Origin: Levilactobacillus cerevisiae
Lineage (GTDB): Bacteria; Bacillota; Bacilli; Lactobacillales; Lactobacillaceae
Length of the DNA: 64,000 bases
Direction: 5' to 3'
Assembly: GCF_003946245.1 (NCBI RefSeq)
Contig: NZ_RHNN01000005.1
Location: forward strand, 1-64,000
In this document: piece by piece, positions 1 through 64,000 of the stretch
How the letters are laid out: every line of letters begins with the position of its first letter
Numbering within the stretch: position 1 is the first letter of the stretch
Notes under the pieces: model-generated
What the model was told of the DNA's origin: nothing
The model's database searches: none
The model's input: only the letters and a program-made list of their open reading frames with translations
Program-made: the position numbers and the translations under genes

Positions 1-77
1 ATGAGTAAACAAAAAGCACATTCACCGAAGTGAATGTGCCGTTCAAAATCTCCACCAATACGATTTGACAGAGACCC
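1..77. mobile_element. End of an ISL3-family-like insertion sequence
   Basis: Seen: the dehydratase homology starts abruptly at about base 78-81, and the bases before it do not encode PduD (in-frame TGA at 66-68). Positions 55-77, read on the minus strand, give a terminal repeat starting GGGTCTCTGTCAAATCG, which resembles the GG-TCTTTGTCAAAT tips I know from ISL3-family elements of lactic acid bacteria. A perfect 10-bp hairpin (16-25 with 30-39, loop CGAA) sits just inside, as is common near IS ends. Only the tip is in the window; no transposase is visible. The family makes 8-bp target duplications, so bases 78-85 would be the expected duplicate. The family assignment is from memory of the terminal sequence and moderately sure; an assembly junction is the alternative. 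Confidence 0.5.
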
Positions 78-485
78 GTTGTTGCTGGTATTGAAGAAGA
101 AGGTCTGAAGGCTCGGGTCATTAAGATTTACCGGACTTCCGATGTTTCATTCTGTGGCGCCGAAGCGGATGATTTATCTGGTTCCGGCATTGCCATTGCT
201 ATTCAATCCAAAGGGACGACAATCATCCATCAGAAGGACCAAGAACCACTGTCCAACTTGGAACTCTTCCCACAAGCACCAGTGATTGATGGCGATACTT
301 ATCGGGCAATTGGGAAAAATGCTGCCGAATATGCTAAGGGCATGTCCCCAAGTCCCGTTCCTACGGTTAACGACCAAATGGCTCGGGTTCAATACCAAGC
401 TTTGTCAGCCTTGATGCACATCAAGGAAACGAAGCAAGTAGTTATGGGTAAGCCCGCAGAAGAAATCGAAGTTAACTTTAATTAG
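78..485 (+). pseudogene. pduD: Diol/glycerol dehydratase medium subunit, 5'-truncated (pduD)
   Basis: The reading frame from base 78 continues without a stop to 485 and matches the C-terminal part of the medium (beta) subunit of coenzyme-B12-dependent propanediol/glycerol dehydratase, with landmarks [52 protein letters not shown] and [11 protein letters not shown]. The subunit is normally about 225-235 residues; here only about 135 remain, so roughly the first 95, including the encapsulation helix, are missing. The upstream sequence looks like an IS end, so the gene is most simply a disrupted one. An internal ATG at 258 could start at most a 75-residue fragment. PduC-PduD-PduE form the (alpha-beta-gamma)2 enzyme, so a broken PduD should abolish propanediol and glycerol dehydration. 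pduE follows 12 bp later with its own GGAGG. Confidence 0.75.
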
Positions 486-497
486 GAGGATCCGGTT

Positions 498-1013
498 ATG
501 AGCGAAATTGATGACTTAGTAGCAAAAATCGTCCAACAAATGGGCGACACGGGTACAACCGCCACAACTGCGGCTCCCAAAGCTACGACAAGCGAAAAAG
601 AATTAACTAAGGAAGATTATCCTTTATACAGCAAGCATCCAGAATTGGTTCATTCACCTTCTGGTAAGGAACTGAAGGATATCACCTTGGACAATGTTTT
701 AAACGACAAGGTTAAGTCCAACGACTTACGTATCACCCCAGATACCCTGCGGTACCAAGGTGAAGTTGCTAATGATGCTGGCCGGGATGCCGTTCAACGG
801 AACTTCCAACGGGCATCTGAACTGACCTCAATCCCTGATGATCGGTTATTGGAAATGTACAATGCTTTACGGCCATACCGTTCATCTAAGGAAGAATTGT
901 TAGCCATCTCTGCTGAACTGAAGGACAAGTACCACGCTCCAGTTAACTCAGGGTGGTTTGCCCAAGCTGCTGACTTCTACGAATCTCGGAAGAAGCTTAA
1001 GGGCGATAACTAA
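498..1013 (+). CDS. pduE: Propanediol/glycerol dehydratase small subunit PduE
   Basis: Small (gamma) subunit of the adenosylcobalamin-dependent dehydratase that turns 1,2-propanediol into propionaldehyde and glycerol into 3-hydroxypropionaldehyde in the microcompartment lumen. The 171 residues have the family plan: an amphipathic N-terminal helix (MSEIDDLVAKIVQQMG) like the encapsulation peptides of other Pdu enzymes, a Thr/Ala-rich linker (about 19-35), then the conserved body with YPLYSKHPELVHSPSGKEL, ITPDTLRYQGEVANDAGRD, RASELTSIPD and LRPYRSSKEEL. Start ATG at 498 has GGAGG at 484-488. It follows the pduD remnant closely, so it is probably still transcribed if promoter activity passes the IS end. 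Length and sequence look intact. Confidence 0.93.
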   Translation: MSEIDDLVAKIVQQMGDTGTTATTAAPKATTSEKELTKEDYPLYSKHPELVHSPSGKELKDITLDNVLNDKVKSNDLRITPDTLRYQGEVANDAGRDAVQRNFQRASELTSIPDDRLLEMYNALRPYRSSKEELLAISAELKDKYHAPVNSGWFAQAADFYESRKKLKGDN

Positions 1014-1137
1014 TCCGTAACCTTAAGTAAACAGTTCGACTGAAAATTAAGTATTGTGTTAATTGAATTTGGCATTCTGCAAGCCCTTCACGGTTCACGC
1101 TAACCGGTTATTGGAACTAATTTCCAGCCGGAGGAGG

Positions 1138-1202
1138 CCAGGCAGAGAGCAGTGTGAGTGAGTTAGATGTGTCAATTAACTTACTCGCACTGTCATGCCT
1201 GG
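1138..1202 (+). other. Long hairpin in the pduE-pduG gap
   Basis: The 236-bp gap between pduE and pduG holds a strong imperfect inverted repeat. CCAGGCA at 1138-1144 pairs with TGCCTGG at 1196-1202, and inside it CAGTGTGAGTGAGTTA pairs with TAACTTACTCGCACTG around a loop of about 11 bases. There is no T-run after it, so it does not look like a terminator. It could be an mRNA-processing or stability element that sets the ratio of dehydratase to reactivase messages (inference). Similar long hairpins precede pduL and pduW. Confidence 0.6.
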
Positions 1203-1249
1203 AATCTGTAGGCAACCAAATTTTTCACAATAACGTTAGGAGTCTTCGT

Positions 1250-3100
1250 ATGCAAAAGGTGATAGGTGTTGATATTGGTAATTCATCAACAGAAGTAGCC
1301 TTGGCAGATATTTCTGATCAGGGTGCGGTTGACTTTATCAATTCAGACATTGCAGAAACCACTGGAATCAAGGGGACTAAGCAAAACCTGATTGGGATCA
1401 AGAAAGCCATTACCCAGGTGCTGAACAAAAGTCACCTAGAGCTAACGGATATTGATTTGATTCGGATCAACGAGGCGACGCCGGTTATTGGGGACGTGGC
1501 CATGGAAACCATTACGGAAACCGTGATCACGGAGTCCACGATGATTGGCCATAATCCTAGTACACCAGGTGGTGTCGGCACGGGTTCCGGGTATACCGTG
1601 AATCTCCTGGCACTGCTTCAGGAAACGGACAAGGATCGTCCTTACATTGTCTTGATTCCCGAACAAGTTGACTTTGAAGATGCTGCTAGCCTGATTAATC
1701 TGTATCAAAGCCATGGCTATCAGATTACCGCAGCCATTTTACAAAATGACGACGGGGTTCTGGTAGACAACCGGTTGGAAAAGAAGATACCGATTGTTGA
1801 CGAAGTAGCCTTGTTAGACAAAGTACCTTTGGGCATGATGGCTGGGGTCGAAGTTGCTGGCAAAGGCCAAGTGATTTCACAGCTGTCTAATCCTTATGGT
1901 ATTGCAACACTATTCCACTTAACTGCCGAAGAGACTAAGAACATTGTTCCGGTCTCACGGGCATTGATTGGAAACCGCTCGGCGGTGGTCATCAAGACAC
2001 CCCAGGGGGACGTTAAGGCTCGGGTTATTCCTGCAGGGAGCATTCAGATTGAAGGCCCCAAGGATTCAGCTAAGGTCAACGTCGCTGCCGGTGCCGATGA
2101 CATTATGGCTAAAATCAACCAATTTGACCGCATCCAAAACATTACGGGTGAGTCTGGAACCAACGTGGGTGGCATGCTAGAAAAAGTTCGTCAGACGATG
2201 GCGGACTTGACTGGCAAGCAAAACAGCGCAATCGCTATTCAAGATCTGTTAGCTGTTGACACGGCGGTACCAGTCAAGGTTCAAGGTGGGTTAGCTGGTG
2301 AATTCTCGACTGAACAAGCCGTTGGAATCGCTGCCATGGTTAAATCGGACCACCTGCAAATGCAACAAATTGCTGATGCCATTCAAGATGAACTTAATAT
2401 TCATGTTGAAATTGGTGGGGCAGAAGCTGAAGCAGCCATTCTCGGGGCGTTAACCACCCCTGGAACCACCAAGCCCATTGCGATTTTGGACTTGGGGGCC
2501 GGCTCGACCGACGCTTCAATCATTAACAAGCAAGATGATATCGTCGCCATTCATTTGGCCGGTGCAGGAGACATGGTGACCATGATCATCAACTCCGAAT
2601 TGGGCTTGGATGACATTTACTTGGCGGAAGACATTAAGAAGTATCCGCTTGCTCGCGTGGAAAACCTTTTCCAGATTCGTCACGAAGATGGTGCCGTTGA
2701 GTTCTTTGAAGAGCCTTTGCCTTCAGAGATTTTCGCAAGAACGGTAGTCATCAAACCGACTGGCTACGTGCCAATTCCGGGGAACATGGCGATTGAAAAG
2801 GTTAAACAAGTGCGGCAAACGGCTAAGAAGCGGGTATTCGTTGAGAATGCTCGGCGGGCGTTGCAACACGTTAGTCCCACCGGAAACATTCGGGACATCC
2901 CGTTCGTTGTCATCGTTGGTGGCTCGGCACTGGACTTTGAAATTCCACAATTGGTTACGGATGAACTTTCCCACTACAACTTAGTGGCTGGGCGAGGAAA
3001 TATTCGGGCCGTTGAGGGACCAAGAAATGCGGTGGCTACCGGGCTAATCTTATCGTATGCCAGAGAGAGAAGGGACACCTATGGCAAGCGCAATGGATAA
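1250..3100 (+). CDS. pduG: Diol dehydratase reactivase large (alpha) subunit PduG
   Basis: ATP-dependent reactivating factor that exchanges damaged cobalamin out of the suicide-inactivated dehydratase; works as a complex with PduH. The protein begins with the actin/Hsp70-like phosphate-binding signature GVDIGNSSTEVALADI (residues 6-21), and a second one, ILDLGAGSTD, lies near residues 412-421. Other family blocks are NPSTPGGVGTGSG and VGGSALDFEIPQL near the C terminus. The start chosen is ATG 1250, with TTAGGAG seven bases upstream; an in-frame GTG at 1154 would add 32 residues unrelated to the family. At 616 residues it has the usual length. Its 3' end overlaps pduH by 20 bp, pointing to translational coupling of the two reactivase subunits. 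Confidence 0.95.
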   Translation: MQKVIGVDIGNSSTEVALADISDQGAVDFINSDIAETTGIKGTKQNLIGIKKAITQVLNKSHLELTDIDLIRINEATPVIGDVAMETITETVITESTMIGHNPSTPGGVGTGSGYTVNLLALLQETDKDRPYIVLIPEQVDFEDAASLINLYQSHGYQITAAILQNDDGVLVDNRLEKKIPIVDEVALLDKVPLGMMAGVEVAGKGQVISQLSNPYGIATLFHLTAEETKNIVPVSRALIGNRSAVVIKTPQGDVKARVIPAGSIQIEGPKDSAKVNVAAGADDIMAKINQFDRIQNITGESGTNVGGMLEKVRQTMADLTGKQNSAIAIQDLLAVDTAVPVKVQGGLAGEFSTEQAVGIAAMVKSDHLQMQQIADAIQDELNIHVEIGGAEAEAAILGALTTPGTTKPIAILDLGAGSTDASIINKQDDIVAIHLAGAGDMVTMIINSELGLDDIYLAEDIKKYPLARVENLFQIRHEDGAVEFFEEPLPSEIFARTVVIKPTGYVPIPGNMAIEKVKQVRQTAKKRVFVENARRALQHVSPTGNIRDIPFVVIVGGSALDFEIPQLVTDELSHYNLVAGRGNIRAVEGPRNAVATGLILSYARERRDTYGKRNG

Positions 3101-3434
3101 GCCGGCAATCTTCATTGCCGTCCCAAATGCTGATTCAACCGTGCCGGCGGTGCTCCAGCCTCTGTTCAACGGTATCGAGGAAGAAGCCATTCCGGTGACG
3201 ACCAAGGTCATTACTGAGAATGACGTCACGGCTCGTGCCTACCAGGCGGCTTTAGCCTCACGCTTGTCTGTTGGCATCGGTTTTGATGGACAGCATATCG
3301 TGGTTCATTATCGAAACCTGAAGGCCGACCGACCGTTATTTTCAATCACCGTGACATCGGATGAGCAAATGCGGCGCTTAGGTGCCAACGCTGCCCGTTT
3401 GGTGAAGGGTGTGCCATTTAAGAAATTAGAGTGA
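3081..3434 (+). CDS. pduH: Diol dehydratase reactivase small (beta) subunit PduH
   Basis: Small subunit of the dehydratase reactivase; its fold resembles the dehydratase beta subunit, which lets it displace that subunit during cofactor exchange. The 117 residues show the family segments IAVPNADSTVPAVLQPLFNG, GIEEEAIPV, ASRLSVGIGFDGQHIVVHY and the C-terminal GANAARLVKGVPFK. Start ATG 3081 has AGAAGGGA upstream; ATG 3093 is a possible alternative without a better ribosome site. It overlaps the pduG 3' end by 20 bp and lies 16 bp ahead of pduK. Confidence 0.92.
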   Translation: MASAMDKPAIFIAVPNADSTVPAVLQPLFNGIEEEAIPVTTKVITENDVTARAYQAALASRLSVGIGFDGQHIVVHYRNLKADRPLFSITVTSDEQMRRLGANAARLVKGVPFKKLE

Positions 3435-3450
3435 TAGGTGGTTAAGTAAG

Positions 3451-4020
3451 ATGGACGCAATTGGATATCTAGAAACTACCGGGCTGCCCAGCGCAATCGT
3501 GGCGGCAGATAAGATGCTAAAGACGGCGGCAATCGGGCTGACCGGATTGGAAAACACCAAGGGCGGCGGCTGGGTTACCGTGGGTATCCATGGGGATGTC
3601 GCAGCCGTCTCAGTTGCCATCGAAGTGGGCCAACAAATTGTTGGCGATGCTTACGTTAGCTCAGTTGTCTTGGGTAATCCGGCGCCGGGCGTTCGGGAGC
3701 TCAGTGAGACGCCGGTGTTTACATCACGGCCGGAAGTCGTTCCCGCTGAGGAAGCTGAAGTTGTTCCTGAAGCAGAGACTGAAATGACAACTGAACCAGT
3801 CACCGAACCAGCTGCTACTACTGAAACTGAGTCGGCGCCAACGGAAGTTATCTTACCAACGGCACCGGTTAAACCCGTTTCGAAGGAGCCAGCTCCGGAT
3901 AAGAAACAAAAGAAACAGAACAAGGCGACTTGTAACCTCTGTGGCGATCCGAAATGCCCACGCAAATTAGGTGAACCGCGGAAGAAGTGTATTCACTACT
4001 CGGAATTATTTGACAAGTGA
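3451..4020 (+). CDS. pduK: Microcompartment shell protein PduK with Cys-rich tail
   Basis: Minor hexameric shell protein. Residues 1-85 form a single BMC domain (MDAIGYLETTGLPSAIVAAD, then KGGGWVTVGIHGDVAAVSVA). A long acidic and Pro/Thr/Glu-rich linker follows (about 95-155), then a basic tail with cysteines spaced CNLCGDPKCPRKLGEPRKKC (C-x2-C-x4-C-x11-C). PduK orthologues carry such a Cys-rich C terminus, proposed to hold an iron-sulfur cluster; that role is inferred here. Start ATG 3451 follows AGGTGG. The tail is dispensable for hexamer formation but would sit at the hexamer face and could give redox or docking functions. Confidence 0.9.
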   Translation: MDAIGYLETTGLPSAIVAADKMLKTAAIGLTGLENTKGGGWVTVGIHGDVAAVSVAIEVGQQIVGDAYVSSVVLGNPAPGVRELSETPVFTSRPEVVPAEEAEVVPEAETEMTTEPVTEPAATTETESAPTEVILPTAPVKPVSKEPAPDKKQKKQNKATCNLCGDPKCPRKLGEPRKKCIHYSELFDK

Positions 4021-4066
4021 TGAAACCGCTTCAAGTGAATGAACAACATCATAGGAGGAATTTATA

Positions 4067-4357
4067 ATGAATAACGCATTAGGAATGATTGAAACCAAGG
4101 GTCTTGTAGCATCAATCGAAGCCGCAGATGCAATGGTTAAAGCAGCTAACGTTGAAATGATGGGTCAAGAAAAAATTGGTAGTGGCCTGGTAACTGTTAT
4201 GGTTCGTGGTGACGTTGGTGCCGTTAAAGCTGCCGTTGATGCTGGTGTTGCAGCCGCAGAAAACATTGGCGAAGTTATGAGTTCATATGTTATCCCTCGT
4301 CCTCACTCAGAAGTGGAAAACATTTTGCCACAAAGCAACAAGCCAGCAGCCAAGTAA
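4067..4357 (+). CDS. pduJ: Microcompartment major shell hexamer PduJ
   Basis: Small (96 aa) BMC-domain protein that tiles the flat faces of the Pdu microcompartment as hexamers with a central pore for substrates. The pattern [40 protein letters not shown] and [17 protein letters not shown] is that of PduA/PduJ; position in the operon (after pduK, before pduL) indicates PduJ, with PduA expected upstream of the window. A very good AGGAGG lies at 4052-4057 ahead of ATG 4067, consistent with high expression. Intact. Confidence 0.95.
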
Positions 4358-4418
4358 AGGTTTCGGGATAAGCTAGTCAAATGTGATGATGATCATCGTC
4401 TTGCCGAGTGTTTGAACA

Positions 4419-4491
4419 CGCGGCGAGTACGACTTTGAACCTTAGCGGGTCCTGTACCCGGGGGTTAAGATTTAAAGTCGTGCTCACCGCG
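4419..4491 (+). other. Long imperfect hairpin between pduJ and pduL
   Basis: The 216-bp pduJ-pduL gap contains an inverted repeat with arms of about 32-35 bases: 4419-4450 (CGCGGCGAGTACGACTTT then GAACCTTAGCGGG) pairs with 4457-4491 (CCCGGGGGTTAAGAT then TTAAAGTCGTGCTCACCGCG), loop about 6 bases. No U-run follows. It lies straight after the abundant shell gene and could act as a 3' stabiliser for pduJ mRNA or attenuate read-through into pduL (inference). Confidence 0.65.
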
Positions 4492-4573
4492 TTCTGGCCG
4501 GAAGAGGTCGGATCTGCGCCATGATTTGTCATCAGTTGACAGTTATTCCGCCACAGTGAGGAAGGTAAATTAG

Positions 4574-5203
4574 ATGGACGAAACAGCATTACGTGAGATG
4601 ATTCACCGGATCATCAAAGAAGAAATGGATCCGAACCGGATTCCTATTGGTGTGTCAAACCACCATATTCATTTGACAAAGGAAGACTTCAACGTTCTCT
4701 TTCCCAACCAAGAAATGACAGTTTTAAAACCTTTGAAGCAGCCGAAAGAGTTTGCTTCTAAGCAAGTTGTCGACATTGTTGGGCCTAAGGGTAAGGTTGA
4801 ACACGTTCGGGTTCTCGGACCTTGCCGGAGTCATTCACAAGTTGAAATTGCCCGTTCAGAAGCCTTACGAATCGGTGTTGACGCACCTATCCGTTTGTCA
4901 GGTCATTTAGACGGTGCCCCTTCAGTTAAGCTGGTCACGCCAGATGGTGAAGTCACTGTCCAAGGTGTCATCATTGCCAAGCGGCACATTCACATGAGCA
5001 ATCAAGATGCCAAGCGCTTTGGCGTCAAGCTGGGTGACACGGTTGCCGTTGAAATTCAGTCAGAAGATCGGCGGACGGTCTACAACGATGTGATTTGCCG
5101 GCCACGGGAAGACTTCGTATTGGAAATGCACATTGATACGGATGAAGCCAACGCTGCGAACGTTAACGGTCAGACCTTTGGGAAAATCGTTAAGACACAG
5201 TAA
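4574..5203 (+). CDS. pduL: Phosphate propanoyltransferase PduL
   Basis: Microcompartment phosphotransacylase: propionyl-CoA + phosphate gives propionyl-phosphate + CoA, recycling CoA in the lumen. PduL is unrelated to Pta. The 209 residues begin with an amphipathic encapsulation-like helix (MDETALREMIHRIIKEEM), then two beta-barrel domains carrying the metal-site motifs SNHHIHL (about 28-34) and AKRHIHMSN, plus PIRLSGH and EMHIDTDEANAA. Start ATG 4574 follows GAGGAAGG. The product feeds PduW, encoded about 4.6 kb downstream. Confidence 0.95.
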   Translation: MDETALREMIHRIIKEEMDPNRIPIGVSNHHIHLTKEDFNVLFPNQEMTVLKPLKQPKEFASKQVVDIVGPKGKVEHVRVLGPCRSHSQVEIARSEALRIGVDAPIRLSGHLDGAPSVKLVTPDGEVTVQGVIIAKRHIHMSNQDAKRFGVKLGDTVAVEIQSEDRRTVYNDVICRPREDFVLEMHIDTDEANAANVNGQTFGKIVKTQ

Positions 5204-5228
5204 GAGCAGAAAATAGGTGGTGAACGAT

Positions 5229-5732
5229 TTGGAACAGTTAGTGGCTCAGGTCCTGGATAAGCTCAGGCAACGTGAACAGCAAAGCTATGACTGTACCTAT
5301 GAGCAAACAGCCACTGTCCCGTCAGCACAACTCTTCTTAGATAATGCTAACGTGACTGTTGAAAATGTTTCAATTGAACTTATCACCAGTCTCTATCGAT
5401 TGGATTTCAGTAATCCCTGGGTGGCATGGTTACTCCAAGGAATTGATTATCAGGTTCATTTACAACTGGTCATCAACGAATTGGCAATTAACTTTGTTCC
5501 CCGGAAAATGTTACTGGACTGGCCGATACAGATTGTAACCACCCACCAGCAACCGTTGAACGCACTTCATGGTCATCAACTTTCGCGAGTTGCGTTAGCA
5601 GCCTTGCCAGATCAAACGATTTTGGTTGTGACGCCGCAGCAACGGTTGACGGCTGAAGCCACTGATGTGCTTGCCGTGAAGCAGATGAAACTACAAATGA
5701 GGACTGATGAAGATTGTATATGGCAAAAGTAG
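5229..5732 (+). CDS. pduM: Microcompartment assembly protein PduM
   Basis: By position between pduL and pduN and by size (167 aa), this is PduM, a protein needed for proper microcompartment assembly whose biochemical role is not known. It starts with a short amphipathic helix (MEQLVAQVLDKLRQRE) like the encapsulation peptides, followed by a mixed alpha/beta body. I chose TTG 5229 because AGGTGG (5215-5220) stands eight bases upstream; in-frame GTGs at 5217 and 5220 would lie within that ribosome site. The 3' end overlaps pduN by 13 bp. PduM is poorly conserved, so the name depends partly on synteny. Confidence 0.75.
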   Translation: MEQLVAQVLDKLRQREQQSYDCTYEQTATVPSAQLFLDNANVTVENVSIELITSLYRLDFSNPWVAWLLQGIDYQVHLQLVINELAINFVPRKMLLDWPIQIVTTHQQPLNALHGHQLSRVALAALPDQTILVVTPQQRLTAEATDVLAVKQMKLQMRTDEDCIWQK

Positions 5733-5986
5733 TCGGGAGTATTGTCTCGACACAGAAGGACCCTTCACTGATTGGTCGTAAATTAATGATTGTCCAGCCA
5801 GTCAATTCTGATGGTCAGTCGGTTCGTCATCAAGAGGTAGCTGCGGATTCGGTTGGTGCCGGGGTTGGTGAGTATGTCTTGCTGGTTCGCGGTGCCGGCG
5901 CACGGCGGGCTAACCGAGCGGATGAGGTTGCACGTGATGTGAACGATTGTTCCATCGTGGGCATCATTGACCGCTTCGACCGGTAG
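5720..5986 (+). CDS. pduN: Microcompartment vertex protein PduN (EutN/CcmL family)
   Basis: Pentameric BMC-P protein that closes the vertices of the icosahedral shell. The 88 residues match the EutN/CcmL fold: N-terminal MAKVVGSIVSTQKDPSLIGR, central KLMIVQPVN, AADSVGAGVGEYVLLVRGAGARR and C-terminal SIVGIIDRFD. Start ATG 5720 is inside the end of pduM (overlap 13 bp) and lacks a strong SD, so it probably depends on coupling to pduM translation, consistent with the low amount of vertex protein needed. An upstream TTG (5714) would add only two residues. Confidence 0.92.
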   Translation: MAKVVGSIVSTQKDPSLIGRKLMIVQPVNSDGQSVRHQEVAADSVGAGVGEYVLLVRGAGARRANRADEVARDVNDCSIVGIIDRFDR

Positions 5987-6001
5987 GAGGGAGATGGCTA
6001 T

Positions 6002-6577
6002 ATGGCGATTTATACTAAGGGCGGCGACAAGGGCTCAACGAGTCTGTACGATGGTACGCGGGTAAAGAAGAGTTCTTTACGCGTTGAAACGTATGGGACC
6101 TTTGACGAGCTGAATGCCAATGTCAGCCTAGCCGATAAGTTCTGTGTGAAAGCAGAGAATCAAGAAATTCTTAAAAAGATTGAATACAAAATGTTCTTTC
6201 TACAAGGAGAAATTGCCACCCAGGAGGCACCGAAGTTTAATGCCAACAGCCGGGTGATTACGGATGAAGACGTCCATGAGTTGGAGAAAATTATTGACCG
6301 GTATACGACAGAATTGCCACCAGTCACCAGTTTTATCTTACCAGGTGCGAGTTTAGCCGGTGCGCAATTGCACGTCTGCCGGACTGTCTGTCGTCGAGCT
6401 GAACGGTTATTCGTTCGCTTCTCAACCGACGTTGACGTTCGACCCGTGCTAGAGCGGTATGTCAATCGACTATCCGATTTCTTCTACATCATGGCCCGTT
6501 CTGAGGACTATGAATTTCAAATCAATGAGCTGACAGATCGTGTGATTAAACGGTACGCTCAAGCAGTGGGGCGATAA
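6002..6577 (+). CDS. pduO: ATP:cob(I)alamin adenosyltransferase PduO
   Basis: Transfers the 5'-deoxyadenosyl group of ATP to cob(I)alamin, making the coenzyme of the dehydratase. The 191 residues start with the PduO-type ATP-binding segment MAIYTKGGDKGSTSLYDG, followed by RVETYGTFDELNANVS, LPGASLAGAQLHVCRTVCRR and RYVNRLSDFFYIMAR. In some bacteria PduO is a fusion with a C-terminal HbpS-like domain; here that domain is the separate next gene, 2 bp downstream. Start ATG 6002 follows GGAGGGAGATGG. Confidence 0.95.
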   Translation: MAIYTKGGDKGSTSLYDGTRVKKSSLRVETYGTFDELNANVSLADKFCVKAENQEILKKIEYKMFFLQGEIATQEAPKFNANSRVITDEDVHELEKIIDRYTTELPPVTSFILPGASLAGAQLHVCRTVCRRAERLFVRFSTDVDVRPVLERYVNRLSDFFYIMARSEDYEFQINELTDRVIKRYAQAVGR

Positions 6578-6579
6578 GA

Positions 6580-7059
6580 ATGAACGAAGAACAAATTCAA
6601 GCTATTATTCGTGAGGTTTTGGCCAAACAAGGAGGAAGTACAATGAACTTATTTGATCGTCACATGATGGAAAAGGTAATTGATGCAGCAGTTAACCGTG
6701 CCGATGAATTAAAGGTTGGGGTAACGATTTGCATTATGGATCAAGCAACCACACCACAAATGATGTACCATATGCCAAATGCTAATTTGGTAAGTTCAAC
6801 GTTGGCTCCTAAGAAGGCTTGGTCAGCAATTGCCATGAAAGAACCAACCAAAGACATCAGCAAGGATATCCAACCCGGTGCACCACTTTACCAAATGGAA
6901 ACGATGTTAGATGGTAAATTGGTTTCCTTCCCTGGCGGTATTCCATTAGTTCTGAACGGAACGGCTATTGGTGCCATTGGTGTTAGTGGCGGTCTGATTG
7001 AAGAAGACCAATCAATTTGTGAGGCAGCCGTGGCCGCCTTTCTAAAGGAGAGTAAATAG
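6580..7059 (+). CDS. HbpS/GlcG-like protein (stand-alone PduO C-terminal domain)
   Basis: A 159-residue protein of the GlcG/HbpS family (DUF336-type), equal to the C-terminal domain of two-domain PduO proteins. Relatives bind haem or cobalamin-like ligands; the role in Pdu is not established. Body landmarks: DELKVGVTICIMDQATTPQM, LAPKKAWSAIAMKEPT and FPGGIPLVLNGTAIGAIGVS. The first 17 residues (MNEEQIQAIIREVLAKQ) resemble an encapsulation peptide. A perfect GGAGG (6631-6635) stands seven bases before an internal ATG at 6643, while ATG 6580 has only a weak site, so two products may be made, with and without the targeting helix. Lies between pduO and pduP with 2-bp gaps. Confidence 0.85.
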   Translation: MNEEQIQAIIREVLAKQGGSTMNLFDRHMMEKVIDAAVNRADELKVGVTICIMDQATTPQMMYHMPNANLVSSTLAPKKAWSAIAMKEPTKDISKDIQPGAPLYQMETMLDGKLVSFPGGIPLVLNGTAIGAIGVSGGLIEEDQSICEAAVAAFLKESK

Positions 7060-7061
7060 GT

Positions 7062-8489
7062 ATGGAGACTGAAAACATTGAACAAGCCATTCGTAAAATC
7101 CTTAGCGAGGAATTAGGTAACCAAACCTCGACTACGGGGAGTGCAGCAGCTGGCAGTAACGGTATTTTTTCCACCGTTAACGAAGCCATTGCTGCAACCA
7201 AAGCAGCACAAATTGATTATGCTGATCAACCAATTTCAGTACGGAACAAAGTGATCGAAGCTATCCGTGAAGGCTTCCGTCCTTACATTCAAGAAATGGC
7301 AGAACGGATTCATGAAGAAACGGGTATGGGGACTGTGAGTGCCAAGGTTGCGAAGTTAAACAACGCCTTGTACAACACACCAGGCACTGAAATTCTTCAA
7401 CCAGAAGCTGAAACTGGCGACGGCGGTCTTGTCATGTATGAATACGCCCCATTTGGTGTTATTGGGGCCGTGGGTCCAAGTACGAACCCTTCAGAAACTG
7501 TGATTGCCAACGCCATCATGATGTTAGCTGGTGGGAACACGTTATTCTTCGGTGCCCATCCAGGTGCCAAAGACATTACTCGTTGGACGATTGAAAAGTT
7601 AAACGAATTTGTTGCTAAGGAAACTGGCTTACATAACTTAGTGGTTTCGTTAGAGAAGCCTTCAATTGAATCCGTTCAAGAAGTTATGAAACACCCTGAC
7701 GTTGCCATGCTTTCCATCACTGGTGGCCCAGCAGTTGTTCACCAAGCCTTGATCAGTGGTAAGAAGGCTGTCGGTGCTGGTGCTGGTAACCCACCTGCAA
7801 TGGTTGATGCCACCGCTAACGTGGCTTTAGCAGCCCGGAACATTGTCGATTCCGCTGCCTTTGACAATAACATTCTGTGTACCGCTGAAAAGGAAGTTAT
7901 CGTTGAAGCCCCAGTCAAGGATGAGCTGATCAAATTAATGCAGGCTGAAGGTGCTATCTTAATTACCGATTCAGCTGACATTGACAAGTTAACCAAGATG
8001 ACCATTGGGCCTAAGGGCGATCCTGACCGGAAGTTTGTTGGTAAGGATGCTACCTTTATCTTGGATGAAGCTGGGATTCGTTACACTGGCAAGCCAACGC
8101 TGATCATCTTAGAAGCTGCTAAGGATCACCCATTGGTTACGACAGAAATGTTAATGCCAATCTTACCAATCGTCACTTGCCCAACCTTTGATGCTGTTCT
8201 GGCAACGGCTACTGAAGTTGAAGGCGGCTTACACCATACCGCTTCCATTCACTCAGAAAACTTGCCGCACATCAACAAGGCGGCTCACCGTTTAAACACC
8301 TCAATCTTCGTTGTAAATGGTCCTACTTACTGTGGAACTGGTGTTGCAACGAATGGTGCCCACAGTGGCGCTTCTGCCTTAACGATTGCTACGCCAACCG
8401 GTGAAGGAACTGCTACCTCGAAGACCTACACCCGTCGTCGCCGTCTTAACTCACCAGAAGGGTTCTCACTACGGACTTGGGAGGCGTAA
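7062..8489 (+). CDS. pduP: CoA-acylating propionaldehyde dehydrogenase PduP
   Basis: Oxidises propionaldehyde (or 3-hydroxypropionaldehyde) to the acyl-CoA with NAD+ in the microcompartment lumen. Of the aldehyde dehydrogenase superfamily, CoA-acylating branch, 475 residues. N-terminal encapsulation helix METENIEQAIRKILSEEL (1-18), Gly/Ala/Ser linker (20-33), then the dehydrogenase domain with GVIGAVGPSTNPSETVIANA and catalytic Cys273 in AFDNNILCTAEKEV. C-terminal block YCGTGVATNGAHSGASALT is typical. Start ATG 7062 lies 2 bp after the previous stop. NADH made here is used by PduQ, the next gene. Confidence 0.96.
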   Translation: METENIEQAIRKILSEELGNQTSTTGSAAAGSNGIFSTVNEAIAATKAAQIDYADQPISVRNKVIEAIREGFRPYIQEMAERIHEETGMGTVSAKVAKLNNALYNTPGTEILQPEAETGDGGLVMYEYAPFGVIGAVGPSTNPSETVIANAIMMLAGGNTLFFGAHPGAKDITRWTIEKLNEFVAKETGLHNLVVSLEKPSIESVQEVMKHPDVAMLSITGGPAVVHQALISGKKAVGAGAGNPPAMVDATANVALAARNIVDSAAFDNNILCTAEKEVIVEAPVKDELIKLMQAEGAILITDSADIDKLTKMTIGPKGDPDRKFVGKDATFILDEAGIRYTGKPTLIILEAAKDHPLVTTEMLMPILPIVTCPTFDAVLATATEVEGGLHHTASIHSENLPHINKAAHRLNTSIFVVNGPTYCGTGVATNGAHSGASALTIATPTGEGTATSKTYTRRRRLNSPEGFSLRTWEA

Positions 8490-8492
8490 AGC

Positions 8493-9614
8493 ATGGAAAA
8501 ATTTTCATTGGCGACTGCCATTTACTCTGGCAATGACAGCCTAGAACGTTTGGGCTTACTCAAGGGAGAAACAATCTTCCTGGTCTGCGATGCATTTTTA
8601 CCAGATACGCCAACGTTGAAAAAGATTCTTGGAGAAATTGACAGCAGCAACCAAGTCACAATTTTTGCTGATGTCAAACCAGATCCACCATTAGCCAACA
8701 TTATCGCTGGTGTGAAGCAGTTTGCGCCAGTTGCACCAACGGTTATGATTGGGATTGGTGGCGGTTCTGCAATTGATACGGCCAAAGGGATTCGATTCTT
8801 TGGCGACAAATTGCGTAAGACCGGAATCAAGAAGTTCATTGCCATTCCAACGACTAGTGGAACTGGTTCAGAAATCACGCAACACTGTGTGCTTTCAGAC
8901 CCAGAAAACCATCGCAAGTACCCAATCATGGAAGACTTCTTGCGGCCAGATGAAGCTTTGCTGGACCCACAATTAGTCATGACGGCGCCTAAGAGTGTCA
9001 CGGCTTATTCTGGCTTAGATGTTCTGACCCACTCGTTGGAGTCCCTGGTTGCTGTTGATGCCAATATGATTACCGATGGCTTAGCAGAAAAGGGTGTGGA
9101 CGTCATCACCCATGATTTGGTAACGTGTTACCGTCATGGTGAGGATGAAGCAGCTCGTAAGCGGGTACATGAAATTTCTTGTGCCGCCGGAATTGCCTTC
9201 AGTAACGCCGGTTTGGGGATTTGCCATTCATTAGCCCATCAATTAGGGGCTAACTTCCATGTTCCCCATGGTTTAGCTAACGCCATGCTCTTGCCATACG
9301 TTGTTGCTTACAACGCTGAACATGACAAGGTTGCTTGCGCTAAGTATGCCCAAGCTGCTCGTAAGGCTGGTTTGGCTGCTAACGGCATGGGTGACACAGT
9401 TGCTGTTCACCGCTTAATCAATTGCATTCGGCAGATGATGCTCAAGATGGATTGCCCACGGACGTTACAAGCCTTTGGGGTTGAATTCAAAGATGCTGTT
9501 GACATGACCGATACGATTGTTGCCAACGCACGTTTGGACGCGACGTTCCCTGGGAACCCCGTCGTCCCAACTGACGCTGATCTTGCCAAGATTTACCAAC
9601 AAGTTATTAAGTAA
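8493..9614 (+). CDS. pduQ: Iron-containing 1-propanol dehydrogenase PduQ
   Basis: Group III (Fe-dependent) alcohol dehydrogenase, 373 residues, reducing propionaldehyde to 1-propanol or 3-hydroxypropionaldehyde to 1,3-propanediol and so regenerating NAD+ for PduP. Seen: NAD-binding GIGGGSAIDTAKGI, PTTSGTGSEITQH, and the metal-binding stretch YSGLDVLTHSLESLV plus GICHSLAHQLGANFHVPHG with the conserved histidines. Starts 3 bp after pduP with GGGAGGCG upstream. No N-terminal targeting helix, so it is probably recruited by binding another enzyme. Confidence 0.95.
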   Translation: MEKFSLATAIYSGNDSLERLGLLKGETIFLVCDAFLPDTPTLKKILGEIDSSNQVTIFADVKPDPPLANIIAGVKQFAPVAPTVMIGIGGGSAIDTAKGIRFFGDKLRKTGIKKFIAIPTTSGTGSEITQHCVLSDPENHRKYPIMEDFLRPDEALLDPQLVMTAPKSVTAYSGLDVLTHSLESLVAVDANMITDGLAEKGVDVITHDLVTCYRHGEDEAARKRVHEISCAAGIAFSNAGLGICHSLAHQLGANFHVPHGLANAMLLPYVVAYNAEHDKVACAKYAQAARKAGLAANGMGDTVAVHRLINCIRQMMLKMDCPRTLQAFGVEFKDAVDMTDTIVANARLDATFPGNPVVPTDADLAKIYQQVIK

Positions 9615-9661
9615 TGCACCTGTTATGTAACTTAACGGTCGCAGTCCTTATAGAGTGATAG

Positions 9662-9778
9662 AAATGGGCTAAAACGCTGTGAATACGATTTTTGGCTCCT
9701 GATGTCGAGCTTCAAATTTCGCTTTTGCTTCGGTCGGGGAGTCATTCTCTGCCAAGCAGAACAGTGTTTTGGTCCATT
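9662..9778 (+). other. Branched hairpin in the pduQ-pduW gap
   Basis: The 238-bp gap before pduW has an outer stem of about 17 bp: AATGGGCTAAAACGCTG (9662-9678) pairs with CAGTGTTTTGGTCCATT (9762-9778). Inside are GGCTCC...GGAGTC with an inner GTCGAGC/GCTTCGGTC pairing (about 9694-9743) and a small TTCTCTGC/GCAGAA hairpin (9744-9760). The mismatches are often G-U. It is too long and lacks the U-run of a plain terminator. It marks the boundary between the catalytic genes and pduW-U-V and may be an RNA processing site. It may be a distant relative of the three-hairpin repeats seen after 16 kb, but shares no obvious sequence. Confidence 0.5.
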
Positions 9779-9852
9779 TTTAGTTTCCTTGTCGCGAGCC
9801 TACTACTTCAGCCCTGGGAAGATTACCCATTTAGAGAGAGGAAAATGAGTTT

Positions 9853-11040
9853 ATGTCACAGAAAATTTTAGCAATCAATGCCGGGAGTTCTTCCCTGAAA
9901 TTCAAGCTATACACGATGCCAGATGAAAAGGTGTTAATGAGCGGTCAGATTGATCGCATCGGGACTAAAACCAGTGAATTCAGTTACGTGATTGCTGGCA
10001 AGCGGAGTAAAATTGTTGCGCCGATGGAAAGCTTCGACACTGCAATTCAAAACGTGATTGACACGTTATTAACCAGCCACGTCATTCAAAGTAAGAATGA
10101 AATTACCGGGGTTGGTCATCGGATTTCTCATGGTGGCCGCTACTACTCTGCACCCGTCCTGGTTGATGAAGATGTGAAGTCCAAGATTGATGAATTGGCC
10201 GTCTTATCACCACTGCACAATCCAGTGAACCTTTTGGGAATTGAGGCGTTCGAGAAATTACTGCCGCATGCACAAGAAGTGGCCGTTTTTGATACCTCGT
10301 TCCACCACACGATTCCAGCCAAGGCCTACATGTACGCGTTGCCATACAGTTATTATGAAGATCATGGCATTCGGCGGTATGGGTTCCACGGGCCTTCGCA
10401 CGAATACATTGCGCAGCGGGCACCGGAATTATTTGGCAAGGAAAAGACGCACCGCATGATTTCCTGTCACTTGGGTAACGGGGGAAGCCTGACAGCACTG
10501 CTCGACGGTAAATCCGTAAACAGTTCAATGGGCTTTACGCCGTTAGCTGGGATTGTCATGGGGACGCGTTCAGGGGATATCGATCCGGAAATTATTCCTT
10601 TCATTGAAGAAGAATTCCACATGAGTTCTCAAGAAGTACGGAATATGCTGAATAAGGACTCCGGCTTGCTAGGAATTTCTGGTCTCTCTAATGACATTCG
10701 GGACCTGGACAAGGCTGCTCAAGCTGGCAATAAGCGCGCACAACTAGCACTCGATGTGTACGTTCACCAGATTCAACAATATATTGGTGCGTACACAACG
10801 GACTTGGAAGGGCTAGATACGTTAGTCTTTACCGCTGGTATCGGTGAGCATTCCGCTTTGATTCGGCAGATGGTTTGTGACCGGTTAGGCTATCTGGGTG
10901 TTAAGCTAGATGCAGCGAAGAACGATGCAAATGAACTGAGCATTGAAGCAGCAGATAGTCGCGTGAAGGTTGCCGTTATTCCAACCGACGAAGAGATTAT
11001 CATTGCGCGTGATGTGATGAGCGTATTGGGATTGAATTAA
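9853..11040 (+). CDS. pduW: Propionate/acetate kinase PduW
   Basis: ASKHA-fold kinase that makes ATP from propionyl-phosphate (or acetyl-/3-hydroxypropionyl-phosphate) and ADP, the energy-yielding last step after PduL. The 395 residues contain the acetate kinase signatures NAGSSSLKFKLY (6-17), GHRISHGGRYYS, VFDTSFHHTIP, HLGNGGSL and TAGIGEHSALIR. Acetate and propionate kinases are not separable by eye; the location makes the propionate role likely. Start ATG 9853 has GAGGAAAATGAG upstream. Confidence 0.92.
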   Translation: MSQKILAINAGSSSLKFKLYTMPDEKVLMSGQIDRIGTKTSEFSYVIAGKRSKIVAPMESFDTAIQNVIDTLLTSHVIQSKNEITGVGHRISHGGRYYSAPVLVDEDVKSKIDELAVLSPLHNPVNLLGIEAFEKLLPHAQEVAVFDTSFHHTIPAKAYMYALPYSYYEDHGIRRYGFHGPSHEYIAQRAPELFGKEKTHRMISCHLGNGGSLTALLDGKSVNSSMGFTPLAGIVMGTRSGDIDPEIIPFIEEEFHMSSQEVRNMLNKDSGLLGISGLSNDIRDLDKAAQAGNKRAQLALDVYVHQIQQYIGAYTTDLEGLDTLVFTAGIGEHSALIRQMVCDRLGYLGVKLDAAKNDANELSIEAADSRVKVAVIPTDEEIIIARDVMSVLGLN

Positions 11041-11052
11041 GGAGGCGCCAAT

Positions 11053-11397
11053 ATGGGGCGACAAATTGATCGCACAATTCAAGAGTATGTCCCGGGTAAA
11101 CAAGTCACACTGGCTCACATTGTGGCTAACCCGACGGCAGATATTTATGAGAAATTAGGGATTCAGACACCTAAAAATGCTTTGGGCATTCTCACGATTA
11201 CCCCGAGTGAAGCGTCAATTATTGCTGGTGACGTTGCCACTAAGTCTAGCAATGTTGAACTGGGATTCATTGATCGTTTTAGTGGTTCCGTTGTCGTCGT
11301 TGGTGAAGTGTCAGAAGTTGAAGCAGCGCTTCGCCAAGTCATTGCAACGTTAAGCAGTTTACTCGACTTTGACGTACCAGAAATTACGCGGACTTAG
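11053..11397 (+). CDS. pduU: Microcompartment shell protein PduU
   Basis: Circularly permuted single-BMC-domain shell protein, 114 residues, which forms hexamers with an N-terminal beta-barrel plug over the pore. Seen: [20 protein letters not shown] (the barrel strand region), [20 protein letters not shown] and [20 protein letters not shown]. Starts 12 bp after pduW behind AAGGAGGCG. In other hosts PduU and PduV interact; pduV lies about 2 kb downstream beyond two extra genes. Confidence 0.93.
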
Positions 11398-11411
11398 GTA
11401 AGGTGATTAAC

Positions 11412-12476
11412 ATGAGTGGAAGAAATAAATTTGACCGGCCAACCAAGTTGTCACAGCTGACACTTCGTAATGGCTACTGTCTGGCACCGTTGTCGACACG
11501 GACAGCCCTATTTGATGGGGAGGTCAGTCGCAATGATTGTTACTTTCATCAACTGCATGCGCAAAACGTTGGCTTGGACATTGTCGGGTCCGCCTACGTG
11601 CAGCAGAGTGGGTCGACCACTTCTGGATCACTGAGCGTTGCCGACGATAGTAAATTACCGGGTCTTCGGCAACTGGCACAGACGATTCAAAAGCAGGGGT
11701 CTAAAGCGATTTTGCAACTGGTTCATGCCGGCTGCATGACTAATAAAATAGCCACCAACGGCTTGCCAATTCTGGCGCCCAGCGCCGTGGCTGCGCCTCA
11801 TGGTAGTGGCGAGCTTCCGGAGGCCTTAACCACCAGCCAGATTACTGAAATCGTGGATTGCTTTGGTGCCGCGACTCAGCGAGCAATTTTGGCGGGATTT
11901 GACGGTGTTGAAATTCATGGGGCAAATAGCTTTTTACTGCAGCAATTCATGTCTCCGTTGACGAATCAGCGGACGGATGAATTTGGTGGTTCATTGGCTA
12001 ACCGGGTCCGTTTTCCACTAATGGTAGCGCAACGCGTCTTACAAGTGGCCAAACAAGCCCGGCGACCATTCGTCGTGGGTTACCGAATCTCACCAGAAGA
12101 GATTGCCACTGGTGGGCTGCCATTGTTGGATAACCTGGTCTTGATGCGGTTATTAGCCGGCTTCAAGATTGATTATCTGAGCTTGTCACTTCATGATTAT
12201 CAGCAACAACCGGTCACGATGGCTAAGAGCCAGACGGTGAGCGAAGTCATTAAAGCTGAGCTTGGTGACTTACCGTTGATGGTGGCAGGGGGCATTAAGA
12301 CTCTAGCCGATGTTGAACGGTTGGCGACCACTGCCGACGTTCTGGCGATTGGTCGCCAGCTGATGGTTGACCCCAAGTGGCCCAACCGTTATCGCAATCC
12401 GGCACGGTTGACTTCGGCTAAGCAATTAACCGCCTGGGATACGGGATTACCGCAACAATTATTTAAGTATCTATGA
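11412..12476 (+). CDS. NADH:flavin oxidoreductase, old yellow enzyme family
   Basis: FMN-dependent TIM-barrel reductase of 354 residues. Seen: N-terminal CLAPLSTRTALFDG (FMN-binding strand), ILQLVHAGCMTNKIA, the substrate-site pair in GFDGVEIHGANSFLLQQF, NRVRFPLMVAQRVL and the phosphate-binding end LPLMVAGGIKTLADVERL. Start ATG 11412 has AGGTGA five bases upstream; a GTG at 11403 overlaps that site. It sits inside the pdu operon between pduU and pduV and could reduce reactive alkenals (acrolein forms spontaneously from 3-hydroxypropionaldehyde) or act in redox balance. That link is an inference from position. Confidence 0.85.
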   Translation: MSGRNKFDRPTKLSQLTLRNGYCLAPLSTRTALFDGEVSRNDCYFHQLHAQNVGLDIVGSAYVQQSGSTTSGSLSVADDSKLPGLRQLAQTIQKQGSKAILQLVHAGCMTNKIATNGLPILAPSAVAAPHGSGELPEALTTSQITEIVDCFGAATQRAILAGFDGVEIHGANSFLLQQFMSPLTNQRTDEFGGSLANRVRFPLMVAQRVLQVAKQARRPFVVGYRISPEEIATGGLPLLDNLVLMRLLAGFKIDYLSLSLHDYQQQPVTMAKSQTVSEVIKAELGDLPLMVAGGIKTLADVERLATTADVLAIGRQLMVDPKWPNRYRNPARLTSAKQLTAWDTGLPQQLFKYL

Positions 12477-12491
12477 TAGGAATGATGCATT

Positions 12492-13274
12492 TTGCCTGAA
12501 CGAGTCTTAAATCTTACTGGTGGTTTTAATTTTCGGGACCTAGGTGGTTATCAAGCGAGCGATGGGCGGGTCACCAAGTGGCATACGCTGTTACGAACCG
12601 CGCACTTAGCCAATCTAACAGACGAAGATTATCAACAACTCGAGGATTTGGGCGTTGGCTTGGTTGTTGATTTGCGCTCAACGGCAGAGGTTAGCCAATT
12701 CCCAGACCGGATGGGTGCAATGAAAGTCGTTCACCTACCTGTCTTTGATTATGACGAGACGGAGAGTGCAGCCTCAAATGAAGAGCTGCAACGGCTGTTC
12801 GAACGCAATGGTCGGTGGGGCTATCACCGGATGATGCGCGTCTATCGCCGGCTGGTTGGTAATCCACATGCCCAAAAGGCTTATCATGACTTCTTCCAGT
12901 TGTTGTTAGCGTGGCATGGCAAATCCGGTGTGATTTTTCATTGCTCTGCTGGCAAGGACCGGACAGGGATGGCTGCGGTGTACTTGCTTCGGGCTTTGGG
13001 CGTTTCTCCAGATACCGTGTTGGCTGACTACCTGATGACAAATGCCGCTTCAACTGAGCACGTTGCCGAGCGGATTGCGGCAATTCCACCGGGAACTGGT
13101 CGTTTGAATTTACAGCAATCCGTTCATGATTTGGCGACGGTCAACGAGGATTATTACCAGCAAGCCATGTGCTTGATTAATTACGAATACGGCGGCATGA
13201 TGGCTTACTTGCGTGAGGTATTAGGCGTAACTGAGGATGATCAATATCGGTTGCAACAACTATATTTGACGTAG
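12492..13274 (+). CDS. Tyrosine/serine protein phosphatase family protein
   Basis: A 260-residue member of the bacterial tyrosine/dual-specificity phosphatase family (Y_phosphatase3 type). Seen: N-terminal NLTGGFNFRDLGGYQASDGR, LVVDLRSTAEV and the catalytic P-loop HCSAGKDRTG (C-x5-R) in VIFHCSAGKDRTGMAAVYLL. The likely start is TTG 12492 because ATGs at 12482 and 12485 run into a stop; AGGAATG lies upstream. It follows the flavin reductase by 15 bp, so it is in the same transcript. Substrate is unknown; relatives act on phosphotyrosine and phosphoinositides. Confidence 0.85.
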   Translation: MPERVLNLTGGFNFRDLGGYQASDGRVTKWHTLLRTAHLANLTDEDYQQLEDLGVGLVVDLRSTAEVSQFPDRMGAMKVVHLPVFDYDETESAASNEELQRLFERNGRWGYHRMMRVYRRLVGNPHAQKAYHDFFQLLLAWHGKSGVIFHCSAGKDRTGMAAVYLLRALGVSPDTVLADYLMTNAASTEHVAERIAAIPPGTGRLNLQQSVHDLATVNEDYYQQAMCLINYEYGGMMAYLREVLGVTEDDQYRLQQLYLT

Positions 13275-13324
13275 AGCATTGTCTGGAAGCCCATGAGAGA
13301 TTCCACAATAGCCAGCGCGTCGTA

Positions 13325-13369
13325 AAAGTAGTGGCAGGGTAACCATTGGTTATATTGCCACTATTTTTC
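13325..13369 (+). terminator. Terminator-like hairpin before pduV
   Basis: AAGTAGTGGCA pairs with TGCCACTATTTTT, with an inner GTAACC/GGTTAT pair. The stem ends in a short U-run, so this is a fair Rho-independent terminator. It would make pduV depend on read-through or on its own promoter. Confidence 0.6.
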
Positions 13370-13407
13370 TATCGGTTTGAAATAAACGAAAAAGGGTGAG
13401 ATAAATT

Positions 13408-13836
13408 ATGCAAAGGGCAATGTTTGTTGGCGCGATTGCGTGTGGTAAGACGACACTATTACAACGCTTAAAAGATCAAACGATTCATTACGATAAAACC
13501 CAGTCTGTTGAGTTTTATCAAAATATTGTGGATACACCAGGAGAATACATCGAGCATCGGCGGATGTACACCAACTTAGCGACAACTGCTATGGATGTTG
13601 ATATGGTTGTCATGATTCAGAGCGCAACGGATCGGCGGCTGATTTTCCCTGAGGCCTTCAGTACGATGTTTGGCCGGCCAGTCGTGGGCGTGGTGAGCAA
13701 GATTGATGTGGCTAGTTCAGACGAAATCAGTTGGGCAACGCAACAGTTAAAACGCGCGGGTGCTAAGCAAATCTTGCTGGTGTCAGCGTTGACCGGTGAA
13801 CACACGGAAGACCTTCGCGTGTTGCTGGATAAATAA
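13408..13836 (+). CDS. pduV: Ras-like GTPase PduV/EutP
   Basis: Small P-loop GTPase of 142 residues from the PduV/EutP family, thought to position microcompartments through PduU. Seen: Walker A GAIACGKTT (8-16), switch II DTPGEY, the guanine-specific SKID and VSALTGE. The Ala in the P-loop (GAIACGKT) is normal for the family. Start ATG 13408 follows AAAGGGTGAG. Last recognisable pdu gene; unrelated transporters follow. Confidence 0.9.
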   Translation: MQRAMFVGAIACGKTTLLQRLKDQTIHYDKTQSVEFYQNIVDTPGEYIEHRRMYTNLATTAMDVDMVVMIQSATDRRLIFPEAFSTMFGRPVVGVVSKIDVASSDEISWATQQLKRAGAKQILLVSALTGEHTEDLRVLLDK

Positions 13837-13890
13837 AACGAGAGTTATTTGACGTTTCAAAGTGAATTTCCCTTAACCTTCGGCCCCAAA

Positions 13891-13907
13891 ATAGTGTAAT
13901 CTAGTAA
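13891..13907 (+). promoter_or_regulatory. Shared promoter-like motif upstream of two MFS paralogues
   Basis: ATAGTGTAATCTAGTAA here and ATAGTGTAATCTGGTAA at 15182-15198 differ by one base and lie at nearly the same distance (34-35 bp) before the two paralogous transporters. TAATCT could be the -10. Conservation in otherwise different flanks suggests that the promoter was duplicated with the gene or is under the same control. Confidence 0.45.
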
Positions 13908-13941
13908 CTAACAAATCTTTTTCGACTGGGGGCTGATTCAC

Positions 13942-15129
13942 GTGAATAAATACCGTTGGCAAGCCAGTGCGCTGGTTCTGGTGGCGTTTATGCTGGGGTG
14001 CAATGAATTTATGGTGGTCGGGGTAATCTCGGACATCGCGCGTTCGTTGCGGGTTACCGTGGCGACGGCGGGGTATCTGGTGACCATCTTCGCCATCGTC
14101 TACGCCGTTAGCACGCCGGTAATTACCCTGTTAGCGAACCGCTTCAACCGCTACCGCACACTGATGGTACTGATGCTGATTTTCTTGGTGGGCAACACCT
14201 GGAGTGGCTTTGCCAATAGCTACGGGTGGTTCCTGGTGTCGCGGATGCTGACCGCCGCTGTCGCCGGGGCAATTGAATCGTTGATTATTCTTTTCGCCAA
14301 CGACATTGCGCCGCGCAACAGGCGGGCAGTACTGATTTCTTGGCTCGCCGCTGGTTTCAGCATTGCCTCCGTCGTCGGGGTGCCCATTGGGACAGCGATT
14401 AGTACCGCCACTAGCTGGCACGTGGCCTTCCACCTGATTTCGGTGCTGAGTCTGTTAACGTGCGTGGTGATGGCGTTTCTGTTGCCGCGTGATTTACCCC
14501 AGACACCCGGTGGCATCAAGGATCAACTGGTCTTACTCACGGACAAACGCATCTACCTGGGAGCCGTGCTGATTCTCTTCTCTGCCGCAGCGCTGTACGC
14601 CTATTACACTTACATTCGGCCGCTGCTGACAACTGGCCTGGGTTTCAGTACGACCGCTTTAAACTGGCTGTTATTTGCGCTCGGCCTCATGAGCATTTTG
14701 GGCAACCGACTTTCGGGCACCGTCGCGGAACGCAGTGGACTGACCACCATGCCGCGGTTTTACGTCGTGGACATTATCTTGCTCTTATTATTGCCGGTTG
14801 CGATGACGAATCGGGTGACTGGCTTTGGTCTCTTCCTCATCTTGACGTTAATCATTTCCGTGGTGAACTCACCGATTCAGCTGCACTTCCTGGACGTGGC
14901 CGAAGCGGACTACCCGCAGGCAACGCTCCTAGCGTCCTCGTTAAACGCCATCTTCTTTAACATCGGCATCTCCCTGGGGTCAGCCACGGCCGCCCAGGTC
15001 CTGACGCACGGTGGGTTGTTCAAATTAGGATTTGGCGCCGCAGTCTTCGCCGGCTTATCCTTAATCGTGGCCGTCATTTTAAACCGGGTGGTTGCCGCGC
15101 ATCACCGCGAAACCGCTCTCGAAAAATAA
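13942..15129 (+). CDS. MFS transporter, DHA1 family (copy 1)
   Basis: A 395-residue, 12-TM drug/metabolite:proton antiporter of the AraJ/PbuE-like DHA1 type. Seen: MLGCNEFMVVGVISDIA in TM1, the motif-A region LANRFNRYRTL between TM2 and TM3, and FSIASVVGVPIGTAI in TM5 (motif C-like). It starts with GTG 13942 behind GGGGGC. Substrate cannot be told from sequence. Closely paralogous to the next gene of exactly the same length, so this is a tandem duplication. Confidence 0.85.
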   Translation: MNKYRWQASALVLVAFMLGCNEFMVVGVISDIARSLRVTVATAGYLVTIFAIVYAVSTPVITLLANRFNRYRTLMVLMLIFLVGNTWSGFANSYGWFLVSRMLTAAVAGAIESLIILFANDIAPRNRRAVLISWLAAGFSIASVVGVPIGTAISTATSWHVAFHLISVLSLLTCVVMAFLLPRDLPQTPGGIKDQLVLLTDKRIYLGAVLILFSAAALYAYYTYIRPLLTTGLGFSTTALNWLLFALGLMSILGNRLSGTVAERSGLTTMPRFYVVDIILLLLLPVAMTNRVTGFGLFLILTLIISVVNSPIQLHFLDVAEADYPQATLLASSLNAIFFNIGISLGSATAAQVLTHGGLFKLGFGAAVFAGLSLIVAVILNRVVAAHHRETALEK

Positions 15130-15232
15130 TTTTCAGATGTAAGGGATTACTTGAGTCGTTCCCCTAATAATTTTCCGGGAGATAGTGTAATCTGGTAAGT
15201 AGAAATCTAAGGGAAATCAGAGGAATTGCAAA

Positions 15233-16420
15233 ATGAACAAGTATCGTTGGCAGGCCATTGTGTTTGTCCTAGTCGCATTTATGTTGGGGTGTAACGAGTT
15301 TATCGTGGTCGGGGTGCTCTCCGACATCGCCAAGGAATATCAAGTTTCGGTGGCAACGGTGGGCTACTTAGTCACCATCTTTGCCACGGTTTACGCGGTG
15401 AGCACGCCCTTCATCACGATTTTGACGAACCGGTTTAGCCGGTACAAAACGCTGATGACATTAATGGTCATCTTTTTAATCGGAAATACGTTAAGCGGGT
15501 TAGCCATGAACTATCCCGTGCTCCTATTGTCCCGGGTGGTCACCGCGATGGTTGCCGGGGCTATTATCTCGTTGATCATGACGTTTGCCAGTGCCATTGC
15601 TCCGCGCGAAAAGCGGGCTAGCCTGGTCTCGTGGATCTTCGCTGGTTTCAGTATTGCCTCCGTCTTCGGGGTGCCGATTGGGACGGCGATTAGCACCAAT
15701 TACAGCTGGCATGACGCCTTCTACCTGATCACCGTCATCAGTGCCATCACCTGTGTGCTGCTGGGCTGGCTGTTACCGCGCCAGGTTGAACAGGTCCAGG
15801 GGAGTATCAAAAATCAGCTGGTCTTACTGAAGGACCGCCGGATTTACGTCGGCATCGCGCTGGTGCTCTTTACGGCCGCGACCATGTATGCTTACTACAC
15901 CTACATTCGGCCGCTGTTGACCACCGCACTAGGCTTTAGCACCACCAGCCTCAACTGGTTGCTGTTCCTGATCGGGATTATGAGCATTCTCAGTAACCGG
16001 TTCTCGGGGATGCTGGCCGAACGCAACGGGCTGCGCATCATGCCGCGCTTTTACGTCGCCGATGTGATTTTACTGGCGCTCTTGCCGTTTGGTTTGAATA
16101 ACAAGATTGTCGGCTTGGCCTTTCTCCTAGTCTTGAGCCTGATTGTTACCATTTTAAATTCACCCATTCAAATTCACTTCTTAAATATTGCGGAACAGGA
16201 TTATCCCCAATCAGCGGTGTTGGCTTCGTCCCTGAATTCCATCTTCTTTAACTTTGGCATTTCACTGGGGTCCGCCACCGCGTCCGGCATGCTCGGGTCG
16301 GTCGGTTTGACCCACATCAGCTGGGGCGCCGCAGTCTACGCTGCCATTTCGTTGGTGCTGGCCGTAATCCTGAATGCGGTCATCAAGCACCACGGCGAAA
16401 CCAAGTTTGAGACGGAATAG
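15233..16420 (+). CDS. MFS transporter, DHA1 family (copy 2)
   Basis: Paralogue of the preceding transporter (395 residues, colinear, no gaps obvious): MLGCNEFIVVGVLSDIA, LTNRFSRYKTLMTL, FSIASVFGVPIGTAIST, YAYYTYIRPLLTTALGFSTT. Start ATG 15233 with CAGAGGAA upstream. The two copies have diverged in many silent and some coding positions, so the duplication is not recent. Both carry promoter-like motifs, so expression may be separate. Efflux of a small metabolite is likely, but the substrate is unknown. Confidence 0.85.
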   Translation: MNKYRWQAIVFVLVAFMLGCNEFIVVGVLSDIAKEYQVSVATVGYLVTIFATVYAVSTPFITILTNRFSRYKTLMTLMVIFLIGNTLSGLAMNYPVLLLSRVVTAMVAGAIISLIMTFASAIAPREKRASLVSWIFAGFSIASVFGVPIGTAISTNYSWHDAFYLITVISAITCVLLGWLLPRQVEQVQGSIKNQLVLLKDRRIYVGIALVLFTAATMYAYYTYIRPLLTTALGFSTTSLNWLLFLIGIMSILSNRFSGMLAERNGLRIMPRFYVADVILLALLPFGLNNKIVGLAFLLVLSLIVTILNSPIQIHFLNIAEQDYPQSAVLASSLNSIFFNFGISLGSATASGMLGSVGLTHISWGAAVYAAISLVLAVILNAVIKHHGETKFETE

Positions 16421-16653
16421 TTCACATTAGGTTGGCTTTGGCGTAGGCTGAATGTATTGTTTACGCTCGGCGCGGTGGTTGTCCGTTGTTGGAAGAAACA
16501 CGAATTAGTAGCGACAGCAATCGGTTGAAGAGGCTATCTAATAGGTAGTTAACTAGCGCGAGTTGAAAGAAATCGCTAAGTGTCAAACGGGAGAGTACCC
16601 AACAGTGAGGCTCCCACGCAGATAGACTTAGTGCGCCCGTGTCAGTGACCAGA

Positions 16654-16819
16654 GGCGAGTCAAGGTGCCCAGCTGTGTCGATGGCATTAGCCGAGTGATT
16701 TTCTCGGCTTAGGCCATGGGTCGACCTTTGAGACTGGTGATTTTCCAGGCTTAAAGTCGAGGTGGAAGCCCGGTCCGCAGGCTGGAACCGACCCCACAGC
16801 AGGGAACCTTGAACGCGCC
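16654..16819 (+). repeat. Three-hairpin repeat, copy 1 (class B)
   Basis: Outer stem: GGCGAGTCAAGGTGCCCAGC and following TGTG (16654-16678) pairs with CACAGCAGGGAACCTTGAAC plus GCGCC (16795-16819). Inside are three hairpins: H1 16681-16717 (ATGGCATTAGCCGAG / CTCGGCTTAGGCCAT), H2 16723-16758 (GACCTTTGAGACTGG / CCAGGCTTAAAGTC), H3 16761-16789 (GGTGGAAGCC / GGCTGGAACC, imperfect). It lies in the 460-bp gap between the MFS pair and the aldo/keto reductase. No protein-coding frame is convincing there, and nothing else is recognised in 16421-16653. Confidence 0.75.
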
Positions 16820-16880
16820 GCCGGGAACGAACTTTCCGCACGTAACCGCACTGAACAAAAAATAATTTGGAGGCTTTCTG

Positions 16881-17723
16881 ATGACAAATGTACCTGCACT
16901 CACGTTAAACGATGGCAACCAGATGCCCGCCATTGGCCTGGGCACCTTTCAGATTCGTGGTGGCCAAGGCGTTAATCAAATTTTGACCGCCATCAAGGAC
17001 GGCTACCGCAGTTTGGATACCGCCACCAACTATGACAATGAAGGAGCCGTTGGTGAAGCCATTCGGCGTTCGGGCTTGCCCCGGTCTGCTTTCTTCGTGA
17101 GCTCCAAGCTCCCTGGCAAGTATCACCAGTACGCCGACGCCACGATGGCGATTCAGGAATCCTTGTATCGCATGGGGCTCGACTATTTCGATTTATTCTT
17201 GATTCACTGGCCGTTGCCCAAACGCGACCACTACGTCGAGGCGTGGCAGGCAATGATTGATGCCCAGGCCCGCGGCTTGATTCGTTCCATTGGGGTATCC
17301 AACTTTGAGCCGGAGCATCTCGATCGACTCATCACCGAGACCGGCGTGACGCCCGCCGTCAACCAGTTGGAGATCCACCCGTACTGGGTTCAGGAACGGA
17401 TGCTCGCCGCTGACCAGCAACGCGGCATCGTCACCGAAGCCTGGAGTCCACTGGGCCGTGGCAGCGCCGCCTTACAGGAACCGCTGATTCAAAAGTTGGC
17501 GCAGAAGTACGACAAAAACGTGGGCCAAATCATTCTCCGCTGGCACGTCCAACGGGGAATCGTGCCCATTCCGAAGGCACGAAACCTCAACCATCAACGC
17601 GCCAACTTAGACATTTTTGATTTCAACCTGACACCGGATGAGATTCAGGCCATCAACGGTCTGAGCAAGCCGGATGGTCGGCTGGAAAATCAAGATCCCA
17701 ACGAATACGAAGAATTCGACTAA
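16881..17723 (+). CDS. Aldo/keto reductase
   Basis: NADPH-dependent (beta/alpha)8 oxidoreductase, 280 residues. Seen: LNDGNQMPAIGLGTFQIRGG, the catalytic Asp and Tyr in YRSLDTATNYDNEGAVGEAI, the Lys in FVSSKLPG and His in LFLIHWPLP; GLIRSIGVSNF and VPIPKARNLNHQRANLDIFD complete the family pattern. ATG 16881 has TTGGAGG upstream. Similar lactobacillus enzymes reduce aldehydes, methylglyoxal or 2,5-diketo-D-gluconate; the actual substrate is unknown. Monocistronic between the repeat and a terminator. Confidence 0.9.
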   Translation: MTNVPALTLNDGNQMPAIGLGTFQIRGGQGVNQILTAIKDGYRSLDTATNYDNEGAVGEAIRRSGLPRSAFFVSSKLPGKYHQYADATMAIQESLYRMGLDYFDLFLIHWPLPKRDHYVEAWQAMIDAQARGLIRSIGVSNFEPEHLDRLITETGVTPAVNQLEIHPYWVQERMLAADQQRGIVTEAWSPLGRGSAALQEPLIQKLAQKYDKNVGQIILRWHVQRGIVPIPKARNLNHQRANLDIFDFNLTPDEIQAINGLSKPDGRLENQDPNEYEEFD

Positions 17724-17754
17724 GTGACTTAGCCGTTGACTAACTGAAAACCTG

Positions 17755-17786
17755 GAACGCGTAATCATTGTGGTTACGCGTTTTTT
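17755..17786 (+). terminator. Rho-independent terminator of the aldo/keto reductase
   Basis: AACGCGTAATCA pairs with TGGTTACGCGTT around a short loop, followed by a T-run (TTTTTT). Fits the 3' end of the reductase gene 32 bp upstream. Confidence 0.85.
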
Positions 17787-17852
17787 GTCGGCCAAATTGC
17801 GTGGTACCAGTCGTAGTGAGTACTGGCGAGTACCGTTCGTCAATGAAACCCC

Positions 17853-17908
17853 AATTTCAAATGCCCGTTGTGGTGGCCGGTCTGGTTAACCGGCGCATTT
17901 GAATTTTT
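17853..17908 (+). terminator. Second terminator-like hairpin before the LPQTG gene
   Basis: AATTTCAAATGCCCG pairs with CGGCGCATTTGAATT, with an inner CCGG/CCGG stem, and six T follow. It is separate from the terminator 70 bp upstream. It may be a backup terminator or an attenuator ahead of the wall-anchored protein gene; a TATAGT at 17937-17942 could be the -10 of that gene's promoter. Confidence 0.6.
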
Positions 17909-18010
17909 TCCTTAACCCCTGCGTCAATCGCGGACCTATAGTGAAGGCGAGATGTGAAATAGTCCGAAATAAATGATGCGTGTGACGGCGGACGGATTGG
18001 AGGAATAAGC

Positions 18011-19768
18011 ATGCGCAGAAAGATTTTACGAGTTATTGGTGGCTTGCTGTTTGCCGTGACCGTCTTGCTTGCCGGGGGACTAGCCTTTGGCGGGGTCACG
18101 GCCCACGCGATGGCCATCACCACGGCCGGACTTAATGGCAGTGATGCAACGATTACCGATACGAATGGCAAACCAATTGAAAATGGATCCAGCCTGGATA
18201 AATGGACGCACTATTCCGTTGAGTACAAGTGGTCGATCCGGGACGGCGTACCCATTGCAGCCGGCGATACCGCGACGGTAGAATTACCAAATGGGTCGAC
18301 TGCCGCACAGGATACCACGGTCGCCTTACTCGATGATGCTGGCCACGAGGTGGGGACGTTTACCATCAAGGCTGGCGAGACGACGGGGACGATTACCTTT
18401 AACGATTCCTTAGCCGGCGTCGGCACCAACCGCAGCGGCACCCTCCAGTTCTTTGTGAAGGGGACCTCGAATAACAATAATTCCGACTTTGATTGGGGTC
18501 TGAACAAGATCGGCTGGGTCGCTGAAAAAGACGAGAACGGCGTCCCAACAAAATTAACCTGGAACATTGCGTTTAACCCTAGTGGTAGCAACGTGGGTGA
18601 CACGGTCGTTACCGATACCTTGGGGCCGCACCAAACCTACATTCCAGGCTCCGTTTACGCGGAAACCGGGGTGTACCAGACCAAGGCCACGTTCGTTGCC
18701 AACGGGACGATTACGCCGGAAGTCAGCCAAGATGGCAACCAGATGATCTTTTCCTTTAGCAACGTGACGACCGCAGTCAACTTGACCTATCAGACCAAGC
18801 CGACCGAGCTCGACAATAGTGGCTCGTGGAAGAACCAAGCGACCTGGGACGGCAAAACGGTCGGCTCACAAATTGCCTGGGGCGGTAATGGTAGTGGCTC
18901 CGGGAATGGTGCTGAAGACAAGGAAAATGGCGACGTTATTTTAGAGAAGCGGGCGCAGAAGACTGGTGAGGCCTTGGGCGGTGCCGTTTACCGGCTACAG
19001 AAGACCGATGGTACCGTGATTGCCAACGAGCTGGTCACCAACGACGACGGTCAACTCACGTACCGGGATTTGGTACCGGGCGATTACGAATTCGTTGAAG
19101 TCATTCCACCCGCAGGTTTTGCCTTAAATGACACGCCGATTCCCTTTACGATTACAGCGAATCAAACGGCGCCCGTTCAAGTTTCAGCTGAGGATGAACG
19201 GGAAAACAGTGGCGGTACCGGCGTGCCCGGCGGCGAGAACCCTGGTGGCGGTGACGGTGGTGGCACCCCAATCAATCCGGGAATACCCGGTGGTGGCGAC
19301 AATGGTGGTACTATCACGCCGCCAACGACACCAACCACGCCGACGGATCCGATTAAGCCAACCGAACCAACGAGTCCGCAAAAGCCAACTGAACCGACGA
19401 AACCCGTGAAGCCGACAACACCAGTGAAGCCCGTTAAGCCAGTCAAGCCAGTGAAACCCGTTAAGCCAACGAAACCCGAAGCCACGGTTCCCGCGACCCA
19501 GCAGCCAGGAAGTTCGGTTGCTGGTCAGCAGACCGTGACGGGTGGTAGCGGTGCAAATGGCAGTGTCGCTGGGCAATCGCCAGCTGTTGGCCAGCAGGGG
19601 ACCAGTGGTAGCCATCACGGCACACCAGCTGCGGCAAGTGGTAGTCAGTACAACGGCCACACGTTACCGCAAACCGGTGAACGTTCAAATACGTTCGGCG
19701 TTTGGCTGGGGCTGTTCCTGTTGCTAGTTAGTGGTTTAGGCATTTACGACCGTCAGCGGCAACATTGA
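18011..19768 (+). CDS. LPXTG-anchored surface protein with adhesin-like and SpaA/Cna-B domains
   Basis: 585-residue secreted, sortase-anchored protein. Signal peptide 1-34 (ending AHAMA). Residues about 35-300 contain a collagen-adhesin-like fold with VEYKWSIRDGVPIAAGDTAT, GTLQFFVKGTSNNNNS and DTVVTDTLGPHQTYIPGSVY, which are typical of Gram-positive adhesin beta-sandwich domains that form isopeptide bonds. A Cna-B/SpaA domain follows (about 308-395, VILEKRAQKTGEALGGAVYR). A Gly/Pro stretch and a Pro-Thr/Lys wall-spanning repeat (KPVKPVKP) come next, then Ser/Gly-rich spacer, LPQTG at 552-556, a hydrophobic segment and RQRQ. Start ATG 18011 with GGAGGAAT upstream. Likely ligand-binding on host or plant material; ligand unknown. 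Confidence 0.88.
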   Translation: MRRKILRVIGGLLFAVTVLLAGGLAFGGVTAHAMAITTAGLNGSDATITDTNGKPIENGSSLDKWTHYSVEYKWSIRDGVPIAAGDTATVELPNGSTAAQDTTVALLDDAGHEVGTFTIKAGETTGTITFNDSLAGVGTNRSGTLQFFVKGTSNNNNSDFDWGLNKIGWVAEKDENGVPTKLTWNIAFNPSGSNVGDTVVTDTLGPHQTYIPGSVYAETGVYQTKATFVANGTITPEVSQDGNQMIFSFSNVTTAVNLTYQTKPTELDNSGSWKNQATWDGKTVGSQIAWGGNGSGSGNGAEDKENGDVILEKRAQKTGEALGGAVYRLQKTDGTVIANELVTNDDGQLTYRDLVPGDYEFVEVIPPAGFALNDTPIPFTITANQTAPVQVSAEDERENSGGTGVPGGENPGGGDGGGTPINPGIPGGGDNGGTITPPTTPTTPTDPIKPTEPTSPQKPTEPTKPVKPTTPVKPVKPVKPVKPVKPTKPEATVPATQQPGSSVAGQQTVTGGSGANGSVAGQSPAVGQQGTSGSHHGTPAAASGSQYNGHTLPQTGERSNTFGVWLGLFLLLVSGLGIYDRQRQH

Positions 19769-19788
19769 AATTTAACTGCAAGTGACTG

Positions 19789-19833
19789 AAGAAGACGTTC
19801 ACTGAAAATGCGTCAGGGAACGTCTTCTTGTTA
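19789..19833 (+). terminator. Terminator after the LPQTG gene
   Basis: AAGAAGACGTTC (19789-19800) pairs with GAACGTCTTCTT (19818-19829), then TGTTATT. A strong stem with a weak U-tract, 20 bp after the stop codon. Confidence 0.7.
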
Positions 19834-20063
19834 TTGGTCATTCGGTTATGGGATTAGCTGTTTTAGGCAGAAACTGATTGGATGTAGTTGGACTTTCGGT
19901 AGTACACAACTGGATTAGACTCTGTCTGACGTAATCAATGGGTATTTGCACTCGTAATTTAGGCGGACGGACAAGTTACGCCGGGGGATGGCAGAAGACG
20001 CTGGCGGGTACTTTTTGGGGGATTAAGAGGCATTGGAATTTGTACGGGAACAGTCGGAAAACG
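19834..20063. other. Intergenic stretch, nothing recognised
   Basis: Between two terminators of convergent genes. No credible coding frame, RNA or repeat was seen. Confidence 0.5.
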
Positions 20064-20113
20064 ACTAGAGGCCTCACGCACTATCTTTTACGATAATGGG
20101 TGAGGCCTCTAGT
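20064..20113 (-). terminator. Terminator of the DUF4811-MFS operon
   Basis: ACTAGAGGCCTCAC pairs with GTGAGGCCTCTAGT, a perfect 14-bp stem around about 22 bases. It lies just beyond the stop of the minus-strand DUF4811 gene and is followed by few U, so it may act in both directions. Confidence 0.65.
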
Positions 20114-20131
20114 TAGTTATCAAAGGATTTG

Positions 20132-20881
20132 CTATTTGACGGGTTGCGCCTTCGCTTGTTTGAGCAGGGAGGCCAAGACGGTCGCCGTTTGCTGTTGCGC
20201 CTGTTGTTGGGCCGCACGTTCGGCCTTGGTTTGGACCGCCATGAGTTGGGTCGTCGTCAACGTTGGTTGGGCCTGTTTCGCAGCGAGGACCGCTGCCGTG
20301 ACTGCCTTGGTTGTCGTCTTTTTAGCCGCTGCCTCCTTGCTAGCAACGGCCTTGGCTAACCATTTGGCCTGGCGGGTACTCAACGTCGACCAGGAAGTGG
20401 GCAGGGTGAACGTATTCTGCCGGCGAACCAGGTTGTGGTGTTGGCCAGTCCAGGAGAAGAGCCAGCGCCAGGCGTCATTGTTGTAAGTCCAACGCGTGGT
20501 GGCCGTGGTCAGTTTCGCCTGGCGCACAGCCTGGTAGCGTACCCGGTTACGCAATTTTACACTCGCAGCCGTGTGCCGTTGGGCCGTTTGACCAGCCAGT
20601 TGGTACACGTAAACGCGTTCCTTATTGGCTTGGCGAATGGGCTGGTAAACCAGCAGATTGACCTTATTGCTGGGAGAGATGGATGCAATCTTTACGGTCG
20701 TGGTCGTCGTGACCTGGTGCATTCCCCAGTGCCAATTATCGTTGCCAATCATCAGCGTGGCCATCGCGACCAGCAGGAGCAGGCCCAGACCGCCACCGAT
20801 GAACCGTTGCCGCTTGGTTGGCAACAGAAGGAAGCCCACGATGAACAGGACGATTCCCAGGAGTAAACAGATCAAAATCAT
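20132..20881 (-). CDS. DUF4811 domain membrane protein
   Basis: 249-residue protein with two N-terminal TM helices (about 1-22 and 28-46), then an extracytoplasmic Thr/Lys-rich domain with KIASISPSNKVNLLVYQP and ASVKLRNRVRYQAVR, and a C-terminal Ala/Gln/Lys-rich coiled-coil-like tail (ASKEAAAKKTTTKAV...). This matches the DUF4811 family of lactobacilli, known mainly from its location beside multidrug MFS pumps. The start overlaps the end of the upstream MFS gene by 4 bp (ATGA), so they are co-translated. Function unknown; an accessory subunit of the pump is a reasonable guess. Confidence 0.82.
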   Translation of the reverse strand: MILICLLLGIVLFIVGFLLLPTKRQRFIGGGLGLLLLVAMATLMIGNDNWHWGMHQVTTTTTVKIASISPSNKVNLLVYQPIRQANKERVYVYQLAGQTAQRHTAASVKLRNRVRYQAVRQAKLTTATTRWTYNNDAWRWLFSWTGQHHNLVRRQNTFTLPTSWSTLSTRQAKWLAKAVASKEAAAKKTTTKAVTAAVLAAKQAQPTLTTTQLMAVQTKAERAAQQQAQQQTATVLASLLKQAKAQPVK

Positions 20882-22332
20882 GCGGCCACCTCCTGTTCTT
20901 GATCTTGAGCCTGGCGTTTAACGAAGCAAGCAAAGATGAAGTCGATGATCCCAAATGCTGTCGCAACTAGGAAGGCGGCGTGAAATCCGGTCATCGCCGC
21001 GTTATAACTCTGGTTTTGGTAGGCCAGTGGCGCCTGACTTAACAGCGCGTGGGCCGGGGCATTTTGCGTGGTGACGTTAGCGAGGACGCTACCCAGAATG
21101 GCGGTCCCCATCGAGGTCATGACTTGTCGCATGGTACTGTTGACGGCGGTACCGTGGCTCAACTGGAGGCCTTTCAAATCAATCGAGCTGGCGGCGGTCA
21201 GCGGCATGGTGACGATGGCGACCCCGGTCATCAGGATCGTGTACTCACAGATGATGTAGCTGTAAGGCGTGGCCCGCGTCAACAGGGCAAATGGCAGGGT
21301 GCCGAGCGTCAACAAGAACGTGCCAACCAGCGCCAGTCGCCGACCACCCATTTGATCGTACAGATGGCCGCTGATCAGGCTGACCAGACCGTAAACCAAT
21401 GCGCCAGGCAGAATCATCAGTCCGGAATGGAAGGGTGTGAGGCCGCGGACTTGTTGGAGATACATGGGCAGGACCACTTGAATCCCAATCATGGCGGTGT
21501 TAGAGAGCGCCGTGATGAAGGAAGCCACGGTGAATGACGGGATCTTGAGCAGACGGACGTTTAAAAATGGGTTCGCTTGGGGCCACTCGTGGCGGGCGAA
21601 GAGGCCAATGAAAACCAGACCGACGATGATCCCACCAATGACGGTTGGGGCGCCCCAGCCATTTTCACCGACCTCGGAGAAGCCGTACAGCAGGCTCCCA
21701 AAGCCGATGGTGGATAGGAAAATCGCCACCAGGTCGATCGGTGATTTTTTCACGGGAATGACGGGTCGGACGAAGAACAGCGTGAGGAGCAAGACCAGAA
21801 TAACCGGCGGAATCATGATGCCGAAGAGATCACGCCAGGTCGCGTTATCCAAAATCCAGCCAGATACGGTCGGCCCTAAGGCTGGTGCTAGGCCAATCAC
21901 GATGCCGCCCAGGCCCAGCATTGACCCCCGCTTATCCACGGGAAAGGTGACCAGTAGGACGGTTTGAATCGTTGGGAAGGTAATTCCCACCCCAACGGCC
22001 TGGACCAACCGGCCAATGAAGATCAGGCTGAAACTGGACGCGGTGTAGCTGATAATCAGTCCCACCAGGAAAAAACTTAACGCGGTCAGGTAAATGACGC
22101 GCAAGCTAAAGTTGTTGATCAGCCAGGCGCTGATGGGAATCATAATCCCCATCACCAGGAGAAAGCCGGTCGTCAGCCATTGCACGGTGGCACTAGAAAT
22201 AGCGAAGCGCGTCATTAATGTGGGATAGGCGGTGACCAACATATTCGTGGTCAGTGCGGTACAGAACGTCCCGAACATCAGGGTGACCATCAGCCAGACC
22301 CGATTAAAGGGTTTTCCGTTAGTATCATTCAT
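20878..22332 (-). CDS. DHA2-family multidrug MFS transporter
   Basis: 484-residue, 14-TM drug:H+ antiporter of the EmrB/QacA type. Seen: N-terminal LMFGTFCTALTTNMLVTAYP, WLTTGFLLVMGIMIPISAWL, GRLVQAVGVGITFPTIQTVL and the motif C GGIVIGLAPALGPTVSGWIL. It is divergent from the TetR gene with an operator-like palindrome between them, and upstream of DUF4811 on the same transcript. The TetR neighbour suggests drug- or metabolite-induced expression. Confidence 0.88.
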   Translation of the reverse strand: MNDTNGKPFNRVWLMVTLMFGTFCTALTTNMLVTAYPTLMTRFAISSATVQWLTTGFLLVMGIMIPISAWLINNFSLRVIYLTALSFFLVGLIISYTASSFSLIFIGRLVQAVGVGITFPTIQTVLLVTFPVDKRGSMLGLGGIVIGLAPALGPTVSGWILDNATWRDLFGIMIPPVILVLLLTLFFVRPVIPVKKSPIDLVAIFLSTIGFGSLLYGFSEVGENGWGAPTVIGGIIVGLVFIGLFARHEWPQANPFLNVRLLKIPSFTVASFITALSNTAMIGIQVVLPMYLQQVRGLTPFHSGLMILPGALVYGLVSLISGHLYDQMGGRRLALVGTFLLTLGTLPFALLTRATPYSYIICEYTILMTGVAIVTMPLTAASSIDLKGLQLSHGTAVNSTMRQVMTSMGTAILGSVLANVTTQNAPAHALLSQAPLAYQNQSYNAAMTGFHAAFLVATAFGIIDFIFACFVKRQAQDQEQEVAA

Positions 22333-22407
22333 TTTAACTAGCCTCTTTTGAAATGGAGAAGACGCTTCCCCAAGTTGTTAAGAACATTATAAACTGTTAT
22401 TTGAAAT

Positions 22408-22434
22408 AAATAAACTACTTGAATCAGTTTATTT
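22408..22434. promoter_or_regulatory. Operator-like palindrome between MFS and TetR genes
   Basis: AAATAAACT (22408-22416), nine-base spacer, AGTTTATTT (22426-22434): a perfect 9+9+9 inverted repeat in the divergent promoter region. ATAAACTG/CAGTTTAT repeats also flank it. A TATAAT at 22451-22456 is the probable -10 of the TetR gene. Likely the TetR binding site controlling both directions. Confidence 0.65.
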
Positions 22435-22495
22435 AAAATTCCTTTCAAGGTATAATGATTGAAGGAAACTAGAAGGATGTTAGTGAGGTAACGAT

Positions 22496-23065
22496 ATGGT
22501 AAAACGACGAACATTATCCAGGGAAAAGGTGCTCGATCAGGCCAGCGATATTATCGCGGGGGAGGGCTTGAATCACCTAACTATCAGGGCTTTAGCCAAT
22601 CATCTCGAGGTGCGACCCCAGTCTATTTATAACTATGTAGATAGCTTAAACGACTTGCTCGATCAGGTGGGGACGGAATTTGTTAAGGAAATTGCCGATC
22701 GACTGATGCGGCGGTTGGTGGGGGTAGCTGGCAAGGAAGCCTTAATGCTGTTTGCTCAGGAATTCCGGGCGGGATGCCTGCAGCAGCGGCATTTAGCTCC
22801 AATCCTCTTGAACCCCAATGACCTGCAACACTTGACCGCAACCCATCAGGCACTTATTGATTTGTATAAGCAAATGTTCACCAGTCTTCATTTGGACGAG
22901 GCCGGGAACACCGCGTTGGTGGAATCCACGCTGTACCGCTCCGCTTTGTTTGGCTTTATTTTGCAGGAAATCGGGGGCTTTCTTCGGTTGCCAGCACGCA
23001 AGGTGGACGAGCGCTTCGAGCAGACCATGCAGCTCGCCATCGACCAGTTCACTACCATTCAATAG
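22496..23065 (+). CDS. TetR/AcrR-family transcriptional regulator
   Basis: 189 residues. The N-terminal helix-turn-helix domain is clear: SREKVLDQASDIIAGEGLNH then LTIRALANHLEVRPQSIYNY VDS. The C-terminal half resembles the WHG/TetR_C ligand domain (FRAGCLQQRHLAPILLNPND, LYRSALFGFILQEIGGF). Divergent from the DHA2 pump, so it probably represses the pump operon and itself. Start ATG 22496 with GTGAGGTAACG upstream. Confidence 0.88.
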   Translation: MVKRRTLSREKVLDQASDIIAGEGLNHLTIRALANHLEVRPQSIYNYVDSLNDLLDQVGTEFVKEIADRLMRRLVGVAGKEALMLFAQEFRAGCLQQRHLAPILLNPNDLQHLTATHQALIDLYKQMFTSLHLDEAGNTALVESTLYRSALFGFILQEIGGFLRLPARKVDERFEQTMQLAIDQFTTIQ

Positions 23066-23090
23066 GCTTTGTGTTTGGTTCTTTGACGGC

Positions 23091-23415
23091 GCCTCCGGGC
23101 TGGTGAAAATGAGGCCGGATCACTGTGGGCGGGCGTCCAGAGCTTAGACGGTCGTGGCATTCGTTCCCGGCGGCGAGTTCAAGGTGCCCTGCTGTGGGGC
23201 CCGGCTCCAGCCTGAGGGGCGGTCTTCCGCCTCGCCTTGAAACCTCGCAAAGTTCGCGAGTTTCCAAGGTCGGCCCATGGCCTAAGCCGAGAAAACCGCT
23301 CAGCTAGTGCCATCGACACAGCTGGGCACCTTGACTCGCCTCTGGTCACTCATATGGACGCACTAAGTTTCAACGGGTGGTAACCGGCGCTGGCTCATTT
23401 TCACCAGCTCTGCGG
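23091..23415 (-). repeat. Compound repeat: class A element carrying a class B element
   Basis: Outer arms are those of class A: GCCTCCGGGCTGGTGAAAAT with GAGGCC (23091-23116) and GGCTCATTTTCACCAGCTCT with GCGGC (23391-23415). The class A sequence runs into its third hairpin (GTCCAGAGC, near 23138) and is then replaced by a complete class B element in reverse orientation at 23172-23340: arms GGCGAGTTCAAGGTGCCC and GGGCACCTTGACTCGCC, inner hairpins around 23201-23230, 23236-23266 and 23273-23313. The first two hairpins of class A are lost. This is what a nested insertion with later loss would leave. Confidence 0.7.
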
Positions 23416-23768
23416 CTGCCATTGTGTTAGCCCGTAGCGGATTGATTGGTAGTTGACGTTGGTTTTCTGACTTTGGCTGGTGTATGTTTGTCCAATTAAG
23501 GTTGTGGTGGCGGCTTTTAGCAACTTTCTGAGTGATTGGATTGGCGTTGATGGTTGGTGCCAGGTTGAAGAGCGGTCTGACTCGCTCCTGGTCACGCACT
23601 CAGGTGGTCTCAATGTCTCCGAGTCCCCAGGGGCAATTTCCAAACGGCAGTCCCACAAAAATTACACAGAATTATCTGAATCAGCGCCGCAGTTTATTCG
23701 TCATTTTATGGCGGCTGTAGGGCTGATTTTTAAATATAGGAGAAATTTAACTTTTTTCAAATTACCCC
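23416..23768. other. Intergenic stretch upstream of the MerR gene
   Basis: No credible gene. A run reading as 60-110 codon frames exists, but none has a ribosome site or family likeness. Nothing else recognised until the MerR promoter at 23769. Confidence 0.5.
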
Positions 23769-23799
23769 TTGCCTTCGAGTGTACTCGAAGGTGTTTACT
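23769..23799 (+). promoter_or_regulatory. MerR-type promoter with operator in the spacer
   Basis: A perfect palindrome CCTTCGAGT-GT-ACTCGAAGG (23772-23791) lies between a -35-like TTGCCT (23769-23774) and a -10-like TTTACT (23794-23799), giving a 19-bp spacer. Overlong 19-20 bp spacers with a dyad inside are characteristic of promoters activated by MerR proteins, so the regulator encoded next very probably controls its own operon. Confidence 0.75.
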
Positions 23800-23831
23800 A
23801 GTCTTGTAAGCAATTGAAGGAGGCGTCAAAC

Positions 23832-24251
23832 GTGACGGAGAAACGGTATCGTATTGGTGAATTTTCCAAGTTGGTGGGGCTTTCGGCCTACACGCTTCGG
23901 TATTACGAGGACCAAGGGTTGATTCTTTCCCAGCGGGATGACAATGGCGTGCGTTACTACACGGAAGAGGACATTCGCTGGGTCGGGTTCATCCTGCATT
24001 TGAAGGGCACCGGCATGCGGCTGAACGACCTCAAACGCTACGTGCGGTTGCGGGCGGAAGGCGACAGTACGATTGCCGAACGCCGGGCGATGCTGCAGAA
24101 GGTCAAGGACGACGCCGAGGCGGATATTGCGGAGTTACAGATGCATTTGAAAGTTTTGGGCCACAAGATCGACTGGTACGACGGCAAGACCGCCCATGAG
24201 ATTGACGACAGCGAAAGCTTCCATGATTATTTACAACAATTCAATGAATAA
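23832..24251 (+). CDS. MerR-family transcriptional regulator
   Basis: 139 residues. N-terminal winged helix: YRIGEFSKLVGLSAYTLRYY EDQGL, then NGVRYYTEEDIRWVGFILHL and a dimerisation coiled coil (AEGDSTIAERRAMLQKVKDD). No metal-binding Cys pattern, so it belongs to the AdhR/YyaN-like group that responds to aldehydes, quinones or other electrophiles. Start GTG 23832 is placed seven bases after AGGAGG (23819-23824); a TTG at 23814 would precede the ribosome site. First gene of an operon with a cupin and a CMD-family protein. Confidence 0.9.
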   Translation: MTEKRYRIGEFSKLVGLSAYTLRYYEDQGLILSQRDDNGVRYYTEEDIRWVGFILHLKGTGMRLNDLKRYVRLRAEGDSTIAERRAMLQKVKDDAEADIAELQMHLKVLGHKIDWYDGKTAHEIDDSESFHDYLQQFNE

Positions 24252-24265
24252 AGGGGTAATTGATA

Positions 24266-24676
24266 ATGGCAAAAAATGAAGACGTTAAAAATGGTGTTAT
24301 TTTTCCACTAGGCGATAAGAATGAAGCCTACCAACAATTTTTCACTGGTCAAAGCTACTTGGCTGGCTTGGTGAGTGATCCAGACGTGAGCGTGGGTGTT
24401 GGCAACGTGACCTTTGAACCCGGCTGCCGGAACAACTGGCACATTCACCACGACGGTTTCCAAATCCTGTTGGTTACCGGTGGCGAAGGCTGGTACCAAG
24501 AGGCTGGCCAACCGGCTCGGCGGTTACATCCCGGTGACGTGGTTGTGACCAAGGACGGCGTCAAGCATTGGCACGGCGCGACCAAGGACAGCTGGTTCAG
24601 CCACGTGGCCATTACGGCCGGGACGCCTGAATGGCTGGAACCCGTTGACGATGCACACTACGACGCTTTAGACTAG
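24266..24676 (+). CDS. Cupin-domain protein
   Basis: 136-residue single-cupin protein. The metal-binding cupin motif 1 appears as GCRNNWHIHHDGFQILLVTG (His, His and downstream Glu in GGEGWYQEAG), motif 2 as HPGDVVVTKDGVKHWHGA. Such small cupins paired with carboxymuconolactone-decarboxylase proteins are usually of unknown or detoxification function. ATG 24266 has AAGGGGTAATTG upstream. Part of the MerR operon. Confidence 0.85.
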   Translation: MAKNEDVKNGVIFPLGDKNEAYQQFFTGQSYLAGLVSDPDVSVGVGNVTFEPGCRNNWHIHHDGFQILLVTGGEGWYQEAGQPARRLHPGDVVVTKDGVKHWHGATKDSWFSHVAITAGTPEWLEPVDDAHYDALD

Positions 24677-24688
24677 GAGGTCAATCTA

Positions 24689-25009
24689 ATGGCTAAGAAA
24701 CAAACAGCTGGACGCGACAATTTGGGTGACTTTGCCCCGAAGTTTGCCGAACTGAACGATGACGTATTATTTGGCCAAGTTTGGTCACGCGAGGAACAAC
24801 TATCCGCGCACCAACGTAGCCTTATCACCATTTCCGCGCTGATTTCTGCCGGTAACTTTGAACAATTACCAGCGCATTTGAAAATTGGTAAGGGTAACGG
24901 CATCACCAAGGACGAAATTGCTGAAGTGATCACCCACCTGTCCTTCTACGTGGGTTGGCCCAAGGCGTGGTCCGCATTCAACATCGCCAAGGAAATTTTT
25001 ACCGATTAA
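24689..25009 (+). CDS. Carboxymuconolactone decarboxylase-family protein
   Basis: 106-residue all-alpha AhpD-like protein. Seen: FAPKFAELNDDVLFGQVW, the EEQLSAHQRSLITISALI stretch and GITKDEIAEVITHLSFYVGW PKA, typical of the CMD family. It lacks the CxxC pair of AhpD, so peroxidase activity is not expected. Start ATG 24689 with AGGAGGTC. With the cupin and the MerR regulator it looks like an electrophile or aldehyde response unit (inference). Confidence 0.87.
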   Translation: MAKKQTAGRDNLGDFAPKFAELNDDVLFGQVWSREEQLSAHQRSLITISALISAGNFEQLPAHLKIGKGNGITKDEIAEVITHLSFYVGWPKAWSAFNIAKEIFTD

Positions 25010-25023
25010 TTTTAAAATTTATG

Positions 25024-25057
25024 ACCACCGTAGTCGTTTTGACCGCGGTGGTTTTTT
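25024..25057 (+). terminator. Terminator of the MerR-cupin-CMD operon
   Basis: ACCACCG pairs with CGGTGGT, with further inner pairing, followed by TTTTTT. Lies 15 bp after the CMD stop. A TATAAT at 25068-25073 just beyond is a probable -10 for the GH8 gene. Confidence 0.8.
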
Positions 25058-25107
25058 CGTTTACGTTTATAATAAAGGTAATAACGGAATGAAAGGGGCT
25101 TCGTACA

Positions 25108-26226
25108 ATGCATTTACATAAAATTTTATTGGGATTGGTGGTCGTTGCTGGCTTGGCGGGAATCACGACCATGGTGGCGCCAACGACGACTGCGCAGGCG
25201 GCCTCCGCGACGACGCTGTACACCCAGTGGCAGAAGGCGTACGTGGGTGGCAAGACGCAGAAATACGTGAAATCTAACAACGGCTCGGGCGCCACGACGG
25301 CACTGTCCGAGGGGCAAGGCTACGCGATGTTGGCGACAGTGTTGGCTGCCAAGAAGGGCGTCAACACGCGGACCACGTTCAATCAGTTTTACGCCTACTA
25401 CCGCGCGCACCGCGTTTCCAGCAAAGTGCCGTTGATGCAGTGGCAACAGACCAAGCGTAACGGCAAAATGACCAGCACCGGCCAGCAGCGCAACTCCGCG
25501 ACCGACGGGGATTTGGACATCGCCTACGCGTTGATTTTGGCTGACAAAAAGTGGGGCAGCAAGCAGGTCAATTACAAGGCGGCTGCCAAGAAATTATTGA
25601 CGGCAATTAAGAAAAAGGAGCTCAACCAGACCACGTACCTGCCAACCATGGGCAATTGGGCCACCAGCAGTTACGACGTCAGCAAGTTACGGACGGCCGA
25701 TTTGATGACCGGCTACTTCAAGACGTTTGCGCGTTACACCAAGGACAGCACCTGGACCAAGGTTGCTAAACGCAGTCAGGTCGCGGTGAAGAAACTGAGT
25801 GCCCGGCAGAAAACCGGGTTGTTCCCGGACTTTATCTTGGCGACGGGATCCAGCATTAAACTGAAGGCGGTGGCACCTTACACGATTGAATCCGCGACGG
25901 ATAACCAGGTCGGCTACAACGCTTGCCGGGTCCCATGGCGGCTGGCCCAGACGTACAAGCTGCAAAAGGACAGCGTCACGAAGAATGCCTTGAACAAGCA
26001 ACTGAAATTCTTTAACAAAAAGAAGCAAATCACGGCCGTCTACACGCTGGGTGGCAAGGCCGTCAACAGTTACGTCAACACGGCCTTCACCGCACCGATT
26101 AACTTCGCGGCGAAGGTGATGAAGAAGACCGCGTTACAAAAGAAGACGGCTAAGCAGTTGCCGACGACTATCGAGAAGAAGAACTACTTCTCCGCCACGC
26201 TCCAGGTCGTCACGGCACTGAGCTAA
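25108..26226 (+). CDS. Secreted glycoside hydrolase family 8 enzyme
   Basis: 372 residues with a signal peptide (1-31, TTTAQA-A). The GH8 catalytic pattern is visible: SEGQGYAMLATVLAAKKGVN (acid Glu), then NSATDGDLDIAYALILADKK with the catalytic Asp pair, and late YNACRVPWRLAQTY. GH8 enzymes cleave beta-1,4 glucans, chitosan or xylan; lactobacillus members are annotated as endoglucanases or in exopolysaccharide/cellulose-type pathways, so the substrate is left open. Lys-rich composition suggests binding to the cell surface. Start ATG 25108 with GAAAGGGGC upstream. Confidence 0.87.
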   Translation: MHLHKILLGLVVVAGLAGITTMVAPTTTAQAASATTLYTQWQKAYVGGKTQKYVKSNNGSGATTALSEGQGYAMLATVLAAKKGVNTRTTFNQFYAYYRAHRVSSKVPLMQWQQTKRNGKMTSTGQQRNSATDGDLDIAYALILADKKWGSKQVNYKAAAKKLLTAIKKKELNQTTYLPTMGNWATSSYDVSKLRTADLMTGYFKTFARYTKDSTWTKVAKRSQVAVKKLSARQKTGLFPDFILATGSSIKLKAVAPYTIESATDNQVGYNACRVPWRLAQTYKLQKDSVTKNALNKQLKFFNKKKQITAVYTLGGKAVNSYVNTAFTAPINFAAKVMKKTALQKKTAKQLPTTIEKKNYFSATLQVVTALS

Positions 26227-26255
26227 TCTTCTCTGGGGTTTGCGCACAATTTGAC

Positions 26256-26438
26256 GCCTCCGGGCTGGTGAAAATGAGACCGGATCGCGGTGGGCGGCCG
26301 TCCAGAGCCTGGGAAGCGGTCTCTGGACTTACTTTGAGCCGCTGAGAGGCGCGTCTCAAAGATACCAATTGCCTAAGCGACGAAACCCGCCGCTAAGGCA
26401 ATTCCCACGGCTTGGCTCATTTTCACCAGCCCTGCGGC
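26256..26438 (-). repeat. Three-hairpin repeat, copy 3 (class A, intact)
   Basis: Outer stem: GCCTCCGGGCTGGTGAAAAT plus GAG at 26256 pairs with CTCATTTTCACCAGCCCTGC plus GGC ending at 26438. Inner hairpins in this orientation: H3 26300-26328 (GTCCAGAGCC / GGTCTCTGGAC), H2 26332-26361 (CTTTGAGCCGC / GCGCGTCTCAAAG), H1 26367-26403 (AATTGCCTAAGCG / CGCTAAGGCAATT). This is a clean reference copy of the family. It lies 30 bp after the GH8 stop. Confidence 0.8.
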
Positions 26439-26554
26439 TGACATTGTGTGAACCCGTTCAGATTGGCCGCGTCATTGCGTGACGATTGTCACGTTGTGTC
26501 TTGTTGGGTAACAGGGTAGTCCCAATTATGAAGTATAAAATGATCGCAGCATGC

Positions 26555-26604
26555 AAAGAAGGCGCAGACAACTATCGCATATGGATAGCGTCTGCGCCTT
26601 CTTT
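26555..26604. terminator. Perfect bidirectional hairpin
   Basis: AAAGAAGGCGCAGAC (26555-26569) pairs perfectly with GTCTGCGCCTTCTTT (26590-26604), with an inner CTATC/GATAG. It stands between GH8 (+) and mntH (-), which converge, so it may end transcripts from both sides. There is only a short T-run. Confidence 0.6.
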
Positions 26605-26628
26605 GGCTTGTTTAAACTTTTCAGATAA

Positions 26629-26757
26629 CGTTGTGTGAGATAACCTCGTCGAAATGCATTTGCTGAGTGCCAAGGCATGGATACGCAATCAGCTGGATAA
26701 ACACGTGAGTTGCAAGACTGGAGAAAAACCAGCCAATGGATAACACACGTTGAAACT
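26629..26757. repeat. Divergent multi-hairpin element
   Basis: AACGTTGTGTGAGATAACC near 26629 pairs with GGATAACACACGTTG ending about 26755. Inside are GCTGA/TCAGC with an inner GTGCC/GGCAT (about 26662-26694) and ACTGG/CCAGC around AGAAAAA (about 26718-26735). Same general design as the three-hairpin repeats but without their conserved internal words; pairing is weaker. Confidence 0.4.
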
Positions 26758-26782
26758 TAGTGTATCCCTGTGAGTGACCAGA

Positions 26783-27040
26783 GGCGAGTCAAGGTGCCCA
26801 GCTGTGTCGATGGCATTAGCTGAGCGGTTTTCTCAGCTTAGGCCATGGGACGACCTTGGAGATTCACGGTTCTCAGTGAAGTTTCAAGTCGAGGCGGAAG
26901 ACCGTTTCTTAGGCTGGAGCCGGGCCCCACAGCAGGGCACCTTGAACTCGCCGCCGGGAACGGACTTCACCGCAACCTAAGTTTCGGCTCCGGGCGGCCG
27001 CCCACAGCGGTCCGGTCTCATTTTCACCATCCCCGGAGGC
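26783..27040 (+). repeat. Class B three-hairpin repeat followed by a class A remnant
   Basis: Class B: arms GGCGAGTCAAGGTGCCCAGC (from 26783) and GGGCACCTTGAACTCGCC (to 26952), enclosing ATGGCATTAGCTGAG/CTCAGCTTAGGCCAT, CGACCTTGGAGA.../...TTTCAAGTCG and GGCGGAAGACC/AGGCTGGAGCC hairpins. From 26986 to 27040 there is the right-hand end of a class A element only (GGCTCC, CCCACAGCGGTCCGG, TCTCATTTTCACCATCCC, CGGAGGC). Its left half is missing and class B occupies that place, the same arrangement as at 23091-23415 in the other orientation. Confidence 0.65.
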
Positions 27041-27058
27041 GGAAACGCCATACCAATT

Positions 27059-28396
27059 TCACCAGATTGATAGTAATAATTGCAGGTTGAAGACGGTGAT
27101 GACGGCTGTTAGGAAATAGCCCACCACCGCCGTAACCCGCCGATTGACGTGCGTTCCCAGCAGCGTGGTGATGCTGGTTAAGTGGATTAATGGAAACAGC
27201 GTGAAGGGCAGGGCGATACTCAAGACGACCTGCGCGTAGACAATCAGGCTTTCAAACGTGCGGTCGTTGAAGCCGACTAGCCAGCCGATGATAATGATGG
27301 GCACCAACGTGACGAACCGAGTCAGTAGGCGGCGTTGCCAGAGCGGCAGGCGCAAATGGATGTAGCCCTCCATGACGATTTGCCCGGAGAGCGTACTGGT
27401 GATCGATGAAATCAGGCCGGTAATCAACAACGCCAAGGCGAACAGCCAACTCATGATGGGGCTGGCGAGGGCGCCGACGATGCTGCTATCCTTGAAGCCA
27501 TTGTACACGGCTTGGAGACTGGTCAGCTGCCCCGTTTTGCCAAAGAACAGCGTGCCGCCGAGGATTAATAGGAGGGCATTAATGATTAAAGCCGCAATTA
27601 AATGGACGGTTGAATCCCAGCGGGCAAAGCGCAATGCCTCGGTTACCTGGGCCGCGTCGTGTTCGTCGTATCGCCGACTCTGGGCCAATGATGAATGGAG
27701 ATAAAGGTTATGCGGCATAATGGTTGCCCCGATGATCCCCACGCTCAGAATTAATTTTTCATGATTGGTCAGCAGACTGAGTGACGGGATGAGACCGCGG
27801 GAAATGGCCGCCGGTGAGGGTTGGGCCCGCAGAACTTCGACGGCGAAAATGATGCCCACCGTTAGAATGGCGACCAACACGATGAACTCAATTCGCCGAA
27901 TGCCAAAGTGCAAGAAGAGCAGGACAATCAAGACGTCCGCCACGGTCAGGAGAATGCCGTAGACCAGTGGCAGGCCAAACAGTAATTTCAACGCAATCGC
28001 CGTTCCCACCACGCCGGTCAGGTCGGTGGCCATCATGGCGACTTCGTTTAGAAGCCAGAGGGTGATCCGCACGGGATGGGGCACGCGGGCCGCAATCGCT
28101 TGCGCTAAGTCTTGGCGCGCGACCACGCCCAATTTAATTGCTAAGTTCTGCATGAACATCGCCACCAGAATGGCAATGACCAGCACGGCCAGCAGTTGGT
28201 AGCGGTACTGACTGCCACCGGCCAGCGAGGTCAGCCAGTTGCCGGGATCCATGTAGCCAATCGCGACCAGGGCGCCGGGACCGCTGTAGGCCAGAAATTT
28301 TTGCACAAAGGAAGTTTCGTAAACGCTGGGGACCGGGACACTACGATTGACCTCGTCTAGGCTAGGCCGTTGAGGTGCTTCAGGCATCCGCATCAC
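27059..28396 (-). CDS. mntH: Nramp-family Mn(II)/Fe(II) transporter MntH
   Basis: 445-residue, 11-TM proton-coupled divalent metal importer. Seen: the metal-binding TM1 motif YMDPGNWLTSLAGGSQY, and the TM6 motif GATIMPHNLYLHSSLAQSR with its conserved MPH. Levilactobacilli usually carry several mntH copies for their high manganese demand. It overlaps the upstream ferrochelatase gene by 17 bp, so it is coupled. The true start may be GTG 28396, ATG 28393 or ATG 28387 (GCTGGTG upstream). Confidence 0.92.
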   Translation of the reverse strand: MMRMPEAPQRPSLDEVNRSVPVPSVYETSFVQKFLAYSGPGALVAIGYMDPGNWLTSLAGGSQYRYQLLAVLVIAILVAMFMQNLAIKLGVVARQDLAQAIAARVPHPVRITLWLLNEVAMMATDLTGVVGTAIALKLLFGLPLVYGILLTVADVLIVLLFLHFGIRRIEFIVLVAILTVGIIFAVEVLRAQPSPAAISRGLIPSLSLLTNHEKLILSVGIIGATIMPHNLYLHSSLAQSRRYDEHDAAQVTEALRFARWDSTVHLIAALIINALLLILGGTLFFGKTGQLTSLQAVYNGFKDSSIVGALASPIMSWLFALALLITGLISSITSTLSGQIVMEGYIHLRLPLWQRRLLTRFVTLVPIIIIGWLVGFNDRTFESLIVYAQVVLSIALPFTLFPLIHLTSITTLLGTHVNRRVTAVVGYFLTAVITVFNLQLLLSIW

Positions 28397-29333
28397 CAGC
28401 TTTGGTCAACTGGCGCTGTGCGAGGTCGGCCAGAAATCTGCCGAAGCGGGGATCGTCGTTCATGGGCGCCACCATTTGGTACCGGTCGCCGCCACTGGCC
28501 TTAAACGTTTGGTAATTATCGACGTAATCTTCCTCCAGAGTTTCCAAACAGTCGGCCACAAATGACGGCGTGACCAGCAAGACGTTGCGTTTGCCCAGTT
28601 CAACCAGCTGCATCAGCGTGTTCTTTAGGTAGGGCTTCTGCCAGGGCATTGGGCCAAATTTAGACTGATAAACGGTCTGAACTTTCTCACGCGGTAAATC
28701 CGGTAGCCGGTCGAGGACGCCTTGGGTGGTCGCCTGACACTCCGTGGGGTACGGATCGCCGTGTTTGACCATGGCACTGGGAATGCTGTGATAGCTAAAC
28801 AACACGGTGTCGTAATCCGCCTGCTGATAGGCTTGCCCCACCTGATCGGCCAGAATGTCGAGGTAGCCGGGCTCGTCGTAGAAGTGGTGAACGGCCGTCA
28901 CGGGGATGTTGGTCGCCGCGGCCTGTTGTAAAATGCCGCCGTGGGTGCTTTGCGTGTACTGCGGAAAGAGTGGCAACAGAACAATGTGGTCGCAGGTCGT
29001 CGCCAATTTTTCCAGAGCGGGACCGATGGCGGGTTGGCCGTACGTCATGGCGTAGGCGACCTGCCAGTCCGGCAAGCGTTGTTGAACCTGCTGGGCAATT
29101 CGTTGCGTGTAGACCACGAGCGGCGAGCCTTCCTTGGTCCAGATGTGCTGGTAGAAAGTGGCCGAACGCCAGGACCGGGTGGGCAAAATGATGCCGCGGA
29201 GGAGCGGTTGCCAAATGGCGGGCGACATTTCGATGACGTTGCGGTCACTGAGAAATTGTTGTAAGTAAGTGTGGACGTCCGCCGTCGTGGGTGAGGCGGG
29301 CGAGCCGAGGTTCACGAGTAATAAACCGTTCAT
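28380..29333 (-). CDS. hemH: Ferrochelatase / coproporphyrin III ferrochelatase
   Basis: 317-residue enzyme inserting Fe(II) into a porphyrin ring. Seen: N-terminal GLLLVNLGSPASPTTADVHT Y, PLFPQYTQSTHGG, the metal-site His in FSYHSIPSAMVKHGDPYPTE C and the acidic helix TPSFVADCLETLEE. In Firmicutes the substrate is coproporphyrin III (CpfC). ATG 29333 has GGGGGT ahead of it; TTG 29348 would add five residues. No other haem genes are in view, and lactobacilli usually lack haem synthesis, so this is an orphan, encoded with a metal importer. Confidence 0.88.
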   Translation of the reverse strand: MNGLLLVNLGSPASPTTADVHTYLQQFLSDRNVIEMSPAIWQPLLRGIILPTRSWRSATFYQHIWTKEGSPLVVYTQRIAQQVQQRLPDWQVAYAMTYGQPAIGPALEKLATTCDHIVLLPLFPQYTQSTHGGILQQAAATNIPVTAVHHFYDEPGYLDILADQVGQAYQQADYDTVLFSYHSIPSAMVKHGDPYPTECQATTQGVLDRLPDLPREKVQTVYQSKFGPMPWQKPYLKNTLMQLVELGKRNVLLVTPSFVADCLETLEEDYVDNYQTFKASGGDRYQMVAPMNDDPRFGRFLADLAQRQLTKAGDADA

Positions 29334-29383
29334 AGATGAGACCCCCAAAAGTATGTAATATAGCTGTGAAGTCCGTTCCCGGC

Positions 29384-29640
29384 GGCGAGTTCAAGGCGCC
29401 CTGCTGTGGGGTCCGGCTCCAGCCTGAGGAGCGGTCTTCCGCCTCGACTTGAAACCTCACTGAAACCCGCGAGTTTCCAAGGTCGTCCCATGGCCTAAGC
29501 TGAGCAAAATCACTCAGCTAATGCCATCGACACAGCTGGGCACCTTGACTCGCCTCTGGTCACTTTACACGGATGTTCCTGGCTCCAGCGGGTGGTAGCC
29601 GTTGCCGGTTCGTTTCACCATCACTGCAGCTGACATTGGG
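29384..29640 (-). repeat. Class B three-hairpin repeat upstream of hemH, with class A end
   Basis: Arms GGCGAGTTCAAGGCGCCC (from 29384) and GGGCACCTTGACTCGCC (to 29554) enclose three hairpins, among them CCATGGCCTAAGCTGAG/CTCAGCTAATGCCAT and a GACTTGAAACCTC/GAGTTTCCAAGGTC pair. From about 29590 to 29640 follows GGTTCGTTTCACCATCACTG and CAGCTGACATTG, which resembles the right end of class A. The same class B-class A junction is at 23341-23415. Nothing is recognised in 29641-29790. Confidence 0.6.
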
Positions 29641-29794
29641 CCAGTTTTTTCAGTAACTTGCTGAAAATGGCGGACTGAAACATATGGCCCTTAAATTAAG
29701 CGAGTATGTGCACAGCTTTGTAATAGGTTAATCATAGCATGTTAATCGCTTACACGTCAGCGTCCGGATACAAAAAATTTAAATTTTCCGGCAC

Positions 29795-29828
29795 AAAAAA
29801 GGTGATCCCAACATCTGTCGGAATCACC
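29795..29828 (-). terminator. Terminator of the GH25 gene
   Basis: On the minus strand GGTGATTCC pairs with GGGATCACC around an 11-base loop and is followed by TTTTTT. It lies 15 bp after the GH25 stop. Confidence 0.85.
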
Positions 29829-29843
29829 ATTTAGCTAGTTAGT

Positions 29844-30809
29844 TTAGTAAGTTGAAACGTAAGCCTTGTTGGCAGTCAGGTAATTGCCGTTCGTTAATTG
29901 GAAACGGTAAGCACCCTTGCTGTTCTTGGTGATGGCCTTAACGGCGACTTTCTTGCCGGCAGTCAACTTGGTGCTGCGTTGGCTGTTACTGAAGAGGGTC
30001 GTCTTGTATTCGTAGGCCGTCTTCTTTAACTTCACGCCACTCACGCCGCTAACACTGGTGTAGTAGCTAGCGCTAGTTGATGAACTTGAAGAAGAGGATG
30101 ACGTAGCTGAACCGTCGAACCAGCTCTTAACCACGGAACTGTTTTGGATCTTGTTCAAGTCAACGTTGCCGCTGATTCCGGAAACGCTACCTGAACTGGT
30201 GTATTGCCACAGGTCGATTGACGTGCCAGAGACGGATGGCTTGGTTGAACTGTATTTGGCAATCCAAGAGCCGTCAAACTTAGAGAAGTCCAAGTTGTGT
30301 GCGTTGGCGTAGTATTCGCCGGCGTACATCACCAGTGGCTTGTCGGTCAGGCTCCGCATCGTCTTTAACCAGGCGTTCACGTAGGTTTGTTCTGAACTCG
30401 TAGCCGATGACATCCGCTTTTCTTCGTCCAAGACAAAGAACTTCGTGTGACTGTTACTGCGCTTGTAGAAATCCTTGGCTTCTTGTTGGGCATCCTTCAC
30501 GCTGGTGAATTCAGCGAACATGTATTGGCCAAATGGCACGCCGTACTTGTAAGCCGCGTTGGCGTTGACGTTCCGCTTGGTGTCAACCATGTAACCAGCG
30601 TCGCCCTTGCTCCCATGTTGCACCCGGATGATGGCGTACTTTAAGTCTTTCGACGCCTTGCTCCAGTTGATATTCCCCTGGTATTGGGAAATATCCGCAA
30701 CCTTAGTGCCGGCTGCGTTGGCAGTGGTGGTACTCAAACCAACACCCACAGCCAATACAGCAGCGAAAGTTGCAATGCCGGCGCCTAATTTATGTAACGA
30801 GATTTTCAT
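29844..30809 (-). CDS. Secreted GH25 lysozyme (N-acetylmuramidase) with C-terminal SH3-like/DUF5776 region
   Basis: 321 residues. Signal peptide 1-32 (ANA-AGTK). The GH25 domain (about 34-225) has KVADISQYQGNINW with the catalytic Asp39, FFVLDEEKR (DxE) and GNVDLNKIQ at its end. A Ser-rich linker (SSSSSSSSTS) leads to a C-terminal domain VKLKKTAYEYKTTLFSNSQR and GKKVAVKAITKNSKGAYRF, likely wall-binding. Start ATG 30809 is set by a perfect AGGAGG; a farther upstream codon would add 13 residues before the signal peptide. Role: peptidoglycan hydrolysis in wall turnover or competition. Confidence 0.9.
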   Translation of the reverse strand: MKISLHKLGAGIATFAAVLAVGVGLSTTTANAAGTKVADISQYQGNINWSKASKDLKYAIIRVQHGSKGDAGYMVDTKRNVNANAAYKYGVPFGQYMFAEFTSVKDAQQEAKDFYKRSNSHTKFFVLDEEKRMSSATSSEQTYVNAWLKTMRSLTDKPLVMYAGEYYANAHNLDFSKFDGSWIAKYSSTKPSVSGTSIDLWQYTSSGSVSGISGNVDLNKIQNSSVVKSWFDGSATSSSSSSSSTSASYYTSVSGVSGVKLKKTAYEYKTTLFSNSQRSTKLTAGKKVAVKAITKNSKGAYRFQLTNGNYLTANKAYVSTY

Positions 30810-30915
30810 AAATGATATCCTCCTCAGTCTTTGGTGTTCATTGTACACGGGTTCCCTTGCGAGGAGGTTACGCGAAATTTACAATTGATTACAGTTCTAT
30901 TGCAAGGAAAAAAGA

Positions 30916-31026
30916 GTGAGGCCAAAGGCGCTTAGCCGGCGAGCATTAAGGCTGATAACCGGATAATCCCGCCCTTGGATTATCTGGTTATCAGGGTTAA
31001 GCGGAACCGGCTGCGTTTGGTCTCAC
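30916..31026. other. Single 111-nt long hairpin
   Basis: GTGAGGCCAAAGGC (30916-) pairs with GCGTTTGGTCTCAC (-31026), then AGCCGG with CCGGCT, GCATTAA with TTAAGC-type pairing, and a perfect apical stem CTGATAACCGGATAATCC / GGATTATCTGGTTATCAG with a loop CGCCCTT. It lies upstream of GH25 and downstream of the MFS gene, both on minus. It is one unbranched stem, unlike the three-hairpin family. No U-run. Possibly a double-stranded processing site or sRNA. Confidence 0.6.
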
Positions 31027-31194
31027 GTTTAATCAATATGAAATGAGAGCCCAACCAACGCCGCCACTAAGCACAACCGAGGTCGCAGGTCACGTCAACT
31101 TTCATGCCCAACCAAGCTAAGTCAAAATGCCAAAACCATCGTTGTCAAAAACAAATAAACCTCAAAATAACCCAACTCCCAAATACGACCAACG
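31027..31194. other. Intergenic stretch, nothing recognised
   Basis: AC-rich on the + strand with many CAA/CCA trinucleotides; no gene, repeat or promoter was recognised before the terminator at 31195. Confidence 0.4.
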
Positions 31195-31233
31195 AAAAAG
31201 GCCCCACAGAATCAATCCAATCCTGCAGAGCCC
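31195..31233 (-). terminator. Terminator of the PadR-MFS operon
   Basis: On the minus strand GGCTCTGCAGGAT pairs with ATTCTGTGGGGCC (several G-U) around TGGATTG, followed by TTTTT. Just after the MFS stop. Confidence 0.6.
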
Positions 31234-31252
31234 AATATTTAAAAGTTAATGC

Positions 31253-32809
31253 CTAATTCTGTTTCGTCGAGGTAATCCGGCGATTACGCATTAAGACGGC
31301 TGCGCAGAGACCACCGACGACCACAATACCGGCTGCAGTCAGCGTTACAGCCCGTGTCCCGTTAGCGTAGCCTTGCCAAACAATCTGCTGCAGGTCGTGC
31401 GCAAACGGCATTTTAGAAAGGCGTGCGCTGAAGGCAATGCCGTGACCGGAAAATGGTCCAGCGTTGACCAGGGCCTTGTGAATGGCCGTGGCCGCCGCAT
31501 GCGGCATGTTGACCTGACCCATGTGCGCGGTGAGGTATTTTTCGTAAACGTTGCTTTGGACCAAGCCCATGCTGACAATCCCCAGCGTGACCCCAATTTG
31601 ACGGAAAACGTTGATCAGCCCTGAGGCCATCCCCATTTCACGGACTTGGACACCCTCCATCCCCGTACTGTTCAGGAGTGGGTTGACCAGGCCGTTGGTG
31701 ATTCCCATCAGGACCATGCCGGGCCAGAGTTCGGCGAAGGACACGTTGACCGTCATCACGTTGGCGAGCATCAGAAAGCCAATGCCACCCAGGAAGAGAC
31801 TGCCACTGATCATCCATTTCTTGGAGTAGCGATTACCCAAGTAACCGGTCAGCGGCCCTAAAATTAAGGACCAGATGCTGATGGTCAATTGGCGCACCCC
31901 AGCTTGCAGGGCCGAATAGCCCATGTAATTTTGCATTAAAGCGGTTAAGTAAGTGTTGTAGGAATAAATCCCGGCACCCAGCGCCAAGGCGACCATGACC
32001 GTCCCCACGAAATGGGGATTCTTGAACATGGCCAGGTTGACCATTGGCTGTTTAATCCGGCCTTCCACCCAGATGAAGAGGGCAAAGAAGACGATAGCCG
32101 CGCCAAACCAGCCCAACATTTGCGGACTCGTCCAGCTCCAGTGTTGATGATTTTCCTTTAAAATTAAACCGTAAATGAGGGCAAATAAACTTCCAGCAGA
32201 TAGGATCATGCCGGCAAAATCAATGTGGTGATTCTTGCTGAGATCTGGGACTTCATCGACGTAAATCATGGTCAAAACAATGGCGATAATCCCAATGGGG
32301 ATGTTCACGTAGAAGATTGACCGCCAACCGAATTGGGCAACCAAGTAACCACCGACCAGGGGGCCAGAAGCTGAAGATAACCCGATGACGGAGCCCAAAA
32401 TACCGAGTGCCACGCCCCGTTTGCTGCCCTTAAAGCTGACGGCAACCAGCGCCATGGCGAGCGCGTTCATCCCGGCACCACCAAGGGCTTGGACGCCTCG
32501 CCCAATATCCAAAATGAGCAGGTTAGGTGCCATGCCGTTTACGGCCGAAGCCAGGACGAAGATGGCCAGCGAGATGACAAATACCCGTTTTAAACCGTAC
32601 ATGTCCCCAATTTTAGAAACAATCAGTAGGGTCACGCCAAGAACCAGTGAGTAGGCGTTTAAGACCCACTGAACGTTGTTAAATGATTCATTGAAATCCC
32701 GCACCATGGTGGGCAACGCCACGTTAACGATTGTGACGTCTAGTAGGGCCATGAAGACCCCGAGGGAAAGGGCGGTTAGCCCAATCCAATTTCGTGTTGA
32801 CTTAGTCAT
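31253..32809 (-). CDS. DHA2-family MFS multidrug exporter
   Basis: 518-residue, 14-TM antiporter. Seen: SLGVFMALLDVTIVNVALPT in TM1 (motif D1), WVLNAYSLVLGVTLLIVSKI, motif A GDMYGLKRVFV, GRGVQALGGAGMNALAMALV and motif C LGSVIGLSSASGPLVGGYLV. It is preceded and overlapped by 8 bp by a PadR regulator gene, a usual arrangement for inducible pumps. Substrate unknown. Confidence 0.9.
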   Translation of the reverse strand: MTKSTRNWIGLTALSLGVFMALLDVTIVNVALPTMVRDFNESFNNVQWVLNAYSLVLGVTLLIVSKIGDMYGLKRVFVISLAIFVLASAVNGMAPNLLILDIGRGVQALGGAGMNALAMALVAVSFKGSKRGVALGILGSVIGLSSASGPLVGGYLVAQFGWRSIFYVNIPIGIIAIVLTMIYVDEVPDLSKNHHIDFAGMILSAGSLFALIYGLILKENHQHWSWTSPQMLGWFGAAIVFFALFIWVEGRIKQPMVNLAMFKNPHFVGTVMVALALGAGIYSYNTYLTALMQNYMGYSALQAGVRQLTISIWSLILGPLTGYLGNRYSKKWMISGSLFLGGIGFLMLANVMTVNVSFAELWPGMVLMGITNGLVNPLLNSTGMEGVQVREMGMASGLINVFRQIGVTLGIVSMGLVQSNVYEKYLTAHMGQVNMPHAAATAIHKALVNAGPFSGHGIAFSARLSKMPFAHDLQQIVWQGYANGTRAVTLTAAGIVVVGGLCAAVLMRNRRITSTKQN

Positions 32810-33377
32810 GTTGATGTTTGCCTCCGTCTATATCAGTTGACGCCAGGCGGGCCAACTGCTGATTTGTCCATGTGATTTTCGTTTCGCTCTCCGCAATCTG
32901 GAGTTCGAGTCTGCGGATGCCCCATTGCAAGGCATTAACCCGGGCGGTTGGTGCCGTTTTTAACTTATTTTGCAGGTGCAAGTAAACCTGTTGATAGGTT
33001 TCTAAATCGGAAAGAACGGCCGCCTTGTACTCGTTTAAAATCTGTTGCTGAACGGCCGGCTGCTCATCCGCCATGCCTTTGAATTTGAACAGGTAGATTG
33101 ATTCACGCTTGGCATCCATCGCCACCGGAGCCAGCAGCATCTCGTGAAGGTGCTGGCGTCCCTGATCGGTGATCCGAGCCAGCCGCTTGCCACGGGAATC
33201 TGTCTCTGCGGGCATGAAAATAATATCGCCAGCGTCTGCCAGCCGGTTAAGCAGCGGATACATCACACTATTAGAAATTTTCCGCCGGGGGACCAACGCA
33301 CTCTCCAGCACCTGGCCCAGCTTATAGCCGGACATGTCCCGCGAACTCAGCGTCCCTAGAATTAATAACTCGTACAT
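32802..33377 (-). CDS. PadR-family transcriptional regulator
   Basis: 191 residues. N-terminal winged helix YELLILGTLSSRDMSGYKLG, then VMYPLLNRLADAGDIIFMPA and KRLARITDQGRQHLHEML; the C-terminal half is an alpha-helical dimerisation domain (LETYQQVYLHLQNKL). PadR repressors sense phenolic acids or drugs. First gene of the operon with the DHA2 exporter; the promoter has an inverted repeat at +1 that could be the operator. Start ATG 33377 with GGGAGGCAAATC. Confidence 0.9.
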   Translation of the reverse strand: MYELLILGTLSSRDMSGYKLGQVLESALVPRRKISNSVMYPLLNRLADAGDIIFMPAETDSRGKRLARITDQGRQHLHEMLLAPVAMDAKRESIYLFKFKGMADEQPAVQQQILNEYKAAVLSDLETYQQVYLHLQNKLKTAPTARVNALQWGIRRLELQIAESETKITWTNQQLARLASTDIDGGKHQHD

Positions 33378-33399
33378 GATTTGCCTCCCAAAGTAATAG

Positions 33400-33444
33400 G
33401 TCGTAACGACTTATCAAGTATAGGTCTTTTCGACAGGTTGTCAA
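33400..33444 (-). promoter_or_regulatory. Promoter and operator of the PadR-MFS operon
   Basis: On the minus strand: -35 TTGACA (33444-33439), 16-bp spacer, -10 TATACT (33422-33417). Just downstream is a perfect GTCGT-A-ACGAC dyad (33400-33410), placed to block transcription when bound by PadR. Confidence 0.75.
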
Positions 33445-33491
33445 CGTTTGATTTCTGGAAACGCTACCAGCGCAGGACGGGCTGAGGCAGT

Positions 33492-33726
33492 GCCTCCGGG
33501 CTGGCGAAAATGAGACCGGATCAGACTCAACGTTGGCGGGACTGGTCACCTGCGGCTTTCAGGGAGCTCCGCCTGCTATGGGGCCGGTTCCAGCCAAGGG
33601 GCGGGCTTCCACCTCGACTTGAAGCCACGAAAAAGCCGTGTCTTCAAGGTCGTCCCACGGGGTAGGTCGGGCAAATACCCCGACCAACACCGTCGACACA
33701 GCTGGCTCCGTCCCTGGCTTCCTCCG
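33492..33726 (-). repeat. Class B-like repeat next to a class A left end
   Basis: 33492-33528 is a class A arm (GCCTCCGGGCTGGCGAAAAT, GAGACCGGATC) without its partner. 33549-33726 is a complete variant of class B: arms CTGCGGCTTTCAGGGAGCTC near 33549 and GGCTCCGTCCCTGGCTTCCT near 33703-33722 pair imperfectly. They enclose CCGGTTCCAGCC/GGGCGGGCTTCC, GACTTGAAGCCACG/CGTGTCTTCAAGGTC and GGTCGGG/CCCCGACC hairpins. The last hairpin has GGTCGGGG where copy 1 has AGCCGAG, a fully compensated change. Confidence 0.6.
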
Positions 33727-33769
33727 GTTAATATTGCTGATTGCATTAACTCTGTGCAAAAGCAATCCG

Positions 33770-33815
33770 AAAAAAGATGCAACTCACTATCTTGTACAAT
33801 AGTGAACTGCATCTT
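33770..33815 (-). terminator. Terminator-like hairpin without an adjacent gene
   Basis: AAGATGCAACTCACTAT (33774-33790) pairs with ATAGTGAACTGCATCTT (33799-33815); on the minus strand it ends in TTTTTT. The nearest minus-strand gene (metalloprotease) has its own terminator at 34131-34167, so what this one ends is unclear. The only thing between them is a three-hairpin repeat (33925-34106). Confidence 0.6.
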
Positions 33816-33924
33816 GGTTGGAACGGTTATTTAAGCCATTGTCAGTGGACTCGTAGACTAGCTAATGGTGATGAGCGCTGAATGTCGGTGTCTCGGCAAG
33901 CGTTTTTGGGCTAACACAATGTTA

Positions 33925-34106
33925 GCCGCAGGGCTGGTGAAAATGAGCCAAGCCGTGGGAATTGCCTTAGTGACGGTCTTGGTCGCTTAGGCAATTGCTA
34001 TCTTTGAGACGCGTTTCTCAGCGGCTCAAAGTAAGTCTGGAGACCGCCTTTTGGCTCCAGACGGGCGCCCACAGCGGTCCGGTCTCATTTTCACCAGCCC
34101 GGAGGC
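33925..34106 (+). repeat. Three-hairpin repeat, class A, intact, + orientation
   Basis: Outer stem: GCCGCAGGGCTGGTGAAAAT plus GAG (33925-) pairs with CTCATTTTCACCAGCCCGGA plus GGC (-34106). Hairpins: H1 33960-33996 (AATTGCCTTAGTGAC / GTCGCTTAGGCAATT), H2 34002-34031 (CTTTGAGACGCG / GGCTCAAAG), H3 34035-34062 (GTCTGGAGACC / GGCTCCAGAC). A further small hairpin GGCTAACA/TGTTAGCC (33909-33927) abuts the left arm. Almost identical in plan to 26256-26438 read on the other strand. Confidence 0.8.
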
Positions 34107-34130
34107 ACTGCTAGGCCGATGGAAAATAAA

Positions 34131-34167
34131 AAAACTTGCTGATTAAAAAAACAATCAGCAAGTTTTT
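34131..34167. terminator. Bidirectional terminator after the metalloprotease gene
   Basis: AAAACTTGCTGATT pairs with AATCAGCAAGTTTT, with A-runs on the left and T-runs on the right, 10 bp beyond the stop of the minus-strand metalloprotease gene. Confidence 0.85.
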
Positions 34168-34177
34168 ACGGAGTTAA

Positions 34178-35107
34178 CTAGTGTACAGCCGTGTAAATCT
34201 TTAGGGCTAATTTCGCCCGGTTGGTATCAGTCTTAGTAACTGGATTGTATTTGGACAAGCCGGCCTTAACCTTGTTGTAGCTGTAAACGTTGCTGCTACC
34301 GCTCTCAAAGTACATCAGGTCTGATTTGTTAGGTGAGTGGTTCAGCCCCATCACGTGGCCCAATTCGTGAGCAATCGTGCTGGCGTACTGGTATTTCCGG
34401 CCCTCGTTGGCAAGTGAGGAGCGAACCAGGGTGACGTCCTTTTTCAGCGTTGCGTAAGCTGGCAGGGATGTTTCGACCTTAGCCGCTTCTTGATTGAAGA
34501 GGGTGTCGTAGCTGGCATCGGAAGTCGCAATCCCTTCGGCTTCCAGGTTGGCCTTCGCTTTGGCCTTCACGGTGTCGGAATATTGGTTGTAGAAAGAGTC
34601 GTTCAACTGGTTGGTCATTGCCGTACCAATGTCTTGCTTGGCCGCGGTGTAGAAGGACCAGCGAACTTGGAGTCTCTTTTGGGTAGGCGTCCACCAGGCA
34701 TCACTTTGATCACTCTTAGTGGCTGCGGCTTTAGAAACGGAGAACGTCAACGTGTGGTTCTTCTTGGAACCGCTGGTAAATTCTTTCTTACCGAGCTTCT
34801 TGTTCCAGTAAGCCATCGCAATCGTCAAGCTCTTCTTCAGCGTTTTGTCGCTGGTGTTGACGTAGACGACGGCCTTGCCGTTCTTCTTCAGCGCCGTTTG
34901 TGCGTCATAAGCCAACTTGTATTTCTTACCAAGCGTCTTGGCATTCTTCTGGTAATAGCTAGTGGATTTCTTCAGCATTGCGGCCGAAGGATTGACACTG
35001 GCCGCCTGAGCCGTGACGGTGCTGGTGGTAACGGCGGGAGCAACCAACAAGGCCGCTGTCGCAACCATCGCCAGTGAACGCGCCTGAATGTGGTGGAATC
35101 TATGCAT
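34178..35107 (-). CDS. Secreted matrixin-like zinc metalloprotease
   Basis: 309 residues with a signal peptide (about 1-35, ending TAQAAS). The catalytic metzincin motif HELGHVMGLNH lies at 247-257, followed by SPNKSDLMY with the Met-turn, as in matrixin (M10A-like) peptidases of lactobacilli. The N-terminal half is a Lys-rich region with a matrixin-type prodomain or substrate-binding sheet (VYVNTSDKTLKKSLTIAMAY WN). Start ATG 35107 is set by AGGGAGG; ATG 35164 would put 19 odd residues ahead of the signal peptide. Substrate unknown; surface protein turnover is possible. Confidence 0.87.
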   Translation of the reverse strand: MHRFHHIQARSLAMVATAALLVAPAVTTSTVTAQAASVNPSAAMLKKSTSYYQKNAKTLGKKYKLAYDAQTALKKNGKAVVYVNTSDKTLKKSLTIAMAYWNKKLGKKEFTSGSKKNHTLTFSVSKAAATKSDQSDAWWTPTQKRLQVRWSFYTAAKQDIGTAMTNQLNDSFYNQYSDTVKAKAKANLEAEGIATSDASYDTLFNQEAAKVETSLPAYATLKKDVTLVRSSLANEGRKYQYASTIAHELGHVMGLNHSPNKSDLMYFESGSSNVYSYNKVKAGLSKYNPVTKTDTNRAKLALKIYTAVH

Positions 35108-35269
35108 GATGTTAACCTCCCTAAAGTCCCCAAAACAGTTTTGATTTACCATAGCATAGGCCATTAGCAGCGAGCGGTCAAGAAATAAAAACTGACAAAT
35201 TATTGACGATTCAACCCGTTAATACCGGGGTTGGACCCGATTTCATAATAAGAAAAGTAGAACATTTGT

Positions 35270-35298
35270 TTGGCTCTGAAAAAGGAATCTGGTATAGT
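35270..35298 (+). promoter_or_regulatory. Promoter of tag-sbcDC
   Basis: -35 TTGGCT (35270-35275), 17-bp spacer, -10 TATAGT (35293-35298), 31 bp before the tag ATG. Confidence 0.65.
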
Positions 35299-35328
35299 GG
35301 TTTTAGAAGAAAAATTGGAGGGAAGATA

Positions 35329-35889
35329 ATGGTTAAACGTTGTGATTGGGCAACGTCATCGCCAGCGATGGAACGGTACCATGACGAAGAATGGTGTCGG
35401 CCGGAACACGATGAGCAGCGGCTTTTTGAGTTGTTATGTTTGGAAACGTACCAGGCTGGTTTGAGCTGGCAAACGGTTCTCAACAAGCGGGCAGCTTTTC
35501 AGCGAGATTTTTATGGTTTCGAGGTAAGACGCGTGGCCGCAATGACGCCGGCTGATGTGGGACGGCTGTTGCAGGATCCCGAAATTATTCGTAACCGTCG
35601 TAAAATAGAAGCGACCATTAACAATGCGCAAGTCATACTGAACTGGCCGACAACAGGTGACTTCAGTACGTGGCTCTGGGCCTTTGTGGGCGGCCAACCG
35701 ATTCGGCACGCCTTGGCTTCGACAGACCAGATTCCCGCCACAACTGACCTGGCGCAACACATTTCACGAGAAATGAAAAAATTAGGCTTTAAATTCGTGG
35801 GACCAACCACCATGTATTCCTTTTTGCAGGCGGCGGGATTGGTCAACGACCACTTGTTAAGTTGTGATTGGGCACCGGAGAATCAATAG
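35329..35889 (+). CDS. tag: DNA-3-methyladenine glycosylase I
   Basis: 186-residue base-excision repair enzyme removing 3-methyladenine. It has all the residues of the E. coli Tag enzyme: zinc ligands Cys5, His18, His175 and Cys179 (KRCDW, MERYHDEEW, NDHLLSCDW) and the base-pocket Glu39 in CLETYQAGLSWQTVL. Start ATG 35329 follows GGAGGGAAG; a longer frame from 35203 is not supported. It is 14 bp ahead of sbcD, so a DNA repair operon tag-sbcD-sbcC is likely. A second, degenerate tag homologue is at 47.7 kb. Confidence 0.93.
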   Translation: MVKRCDWATSSPAMERYHDEEWCRPEHDEQRLFELLCLETYQAGLSWQTVLNKRAAFQRDFYGFEVRRVAAMTPADVGRLLQDPEIIRNRRKIEATINNAQVILNWPTTGDFSTWLWAFVGGQPIRHALASTDQIPATTDLAQHISREMKKLGFKFVGPTTMYSFLQAAGLVNDHLLSCDWAPENQ

Positions 35890-35903
35890 AAAGAGGGAAA
35901 ACT

Positions 35904-37037
35904 ATGCGCTTTTTACATACAGCGGATTGGCACATTGGCAAGAAGCTTCACGGGTACGATCTGATTCCGGAACAGGAAGAGGCCTATCAGCAGATTAAGG
36001 CGATTGCGTTGGCCGAGAAGGTGGATGCCGTCGTGATTGCGGGCGACCTGTATGACCGGGCCCTCCCCAGTGAAGAGGCAGTGACGGCCCTGACCAAGAT
36101 GTTGGTTGATTTGAATCGCCAAGAAAAATTCCCCTTGCTGGCCATCAGCGGGAACCACGATTCTGCTGTGCGGTTGGGGTACGGTCAAGAGTGGTTTGCC
36201 AGTACCGACTTCTTTTTGCGAACGAAATTAGGGGACGCGCTGCGACCAATCACGTTGGGCGACACGCAATTTTTCCTGTTGCCCTACTTTGAACCCGTCC
36301 AGGCGCGCCAGCTATTTGACGATGACCAATTGCGAACGGTCAACCAAGCCATGGAACGGCTGGTAGCGGCAATGCAGGAACAGTTTGATTCCACGAAGAA
36401 ACACGTGTTGATTGCCCATTTCTTTGCGGCGGGCAGCCAGCACACGGATTCGGAAACGCAGGTGCAGGTGGGGGGTTTAAACGCCGTCCCCGTGGACATG
36501 CTGGCACCGTTTGACTACGTTGCGCTGGGCCATTTACACCGCAAGGAAGCCTTGCAAAATGAGCCCACCGTGAAATACAGCGGCTCTCCTTTAAAATTTT
36601 CAACTAGTGAGGCGGCGGATACCAAGGGCGTTTGGATTGTGGATACCGATACCACGCCGGTGACGGTCACCTTCAAGCCACTGAAGCCCTGGCACGACCT
36701 CGTGGTGTTGGAAGACAGCTTTGATAACTTAATGGACCGGGAGCACGACTATCCCGCCACAAAGGAAGACTTTGTTGCCGTTAATCTGACGGACACCACG
36801 CCGATTACCAACGTGATGCAGCGGCTAAAGGCGCGCTTCCCGCGGGTGATTGAACTCAACCGGGTAAACCAACTGGACGTGACGCCAACCGAACTAGATG
36901 TGCAACAGGTTCAGCAGGATCCCTTGACCCTGTTGACAACCTTTTTTGAGCAGGTCACGCAACACCCACTGAGTGAGCAGCAACAGGAATGGGCCCGCAA
37001 GGCCTTACAGACAGCGGAAAAGGAGGAAAACGAATGA
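35904..37037 (+). CDS. sbcD: Exonuclease subunit SbcD (Mre11-like)
   Basis: 377-residue calcineurin-like nuclease subunit of SbcCD, which cuts DNA hairpins and palindromes and processes double-strand breaks. Seen: metal-binding blocks FLHTADWHIGKKL, VVIAGDLYDRA, LLAISGNHDSAVR and YVALGHLHRKEAL, with YSGSPLKFS. Start ATG 35904 follows AAGAGGG. The stop overlaps the start of sbcC (ATGA). Note that this palindrome-cleaving complex is encoded in a region rich in long inverted repeats. Confidence 0.95.
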   Translation: MRFLHTADWHIGKKLHGYDLIPEQEEAYQQIKAIALAEKVDAVVIAGDLYDRALPSEEAVTALTKMLVDLNRQEKFPLLAISGNHDSAVRLGYGQEWFASTDFFLRTKLGDALRPITLGDTQFFLLPYFEPVQARQLFDDDQLRTVNQAMERLVAAMQEQFDSTKKHVLIAHFFAAGSQHTDSETQVQVGGLNAVPVDMLAPFDYVALGHLHRKEALQNEPTVKYSGSPLKFSTSEAADTKGVWIVDTDTTPVTVTFKPLKPWHDLVVLEDSFDNLMDREHDYPATKEDFVAVNLTDTTPITNVMQRLKARFPRVIELNRVNQLDVTPTELDVQQVQQDPLTLLTTFFEQVTQHPLSEQQQEWARKALQTAEKEENE

Positions 37038-40000
37038 GCCCAGTTAGCTTGCACCTTGAATACTTTGGCCCGTATCGGGATGAGACGATTGACTTCACTA
37101 AATTTTCCGCGACACCACTCTTTCTCATCAGTGGGAAGACGGGGAGTGGCAAGACCACCATTTTCGATGGCATGTGTTACGCGTTGTTCAATCAAACCTC
37201 AGGTGTGGACCGGGAAGCCAAGGCTATGCGGTCAGATTTTGCGACGGCCACGGATACCACGCGGGTGACCTTTGCCTTTACGCACCGGGAACATAGCTAT
37301 GAAATTGTTCGTGAGCCCACCCAGATTCTGGCCAAGAAGCGGGGCACGGGGATGACGGAATCAGCCGCCAGCGTGACCCTGACGATTTTTGAGAACGATG
37401 TGGAGCAAGATCAAATTACTAAGGAAGGTAATGTCGGCCGCTACCTGCAGAATTTACTACAGATGGATGGCAAGCAGTTTGCCCAGATTGTCCTGCTACC
37501 ACAGGGACAATTCCGACGGTTCTTAGTGGCTCCCAGTGAAGACAAAGCCGCGGTGTTAGAACAATTGTTCAACACCACCATTTTTGCACGCTGGACGGAC
37601 TTATTAAAAAAGCAATTGAAACAAAATGAATCCGCCAATCGCGAGACGGCCGCCACCTTGGCCCGTTTACGCGCAGGCCTCAAGTGGACGCCAGAAAATC
37701 AGGTCGCAGCCGAGGCTTTAATTGCCGATCAGCGGACGGCAGAATTGTTAACGCTCATGGCGACGCAACAGGCGGATACGAAGACCCAACAAACGGCCGC
37801 TACGAAAAAATTAGCGCAGGCCGAGGGCGTCCAGAGTAACCTGGTGCGGCAGGATGAGCAGGAAGGCATGTTGGTTGCGGACCGCCAGCAATTAGGCCAG
37901 CGGCAGGCGGAGTTAACCGAGATTAACGATAAGGCGCCAGCAATGTCTCAGTTACAGGACCACATCAAAGAATTGGAATGGGTACAACAAATCCGGCCCC
38001 AGTGGCAAGCCCAAAGCCAAACGGCCCAAACGGTTGTCCATCGCCAACGGGCACAGGAAGATACGCAAAAGCAACTGACAACGGCGCTGGCCGACCAGCA
38101 AGCGGCTGTGAAAAAGCAGCAGGACCAGCAACCACTTGTGGCAAAAATCAAGCAGCAGACGGATCATTTGGCCCAGCAACAGGCTCTGAAGCCGGTCTAT
38201 CAGCAGGTGGCTGACCTGCAACAACGCGTGACGGCTTCGCAAAAAAACGTCGCGCGGGCAACCCAGGCGTTAACGGCGACGCAACAAGCTGTGAGCAAAA
38301 ATCAGGCCAATCAGCAGGACCAGCAAAAAACAGTCGACCAACAGTCGGCGATTTTCGAGACGCAAAATCAGCTGACTCAGCGGGCCGCTGACCTCCAGGT
38401 GACAGCCAAACAGGTAACGGACTTACAACAACTGGATCAGCAACTCGCTGGTAACGTGACCACGGCGCAGGCAGCCGAGGTCGAAGTGAATATTGCGCAA
38501 CAGGCAGCCACGCAACAACGGACACTGGCGGACGAGCGCTACCAAGCCTTTCTCCGGAGTCAGATTGCGGCATTGAGTGCCCAATTGAAACCAGGATCGC
38601 CGTGTCCAGTCTGTGGGTCCGAGGACCATCCCCATCCAGCAGCGACCAGTACAGCAACCGTCGTTGCCGAAGATGAGGTCAAAGACGTTCAGGCGCTAGC
38701 GTCGAAGCTGGAGAAAAAAGCCAGCAATTTGGCCGCTAACCTGAAGAGCTTACAGGAACACATCACGGGACAGCAGACGGCGCGAGATGACCAGCTCACG
38801 GTGTTGCGGACGGCATTGCAGCAACCAACCAGTTGTGAACTGAGTGCCTTAGCCCAAGTGCAGGCGCAGGCCGTTGCGGCTTACCAGACGGCGCATACGG
38901 AGAATGAGCAGCAGTTACATGCACTAGCGGCCGCACAAAAGGCACTAGCTACCTTGACCGCAGCGGCCACACCACTCCAAGAACAGGCTAAGACTGCCGA
39001 AAGTACCCTAAAAACCCACCAGTCGGCTCTAGACAAAATCACCACCGAGCTAGCGACAGAGTCCAAACGTTTGCCCACGGGGGCCACGACTCTGGCCGCA
39101 TTTACCGCTCAACTTGACCAATTGTCCCAGCAGTTAACTGAAGACCAAGGGACATTGGATGCCGCCAATCAAGCCGTTCAACGGGCCCAAAATACGGTGG
39201 CAGTGCAACAGTCACAGCTGAAGCAAGCCAATAAGGAGTTAGCAACCAGTCAAGCCGACCGGCAGGAAGCTCAAACGGCACTGGATGCACTATTGACTGC
39301 TCATTTTGAGACGGTGAATGAACAGGTGCTTAGCACTGTCGGGACAGCACTGAGCGAATTGCCAACCTTGACCCAGCAGCGCCAACAGCTCACCGATTTT
39401 CAGCAACGACGGGAGAGTGTTAACGTCGCGATTCAGGAACTGACCAAGCGAACCAAAGGCAAGGACGCGCCGGACCGGGAGAAGACCCAAGTAGCGTTGG
39501 CGACTGCCAAACAACAGGTGGCAGCGTTGCAAGAAGCCCTAAGGCAATTGCGGAACTTCTTTGAATTTAATGCTGATCAGGTTAAGCAACTCCAAATGCA
39601 AGTCGATAAGCAGGCAGCAGCGCTCCAGACCACGCAAGAGATTACGGAGCTGAGCGGCGTGGTCAATGGGGATGGTCCCAATAGTAAGCTTGGCTTGGAA
39701 CGTTATGTCCTGCAAACGTATCTGCGGCAAATCCTGTCGGTCGGAAATAACCGGTTGAAGCAATTGACGAATGGAAGGTATGAATTTGTCATTGACGAAT
39801 CACAAGCCAATTCCAAGAAACGTTCTGGATTGGAAATCAACGTGTATGACGACCACGTCGGTGAGCAACGCAGCGTCCACACCCTATCTGGCGGGGAAAG
39901 CTTCATTGCTTCATTAGCGTTAGCCTTGGCGTTGGGCGAGGTTATTCAACAGACCACGGGGAGTGTTGACGTGGATGCACTCTTCATCGATGAAGGCTTT

Positions 40001-40183
40001 GGTTCCTTAGATGAGGATGCCCTAATGACTGCGCTGGAATCCTTGGAAACGATTGAAGGCAAGCACCGCATGATTGGGATAATCAGTCACGTGAGCGAGT
40101 TGCGTGATCAGGTGGAAAATCAACTGCAAGTCATCGCCAACGGCAACGGGGAAAGCACGATCCGTTACCACGCGGCTGAATAA
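37034..40183 (+). CDS. sbcC: Exonuclease subunit SbcC (Rad50-like ATPase)
   Basis: 1049-residue SMC-like ATPase partner of SbcD. Walker A GKTGSGKT (34-41), two long Gln/Ala-rich coiled-coil arms (about 200-520 and 540-880), the zinc hook CPVCG (524-528, C524 and C527), ABC signature LSGGES (about 951-956) and Walker B ALFIDEGFGSLDED. The arms are unusually rich in Gln (many QQ pairs), as in other lactobacilli. Start ATG 37034 has AAGGAGG upstream; a frame-extending upstream codon at 36989 lies within sbcD. Intact. Confidence 0.95.
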   Translation: MSPVSLHLEYFGPYRDETIDFTKFSATPLFLISGKTGSGKTTIFDGMCYALFNQTSGVDREAKAMRSDFATATDTTRVTFAFTHREHSYEIVREPTQILAKKRGTGMTESAASVTLTIFENDVEQDQITKEGNVGRYLQNLLQMDGKQFAQIVLLPQGQFRRFLVAPSEDKAAVLEQLFNTTIFARWTDLLKKQLKQNESANRETAATLARLRAGLKWTPENQVAAEALIADQRTAELLTLMATQQADTKTQQTAATKKLAQAEGVQSNLVRQDEQEGMLVADRQQLGQRQAELTEINDKAPAMSQLQDHIKELEWVQQIRPQWQAQSQTAQTVVHRQRAQEDTQKQLTTALADQQAAVKKQQDQQPLVAKIKQQTDHLAQQQALKPVYQQVADLQQRVTASQKNVARATQALTATQQAVSKNQANQQDQQKTVDQQSAIFETQNQLTQRAADLQVTAKQVTDLQQLDQQLAGNVTTAQAAEVEVNIAQQAATQQRTLADERYQAFLRSQIAALSAQLKPGSPCPVCGSEDHPHPAATSTATVVAEDEVKDVQALASKLEKKASNLAANLKSLQEHITGQQTARDDQLTVLRTALQQPTSCELSALAQVQAQAVAAYQTAHTENEQQLHALAAAQKALATLTAAATPLQEQAKTAESTLKTHQSALDKITTELATESKRLPTGATTLAAFTAQLDQLSQQLTEDQGTLDAANQAVQRAQNTVAVQQSQLKQANKELATSQADRQEAQTALDALLTAHFETVNEQVLSTVGTALSELPTLTQQRQQLTDFQQRRESVNVAIQELTKRTKGKDAPDREKTQVALATAKQQVAALQEALRQLRNFFEFNADQVKQLQMQVDKQAAALQTTQEITELSGVVNGDGPNSKLGLERYVLQTYLRQILSVGNNRLKQLTNGRYEFVIDESQANSKKRSGLEINVYDDHVGEQRSVHTLSGGESFIASLALALALGEVIQQTTGSVDVDALFIDEGFGSLDEDALMTALESLETIEGKHRMIGIISHVSELRDQVENQLQVIANGNGESTIRYHAAE

Positions 40184-40198
40184 ACCTAAGTGAACAAG

Positions 40199-40232
40199 GA
40201 AAAGGGCTGTGATTGGGTTCACAGCCCTTTTC
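40199..40232 (+). terminator. Terminator of tag-sbcDC
   Basis: GAAAAGGGCTGTGA pairs with TCACAGCCCTTTTC around TTGGGT. It is 15 bp after the sbcC stop. Confidence 0.85.
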
Positions 40233-40233
40233 T

Positions 40234-40660
40234 AACGGAGGTTGTTCCATCTATTGACTGGATCAGCGAGGGGAAATAACCTATTTGCTTGATGGCTTCT
40301 GAGGGTACAGTCGACGGACTTCAACCAATCAGCTCTTACCAGTCATTTTTCGGTGGTGCCGGAGACTCCCGACTGCCTGCCTGCAACCAGAATACCTGAT
40401 TGCCGGATGAATGGATACCCGATAAGCGCGAGATGGTTAAAAAGTCACGGATTAGGCCGGTGACCTTCCGTTACTTAACTAATATTGCCCAGTGAAAATT
40501 ATGGGTAATGACGGTATGCGACTTGAACGGTTAAACCCCGGTTTGGTGGGAATACGACCAAATTAATCAAATTGGTTATAGTTTCAACGATTATCCGTGC
40601 AAAATTGATTTTGAAGGTTTAGAATAATGAGTAATTATATGAGAAACGGGATGATTTTCA
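40234..40660. other. Intergenic stretch, nothing recognised
   Basis: 427 bp between the sbcC terminator and the choloylglycine hydrolase-family gene. No credible gene, RNA motif or repeat element. No well-formed promoter could be assigned for the downstream gene, although TAGAAT near 40620 is a possible -10. Confidence 0.45.
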
Positions 40661-41644
40661 ATGTGTACGAGTTTGACCTACGAGAATAGTCGGGGGGATC
40701 AGTTCTTAGCCCGGACCATGGATTTTGCGTTTGAGCTGGGTGGTCAGCCAATTTTTATGCCACGGAACCAAACAATCAAAGGAGACGCCGGTGAGTTTAG
40801 CACCAAGTACGGCTTCATCGGTGCTGGGCGGAATCTAAGTCATTACATGTTTGTTGATGGTGTCAATGAGTTTGGGTTGGGCGCCGCTGCACTTTACTTC
40901 CCAGAATACGTAGCCTACCAAAAGGTGGCACCAACCGATAAGCTGGGTCTTGCCCCACACGACGTTACTGCGTGGGCTTTAGGCAATGCGAAAAGTGTCG
41001 CTGATTTACGTGAATTAGTGAAGACAATTCAAATTTTAGATGTGCCGGTCGCATTATTGGGAATTACCACGCCATTGCACTTTATCTTCAGTGATTCAAC
41101 TGGGGATACCGCGGTGCTGGAAGCTACTAGTGCCGACCTGCAGTTGATCGATGATCCAGTGGGGGTCATGGCCAATGCACCACAATTAAGTTGGCATTTA
41201 CAAAATCTGAGTACGTACGGCACCATGCAAGCTGCCGAGCGACCACTCCATGACTACGAAGGTCTGGAATTGAAGACCCAGGGTCCCGGTACCGGGGCGT
41301 TAGGCTTACCTGGCGATTACACGTCACCATCCCGTTTCGTCCGGACAGTCTACAACAAGCATTACAGCATCAAGACTGACAATACGCCAGATACGTTGAA
41401 CTTATTACAACACTTATTAGACAGCGTGACGATTCCCAAGGGCGTTAAGCTCAAGGCCGATGGCAAGAGCGATTACACGCAATACCGCGGCTATGCCAAC
41501 CTCAGTGAACGGACCTACTACATGGAACCTTATGACAACTTGGAGTTGCAAGGGGTCAAGTTGACTGATAAAATGTTGACTGAATGGGATACACCAGTGG
41601 AATATCCATTGGATCACACGCCACATATTAAGGCGTTGAATTAG
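40661..41644 (+). CDS. Choloylglycine hydrolase family protein, penicillin V acylase-like
   Basis: 327-residue Ntn-hydrolase. The nucleophile Cys2 is exposed after removal of Met1 (MCTSLTYEN), with conserved Arg18 and Asp21 in LARTMDF. Other family parts: GVNEFGLGAAALYFPEY, the Asn in VMANAPQLSWHL and the Arg in LGLPGDYTSPSRFVR. It looks closer to penicillin V acylases than to true bile salt hydrolases (PGDYTSPSRFVR, VARTMDFAF-type start), so amide hydrolysis of penicillin V, acyl-homoserine lactone or bile salts are all possible. Start ATG 40661. Adjacent GNAT gene 11 bp downstream. Confidence 0.88.
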   Translation: MCTSLTYENSRGDQFLARTMDFAFELGGQPIFMPRNQTIKGDAGEFSTKYGFIGAGRNLSHYMFVDGVNEFGLGAAALYFPEYVAYQKVAPTDKLGLAPHDVTAWALGNAKSVADLRELVKTIQILDVPVALLGITTPLHFIFSDSTGDTAVLEATSADLQLIDDPVGVMANAPQLSWHLQNLSTYGTMQAAERPLHDYEGLELKTQGPGTGALGLPGDYTSPSRFVRTVYNKHYSIKTDNTPDTLNLLQHLLDSVTIPKGVKLKADGKSDYTQYRGYANLSERTYYMEPYDNLELQGVKLTDKMLTEWDTPVEYPLDHTPHIKALN

Positions 41645-41655
41645 GAGCGGTGTCA

Positions 41656-42105
41656 ATGACTGAGTTTAGTCAAAAAACGTTTGCCGAGTTAACGACAACG
41701 GAGCTCTTTCAGATTTACCGGTTACGAGTGTCAGTCTTCATCGTTGAACAGGACTGTGTCTATCCAGAAGTCGATGACGATGATTTAATCGCCCAACATC
41801 TGTTTCGTGAAGACGCGGCGGGCCATGTCTTGGCCTATGCCCGGTTAATTCCAGAAGAGCAACAAGTTCGGATCGGCCGCGTGGTGGTCGCACCGGAGGC
41901 CCGGAAGCACGGCGCTGGTCGTGAACTGGTGGCCGCTGCCATTAAGGGTGCCCAGCAGGTGAATCCTGACGCCAAGCAAATTGTCATTCAAGCGCAAGCC
42001 TACCTGCAGAAATTTTATGCATCGTTCGGGTTTCAACCCGTCAGTGAGGTTTACTTGGAAACGGGCATTCCGCACTTGGACATGACGTTAGCAATTGAAA
42101 AATAA
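41656..42105 (+). CDS. GNAT acetyltransferase, ElaA-like
   Basis: 149-residue GCN5-related N-acetyltransferase. Seen: ELFQIYRLRVSVFIVEQDCV (ElaA signature), YARLIPEEQQVRIGRVVVAP and the acetyl-CoA loop EARKHGAGRELVAAAI, then YASFGFQPVSEVYLETGIPH. Start ATG 41656 has AGGAGCGG. Co-transcribed with the acylase gene. Substrate unknown. Confidence 0.85.
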   Translation: MTEFSQKTFAELTTTELFQIYRLRVSVFIVEQDCVYPEVDDDDLIAQHLFREDAAGHVLAYARLIPEEQQVRIGRVVVAPEARKHGAGRELVAAAIKGAQQVNPDAKQIVIQAQAYLQKFYASFGFQPVSEVYLETGIPHLDMTLAIEK

Positions 42106-42112
42106 GCCAAAG

Positions 42113-42149
42113 AAACGGCCTGGACAACTAATCGTCCAGACCGTTTTTT
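42113..42149 (+). terminator. Terminator of the acylase-GNAT operon
   Basis: AAACGGCCTGGAC pairs with GTCCAGACCGTTT around AACTAATC and is followed by TTT. It also lies at the 3' end of the minus-strand GH3 gene and may serve both. Confidence 0.85.
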
Positions 42150-42154
42150 ACTGT

Positions 42155-44404
42155 TTAGCGTTTGTTCGCTGCTGCAATGAAATCGGTAATTAAATCAGCC
42201 GGGCCGCCTAGCGCAATGACGGCACGCAACGGCATGTTCAGGAACATTTGATCCTGCAATAACGTCAGGTTACCGTCGTCATCCGTATTAGCCAGGAAGT
42301 TCGCGGCGTTCGCGTGCTCTGGCGCCAAGACGATATCCTTGAAAATACCTTGAAGGCGGGGATCCCAGACGATTGCGGACAGGTAGGTTTCCATGGTGAC
42401 CGGAGCGGGCGAGTTCTTAAAGTCCATCGTCAGCTTCGTTTGTAACCGAATATCACGGGAGGAATCACCAATCATGATTTCGTAGTCACCAGAGTCGGCT
42501 TGCCAGCGGGACTTGCCTTCACACCACCAGCTGAGATCGCGGCGGTTTAATTTTAACGTGACGGCCTTGGTCTCACCTGGTTCAACCGCAACCTTGGTGA
42601 AGGCGCGCAGTTCCTTGGTTGGCATTGGCACGTGCGAGGCGTGGTTCGCCACGTAGAGTTGGGGAACCGCTTGGCCCGCTCGGTCGCCCGTGTTGGTGAG
42701 GTCGAAGCGCACCGTTGCCCCGTGGGCGTTTTCGTCAACGGCCATGTTGGTATATTCAAAAGTGGTGTAGCTGAGGCCGTGGCCAAACGGGAAGAGCACA
42801 TGCATTTCATGCGTATCGTAATACCGGTAGCCCATGAAGACACCTTCTGAGTAATATTCGTGATTCGGGTCTTGACCAAACGTTGGTGCCATTGGCGTAT
42901 CCGTCAGGCGGCGGGGGAAGGTTTCAGCCAAGTGGCCGGATGGATTGACAACGCCGGTGATGATATCCCAGGTGGCTTCACCGACTGCTTCGCCGGCCAG
43001 GTAGGTCTCGACGACGGCGTCAACACTGTGAATCCACGGCATTTCTACGGCCGACCCATTCTGGAGCACGATGGTTACGTGGTCGTTGATCTTGGAGAGG
43101 CGGCCAATCAACTCACTCTGGTTTTCGGGGAGCATCAGGGACGTCTTGTCAAAGCCTTCTGATTCGGTATTTTCTGGGTAGCCAGCGAAAATAATGACGT
43201 GATCCGCGTCCTTGGCAGCGGTCAGTGCGGCCTCCATCAGACTGTCATCGGTTTCGCTTTGATCCAAGCGGTAGCCGGGGTAATAGTTCGCTTCTAGGGC
43301 ACTGTCCTGCAAGGCGGTCAGTGGCGTGGTTAGGTGGGTCGGATTGACGTGAGAACTGCCGGAACCTTGGTAGCGCGGTTGATCAGCCAGCTCACCGACC
43401 ACGACTACTTTACCAGCCTGCTGCGGGTTGAGTGGCAGTTCACCGTGGTGGTTCTTTAAGAGCACGATGCCGTCATCGGCCAGTTTGCGGGCAAATTGGT
43501 GATGGGCTTCGTGGTCGTACGTGCCCGGTTTGTCGGCGGGCAGCCAGTTGTCGACGATGTGCAACAGGTGCCGCACCGCTTTATTCAGGGTACCTTCGTC
43601 GAGCTCGCCAGTTTCTACTGCGCGGATAATGCTGTCGATTGAGGCTTGCCCCTTACCTGGCATTTCCAAATCGAGGCCGGCACGCAGGGCTTGCACGTTG
43701 TTGGCAACGGCCCCCCAGTCGGACATGACGGCACCATGGAAGCCCCATTCGTCGCGGAGAATACTCCGTAGTAAGCGCCGGTTCTGTGAGTTCAGCGTCC
43801 CATTGGTTTTGTTATAGGACGTCATGATGGTGGCCGGATAAGCCGTTTTCACAATTCGTTCGAATGTTCGTAAATAGAGTTCGCGCAAGGTCCGTTGTGA
43901 CATGTCACTGGAAGCCGTGAAACGTTGGTTTTCCCGGTTGTTGGCGGCGAAATGTTTGACGGCCACGCCGACGTGTTTGGATTGGACCCCCTGAACGTAG
44001 GCACTGCCCAACTCGCCGGCAACTAACGGATCTTCGGACAGGTATTCGAAGTTCCGACCGCCCAGGGGTGAACGCTTCAAATTGACACCGGGGCCTAGCA
44101 GGAGACTAACTTGTTCTGCGCGGGCTTCTTCACCCAGGTGTTCACCTAATTGGTGCAGCAGGTTCGTATTCCAGGAGCTAGCACTCAGCGCGGCGGCCGG
44201 GTAGGTGATGGCCTGCACTGAGTCGTTAATGTTCGTGGTTCCTGAATCTGCAGTCTGTTTCCGTAAACCGGAGGGACCATCCGTCATCATCAGAGCTGGA
44301 ATCCCCAGCCGGTCGATGGCGGCCGTGTACCAACTATTTTTCCCTGAGACCAGCGCAGCCTTTTCAGGCAACGTTAGTTCAGCAAGCATGCGTTCGATGT
44401 CCAT
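42155..44404 (-). CDS. Glycoside hydrolase family 3 beta-glucosidase
   Basis: 749-residue cytoplasmic enzyme (no signal peptide) removing terminal beta-D-glucosyl or related residues. Seen: N-terminal MTDGPSGLRKQ, LLLGPGVNLKRSPLGGRNFE, GVAVKHFAANNRENQR, catalytic nucleophile Asp in GAVMSDWGAV, the second domain GKVVVVGELADQPRYQGSGS S and C-terminal fibronectin-III-like domain with DVFFPFGHGLSYTTF-type HGLSYTTFEYTNMAV. Likely substrates are plant glucosides or cello-oligosaccharides. The promoter region has a cre-like site. Confidence 0.92.
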   Translation of the reverse strand: MDIERMLAELTLPEKAALVSGKNSWYTAAIDRLGIPALMMTDGPSGLRKQTADSGTTNINDSVQAITYPAAALSASSWNTNLLHQLGEHLGEEARAEQVSLLLGPGVNLKRSPLGGRNFEYLSEDPLVAGELGSAYVQGVQSKHVGVAVKHFAANNRENQRFTASSDMSQRTLRELYLRTFERIVKTAYPATIMTSYNKTNGTLNSQNRRLLRSILRDEWGFHGAVMSDWGAVANNVQALRAGLDLEMPGKGQASIDSIIRAVETGELDEGTLNKAVRHLLHIVDNWLPADKPGTYDHEAHHQFARKLADDGIVLLKNHHGELPLNPQQAGKVVVVGELADQPRYQGSGSSHVNPTHLTTPLTALQDSALEANYYPGYRLDQSETDDSLMEAALTAAKDADHVIIFAGYPENTESEGFDKTSLMLPENQSELIGRLSKINDHVTIVLQNGSAVEMPWIHSVDAVVETYLAGEAVGEATWDIITGVVNPSGHLAETFPRRLTDTPMAPTFGQDPNHEYYSEGVFMGYRYYDTHEMHVLFPFGHGLSYTTFEYTNMAVDENAHGATVRFDLTNTGDRAGQAVPQLYVANHASHVPMPTKELRAFTKVAVEPGETKAVTLKLNRRDLSWWCEGKSRWQADSGDYEIMIGDSSRDIRLQTKLTMDFKNSPAPVTMETYLSAIVWDPRLQGIFKDIVLAPEHANAANFLANTDDDGNLTLLQDQMFLNMPLRAVIALGGPADLITDFIAAANKR

Positions 44405-44441
44405 ACGTTCAAATCCTTTCTACTAGTTAAACTTATTTCCA

Positions 44442-44456
44442 GTATACCGTTTTCAA
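44442..44456 (-). promoter_or_regulatory. cre-like site over the GH3 promoter
   Basis: On the minus strand TTGAAAACGGTATAC fits the CcpA box WTGNAANCGNWNNCW at all but about one position, and overlaps a -10-like TATACT. Carbon catabolite repression of the beta-glucosidase is expected. Confidence 0.5.
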
Positions 44457-44509
44457 CCACGATATGTTACCCACCGTCTGTGAAATTTGTGCGAGTTGAA
44501 ATTTATTCT

Positions 44510-44538
44510 TTGACAAACTGGGAAGAATGGGTTAACTT
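44510..44538 (+). promoter_or_regulatory. Promoter of the Cys-rich mini-ORF/oppA unit
   Basis: -35 TTGACA (44510-44515), 17-bp spacer, -10 TAACTT (44533-44538). The start of transcription would be near 44545, about 50 bp before the mini-ORF. Confidence 0.65.
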
Positions 44539-44594
44539 TAACCTTGTGCAATCCAATCGATAACTAAAAATAAGCAAAAAGGAGGAAAATCACG

Positions 44595-44699
44595 ATGATG
44601 AAGAACGCCATTCAAGTTAATACACTGCTTGCCGCATGTTGCGAATGTAACGTGTCTTTTTGCGCTACTTCCATTCGTGATTTTCCGGCTAAACCGTAG
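44595..44699 (+). CDS. Cys-rich 34-residue leader-like peptide
   Basis: Small gene with a near-perfect ribosome site (AAAAAGGAGG, 44576-44585) and ATG 44595. The peptide is about 34 residues and has CCEC at 15-18 and Cys23: four cysteines in nine residues. Its 5' part pairs with its 3' part: GGAAAATCACGA (44584-44595, including the SD region) is a perfect reverse complement of TCGTGATTTTCC (44675-44686). A small hairpin GACAAC/GTTGTC follows at 44709-44724. This layout suggests a translated leader whose ribosome occupancy at Cys codons controls the downstream peptide-binding lipoprotein gene. No known family. Confidence 0.5.
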   Translation: MMKNAIQVNTLLAACCECNVSFCATSIRDFPAKP

Positions 44700-44793
44700 C
44701 AGTACATAACGACAACTCAGGTTGTCACTGTCAAACGGTTAATTTTGCGGATTGCACACCACAAAATTTGAGGAAAAAAGGAGCAGTTATCTT

Positions 44794-46434
44794 ATGAAAA
44801 AATGGACTGGGATTGGGTTAGTCGCCGCAGTAATCGCACTAGGCATGGGGTTAGCTGCTTGTGGCCAAACGGCTGCATCGACAAAACCAGCACAAGTCTT
44901 ACGGTTGCCAGCAACGGCAGCGCTCGACACCATCGATCTCGCCAAGGCCACGGGGTATGGCCAGACGGGGAACGTATTTGAAAGTTTCTATCGCTTAGGC
45001 AAGAACGGGAAGGTCGCACCAGGACTGGCCGACTCTGCCAAGGTTTCTAAGGACAAGAAGACGTGGACTTTCCACATCCGCGACAACGCCAAGTGGAGCA
45101 ACGGGGATAAAATTACCGCGCAGGACTTCGTTTATTCCTGGCGGCGGACGTTGACCCCTTCGACCAAGTCGTCCTACATGACCATGTTCTCCGGCATTAA
45201 GAACGGCGACAAGATCATCGCGGGCAAGGCCAAGCCCAGCACCATTGGGATTCACGCCAAGAACCAGCAGACGGTCGTCATCAAGTTGGACAAGCCAATC
45301 GCTTACTTTAAAATCTTAATGGCCTATCCGCTGTTTGCCCCCCAAAACAAAAAGGTCATCGACCATTATGGCAAGAAATACGCCACGAAGTCCGAGTACA
45401 TGGTCTACAGTGGGCCGTTTAAGATTACCGGTTGGAACGGGACTGGCAACACGTGGTCCTTCGTCAAGAACAACCAGTACTGGGACAAGAAGGTCGTCAA
45501 GCTCCACAAAATTAATTATCAAGTTATCACCAATCCCCAGACCGGTTTGAGCCTATACCAGAATAAGAAACTGGACTTCGCGCAATTATCAAATGAACAG
45601 GTCAAGAATTACAAGAACGACAAACAGTTTCAGGAGTATCCTTACTCCATCGTGATTCATTTGAAATACAACTTCCAAGACGCTGACAAGGCCAAGCGCC
45701 GGATCATGAGCAATCAAAATATTCGCCAAGCGATTGCATTGTCCATCAACCGTAGCCAGTTAACCAAGAAGGTTTTGGGAGATGGTTCCGTTACGCCAAC
45801 CGGCTTCGTGGCCAGCGGTTTAGCAACTGATCCCAAGACGGGTGAGGATTTTGCCAAGCAACAAGCGGTGAAGAACACTACGACCTACAATCCCAAGCTT
45901 GCCAAGCAAAAGTGGGCGGCCGGGTTGAAGCAACTGGGTATCAAGAAGGTTGATTTGAGCATCATGGCCGGTAACGATGACGTCGCTGCCAGCACGGTGA
46001 CCCAGTACCTGAAGGGCGCGCTCGAAGCCAACTTGAAGGGCTTTAATTTGAAAATTCAAAACGTCCCAGCGTCCGTTGCCCAATCACGGTCAACCAGTGG
46101 CGACTTCGACATGTACCTGTCTCACTGGGGTGCGGATTTCAACGATCCAATTTCCTTCCTGCAGATTCCGGTCAGCTCTAACTCCCTGAACTACGGGAAG
46201 TGGTCCAACAAGCAATACGACGCGCTGATCGACAAGGCCGAGAACAAGGATGCCGGTAACGATGAGGCGCGGTGGCAGGACATGGTCCAGGCTGCAAAGT
46301 TGTTGAACAAGACCCAGAGCTTCACGCCGCTGTACCAGGCAAACTACGCTTACCTGCAACGGACTGATGTTAAGGGGATTATTCACAACACGGCGGGCAC
46401 CCAGTGGAGCTACAAATACGCTTACATCAAGTAA
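44794..46434 (+). CDS. Oligopeptide-binding lipoprotein, OppA family
   Basis: 546-residue substrate-binding lipoprotein of a peptide ABC transporter. Lipobox LAAC with Cys23, then the SBP_bac_5 family pattern: PATAALDTIDLAKATGYGQT, WTFHIRDNAKWSNGDKITAQ DFVYSWRR, NIRQAIALSINRSQL and late DMYLSHWGADFNDPISFLQI. Start ATG 44794 with AAAGGAG; a TTG at 44752 would put 14 residues before the signal peptide. No permease or ATPase genes adjoin, so it is an orphan binding protein that probably serves the main Opp system or the Cys-peptide uptake suggested by the leader. Confidence 0.9.
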   Translation: MKKWTGIGLVAAVIALGMGLAACGQTAASTKPAQVLRLPATAALDTIDLAKATGYGQTGNVFESFYRLGKNGKVAPGLADSAKVSKDKKTWTFHIRDNAKWSNGDKITAQDFVYSWRRTLTPSTKSSYMTMFSGIKNGDKIIAGKAKPSTIGIHAKNQQTVVIKLDKPIAYFKILMAYPLFAPQNKKVIDHYGKKYATKSEYMVYSGPFKITGWNGTGNTWSFVKNNQYWDKKVVKLHKINYQVITNPQTGLSLYQNKKLDFAQLSNEQVKNYKNDKQFQEYPYSIVIHLKYNFQDADKAKRRIMSNQNIRQAIALSINRSQLTKKVLGDGSVTPTGFVASGLATDPKTGEDFAKQQAVKNTTTYNPKLAKQKWAAGLKQLGIKKVDLSIMAGNDDVAASTVTQYLKGALEANLKGFNLKIQNVPASVAQSRSTSGDFDMYLSHWGADFNDPISFLQIPVSSNSLNYGKWSNKQYDALIDKAENKDAGNDEARWQDMVQAAKLLNKTQSFTPLYQANYAYLQRTDVKGIIHNTAGTQWSYKYAYIK

Positions 46435-46456
46435 CGTTTCGGTTGTACCTGACTGC

Positions 46457-46628
46457 GCCTTACCGGTCAGTCAAAATAGGTTGGAACGCTAGGGGGAGGA
46501 CGTCCCGAGCCAAAGAGCGGTCTCGGAACTTGCTTTGAGCCGCCAAGGGCGCGTCTCAAAGTCACCATTTTCTAAGTAGAACACTTAGAAAATCCCCTGG
46601 CTGAACCTATTTTGACTGACCTCACGGC
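46457..46628 (-). repeat. Three-hairpin repeat, variant after oppA
   Basis: Outer stem: GCCTTACCGGTCAGTCAAAA plus TAGG (46457-46480) pairs with CCTATTTTGACTGACCTCAC plus GGC (46606-46628). Inner: GTCCCGAGCC/GGTCTCGGAAC, CTTTGAGCCGCC/GGCGCGTCTCAAAG and ATTTTCTAAGT/ACTTAGAAAAT. The outer arm differs entirely from class A, yet the inner words CTTTGAG and CTCAAAG are kept. Confidence 0.75.
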
Positions 46629-46890
46629 TGAGATCGGTTCAACCTGTTACTTGATGACGATTGGTGAGGTGGTTACTTGTGAAAATAGGCCGGAACGCTG
46701 TGGGCGAACGCCCGGAGCCGAAGAGCGGTCTCCGTGCCTACTTTGAGCCGCCTAAGACGCGTCTCAAAGGTATCAATTCCCTAAGCAGCTAAAAGTCAGC
46801 TACTAAGGGAATTCCCACGGCTTAGCCTATTTTCACCACCCCTGCGGCTTACGTGGATTTAATACCTGCAGTGAGTTGTTTGATTGGCTT
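46614..46890. repeat. Tandem 277-bp repeat, unit 1, containing a three-hairpin element
   Basis: Starts GACTGACCTCACGGCTGAGA and ends TGTTTGATTGGCTT. It includes a three-hairpin element (core 46679-46836: GTGAAAATAGG / CCTATTTTCAC outer, CTTTGAGCCGCC / CTCAAAG, AATTCCCTAAGCAGCT / AGCTACTAAGGGAATT). It also takes in the right arm of the preceding element, so the repeat boundary does not coincide with element ends. Confidence 0.85.
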
Positions 46891-46926
46891 TGTGGTCAGC
46901 GTGGCTATTGAATGTTTAATAACGAT

Positions 46927-47203
46927 GACTGACCTCACGGCTGAGATCGGTTTAACCCGTTACTTGATGACGATTGGTGAGGTGGTTACTTGTGAAAATA
47001 GGCCGGAACGCTGTGGGCGAACGCCCGGAGCCATAGGGCGGTCTCCGTGCTTACTTTGAGCCGCCTAAGACGCGTCTCAAAGGTATCAATTCCCTAAGCA
47101 GCTAAAAGTCAGCTACTAAGGGAATTCCCACGGCTTAGCCTATTTTCACCACCCCTGCGGCTTACGTGGATTTAATACCTGCAGTCAGTTGTTTGATTGG
47201 CTT
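46927..47203. repeat. Tandem 277-bp repeat, unit 2
   Basis: Almost identical to 46614-46890, offset exactly 313 bp; I noticed only a handful of substitutions (for example GTTCAACCTG to GTTTAACCCG and GCCGAAGAG to GCCATAGGG). Contains the second copy of the element (core 46992-47149). A 36-bp spacer separates the units. The 5' ends lie in the arm of the upstream element, which points to duplication by unequal exchange between repeats. Confidence 0.85.
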
Positions 47204-47460
47204 CTGTCGGGGTTGATGATTCTTTGAACGGCGTTGAATTTAGTCAGTTGGAAAAGTTCAAACTTTCTTGACTGAAGCCGGTTTGAGTACGCCTTATCGG
47301 GCGAAAAAACTAGTGCGCTCCAACATTAATTTAGTAATAAGCGACTGTTAATTCCACTGATATTTGGAAGAGACTCCCGTGCTATTCCTCTCGATGCTGG
47401 CTTAGGTGGGCTAATGCCAGTGAGCGGTTGACACTGTTGTCTTTGAACGGTTGTGATTTG

Positions 47461-47506
47461 AAGTCCGACTTCGTTAGACCAAACGCTAACGTTGGCGGAC
47501 TTTTTC
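47461..47506 (+). terminator. Terminator without an evident gene upstream
   Basis: AAGTCCGAC with inner CGTTAG pairs with CTAACG and GGCGGACTT, followed by TTTTT. The closest + strand gene upstream is oppA, more than 1 kb away. Its 3' half (GCGGACTTTTTCT) resembles the end of the T-box terminator at 48662-48680. It could end an unannotated small RNA, or be the relic of a T-box leader. Confidence 0.6.
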
Positions 47507-47683
47507 TGTTGGTCGGCTCAGGATTGAAAATAAGCTTAATCAACATGCTGATTCAACTTATCGCACGTAACTGAGGTGGTTGTGATTCTATCCACGTAGG
47601 CGACTGGCAAGCCGGCATACTTCAGTCACTTGTCGGCGATGGCTAGTCTGGTATGATGGAGAGTATAGAGAGGGATGGTGAAC

Positions 47684-48232
47684 ATGGCGATTGGGCCCGA
47701 CGACGGACGCGTCTGGGATAGCAACGGGACGCAGGAGTATCACAACTATTTTGGTACACCCACGCATGACGACCACGTGTTGTATGAGCTGCTGACGGTG
47801 GGCGTGTTTCAAGTTGGCTTGAGTTGGCAAGCGGCCGCCAGTAAGCTGCCCGTTTATCGGCGACTCTTTGCGGGGATGGATCCGCAGCTGGTCGCAGGGT
47901 TTGAAGATGAACTCGATGGTGAACGGATTGCCAATGATTCGGCGATGATCAGCAATGGCCGGAAAATTCGGGCGACTATTCATAACGCGCGGGCGATTGT
48001 GACGGTGCAACAGGAATTTGGCAGTTTCAATGATTACCTCTGGGAATTCGTGAACGGCACGCCCTTCCTGTTGCCCGCCGTCACCCGCGACGAGTTGACC
48101 AATCAATCAGCCATCGGCACGGCGGTTGCCAAGGATTTGAAACGCCGGGGCTTCAGCTTTGTGGGTCCCGTGGTGACGCATATGTTTCTACTGGCAGCGG
48201 GGCTGTTACGGGAACAGGTTATCGATGATTAA
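47684..48232 (+). CDS. Degenerate 3-methyladenine glycosylase I homologue
   Basis: 182-residue protein of the Tag fold: YELLTVGVFQVGLSWQAAAS, NGRKIRATIHNARAIV, FNDYLWEFVNGTPF and LKRRGFSFVGPVVTHMFLLA AGL. Compared with the intact Tag at 35.3 kb, the N-terminal zinc Cys is absent (GRVWDSN for KRCDW), the pocket Glu is Gly (TVGVFQ for CLETYQ), and the C-terminal His-Cys pair is lost (LLREQVIDD). So it probably lacks zinc and classic Tag activity. Start ATG 47684 is 9 bp after GAGAGGG; ATG 47675 is an alternative. An extended -10, TGGTATGAT, is at 47649-47657. Confidence 0.8.
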   Translation: MAIGPDDGRVWDSNGTQEYHNYFGTPTHDDHVLYELLTVGVFQVGLSWQAAASKLPVYRRLFAGMDPQLVAGFEDELDGERIANDSAMISNGRKIRATIHNARAIVTVQQEFGSFNDYLWEFVNGTPFLLPAVTRDELTNQSAIGTAVAKDLKRRGFSFVGPVVTHMFLLAAGLLREQVIDD

Positions 48233-48344
48233 GTGAAATTTGGGTGAGAAATTTATTTGAGCCGCGAACGGTTTCCCAGGGACATGTTTGAGGGAATGCC
48301 GGTATTATGCGGTTCGTTATGAATAAATTTATATTCGATTTGTC

Positions 48345-48373
48345 TTGACACCGAATTAAAGTTGCATTAGACT
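48345..48373 (+). promoter_or_regulatory. Promoter of the T-box-metQ transcript
   Basis: -35 TTGACA (48345-48350), 17-bp spacer, -10 TAGACT (48368-48373). Transcription would start near 48380, just before the T-box. Confidence 0.8.
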
Positions 48374-48387
48374 TACAGATAAATTAA

Positions 48388-48680
48388 GCGATTGAAAAAA
48401 ACAATGTGATCAGGAGAGTAACCACCGTCAATGGTTCCAAGAGAGCTCGCGATTTGCTGAAAGCGGGTAACCCACGGCGGGGTGAAGATGGCCTGAAATG
48501 AATTGGTATCACTGAGTCCTTGCGATGAGGTGGTAATGTCCGGCACTCATTATCGTGCACGCACTTTAAGGCGCAAGCTGGCGAGTGTTAATGAGGAGCT
48601 GGGTAATTTTTACCTAACTTGAATTAGAATGGTACCACGACAAAGTTCGTTTCTATTAATTTAGGAGCGGACTTTTTCTT
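48388..48680 (+). promoter_or_regulatory. T-box riboswitch, methionine-specific
   Basis: Leader that senses uncharged tRNA. Stem I base: GTGAT (48406-48410) with ATCAC (48508-48512); the AGTA loop-E side is at 48417-48420. The 3' side of the specifier loop reads GAA-ATG-AA, placing the ATG (Met) specifier at 48498-48500. The T-box sequence TAGAATGGTACCACG is at 48625-48639. The terminator pairs AAGTTCGTTTCTA (48643-48655) with TAGGAGCGGACTT (48662-48674) followed by T5. Methionine specificity agrees with the downstream metQ. Low Met-tRNA charging would allow read-through into metQ. Confidence 0.9.
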
Positions 48681-48753
48681 TTGGTCGCATTTTTCAATCG
48701 TGGCGTTTATCTTATTGAGGATATATTTTAGAAAATAAAGGGGATTATTGGGT

Positions 48754-49569
48754 ATGAAGAAATCATTTAAGCATTTTAGTTGGCTCTTATTATTATTGAT
48801 TCCATTATTGATTGTTTCTGGCTGTGGCAAGTCTAGCAGCAGTAGTAGCAGTAAAACCGTGAAAATTGGGATCATGGGTTCCGACGAAAAAATTTGGCAA
48901 CCCATCCAAAGGAAGTTGAAAAAGGAAGGCATCACGCTGAAATTAGTGACCTTTACCGACTACAACCAGCCTAACGCTGCGTTGACCAACCATGAAATTG
49001 ATTTGAACTCGTTCCAACACACTTACTTCATGGACCAATGGAACAAGGCGCACAAGACCAACATCGTTTCCATCGGGAAGACCGTCCGCGCACCACTACG
49101 GTTGTACTCCAAGAAGGTTAAGAGCGTGTCTGCCATCAAGAAGGGTGACCAAATCACCATTCCAAATGACTCCACCAACGAAGGCCGGGCCTTACACTTA
49201 CTGCAATCTGCAGGCCTAATCAAGGTAAACAACAAGGTTGCTTTGCCAACGCCTAAGAACATCACGCAAAACAAGTTGAACTTGAAGATTACGCCAGTCG
49301 ACGCCGCCCAAACGCCACGTTCACTGACTGATGCGACTGCTGCGGTGATCAACAACGAATTCGCTTCCGAAGCCAAGTTGCCAAACAGCGAAACCATTTA
49401 CAAGGAAAAGATCAACAAGGCTTCCATTCCTTACATCAACATCATCGCAACCAACAAGGCTGATAAGAACAACAAGACTTACAAGAAGGTCGTTGAAGCT
49501 TACCAGACGGCCGAAACGAAGAAGTTGTTGAAGAAGTACTACCACGGTCTCACCATCCCAGCTTGGTAG
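48754..49569 (+). CDS. metQ: Methionine-binding lipoprotein MetQ
   Basis: 271-residue NlpA-family binding protein of the MetNIQ methionine ABC importer. Lipobox LIVSGC with Cys24, then VKIGIMGSDEKIWQPIQRKL, HEIDLNSFQHTYFMDQW and ITIPNDSTNEGRALHLLQSA GLI. Start ATG 48754 follows AAAGGGGATT. Expression is controlled by the methionine T-box just upstream. Unusually, metN and metI are 760 bp further on, separated by two three-hairpin repeats. Confidence 0.93.
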   Translation: MKKSFKHFSWLLLLLIPLLIVSGCGKSSSSSSSKTVKIGIMGSDEKIWQPIQRKLKKEGITLKLVTFTDYNQPNAALTNHEIDLNSFQHTYFMDQWNKAHKTNIVSIGKTVRAPLRLYSKKVKSVSAIKKGDQITIPNDSTNEGRALHLLQSAGLIKVNNKVALPTPKNITQNKLNLKITPVDAAQTPRSLTDATAAVINNEFASEAKLPNSETIYKEKINKASIPYINIIATNKADKNNKTYKKVVEAYQTAETKKLLKKYYHGLTIPAW

Positions 49570-49588
49570 GATTAGCGCTACGAATGAC

Positions 49589-49767
49589 GCCTCCGGGATG
49601 GTGAAAATGGACCGGAACGCTGTGGGCGGCCACGCGGAGCCAAAATGCGGTCTCCACGTTTACTTTGAGCCTCGAAGATCGAGTCTCAAAGGTACCAATT
49701 CCCTAAGCAGCACAGAACGCTACTAAGGGAATTCCCACGGCTGAGTCCATTTCACCATCCTTGCGGC
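49589..49767 (-). repeat. Three-hairpin repeat after metQ
   Basis: Outer stem GCCTCCGGGATGGTGAAAAT plus GGACC (49589-) pairs with GGTCCATTTCACCATCCTTG-type right arm ending GCGGC at 49767. Hairpins: 49632-49659 (CGCGGAGCC / GGTCTCCACG), 49663-49691 (CTTTGAGCCTCG / CGAGTCTCAAAG), 49698-49733 (AATTCCCTAAGC / GCTACTAAGGGAATT). Class A-like. The CTCG/CGAG pair in the second hairpin replaces CGC/GCG of other copies. Confidence 0.78.
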
Positions 49768-50090
49768 TCACGTGGTGTTAAACCAACCGCACCGTTTCTT
49801 GATTGGTTTGACAGTATTGCGGTAAACTAGTTGTTATCAGTGCCTCCGGGAGGGTGTGAAGCATTGACTGTGACGTACTGGACTTGAAATGGTTTGACCG
49901 GTTGGGTATCTGCCTAGTGGAAATGACTGTGGTGGCCACGAGAAGACTAAAGTTCATGCGACGTTTTCAAATGAATCAGTCTAATGATAGAAACGCTGCA
50001 ACAATGAATGAAAGTAACGATGTAACACTAATGATAGAAACACACGCACAAAGGAAGCGACCAGCCCAGTAGTTGGTTCAATCCATGTGA
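49768..50090. other. Gap between two repeats in the met locus
   Basis: Holds a second partial class A arm (GTGCCTCCGGGAGGGTGTGA at about 49842) without partner and two copies of CTAATGATAGAAAC (49980 and 50028) 48 bp apart. A 62-codon frame (49884-50072) has no ribosome site and no family likeness, so I do not call it. Confidence 0.45.
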
Positions 50091-50270
50091 GCCTGGAGGG
50101 CGGTCAGAAATGGGCTTAGCCGTAGGAATTTTCTTAGCGGTTTTCCGCTTAGAAAATTGGTAGCTTTGAGACTCGGTCTGTGAGGCTCAAAGCTAAGTCT
50201 GAAGACCGCTCTTTGGCTTCAGACGTCCGCCTACAGCGGCCCGGTCCCATTTCTGACCGCCCGGAAGGCG
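50091..50270 (+). repeat. Three-hairpin repeat before metN
   Basis: Outer stem: GCCTGGAGGGCGGTCAGAAA plus TGGG (50091-50114) pairs with CCCATTTCTGACCGCCCGGA plus AGGC (50246-50269). Hairpins: H1 50127-50158 (AATTTTCTTAGCGG / CCGCTTAGAAAATT), H2 50162-50194 (AGCTTTGAGAC / GCTCAAAGCT), H3 50197-50224 (GTCTGAAGACC / GGCTTCAGAC). A clean copy with an outer arm quite different from class A, showing that pairing rather than sequence is kept. Confidence 0.8.
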
Positions 50271-50342
50271 TTGCACCGCATCCATTTGAAACAGAATTAA
50301 TGAAGAAACTGCCGGCATTGGCGGATAAGGAGAATGAAGTCT

Positions 50343-51407
50343 GTGACTAAAGAAGCGATTATTGAATTAAAAGATATCGACGTGACCTTCCACAATAAGG
50401 GTCAAACCGTGACCGCCGTCAAAAATGTTTCCTTGACGGTCAACCGCGGGGACATCTACGGGGTCGTGGGGTATTCCGGCGCCGGGAAGAGTACGTTGGT
50501 GCGGGTCATCAACCGTCTTCAACGGCCAACTGCCGGCACTGTCGAAGTTAGTGGTCAGAACATTTTGGACCTGAAGGCAAAAGACTTGCGGGTCGCCCGG
50601 ACGAAAATTGGGATGATCTTCCAACACTTTAATTTGATGGCCTCCCGCACGATTGCCGATAACGTGGGCTACCCCTTAAAGGGCGGCGACTTATCTCGCG
50701 AAGAACGCCAACAGAAGGTTGCCCACCTGTTAGACCTGGTTGGGTTGACGGAAAAGGCTGCGGATTATCCCGCCCAACTTTCCGGTGGTCAGAAGCAGCG
50801 GGTTGCCATTGCGCGGGCCCTGGCGAATGATCCCGAAATCTTGATCAGTGATGAAGCCACGAGTGCCTTGGACCCCAAGACGACCTCATCCATTTTGGAA
50901 TTGTTGAAGCGGTTGAACCGCGAACTGGGCCTGACCGTGGTACTGATTACCCATGAAATGGAAGCCGTGAAGGAAATCTGTAACAAGGTTGCCGTCATGG
51001 ACGATGGCGAAATCATTGAACGCGGCGACTTGGTCACCATCTTCAGCCGTCCGGAACAGCCACTGACGCAGGACTTCATTAATACTGCCACGCAGATCAA
51101 TCAAGCACTGGAAAAGATTTACAAACAGGCGCGGACTTTGGGCCTGGACGACCACCAACAGTTGGTTCAGCTGCAGTATGTCGGTGCCAGCACCGATGCA
51201 CCACTGATTACCGACCTGTACAAGCGCTATGGTGTGGTTTCCAACATTCTTTATGGGAACGTGGAAATCTTGCAGGATACGCCATTGGGTAATCTGATTG
51301 TCGTCATGACCGGGGATCCCGATAAGCTACAGGCCGCTTGGCAATACTGTCAAGACGCGGGTATCACCATTACGCATTTAAAACCAACTGATCCGGAGGT
51401 GGCCTAA
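50343..51407 (+). CDS. metN: Methionine ABC transporter ATP-binding protein MetN
   Basis: About 354-residue ATPase of the methionine importer. Walker [10 protein letters not shown]-loop [12 protein letters not shown], signature [15 protein letters not shown], Walker [15 protein letters not shown]-loop [10 protein letters not shown], and the C-terminal NIL/ACT regulatory domain (about 265-354, [20 protein letters not shown]) that binds methionine for trans-inhibition. I place the start at GTG 50343, ten bases after AAGGAG; ATG 50334 lies only one base from it. metI starts directly after the stop. Confidence 0.92.
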
Positions 51408-52091
51408 ATGAATTTATTTGCAAAATATTTCCCCAACGCTGTTACCATGAAAAGCGACTTTCTGCAGGCCACTGGCGAAACGCTCTACATGACGTTCTTC
51501 ACCGCCGTGGTCGCTGGGATTATCGGGATGGCCATTGGGATTGGGTTGATTGTGACCCAGCCGGGTGGGATTCTCGAAAATCGGGTTGTTTATAACATTC
51601 TCGATAAACTGGTTAACCTGTGTCGGTCGATTCCGTTCGTTATCTTACTGGCCGTAATCGCACCACTGACGCGGCTGATTGTCGGAACGGCCATCGGGAC
51701 CACCGCGGCCATCGTGCCATTGGTGATTGGCTCTGCGCCATTTTACGCGCGGCAGATTCAAAATGCCTTGTCAGAGGTCGACCGCGGGGTGATTGAAGCC
51801 GCTGAATCCGTGGGTTCTGGTCCAATTGCCATCATCTTTCGGGTCTACCTGCGTGAAGGCTTGCCGGACATTATCCGTTCGTCCGTCCTCACGCTGATCA
51901 GTCTGATTGACCTGACTGCCATGGCCGGTGCCATCGGTGGTGGTGGCTTAGGGAACCTGGCCATCAACGTGGGTTACAGCCGCTTTGAAAGCGACGTTAC
52001 CTTCCTGGCAATGTTGATCATTCTGGTGATTGTGTTTGCTATTCAACTAATTGGTGACCTCTGGGCGCGTAAAGTGGACCACACGGCCTAG
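51408..52091 (+). CDS. metI: Methionine ABC transporter permease MetI
   Basis: 227-residue membrane subunit with about five TM helices. Seen: TLYMTFFTAVVAGIIGMAIG, NLCRSIPFVILLAVIAPLTR and the EAA loop IEAAESVGSGPIAIIFRVYL that docks on MetN, then TAMAGAIGGGGLGNLAI. Start ATG 51408 follows GGAGGTGGCC inside metN. Completes metQ-metNI. Confidence 0.94.
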   Translation: MNLFAKYFPNAVTMKSDFLQATGETLYMTFFTAVVAGIIGMAIGIGLIVTQPGGILENRVVYNILDKLVNLCRSIPFVILLAVIAPLTRLIVGTAIGTTAAIVPLVIGSAPFYARQIQNALSEVDRGVIEAAESVGSGPIAIIFRVYLREGLPDIIRSSVLTLISLIDLTAMAGAIGGGGLGNLAINVGYSRFESDVTFLAMLIILVIVFAIQLIGDLWARKVDHTA

Positions 52092-52120
52092 CACAACCAG
52101 ATTAAACGTATGACTAAATA

Positions 52121-52166
52121 TAGACAAAATCAATCCTGTTTTGAATGGATTGGTTTTGTCTATTTT
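52121..52166 (+). terminator. Terminator of metNI
   Basis: AGACAAAATCAATCC pairs with GGATTGGTTTTGTCT around a 10-base loop, followed by ATTTTG. Begins 30 bp after the metI stop. Confidence 0.85.
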
Positions 52167-52540
52167 GTGTGTCCGGATTGTTCGCTGGTTGAATGGGTTT
52201 GGCACTTAGCAGTCGGCCGTGTGCGCGAGAATGGTCGGGAAGGGTGGTGAGAGCGGGGACGCTCGCAAGCCCGGGTGGCGGGGATTCATAAGCTATTTTA
52301 TATAACAAAATAAATTTTCAGCGACAGGGAATTTACCCCGTTTTTGCCGCCAAATTCTAATAGAGTTTCGGTAAAATATAAAAATTACAACTGCCGAGAA
52401 CTGATTTCGAAGTGGCCGCTTCAGTGGAAAGCGACCAAGCGAAAAGGTGGAACGATTTGGGGTGGCGGGGTAAATGTCGGTCAGTCGCATGACTGCGTTT
52501 ACGCCAGGCTGATCCAAACGAAGATGCATACTTTTGTGGT
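52167..52540. other. Intergenic stretch before the DMT transporter
   Basis: Nothing firm. A frame at 52344-52544 lacks a ribosome site. The 52460-52540 part probably contains the promoter of the next gene, but I cannot place it with confidence. Confidence 0.4.
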
Positions 52541-53512
52541 GTGAGAGAGAAAGGATTTTTGCTAGTTTTGAAAAATGTAGGTGCACCAACTGAAAACGTC
52601 ATGAAGGGGATCTTCTGGGCGACCGTGGCTTCGGCCATGTTTGGGGTCTCGGGAACGGTCTTACAATTTATTTCGCAGGGCCAATCCATTCCGACCAGCT
52701 GGTTTCTGTCCGCCAGAACGATGGGCGCTGGGGTTATTTTATTGTTAATCAGTGTTATCTTATATGGTAAGAAGACGTTTACGATCTTTAAGAGTTGGCG
52801 AGAGATTGCCTGGATTGTGGCTTACGCGTTGATTGGATTGGGCGCAAATCTTTTAACCTTTTACATTGCGGTGCAGTCCGGAAACGCTGCCGCGGCAACT
52901 ATCTTACAATACTTAAGCCCCTTATTTATCGTGCTGGGTAGCTTGCTCTTCAAGCATGAACGGCCACTCCGGAGTGACTTGATTGCGTTTGGTGTTGCCT
53001 TAATCGGGGTGTTTCTCGCAATTACGCGGGGCGATATCACGCAACTGGCCATCCCGGTGGATTCCCTCTTGTGGGGGATTGGTTCCGGGATCACGGCGGC
53101 CTGTTATGTCGTTTTGCCGCGGCCACTGGTCCGTGACTATGGTCATGCGCCGATTACTGTGTTAGGCTGGGGAACGTTTATTGCAGGGATTGTCTTCAAC
53201 CTGTACCATCCCGTTTTCTTAAACATGCCACCGATGACTGGGACATTGATTGGGTCCATGGCGACGGTGATTATCGTGGGGACCATTTTACCGTTCTCAC
53301 TGATTCTATACAGCACCCACTTTGCGCCGTCCGATGTGATTAGCATCGTTGACGCCACGCAGCCAGTGGTGACATTTATTTTATCCATTATTTTCCTGAG
53401 TTTAAAAATTACGATTGCGGAAGTGATTGGCTCCGTGTTAGTGATTGTGGCCATTTACTTGCTGCAACAGGGACGGCGGAAGATTGAGACACAGTTTGAA
53501 CGTGAAAATTAG
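52541..53512 (+). CDS. EamA-family (DMT) transporter
   Basis: Up to 323 residues with ten TM helices in two EamA halves: GIFWATVASAMFGVSGTVLQ F, ALIGLGANLLTFYIAVQSGN AAAATILQYLSPLFIVLGSL, then APITVLGWGTFIAGIVF and DVISIVDATQPVVTFILSII. Drug/metabolite exporter superfamily; substrate unknown. The start is uncertain: AGAAAGGA at about 52548-52555 suggests TTG 52559 or TTG 52568 rather than GTG 52541. A histidine phosphatase gene follows after 11 bp. Confidence 0.85.
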   Translation: MREKGFLLVLKNVGAPTENVMKGIFWATVASAMFGVSGTVLQFISQGQSIPTSWFLSARTMGAGVILLLISVILYGKKTFTIFKSWREIAWIVAYALIGLGANLLTFYIAVQSGNAAAATILQYLSPLFIVLGSLLFKHERPLRSDLIAFGVALIGVFLAITRGDITQLAIPVDSLLWGIGSGITAACYVVLPRPLVRDYGHAPITVLGWGTFIAGIVFNLYHPVFLNMPPMTGTLIGSMATVIIVGTILPFSLILYSTHFAPSDVISIVDATQPVVTFILSIIFLSLKITIAEVIGSVLVIVAIYLLQQGRRKIETQFEREN

Positions 53513-53523
53513 GGAGTGAGAGA

Positions 53524-54147
53524 ATGACGACCTTTGATTGGGTGCGTCATGGTCAAACGCAAGCAAACGTTGACCACATTATGCAAGGACAATTGGATAC
53601 GGCGGCGACGCATTTGACCGTCAATGGGTTACAGCAGGCCGAACGACTGGCTCAGTGGCTTCAGGGTGGCCACTACGACCAGCTGGTTAGTAGTCCCTTA
53701 CATCGGACCCGACAAACGACGGCGGCCTTAACGACGAAGCTAGACGTGTTACCGCAGTTCGATGACCGGTTAATGGAGGCCGACTATGGTCGCTGGACCG
53801 GCGAGGATTTTCGGGTGCTCCAGGAACACCAACCGGGCGACTTTGATCCGGTGACGGGGGAGGCCTTGCCAGATGTCTTGGTAGCGGCGGGCGGCGAGAG
53901 CTACACCGCAATTCAGCGACGCGTCGGGCAATGGCTGGCTGAGGAAGTCGTCGACCACCCGGATGACCATATTCTGGTGGTTAGTCACGGATTGACGATC
54001 AAAGCCACAGCGTTAATGATGTTGAACGCGGCACCAACCACGGCGTTGCCAGAACCCGGAAACACCAGTGTGACCCGAATGGTGATTGATCCAGAGACTG
54101 GCCGGCGTTATTTGCGGTCGTATGGCGTGACGGCGCAGTTTAGCTAG
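53524..54147 (+). CDS. Histidine phosphatase superfamily protein
   Basis: 207-residue phosphoglycerate-mutase-like phosphatase. RHG motif WVRHGQTQANVDHIMQGQLD with the phospho-accepting His, LVSSPLHRTRQTTAAL, ADYGRWTGEDF and the second catalytic His in HILVVSHGLTIKATAL. Substrate not predictable. Start ATG 53524 follows AGGGAGTGAG; co-transcribed with the DMT transporter. Confidence 0.9.
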   Translation: MTTFDWVRHGQTQANVDHIMQGQLDTAATHLTVNGLQQAERLAQWLQGGHYDQLVSSPLHRTRQTTAALTTKLDVLPQFDDRLMEADYGRWTGEDFRVLQEHQPGDFDPVTGEALPDVLVAAGGESYTAIQRRVGQWLAEEVVDHPDDHILVVSHGLTIKATALMMLNAAPTTALPEPGNTSVTRMVIDPETGRRYLRSYGVTAQFS

Positions 54148-54195
54148 TCCGATTTATGGGTGAAAGACGGTTCAGGCATAGTGGAGGCGATAGCC

Positions 54196-54477
54196 ATGAC
54201 ATTGGTGATTCAACAGAGCGATTTTTGCGAGCACGTTCAAAAATATTTGGACTGCGTGACTGATGATGATAAAACGATTCATGTTGCTAGGCCTGGTCGT
54301 CGAGCGGTTGTGATTGTGTCGCAGCAAAAGATGAGTTGGTTAGAAGCGGCTGTTCAAGCTAAGAAAGATTCCTTGGAATATGCTGTGGCTAGAGACCAAT
54401 TAATTAAGTGCGGCGTACTTGCCGATGATGAGGTAGTCGAAGCTGATGACCGGTTTTGGAATCAGTTTAAAAATTAA
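54196..54477 (+). CDS. Phd/YefM-like antitoxin, orphan
   Basis: 93 residues. MTLVIQQSDFCEHVQKYLDC with KTIHVARPGRRAVVIVSQQK resembles the N-terminal DNA-binding fold of Phd/YefM antitoxins; the C-terminal part is acidic, as in toxin-neutralising tails (VLADDEVVEADDRFW). Start ATG 54196 follows GGAGG at 54183-54187; an upstream codon at 54160 is less likely. No toxin gene (RelE, Doc or YoeB type) lies on either side, so it is an orphan or has another partner. Confidence 0.65.
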   Translation: MTLVIQQSDFCEHVQKYLDCVTDDDKTIHVARPGRRAVVIVSQQKMSWLEAAVQAKKDSLEYAVARDQLIKCGVLADDEVVEADDRFWNQFKN

Positions 54478-54520
54478 GAGATAAATCAATTCTCAATAAC
54501 GTCTAATAACTGACAATGAA

Positions 54521-54554
54521 AAATAACCCCGCCAACTAAGGCGAGGTTATTTTT
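54521..54554. terminator. Bidirectional terminator
   Basis: AAATAACCCCGCC pairs with GGCGAGGTTATTT around AACTAA, with A-runs before and T-runs after. Serves the antitoxin gene (+) and the small minus-strand gene. Confidence 0.85.
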
Positions 54555-54570
54555 AGGTTGAAACAGCCGG

Positions 54571-54786
54571 TTACTTCTTAAGGTTATCTTCCACGTAAGA
54601 ACGAACATCTGCGTCGCTCTTAGCATCGATTTCCTTCATCGAAGCTTCAGATTCATCGGTGTTGTGACCATTGGATTCCATGAAGTGATCCCAGAGTGCG
54701 TCACGAACAGGTAACTTTTGATCGGACCAGTCGAATACTTCACTCATTTTTTCATCCAATAAAGCAGTCTTTTCTACAACAGCCAT
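54571..54786 (-). CDS. Small acidic hypothetical protein
   Basis: 71 residues, not recognised. Mostly charged and helical: KTALLDEKMSEVFDWSDQKL then DALWDHFMESNGHNTDES and ADVRSYVEDNLKK. Start ATG 54786 has GGAGG eight bases upstream, which decides against the longer frame reaching 54861. Single gene with its own terminator. The strong ribosome site and codon pattern make it a real gene. Confidence 0.7.
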   Translation of the reverse strand: MAVVEKTALLDEKMSEVFDWSDQKLPVRDALWDHFMESNGHNTDESEASMKEIDAKSDADVRSYVEDNLKK

Positions 54787-55161
54787 AACCATTACCTCCA
54801 AAAAAAATTTGGGGTCAGTGTATCTGTGATTGGCATGGGTATCACCGGCTTCAATTTTCATGGTAGTCCTTTTTCAGCAGAATGGTAAATATTTTGCCTA
54901 ATCTAAGCGGGTTAGTTATTGTACCGCCACAATCATTTCGGGAAAATGGTGGGGTGATGGTCGGCCGAAAACGATGCTGGACGGGAACTTGTGGCGTGAG
55001 TGGACTCGGATTATTTTTAGGAAGCAGGCACTCATCCGACTTAAATAATCAGGCCGAAATTAATTTATGACGATTGGCACAGAATTTTTCCGGTCGCAAA
55101 GTGAGGGCCTTTGCCGTAAACTAAGGGCAACAAGTAAAAATCGGAAAAGGATGACGCAAAG
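54787..55161. other. Divergent intergenic region before nrtR
   Basis: 375 bp between the small minus-strand gene and nrtR. A frame at 54882-55070 has no ribosome site or likeness. No element of the three-hairpin family is present. Promoters in both directions are expected, but not clear by eye. Confidence 0.4.
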
Positions 55162-55896
55162 ATGGACACCCCAGCAATTACCATAACCAATTTAATTTGG
55201 AGCTTTGACCGGACTACCCAGCAGGTTAATTTGTTGCTGATCAAGCGTGCTGAGGCGCCTTTTCAAAATGACTGGGCGTTACCCGAGACGGTCATGCGGG
55301 CGACTGAAAGTGCCGATGACGCCGCTCTCAGGTTGGTTCGCGAAAAGATTGGGTTGGATCTGGCCCGGTTTCATACCGAGCAGCTGGCAACGTTCACCCA
55401 GCCACAGCGTACGCCAGCCGCACGTGAAGTCTCCCTGGCCTATTTGACCTTTTTGCCGACCAGACCGGTGCTAACGCCGAGCTATGGGGCGGTCGCTGCC
55501 AAATGGTTCGCGCTCAACGACCTCCCAGTGGGATTAACGTTAACGGATGGTGACCTGAATTTCACGTTACCCAACGTTGCTACAGCACAAGCCTATTACC
55601 AACTGCCTCGGCCAGAAATGGCCCTGGCCTTTGACCATGATTGGCTGGTGCAAGTGGCGGTAACACGTATCCGGAACAAGCTAGATTATCAGCCAAATAT
55701 TCTCCTGATTTTGGGGGAGTCCTTCACGCTAAAAGAAGCGCGACTAGTTTTTGCCACTTTCTTACAGCAACGACTGACCGATTTAGATAATTCAAACTTT
55801 CAAAAGACCCATCAACATTTACTGATGGAAGTGGGAACCAGTAGTGCCCAACACCCAGGCCGACCGGCGAAGGTCTATCGACTGAATTATTTGTGA
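55162..55896 (+). CDS. nrtR: NrtR-type Nudix transcriptional regulator of NAD metabolism
   Basis: 244 residues: an N-terminal Nudix-fold domain (ITNLIWSFDRTTQQVNLLLI KRAEAPFQNDWALP) and a C-terminal winged helix (residues about 155-244, VTRIRNKLDYQPNILLILGE SFTLKEARLVF). NrtR proteins sense ADP-ribose-like NAD derivatives and repress NAD synthesis or uptake genes. The Nudix box is degenerate: where catalytic enzymes have REL-x-EE-x-G, this has RLVREKIG, so it is a sensor, not a hydrolase. It stands directly before niaP with palindromes between. Confidence 0.85.
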   Translation: MDTPAITITNLIWSFDRTTQQVNLLLIKRAEAPFQNDWALPETVMRATESADDAALRLVREKIGLDLARFHTEQLATFTQPQRTPAAREVSLAYLTFLPTRPVLTPSYGAVAAKWFALNDLPVGLTLTDGDLNFTLPNVATAQAYYQLPRPEMALAFDHDWLVQVAVTRIRNKLDYQPNILLILGESFTLKEARLVFATFLQQRLTDLDNSNFQKTHQHLLMEVGTSSAQHPGRPAKVYRLNYL

Positions 55897-55953
55897 TTGA
55901 CATTGCCGGGAAAGTCCAGTATCTTGAATGACAAGAGAATAAAAGCTGAGTCA

Positions 55954-55995
55954 ACTTTTATTTTTATTGCAATAAAAGTAAATATTACTTTTATT
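55954..55995 (+). promoter_or_regulatory. NrtR operator-like palindromes before niaP
   Basis: Three half-sites: ACTTTTATT (55954-55962), AATAAAAGTAA (55971-55981) and TTACTTTTATT (55985-55995). The last two form a perfect 11-3-11 palindrome; the first two form a 9-8-9 one. Placed between nrtR and niaP, 18 bp before the niaP ATG. Very probably the binding site of NrtR. Confidence 0.75.
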
Positions 55996-56012
55996 ATATT
56001 TGGGGGAATTGG

Positions 56013-57212
56013 ATGCACTTATTGAAGAAGTATTGGCTGTTGGCCATCGTGGGAACAGCCTGGTTATTTGATGCCATGGACGTGGCGATGTTGTCCTTTA
56101 TCATGCCGTTGATCAAGACGGAATGGCAGCTTGCGCCGGCACAATTGGGACTGGTCGGGGCCGCAACCTCGCTAGGAATGGTTTTGGGCGCACTGGTCTG
56201 CGGGGCTTTAGCCGATCGGATCGGGCGCAAACAGGTGTTGATCTTGACGCTCGTCATTTTTTCCGTGGGCAATCTGTTACTGATCATGACGCCCAACGTC
56301 ACGGCGTTTATTGCGGTGCGTTTTCTAACGGGAATCGGCCTGGGTGGCGAACTTCCAGTCGCGGCTACGTTGGTTGCTGATAGTTACGCCGGCACGGAAC
56401 GGTCGAAGATGTTGGTCCTCGCTGATAGTTTTTGGGCCATCGGTTGGATTGTTGCTTCCGTCCTGGCCTTTTGGGTGATGCCCTTAATTGGTTGGCGGAT
56501 GACCGTGTTAATCACGGCCGGAACCATTTTGTACACGTTACTGTTGCGGCGTCATTTACCAGACACGCCGGTCAAACCACAGCCACGGTCATCGTATAAG
56601 ACGCTGTGGCGGTCACCGGTCTTACGGCGAAAGACCTTACTGTTAGGCGTCTTGTGGTTCATTGTCATGCTCACGTACTACGGTATGTTCCTGTGGTTGC
56701 CGAGTTTATTGGTGATGCGCGGGTTCGCCATCGTGCATAGCTTTAGCTACACGCTAATGATGAGCCTGGCACAGTTGCCCGGCTACTACCTGGCCGCCTA
56801 CTTGATGGGCAAAATCAGTCGTAAATCTGTCCTGACGATTTATCTGAGCGGGACGATTGTCAGTGCGTTAGCCTTCAGCCTGGCTGGCAGTAACCTGGCC
56901 ATCCTCGTGAGTGGGGCTTGGCTGTCGTTCTTTGATTTGGGGGCGTGGGGCACGTTAATCGCGTTGACGCCCAGCCAATTTCCACAAGCCATTCGGGGAA
57001 CGGGGATGGGCACCGCGCAATCCATTGGCCGGATTGGTGCGACCATCGGACCGTATTTGGTTGGCCTCTTGTTGCAAATGAAGGTGCCCTTAACCGGTAT
57101 CTTTGGCATCTTCGTTGCGCTCTTGTTGTGTGGGATTGGGATCCTGCTGTGGGGGATACAAGACGTTGCTGATCAGCCGCAGGAAGGTGCCACCCATGAA
57201 GCACACTCCTAG
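56013..57212 (+). CDS. niaP: MFS transporter, probable niacin transporter NiaP
   Basis: 399-residue, 12-TM transporter. Seen: TAWLFDAMDVAMLSFIMPL (TM1 with DAMD), motif A GALADRIGRKQVLIL, LTGIGLGGELPVAATLVADS and GTGMGTAQSIGRIGATIGPY. These fit the sugar-porter/aromatic-acid-type branch that includes NiaP. Next to nadC (overlap 17 bp) and the NrtR gene, which makes nicotinate or nicotinamide uptake likely. Start ATG 56013 behind GGGGGAATTGG. Confidence 0.8.
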   Translation: MHLLKKYWLLAIVGTAWLFDAMDVAMLSFIMPLIKTEWQLAPAQLGLVGAATSLGMVLGALVCGALADRIGRKQVLILTLVIFSVGNLLLIMTPNVTAFIAVRFLTGIGLGGELPVAATLVADSYAGTERSKMLVLADSFWAIGWIVASVLAFWVMPLIGWRMTVLITAGTILYTLLLRRHLPDTPVKPQPRSSYKTLWRSPVLRRKTLLLGVLWFIVMLTYYGMFLWLPSLLVMRGFAIVHSFSYTLMMSLAQLPGYYLAAYLMGKISRKSVLTIYLSGTIVSALAFSLAGSNLAILVSGAWLSFFDLGAWGTLIALTPSQFPQAIRGTGMGTAQSIGRIGATIGPYLVGLLLQMKVPLTGIFGIFVALLLCGIGILLWGIQDVADQPQEGATHEAHS

Positions 57213-58032
57213 GTTCCTGCAAGCCGATATCGAACGCTTTCTCGCCGAAGACATTGGTCGTGGAGATCTTAGTACCTTAACGTTGCCGGACCGGGTCGTG
57301 ACGGCCGAAATTATGGCGAAGCAAGCCGGTATCTTGGCGGGGCAGGATCTGCCACCCGTGATCTACCAAACGTTAGAGGCCCAGGCAACGTATGAACGCT
57401 GTGTGGCCGACGGCGAGTGGGTCACGGCGGGAACGGTGGTTGGTCGGATGACGACTAACATTGTTACGTTGCTGGCGGGTGAACGGGTCATGTTGAATCT
57501 GATGCAACGGATGAGCGGGATTGCGACCGCCACGCACGCGGCCATCGAGACGCTGAATGATCCGCGGATCGCCATTCTGGATACCCGGAAAACGCTGCCT
57601 GGACTCCGGCAATTTGATAAGGCAGCGGTCGTCATGGGTGGCGGCCAAAATCATCGCTTTGGACTTGATGATGCCGTGATGCTCAAGGACAACCACTGGG
57701 CGTTGATCACGGACTTGCCTGCGACGGTGCGGGCGCTACGCCAGCAGATTGGTCCCACTAAAATAATTGAGGTTGAAGTGGAGAATTTAGCGCAACTCCA
57801 CGCCGCCGTGGCCAGTCAAGTGGATATGATCATGATCGACAATCAAGCTCCCGCGACAGTCCGTGCTTGGCGCCAATTGATTCCCACTAGTATCAAGGTG
57901 GAGGCGTCCGGCGGCATTACGCTCGTCACATTGGCTGGTTATGCCCACACGGGGGTGGACTACCTCTCGTTGGGGTATCTTACCCACAGTGTGACGGCGC
58001 TCGATTTGGCGTTGGAAATCGCTGGTTCGTAA
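57196..58032 (+). CDS. nadC: Nicotinate-nucleotide pyrophosphorylase (quinolinate phosphoribosyltransferase)
   Basis: 278-residue NadC-family enzyme making nicotinate mononucleotide (NaMN) from quinolinate and PRPP. Seen: DIERFLAEDIGRGDLSTLTL, DTRKTLPGLRQFDKAAVVMG G, NHRFGLDDAVMLKDNHWAL, EVEVENLAQL, DMIMIDNQAPATVRAW and IKVEASGGITL. Quinolinate synthesis genes are not in view, so the enzyme may work on salvaged substrate. Start ATG 57196 within niaP. NaMN is also the substrate of CobT, encoded 160 bp downstream. Confidence 0.9.
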   Translation: MKHTPRFLQADIERFLAEDIGRGDLSTLTLPDRVVTAEIMAKQAGILAGQDLPPVIYQTLEAQATYERCVADGEWVTAGTVVGRMTTNIVTLLAGERVMLNLMQRMSGIATATHAAIETLNDPRIAILDTRKTLPGLRQFDKAAVVMGGGQNHRFGLDDAVMLKDNHWALITDLPATVRALRQQIGPTKIIEVEVENLAQLHAAVASQVDMIMIDNQAPATVRAWRQLIPTSIKVEASGGITLVTLAGYAHTGVDYLSLGYLTHSVTALDLALEIAGS

Positions 58033-58060
58033 GCTTTTTAGCATGGTTCCAGGTTGACCC

Positions 58061-58103
58061 AAAAAATGTCAGGTGACGGGAATGTCGTCGCTTGACATTT
58101 TTT
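58061..58103 (+). terminator. Terminator after nadC
   Basis: AAAAAATGTCA pairs with TGACATTTTTT, with inner GGTGACG/CGTCGC pairing. Separates niaP-nadC from cobT. Confidence 0.8.
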
Positions 58104-58193
58104 GTGGTCGATTTTTAGAAACGAGCAGCGTAGGCTAAGAGGGTGACGCCAGTTTATGAGATTCTTAAATTGGATTTAGAGGGGTAGTCAATA

Positions 58194-59231
58194 ATGAAAG
58201 TGATAACATTAGCGCCAATCTCGGCAGACGCCAGGCAGGCGATGCAAACAAAGTTAGATGGTTTGGGGAAACCGATTCACGGTTTGGGGAAGTTGGAAAC
58301 GTTAGCGGTCGATTTGGCCGGCATCGAAGGCACCACAGATTTGCGAGTAGCCAAGCGGTGTTGTTTGATCTTTGCCGCTGATCACGGTGTCGTGCGGGAG
58401 GGGGTGTCCGCAACTCCCGCCAAAGTGACGGCCATTCAAGCCATCAATTTACTGAACGGACATACGGCCGCCGGTGCCATGGGAACCGCGGTGGGGTGTG
58501 AGTTGCAAGTTGTCGACGTGGGCATTGCGGCCGATTTGACCGATCCACGCTTGATTCACCGCAAGATTCGGCACGGTACGCGTAACATGGTCGAGGAGCC
58601 AGCGATGACCCTCGCGGAAGCTCAGGCGGCCATCGACGTGGGGATGACAACGACGCAGGACGCCATCGCTGCGGGCAACCAACTCATTTTGATTGGTGAG
58701 CTGGGCATTGGCAACACCACCACGGCCGCCGCAATCCTGGCTTGCGCGCTACGGGTGGCCCCAAAGCAGATGGTGGGGCGGGGGTCAAACATTTCGGATC
58801 AGCGTTGGGCCCACAAGGTAGACGTCGTGACCACGGCATTGGACCGCTGGCAACCGGATGCCACGGACGCGCTAGACATTTTACATAAAGTTGGTGGGTA
58901 TGAGATTGCCGCCAAAGTAGGCGCCATTCTGGCAGCCGCTCAGGCGGGAGTTCCCCTGATTATTGATGGCTTCATCTCGCTTGCTGCGGTCGTTCTCGCG
59001 GAATTATTGGCGCCCGACGTTCGACATCACGTACTGGCCTCCCATCAATCCCGCGAACCCGGCTCACAGATTGCGATGCAGCGGCTCGGGTTAACGCCCC
59101 TGTTGGACTTGGATTTAGCCACGGGTGAGGGAACGGGCGCCCTACTGATGTTGCCGCTGATTGACGTGCTCCAAGCGGTTTTGACCGGCATGAACACGCA
59201 GGCTGATTTGGACTTTGGGTACCAACCTTAA
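58194..59231 (+). CDS. cobT: Nicotinate-nucleotide-dimethylbenzimidazole phosphoribosyltransferase
   Basis: 345-residue CobT, which transfers phosphoribose from NaMN to the lower-ligand base during cobalamin nucleotide-loop assembly. Seen: HGLGKLETLAVDLAGIEG, LIFAADHGVVREGVSATPAK VT, LIGELGIGNTTTAAAIL, GRGSNISDQ, ISLAAVVLAEL and the catalytic Glu in LATGEGTGALLMLPLI. With adenosine-type lower ligand (pseudo-B12) possible in lactobacilli, the base substrate is open. A substrate link with nadC is obvious; the end user may be the pdu dehydratase. Start ATG 58194. Confidence 0.93.
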   Translation: MKVITLAPISADARQAMQTKLDGLGKPIHGLGKLETLAVDLAGIEGTTDLRVAKRCCLIFAADHGVVREGVSATPAKVTAIQAINLLNGHTAAGAMGTAVGCELQVVDVGIAADLTDPRLIHRKIRHGTRNMVEEPAMTLAEAQAAIDVGMTTTQDAIAAGNQLILIGELGIGNTTTAAAILACALRVAPKQMVGRGSNISDQRWAHKVDVVTTALDRWQPDATDALDILHKVGGYEIAAKVGAILAAAQAGVPLIIDGFISLAAVVLAELLAPDVRHHVLASHQSREPGSQIAMQRLGLTPLLDLDLATGEGTGALLMLPLIDVLQAVLTGMNTQADLDFGYQP

Positions 59232-59288
59232 AGGACGGCGGGACAATCTAGGTATTGACGCTCCGCAACGAAACCGGCAAAATGAAGA

Positions 59289-59302
59289 TGTTAGCGCTAG
59301 CA
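59289..59302 (+). promoter_or_regulatory. cre-like site upstream of aldo/keto reductase
   Basis: TGTTAGCGCTAGCA matches the CcpA box TGWAANCGNTNWCA at all but two fixed positions and is nearly palindromic. It lies 29 bp before the GTG of the next gene. Confidence 0.4.
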
Positions 59303-59330
59303 AGATTGGCGCAAGAAAGGTGAGATTACG

Positions 59331-60314
59331 GTGAAGTATCGAAAATTTGGTAAAACTAATTTTAATGCGAGTGAGGTGTCACTTGGAACTTGGCAACTGG
59401 GTTCTAAATGGGGCGATCCCTTCAACGAACAGGACGCGCAGAATACATTAGCTGCGGCCTACGATGCCGGTGTCAACTTCTTTGATACCGCGGATATTTA
59501 CCAGGACGGTCACAGTGAACGGGCGCTGGCCAAATTTATCAAGGGCAAGCAAGACAAGGTATTCGTGTCGACCAAGGTTGGCCGGAAGCTCGACCCCCAC
59601 GTGGCCAGTGGCTACACGAAAGCCAATATTACGAAATTTGTTGAAGAGAGCCTGACTAATTTAGACGTCGACGCCCTCGACAACGTGCTGTTGCACTGCC
59701 CACCAACCCCCGTTTACTATGAGCCAGAAGTCTTCTTCGCGCTGGACGAATTGAAAAAATCTGGAAAAATCAAGAACTACGGTGTCTCCGTGGAACGGGT
59801 CGAGGAAGCCATGAAGGCCCTGGACTACGATATTTCCGCCGTCGAAATTATTTACAACATGTTCCGCTTACGACCAGCGGATAACTTCTTCAAGATGGCC
59901 CAGGCCAAGAACGTTGGGATCATTGCCCGCGTGCCGTTAGCGAGTGGCTTGTTGAGCGGGAAATACACCCTCGATACCACGTTTGGTAAGGCCGACCACC
60001 GGAACTTTAACCGCCACGGTGAGGCGTTTGATCAAGGCGAAACGTTCTCCGGCGTGGATTATGAGACTGGGGTGAAGGCGGCTAACGAGCTCCACGAACG
60101 GTTAGGCTTAGACCAGCCGCTCGCGCCATTGGCCTTGCGGTACATTCTGATGGCCGATGCCGTTAGCACGGTGATTCCAGGGGCTTCCAAGCCAGAACAA
60201 ATTACCCGCAACGTGGCCGCAGCGGAGTTGCCAGCCTTCACGGCGGACCAAATGGCCATTGTCCGTGACGTTTACAACAAGTACATTAAGAACCCGGTTC
60301 AGTACAAGTGGTAG
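59331..60314 (+). CDS. Aldo/keto reductase (potassium-channel beta-subunit-like group)
   Basis: 327-residue AKR. Seen: YRKFGKTNFNASEVSLGTWQ LG, catalytic Asp and Tyr in FFDTADIYQDGHSERALAKF, Lys in FVSTKVGRK, His in NVLLHCPPTPVYY, and the NADP-binding VSTVIPGASKPEQITRN. It belongs to the YajO/Gcy-type group of broad carbonyl reductases. Start GTG 59331 behind AAAGGTGAG. Single gene with a terminator and a cre-like site upstream. Confidence 0.88.
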   Translation: MKYRKFGKTNFNASEVSLGTWQLGSKWGDPFNEQDAQNTLAAAYDAGVNFFDTADIYQDGHSERALAKFIKGKQDKVFVSTKVGRKLDPHVASGYTKANITKFVEESLTNLDVDALDNVLLHCPPTPVYYEPEVFFALDELKKSGKIKNYGVSVERVEEAMKALDYDISAVEIIYNMFRLRPADNFFKMAQAKNVGIIARVPLASGLLSGKYTLDTTFGKADHRNFNRHGEAFDQGETFSGVDYETGVKAANELHERLGLDQPLAPLALRYILMADAVSTVIPGASKPEQITRNVAAAELPAFTADQMAIVRDVYNKYIKNPVQYKW

Positions 60315-60391
60315 GCATTCGCTAAATAAGGACGCGGAAGTCTGCTGAGGCATGACGATGCAGACTGAACGTTTGTAAAACTGAGCAAAAC

Positions 60392-60435
60392 AAAAGGTCG
60401 GACCACCACAATAGCTGTGGCGCGCCGACCTTTTT
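60392..60435. terminator. Terminator between aldo/keto reductase and gcvH-like gene
   Basis: AAAAGGTCGG pairs with CCGACCTTTT with inner CCACA/TGTGG, and T5 follows. Probably serves both convergent genes. Confidence 0.85.
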
Positions 60436-60446
60436 AATGGCGATTA

Positions 60447-60830
60447 TTAGGCGACTTGTAAATCTAGCACCCAATTATCCGCTTGTTTATTCTTATTAAT
60501 GGTGGCTGGATCTCCAACCAAGTTTTCGTTGACCTTAACGACGGTCCCAGCAAAGGGCGTCTTGAAATTCTCGACGGCCTTATCGCTTTCAACTTCCAGG
60601 ATATCATCGCCAGCGGCAAGCACGTCGTCAGCTAGAATGGGCAGGTCGGCAAAACTAATGTCACCGATTTGCTCAAGTGCATCGCTGGAAAGGCCCATCC
60701 GGTAGTGACCTTGGTCACGTTGTTCCAGCCAAACGCCATCTTTGATGGTCAGTTGCGGTGCGGCAGGGGCTTTGTTGCCACGGAACCAGTTAATCAATCG
60801 TTGCCAAAAAGATTGTGGGTGTTCAGTCAT
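60447..60830 (-). CDS. GcvH-like lipoyl carrier protein
   Basis: 127 residues. A positively charged, Trp-containing N-terminal extension (FWQRLINWFRGNKAP) precedes a lipoyl domain: VWLEQRDQGHYRMGLSSDAL, GDISFADLPILADDV and the lipoylation site Lys84 in EVESDKAVENFKTPFAG. It resembles glycine cleavage H protein, but no glycine cleavage genes are visible and lactobacilli commonly lack them. A role as lipoyl relay for lipoate transfer, or in a lipoate-linked ADP-ribosylation system, is more likely (known GcvH-L proteins; inference here). Start ATG 60830 with AGGGAGGAATTT. Confidence 0.85.
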   Translation of the reverse strand: MTEHPQSFWQRLINWFRGNKAPAAPQLTIKDGVWLEQRDQGHYRMGLSSDALEQIGDISFADLPILADDVLAAGDDILEVESDKAVENFKTPFAGTVVKVNENLVGDPATINKNKQADNWVLDLQVA

Positions 60831-61004
60831 CGTAAATTCCTCCCTAATGTCATTGCTAACTTCTAGTATACCCTTCACGTGTAACCGCTGACAATAACTT
60901 GCTCAGGATGAAGGTGCATGCTACACTGAAAATAATTTCACTGAGGTAGGATAAGGTGTCAAAGAATTGCAGCGACATGCTTACAAAATTAGGTGAAAAT
61001 GCCA

Positions 61005-61186
61005 CCTGCGGCTGCCAGAGATTCCGGCTGCTGTGGGGACCGCCTGCGGCCTGAGAGGCGGTCCTCCGGCTCGGTTTAAAGCCTGTCCAAAATCGACAGT
61101 CTTCAAACACGTCCCACGCTGTAACCTGAGAAGGGCACTCAGCCAACACCGTCGACACAGCTGCCTGCATCTCTGTCCTCCTCCGG
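61005..61186 (-). repeat. Three-hairpin repeat upstream of the gcvH-like gene
   Basis: Arms CCTGCGGCTGCCAGAGATTC plus CGGCTGCTGTGG (61005-) and CGACACAGCTGCCTGCATCT plus CTGTCCTCCTCCGG (-61186) pair imperfectly. Inner hairpins: GACCGCCTGCGGCC/GAGGCGGTCC region (61039-61065), GGTTTAAAGCCTGTC/GACAGTCTTCAAAC (61074-61110), and TAACCTGAG/CTCAGCCAACACC (61119-61150). Class B-like inner words, new outer arm. Confidence 0.65.
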
Positions 61187-61471
61187 TTACGATTGTTCTT
61201 CAACATGACATTGAGGCGATTACCGGTGGCCAATAACGTCTATCCATGTTATTGGCCACAGCGTTCCAGCCTAAATTTGGTGAACGGTAATTCAGCAGGT
61301 TTAGAAAGGATTGCCAGTTTCCGAATGTTATAATTCATCTATGTAGGGGTGAAGCCGATGCTTTAGCTTTCAACCTAATTGGATGATATTTTAAGATAAA
61401 CAACAGGTACATTCAATAACAGTAACAAACTGAACACTGCAAGAAAAGTCGTCATTGCTGTGGTCAATGTA
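61187..61471. other. Spacer between repeats
   Basis: 285 bp with no gene. A hairpin-like CCGGTGGCCAATAACG / TGTTATTGGCCAC occurs at about 61225-61260, which looks terminator-like but without a U-run. Confidence 0.4.
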
Positions 61472-61686
61472 GCCTTGTGGTTCTGACGGAACCGGAGGCA
61501 GTTAGGTGCCGAACCCTGTGAAAGTGGTGTTAAGCTGGTGATTTTCCAGCTTTACAGCACGGACCGTGTTTTGAGACTTACGGACTTTGTAAGCCTCAAA
61601 ACCGAGTCTAAAGACCGGTTCCCAGGCTTTAGACGGGTCCCACAGGGTGAAGCGCACCTAGACTGCCGGGGTCAAAACCACAAGGC
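61472..61686 (+). repeat. Three-hairpin repeat with extended outer stem, copy 1 before lplA
   Basis: Outer arm GCCTTGTGGTTCTGACGGAA through GTGCCGAACCCTGTG (61472-61520) pairs with CACAGGGTGAAGCGCACCTA through TTTTGACC-type GGTCAAAACCACAAGGC (61641-61686), about 45 bp with bulges. H1 61524-61560 (GTGGTGTTAAGCTGG / CCAGCTTTACAGCAC), H2 61568-61602 (GTTTTGAGACTTAC / GTAAGCCTCAAAAC), H3 61606-61634 (GTCTAAAGACC / GGCTTTAGAC). One of the best-formed copies. Confidence 0.8.
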
Positions 61687-61782
61687 GGATTCGACCTAAC
61701 GAGAAGAAGCGAATACTAACATTCACGGAGACCAGAAAGTTACCAGTAAGTGATAATCTGGGCGAAGGACAGTGTTAGTGCA

Positions 61783-62010
61783 GTGGTGGGTGGTCATGGT
61801 TGGAGTCGGAGGAGGACAGGCACGTAACCAGCTGTGTCGGTGGTGTTAGACCGAGTGTTTTTGCTCGGCCTTACACCACGGGACGAACTTTGAGACGCGG
61901 GTCTTTCGCGGCTTAAAGTCGAGCCGAAAGCCCGTACTTTGGCTGAAGGCGGTCCCCATAGCAGGTTACGTGCCTGTCAGCCGCAGACGGAAACCATGAC
62001 CACCCACCAC
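61783..62010 (+). repeat. Three-hairpin repeat with extended outer stem, copy 2 before lplA
   Basis: Outer arm GTGGTGGGTGGTCATGGTT through GGCACGTAACCAGCTGTG (61783-61838) pairs with CATAGCAGGTTACGTGCCTG through AACCATGACCACCCACCAC (61957-62010): about 50 bp. H1 61840-61879 (GTGGTGTTAGACCGAG / CTCGGCCTTACACCAC), H2 61887-61919 (ACTTTGAGACGCG / CGCGGCTTAAAGT), H3 61923-61950 (GCCGAAAGCC / GGCTGAAGGC). It ends 36 bp before the lplA start, so it would be within or just above the lplA leader RNA. Confidence 0.8.
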
Positions 62011-62046
62011 GACTGCACACTGGAAGAGCGAAGGGAGTAGGAGAGA

Positions 62047-63087
62047 ATGTACTTAATTGATACCAACCGCAACGGCCAAGTCGTGACCGATGCCATCGTC
62101 AACCAATCCATCGACAACTACTTAGTCAACGATTTAAAATTACCCGGCCACGGCCTGATGATGTACGTCAACCAACCGGCCGTCATCGTCGGCATCAACC
62201 AAACCGTGGGTGCTGAGGTGGATTTCCATTACCTTGAACAGAATCACGTGCAACTGGTGCGGCGAACGTCTGGTGGCGGGGCCGTTTACCATGACGAACG
62301 CAACTTGATTTTTGAGCACATCATCAATGGCGATCCCCAAGATGGGTCGAAATTCGGCGACTACACGGTCTTTGCCGAACCCGTTTTGCGGGCACTGAAG
62401 GCAATGGGCGTGGCCGACCTGGGCATCAGCAACAAGAGTGCCTTGACGGTCGCCGGCAAGAAATTTTCCGGAATGACCATGTTTAAAAATGGAGACGGCT
62501 ATGCGGCTGGTGGGACCATCATGTACGACCTGAACGTCGATGCCGCGCACGCCTCACTGTTGCCTGCCAGCGACCGGCCGCACCGTGGCGTGGACTCCAA
62601 CCGGGTCGCCATTACCAATCTCCGCCAATACCTGGCGCCCGAATACCGCGACCTGGATATCCAAGCGTTTAAGAACGCCTTGCTCTGCCACATTTTTGCG
62701 GTCGACCAGTTAGACCAAATTGAAACGTATCACCTGAGTGACCAGGACTGGGCCATTATTGACCAACGGCTCGCGGAAAAGTACGATACCGATGCCTGGA
62801 ACTATGGCGCCAACCCGGGCTTTCGCGGCTATCAAAAGCTAACGGTGGCGCAGGGTACCCTACACGTGAACTTTACTCAACACGCCGGTAAATTGCGGAA
62901 CGCCATGCTGTTCGGCGCCATTGGGACGCCGGCGGAACTACATGCCATTTCAGAACAGCTCACGGGGATTGCAGCGACCGCGGACGCTATTCAAGCCGTG
63001 TTAACGCAACCGACCGTGACGGCAGTGTTGGGAACGGATGCCGTCGCACCGCTCATCCAACTGCTCAGTGAGGGGGCTGCCAAATGA
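62047..63087 (+). CDS. lplA: Lipoate-protein ligase A
   Basis: 346 residues; activates free lipoate with ATP and attaches it to lipoyl domains. Seen: N-terminal VNDLKLPGHGLMMYVNQPAV, the lipoate-binding LVRRTSGGGAVYHDERNLIF EH, catalytic Lys region ALTVAGKKFSGMTMFKNGDG, and a C-terminal accessory domain (about 240-340). Start ATG 62047 has GGAG close by. It overlaps the next gene by 4 bp (ATGA). A likely substrate is the GcvH-like protein encoded 1.2 kb away, besides the 2-oxoacid dehydrogenase E2. Confidence 0.92.
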   Translation: MYLIDTNRNGQVVTDAIVNQSIDNYLVNDLKLPGHGLMMYVNQPAVIVGINQTVGAEVDFHYLEQNHVQLVRRTSGGGAVYHDERNLIFEHIINGDPQDGSKFGDYTVFAEPVLRALKAMGVADLGISNKSALTVAGKKFSGMTMFKNGDGYAAGGTIMYDLNVDAAHASLLPASDRPHRGVDSNRVAITNLRQYLAPEYRDLDIQAFKNALLCHIFAVDQLDQIETYHLSDQDWAIIDQRLAEKYDTDAWNYGANPGFRGYQKLTVAQGTLHVNFTQHAGKLRNAMLFGAIGTPAELHAISEQLTGIAATADAIQAVLTQPTVTAVLGTDAVAPLIQLLSEGAAK

Positions 63088-63392
63088 AAGCCAAGTACGA
63101 CGTGAACCAGTACGTCGGGGTGCCGGTGCAAGCGAACGCGTCCGGGACTTACGAAATCAAACGGGAGCCGGATGGTGATTTCAAACTCCATTCCTGGCGC
63201 ACGGGTCGTCACAGCAAGGGCAAGTACAAGGGGGTTGGCCAGATTTTTCTGACCGAAAATCACCTCAAGGTCGCTGTCGTGGCGGCATATCCGGTGAACT
63301 ACAAGGAACGCCACGACTATACGCCCATGCAACGGTTGACCAGTGAATTTGTGAGTGATGAATTGGTACAACTGGCGAATGAAAAGCTGTAA
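63084..63392 (+). CDS. Hypothetical protein coupled to lplA
   Basis: 102 residues, not recognised. Basic, beta-rich: KYDVNQYVGVPVQANASGTY EI, GDFKLHSWRTGRHSKGKYKG VG, ENHLKVAVVAAYPVNYKERH DYTPM. No signal peptide or TM helix. The ATGA overlap with lplA indicates translational coupling, so a role linked to lipoylation is possible but unproven. Confidence 0.75.
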   Translation: MKAKYDVNQYVGVPVQANASGTYEIKREPDGDFKLHSWRTGRHSKGKYKGVGQIFLTENHLKVAVVAAYPVNYKERHDYTPMQRLTSEFVSDELVQLANEKL

Positions 63393-63399
63393 GCAAAGT

Positions 63400-63439
63400 A
63401 AAAGACCTGAACCGGTGGCTGCCGATTCAGATCTTTTTT
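63400..63439. terminator. Bidirectional terminator
   Basis: AAAAGACCTGA pairs with TTCAGATCTTTT around a loop with further ACCGG/GCCGA pairing; T-run after. Between the lplA operon (+) and the OppA gene (-). Confidence 0.8.
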
Positions 63440-63449
63440 AGTTCAGCAC

Positions 63450-64000
63450 CTATTTCACAAAATAAGCGCCCTTAAAATTCGATTGCGTGCCCACGGTGTT
63501 GTACTGCACCCCGTTGAGCTTGGGATTGACCAAATACGTACTGGCGGGTTGGAAGAGTGGGGTAATGCCTTGATCTTTCATCAAGACGCCCTCGGCCTGC
63601 AACAGGGTATTCCAGCGCGTACTGTTAAATGACGGCGCATTGCTGGCCTGTTCCACCAGTCGATCGTAGGTGGGACTGGACCATTTGCCGGTATTGCTCA
63701 TGCTGGAACTGGTGAAGAGGGCCAGCATGGAAAGCGGATCGGCGTACTGCGCGTGTTGCGTTGTCAGCGATAGATCGGCGTTGACCGGACCCGGAATCTC
63801 ATCGACGGACCATTGCCGGGGTTTCAAGCGAATAGTCAGGCCGGGGAGGGTTGCGGTCAGCTGTTGCTTCAGCGTATGCGCAATTTTATAACTGTAGGGT
63901 GCGTCCAAGTAGCTCAACGATAGCGTGATGTGCTTTAGCTTGGCCTGCTTTAACGCCCGGTGCCACAGCCTTTTTGCCAACTTGGTGTTGTAGGTCAGCG
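63450..64000 (-). CDS. Oligopeptide-binding protein OppA family, C-terminal part (cut by window end)
   Basis: The open frame runs off the right edge. The visible 183 residues are the C-terminal part of an SBP_bac_5 peptide-binding protein: LTYNTKLAKRLWHRALKQAK, ITLSLSYLDAPYSYKIAHTL, NADLSLTTQHAQYADPLSML, then STRWNTLLQAEGVLMKDQGI and GTQSNFKGAYFVK at the end, parallel to the end of the OppA at 44.8 kb (GTQWSYKYAYIK). Paralogue of that gene. Start and lipobox lie outside the window. Confidence 0.88.
   Translation of the reverse strand, partial: LTYNTKLAKRLWHRALKQAKLKHITLSLSYLDAPYSYKIAHTLKQQLTATLPGLTIRLKPRQWSVDEIPGPVNADLSLTTQHAQYADPLSMLALFTSSSMSNTGKWSSPTYDRLVEQASNAPSFNSTRWNTLLQAEGVLMKDQGITPLFQPASTYLVNPKLNGVQYNTVGTQSNFKGAYFVK

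Follow-up and report, generated by a model that had tools for sequence, protein, structure and literature searches.

The 64-kb stretch of Levilactobacillus DNA studied here (the window) contains a gene for an oligopeptide-binding protein, oppA, which is preceded by a short, cysteine-rich reading frame. This raises the question whether the mini-ORF controls oppA and, if so, at which level. It had originally been predicted to be a translation-coupled leader of oppA, laid out like an amino-acid attenuation leader on which the ribosome stalls upon cysteine starvation. With a probability of roughly 0.8 we consider the mini-ORF to encode the leader peptide of an attenuator of transcription, which would respond to cysteine by way of the translating ribosome, serves one group of Lactobacillaceae oppA genes, and is present in the window as a de-attenuated copy.

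Anatomy of the leader region

The features of the locus are collected in Table 1. The -35 element is perfect and unchanged throughout 24 aligned Levilactobacillus leaders. The putative -10 element, which takes the form TA[AT]CTT in many relatives, matches the consensus poorly and was not listed by our consensus promoter scan, such that the consensus promoter of the original prediction holds in its upstream half only. Behind this predicted promoter the mini-ORF lies in promoter-proximal position and has its own Shine-Dalgarno sequence (SD). Its translation, MMKNAIQVNTLLAACCECNVSFCATSIRDFPAKP, contains cysteine at codons 15, 16, 18 and 23, i.e. four in nine. Reading frame, strong SD and coordinates were thus all as originally described. 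The same applies to the inverted repeat between the SD/start region (segment 1) and the 3' end of the mini-ORF (segment 2), which is complementary at 12 of 12 positions, and to the presence of a hairpin between the mini-ORF and oppA. Over 32 sequences, 178 of the 188 cells of this small post-stop hairpin are paired, AU-to-CG double changes included. The leader as a whole folds more stably than its dinucleotide shuffles (z = -3.98, 0 of 200 shuffles as good).

Table 1. Positions of the features discussed in the text. Coordinates refer to the window unless another locus is named.
Feature	Positions	Strand	Basis and remarks
-35 element TTGACA	44510-44515	+	perfect; sequence
Putative -10 element TAACTT	44533-44538	+	17-nt spacing; weak, 3/6 consensus
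P0 5' arm TGTGCAATCC	44545-44554	+	at predicted transcript start; partner 44749-44758
Mini-ORF SD AGGAGG	44580-44585	+	9 nt 5' of ATG; sequence
Segment 1, SD/start arm	44584-44595	+	partner of segment 2; inverted repeat, covariation
Leader mini-ORF	44595-44699	+	34 codons plus TAG; sequence, conservation in genus
Hairpin around Cys codons 1-3 of the four, possible pause hairpin	44634-44655	+	7 pairs
Mini-ORF Cys codons	44637-44642, 44646-44648, 44661-44663	+	sequence
Segment 2, mini-ORF 3' end	44675-44686	+	partner of segment 1; in relatives of the terminator 5' arm (antiterminator)
Post-stop hairpin GACAAC-TCAG-GTTGTC	44711-44716 / 44721-44726	+	sequence, covariation
Apparent deletion junction, terminator removed	44740-44741 (approximate)	+	anchor spacing, terminator census
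P0 3' arm GGATTGCACA	44749-44758	+	just 5' of oppA SD
oppA SD AAGGAG	44778-44783	+	sequence
oppA, family 5 solute-binding lipoprotein, 546 aa	44794-46434	+	PF00496, 258 bits
Copies of repeat GAGCCGAAGAGCGGTCTC	34040-34057, 46507-46524, 46715-46732, 47028-47045, 49637-49654, 50202-50219		mismatch-tolerant count
T-box, Liquorilactobacillus L093	2063-2298 of L093		94.1 bits, over gathering score
T-box, Liquorilactobacillus L094	919-1156 of L094		78.0 bits, under gathering score, E <1e-15
T-box, Liquorilactobacillus L099	2130-2367 of L099		78.5 bits, under gathering score, E <1e-15

A further hairpin encloses the first three Cys codons. Six of its seven pairs are formed in 32 of 32 sequences and the outermost one in 28 of 32, and it may serve to pause the polymerase. 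Together with the CTTTTTGC that follows, it was also considered as the terminator of the attenuator. This was ruled out, since the hairpin is weak at -9.4 kcal/mol and the relatives have their strong terminator 3' of the mini-ORF stop.

The original prediction had missed a second long-range element, a perfect 10-bp inverted repeat (P0) that can form only in read-through RNA. In the alignment 96.3% of its cells are paired with 8 double-change cells, which was reached by 0 of 500 shuffles. P0 was significant in 25 of 32 Levilactobacillus leaders (in L055 on a different run) and in 1 of 39 leaders from outside the genus (L092), such that we take it to be genus-specific. Compared with Rfam, the window gave 0 matches at gathering score, to the T-box or any other family. 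A plasmid search with the locus returned only about 64-72% oppA similarity among the matches listed.

Conservation and distribution of the leader

Named relatives, the protein tree included, assign the window to Levilactobacillus. Leader DNA was matched in all 35 genomes of this genus (own genome counted), and each of them carries the CCxCN mini-ORF, in most rows as AACC[EQ]CN. Behind the Cys codons the reading frame varies between species, with the RNA (TTTTGCG..., CGTGATTTTCC) largely retained. As its frame shifts in certain species but its RNA is preserved, this part of the mini-ORF looks constrained as RNA. The mini-ORF had been expected to be neither absent nor frameshifted in orthologues; this is borne out for the Cys part in 35 of 35 genomes and fails in some species for the frame that follows.

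For the family as a whole, we kept the best 80 of 176 matches of a scan of named genomes, which gave 78 loci, or 79 with the window. The distribution is thus a sampled one, and the controls likewise covered the best loci. Within 420 nt upstream, 73 of these 79 oppA-family loci have an ORF that follows an SD and contains 3 or more Cys in 7 residues, compared with 0.5% of 3950 dinucleotide-shuffled oppA upstream regions. Similar scans for Cys clusters gave 5 matches in the whole window (both strands, coding DNA included) and 24 further ones across related loci totalling 506,411 bases. As such scans also match elsewhere, the mini-ORF by itself is weak evidence and conservation decides. In the other genera unrelated Cys-cluster peptides such as MCCSMC, FCCCQNC, MMMCCPCC and MCVCCM stand in the same place; their spacings differ and they have little in common except cysteine. 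This argues for the proposed amino-acid attenuation leader, in which the Cys codons are likely to be the regulatory ones. The six loci without a Cys leader are three of Liquorilactobacillus, which have a T-box, and three paralogues of 43-45% identity (L127, L128, L129). One locus, L121, was scored on an ORF 3' of its terminator; its likely leader, MLMQCCC with seven codons, precedes the terminator.

Among the controls, no Cys leader was found upstream of 12 paralogues from the genome of the window, nor upstream of the 27 best homologues from the order (37-42% identity). Two closer homologues, of 59-60% identity, were also inspected and both had one. Gene starts of paralogues and homologues were set by a fixed rule, which leaves those of L136, L140 and L147 doubtful. 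The protein tree supports genus-level groups and leaves the deepest forks open, with the Cys-leader rows L098, L100, L106 and L115 sharing an open fork with paralogues. For the full set of genera, orthology is therefore judged by sequence identity.

At 77 of the 78 named loci (best matches), the 260 nt immediately 5' of oppA contain a terminator of -15 kcal/mol or better. It stands 3' of the leader at 71 of the 72 named loci with a Cys leader, its sequence being genus-specific. The exception in both counts is L106 (Ligilactobacillus saerimneri), which has the Cys codons and no terminator behind them, and which possibly uses another mode of termination. Its mini-ORF, about 208 nt 5' of the matched start, ends in four Cys codons and the stop. 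Two further observations concern single groups. In Pediococcus (L109, L111, L112, L114) a second short Cys-containing frame lies between the terminator and oppA, about 77-95 nt 5' of the gene. In Lactobacillus corticis (L115) a second Cys-cluster mini-ORF, CCACCQLC, is found about 2.1 kb 5' of the matched gene, where it precedes what by eye is a tandem oppA copy.

Probable replacement by a T-box

At the oppA orthologue of three Liquorilactobacillus species T-boxes occupy the place where the Cys leader otherwise stands. By eye their specifier is AUG (Met). The position of the specifier was set by a T-box reading AUC (Ile) ahead of a BrnQ-like gene, itself named by eye. The OppA proteins of these species are nested among the Lentilactobacillus rows (100/99 support), for which reason the T-box is probably the derived state. 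Its presence in three orthologues means that tRNA-sensing control of oppA recurs. That it reads Met and not Cys we count against a cysteine attenuator.

Alternative pairings in the relatives

In the relatives segment 2, i.e. the 3' half of the mini-ORF, can pair either with segment 1 or with the 5' arm of the terminator (segment 3). The 1:2 pairing is formed in 93.3% of cells and has 22 double-change cells, and the 2:3 pairing has 18; neither number was reached in 500 shuffles. The count of further pair types did not exceed that of shuffles (246 of 500 for 1:2, 138 of 500 for 2:3), the second 2:3 helix is in part poorly paired, and the sequences compared are related. Pairing tests were carried out on 70 leaders, which are related rows and not independent. 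Those of 2:3 exclude the six loci without a Cys leader (L093, L094, L099, L127, L128, L129), L106 for its missing terminator and L121, for which the scan took the ORF behind the terminator. The 1:2 pairing was significant (p<=0.05) in 52 of the 70 leaders. Against a shuffled segment 2 the 2:3 pairing reached this level in 38 of 70 by folding and, more weakly, in 27 of 70 as a plain duplex. For Furfurilactobacillus, the L. delbrueckii group, L095, L100, L102, L103 and others the antiterminator was not above chance.

Placing ribosomes on the leaders in silico changed these pairings. With one ribosome stalled on the Cys codons and one initiating, 66 of 70 leaders were predicted to form an antiterminator of at least 5 pairs (median 16). 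The number was 41 of 70 for the stalled ribosome alone and 16 of 70 (median 2) when a ribosome occupied the stop. A stricter demand, at least 5 pairs under stall and initiation and no more than 2 with the stop occupied, left 33 of 70. This predicted ribosome dependence holds for the relatives, the pairing partner of segment 2 being gone from the window.

These pairings suggest the following switch for the intact leaders. When charged Cys-tRNA is ample, the ribosome would reach the stop of the mini-ORF and cover segment 2, such that the terminator forms. When it is short, the ribosome would stall on the Cys codons, segment 2 would pair with the terminator 5' arm and transcription would read through into oppA. 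Lack of translation would let segment 2 shut the mini-ORF's own SD, and the terminator would form again. In equilibrium folding under stall the terminator still forms in 66 of 70 leaders, and the switch would therefore have to be kinetic, decided during transcription.

Since the 3' end of the Levilactobacillus leader closes the leader's own SD, one stalled ribosome would not suffice, and a second ribosome would have to keep this SD open before segment 2 could act as antiterminator. We therefore put forward, tentatively, that in this genus the attenuator might need two ribosomes, a stalled and an initiating one. The modelled group comprises 31 loci (L052-L079, L102, L122, L124; two of them labelled Lactobacillus sp.), for which a single stalled ribosome gave a predicted 1.0-8.9 antiterminator pairs and the addition of an initiating ribosome 12.6-23.7. 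In Lentilactobacillus, where the Cys codons lie closer to the start, one ribosome gave 13.2-18.5 pairs in 12 of 13 leaders (not in L087). If correct, a two-ribosome device would sense cysteine shortage and translation-initiation capacity jointly.

Probable loss of the terminator in the window

In all 34 other Levilactobacillus genomes the mini-ORF is followed by a hairpin of -25.7 to -37.6 kcal/mol and a T-run; this genus count, 34 of 35, and the 71 of 72 named loci are overlapping sets. The best candidate in the window is a hairpin of -14.9 kcal/mol with a poor T-tail, which does not qualify as an intrinsic terminator between leader ORF and gene as those of the orthologous leaders do. The flanking anchors are separated by 17 nt in the window and by 74 nt in each of five close relatives, i.e. 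the window is 57 nt short. It is mainly by this loss, found in a single genome, that the window departs from its relatives. The apparent deletion, which rests on one assembly, is probably recent. With the terminator deleted and the rest of the leader kept, the window copy is probably no longer a working attenuator: oppA would be freed from attenuation and is most likely transcribed regardless of cysteine.

Alternative explanations

The missing terminator could also be an artefact of assembly, with the attenuator intact in the window strain. The genome is a single draft assembly of 82 contigs, and a near-perfect 40-nt hairpin may be lost from short-read data. We consider this unlikely, as the deletion site is internal to a contig of 144 kb and hairpins of this kind were assembled in the 34 other genomes, many of them drafts. 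A further explanation, which we regard as improbable, is that the window copy regulates at translation, the position of the ribosome on the mini-ORF altering access to the oppA SD. In single-sequence folding six bases at this SD were unpaired with a probability of 0.48-0.89 when the leader was free or carried one stalled ribosome, of 0.28-0.67 with a second, initiating ribosome, and of 0.05-0.75, thus less accessible, when a ribosome occupied the mini-ORF stop. Moreover, the leader has stayed intact despite the deletion. Such preservation is, however, equally expected if the deletion is recent, and the folding is one prediction on one sequence without comparative support. The mini-ORF stop and the oppA ATG are 94 nt apart, and in the predicted free fold the oppA SD is mostly open, unlike in a translation-coupled leader. 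Here the original prediction has to be revised: comparison with the relatives indicates that it is transcription which is attenuated, through an intrinsic terminator, and not that translation is coupled.

The remaining alternatives concern the role of the cysteines. The peptide itself might act as a nascent-chain sensor of metal or redox state instead of its Cys codons sensing charged tRNA; copper-sensing uORFs with Cys motifs are found in Proteobacteria. The residues next to the cysteines are indeed highly conserved within Levilactobacillus. Their codons, however, fall in the conserved RNA hairpin, which can explain this conservation. Between genera only the Cys codons recur, at differing spacings and without a common peptide motif, and the leader of S. 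malefermentans apparently has just seven codons (MLMQCCC). We thus give a peptide sensor little credence. That the leader is functionless in all relatives and is conserved merely through constraint on promoter and local sequence appears highly implausible, given that several helices show changes on both sides of their pairs, that frame shifts preserve the RNA and not the peptide, and that Cys clusters of seemingly independent origin occur in other genera. A cysteine-responsive attenuator of transcription thus remains our preferred reading.

The oppA gene and its possible substrate

For oppA we used the ATG start and not an upstream TTG. The product is 94% identical to OppA of L. wangkuiensis and matches NCBIfam OppA models under their cut-offs. 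A Cys leader in one lineage and a Met T-box in another suggest that this OppA may serve the supply of sulfur amino acids, presumably by import of sulfur-containing peptides. Food lactic acid bacteria often need cysteine, and for an OppA of such bacteria the Cys leader yields a concrete substrate hypothesis, namely peptides with sulfur amino acids.

About 2.3 kb 3' of oppA, at 48748-52091, the window contains genes for a metQ-like lipoprotein, an ABC ATPase and a permease. MetQ of this methionine-type transporter comes from the family search, the ATPase and permease were assigned by eye. The window also carries an interspersed repeat with the core GAGCCGAAGAGCGGTCTC, of which we counted 6 copies with up to 3 mismatches compared with 0.04 expected.

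Comparison with known systems

In the open-licence full-text literature we found no Cys leader for oppA or for genes of Lactobacillales; subscription work may exist. The probable cysteine attenuation leader is widespread in this family and apparently new for oppA and for this group. Ribosome-mediated attenuators of the trp/his type combine an SD-led leader ORF, clustered regulatory codons and alternative antiterminator and terminator structures, all of which are found in the relatives described here. In contrast to that type, segment 1 is here the leader's own SD, such that the leader can limit its own translation; Levilactobacillus has in addition a 10-bp helix from the transcript start to the region before oppA; the target is a peptide-binding protein; and the window copy is without terminator. 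Attenuation has reportedly also been studied in Mycobacterium tuberculosis.

Among Gram-positive bacteria, Rli60 of Listeria attenuates transcription of ilv-leu in a ribosome-mediated manner through a leader peptide, with four alternating regions, as far as the account consulted goes; unlike here, it uses branched-chain amino-acid codons and serves a biosynthesis operon (PMC8079631). Listeria oppA is placed by the same account under the LhrC sRNAs and not under a leader (PMC8079631). According to the relevant passages, the OppA-like binding protein CtaP of Listeria can serve cysteine uptake as well; it differs in having adjacent permeases, and these passages describe no leader (PMC10269559).

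Cysteine codons in leaders are described for two other groups. The uORFC-8-2 upstream of cysS in Rhodobacterales shares Cys codons, stems and a terminal U-run, and attenuation by Cys-tRNA is proposed in the part of the study that treats it; phylum and gene differ, and its tandem Cys codons are usually at positions 14-15 (PMC8632094). Actinobacterial cys/cbs leaders are likewise short ORFs with runs of Cys codons. They differ in that these run near the stop and that, in the section concerned, no conserved terminator is reported and Rho is proposed (PMC1262725). In Firmicutes T-boxes dominate and leader-peptide attenuation is less usual, according to the passages on hisS paralogues of bacilli (PMC2965389). 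Leader peptides do occur there, as the His leaders of these paralogues (PMC2965389) and Listeria Rli60 (PMC8079631) illustrate. The His leaders resemble our case as a predicted attenuator of Firmicutes with T-boxes on other family members, and differ by their His codons and synthetase-family genes (PMC2965389).

The T-box (RF00230) takes the leader's place at the same gene in Liquorilactobacillus and differs from it in sensing tRNA directly, without an ORF. The Cys leader stands upstream of this oppA group at loci of nine named Lactobacillaceae genera; a tenth genus has a T-box in exchange, and in one species the leader is broken, which provides a natural series for studying the exchange and loss of sensors. 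Compared with the known systems the attenuator is ordinary in kind; unusual are its self-closing SD, its exchange with a T-box and its broken state in the window genome.
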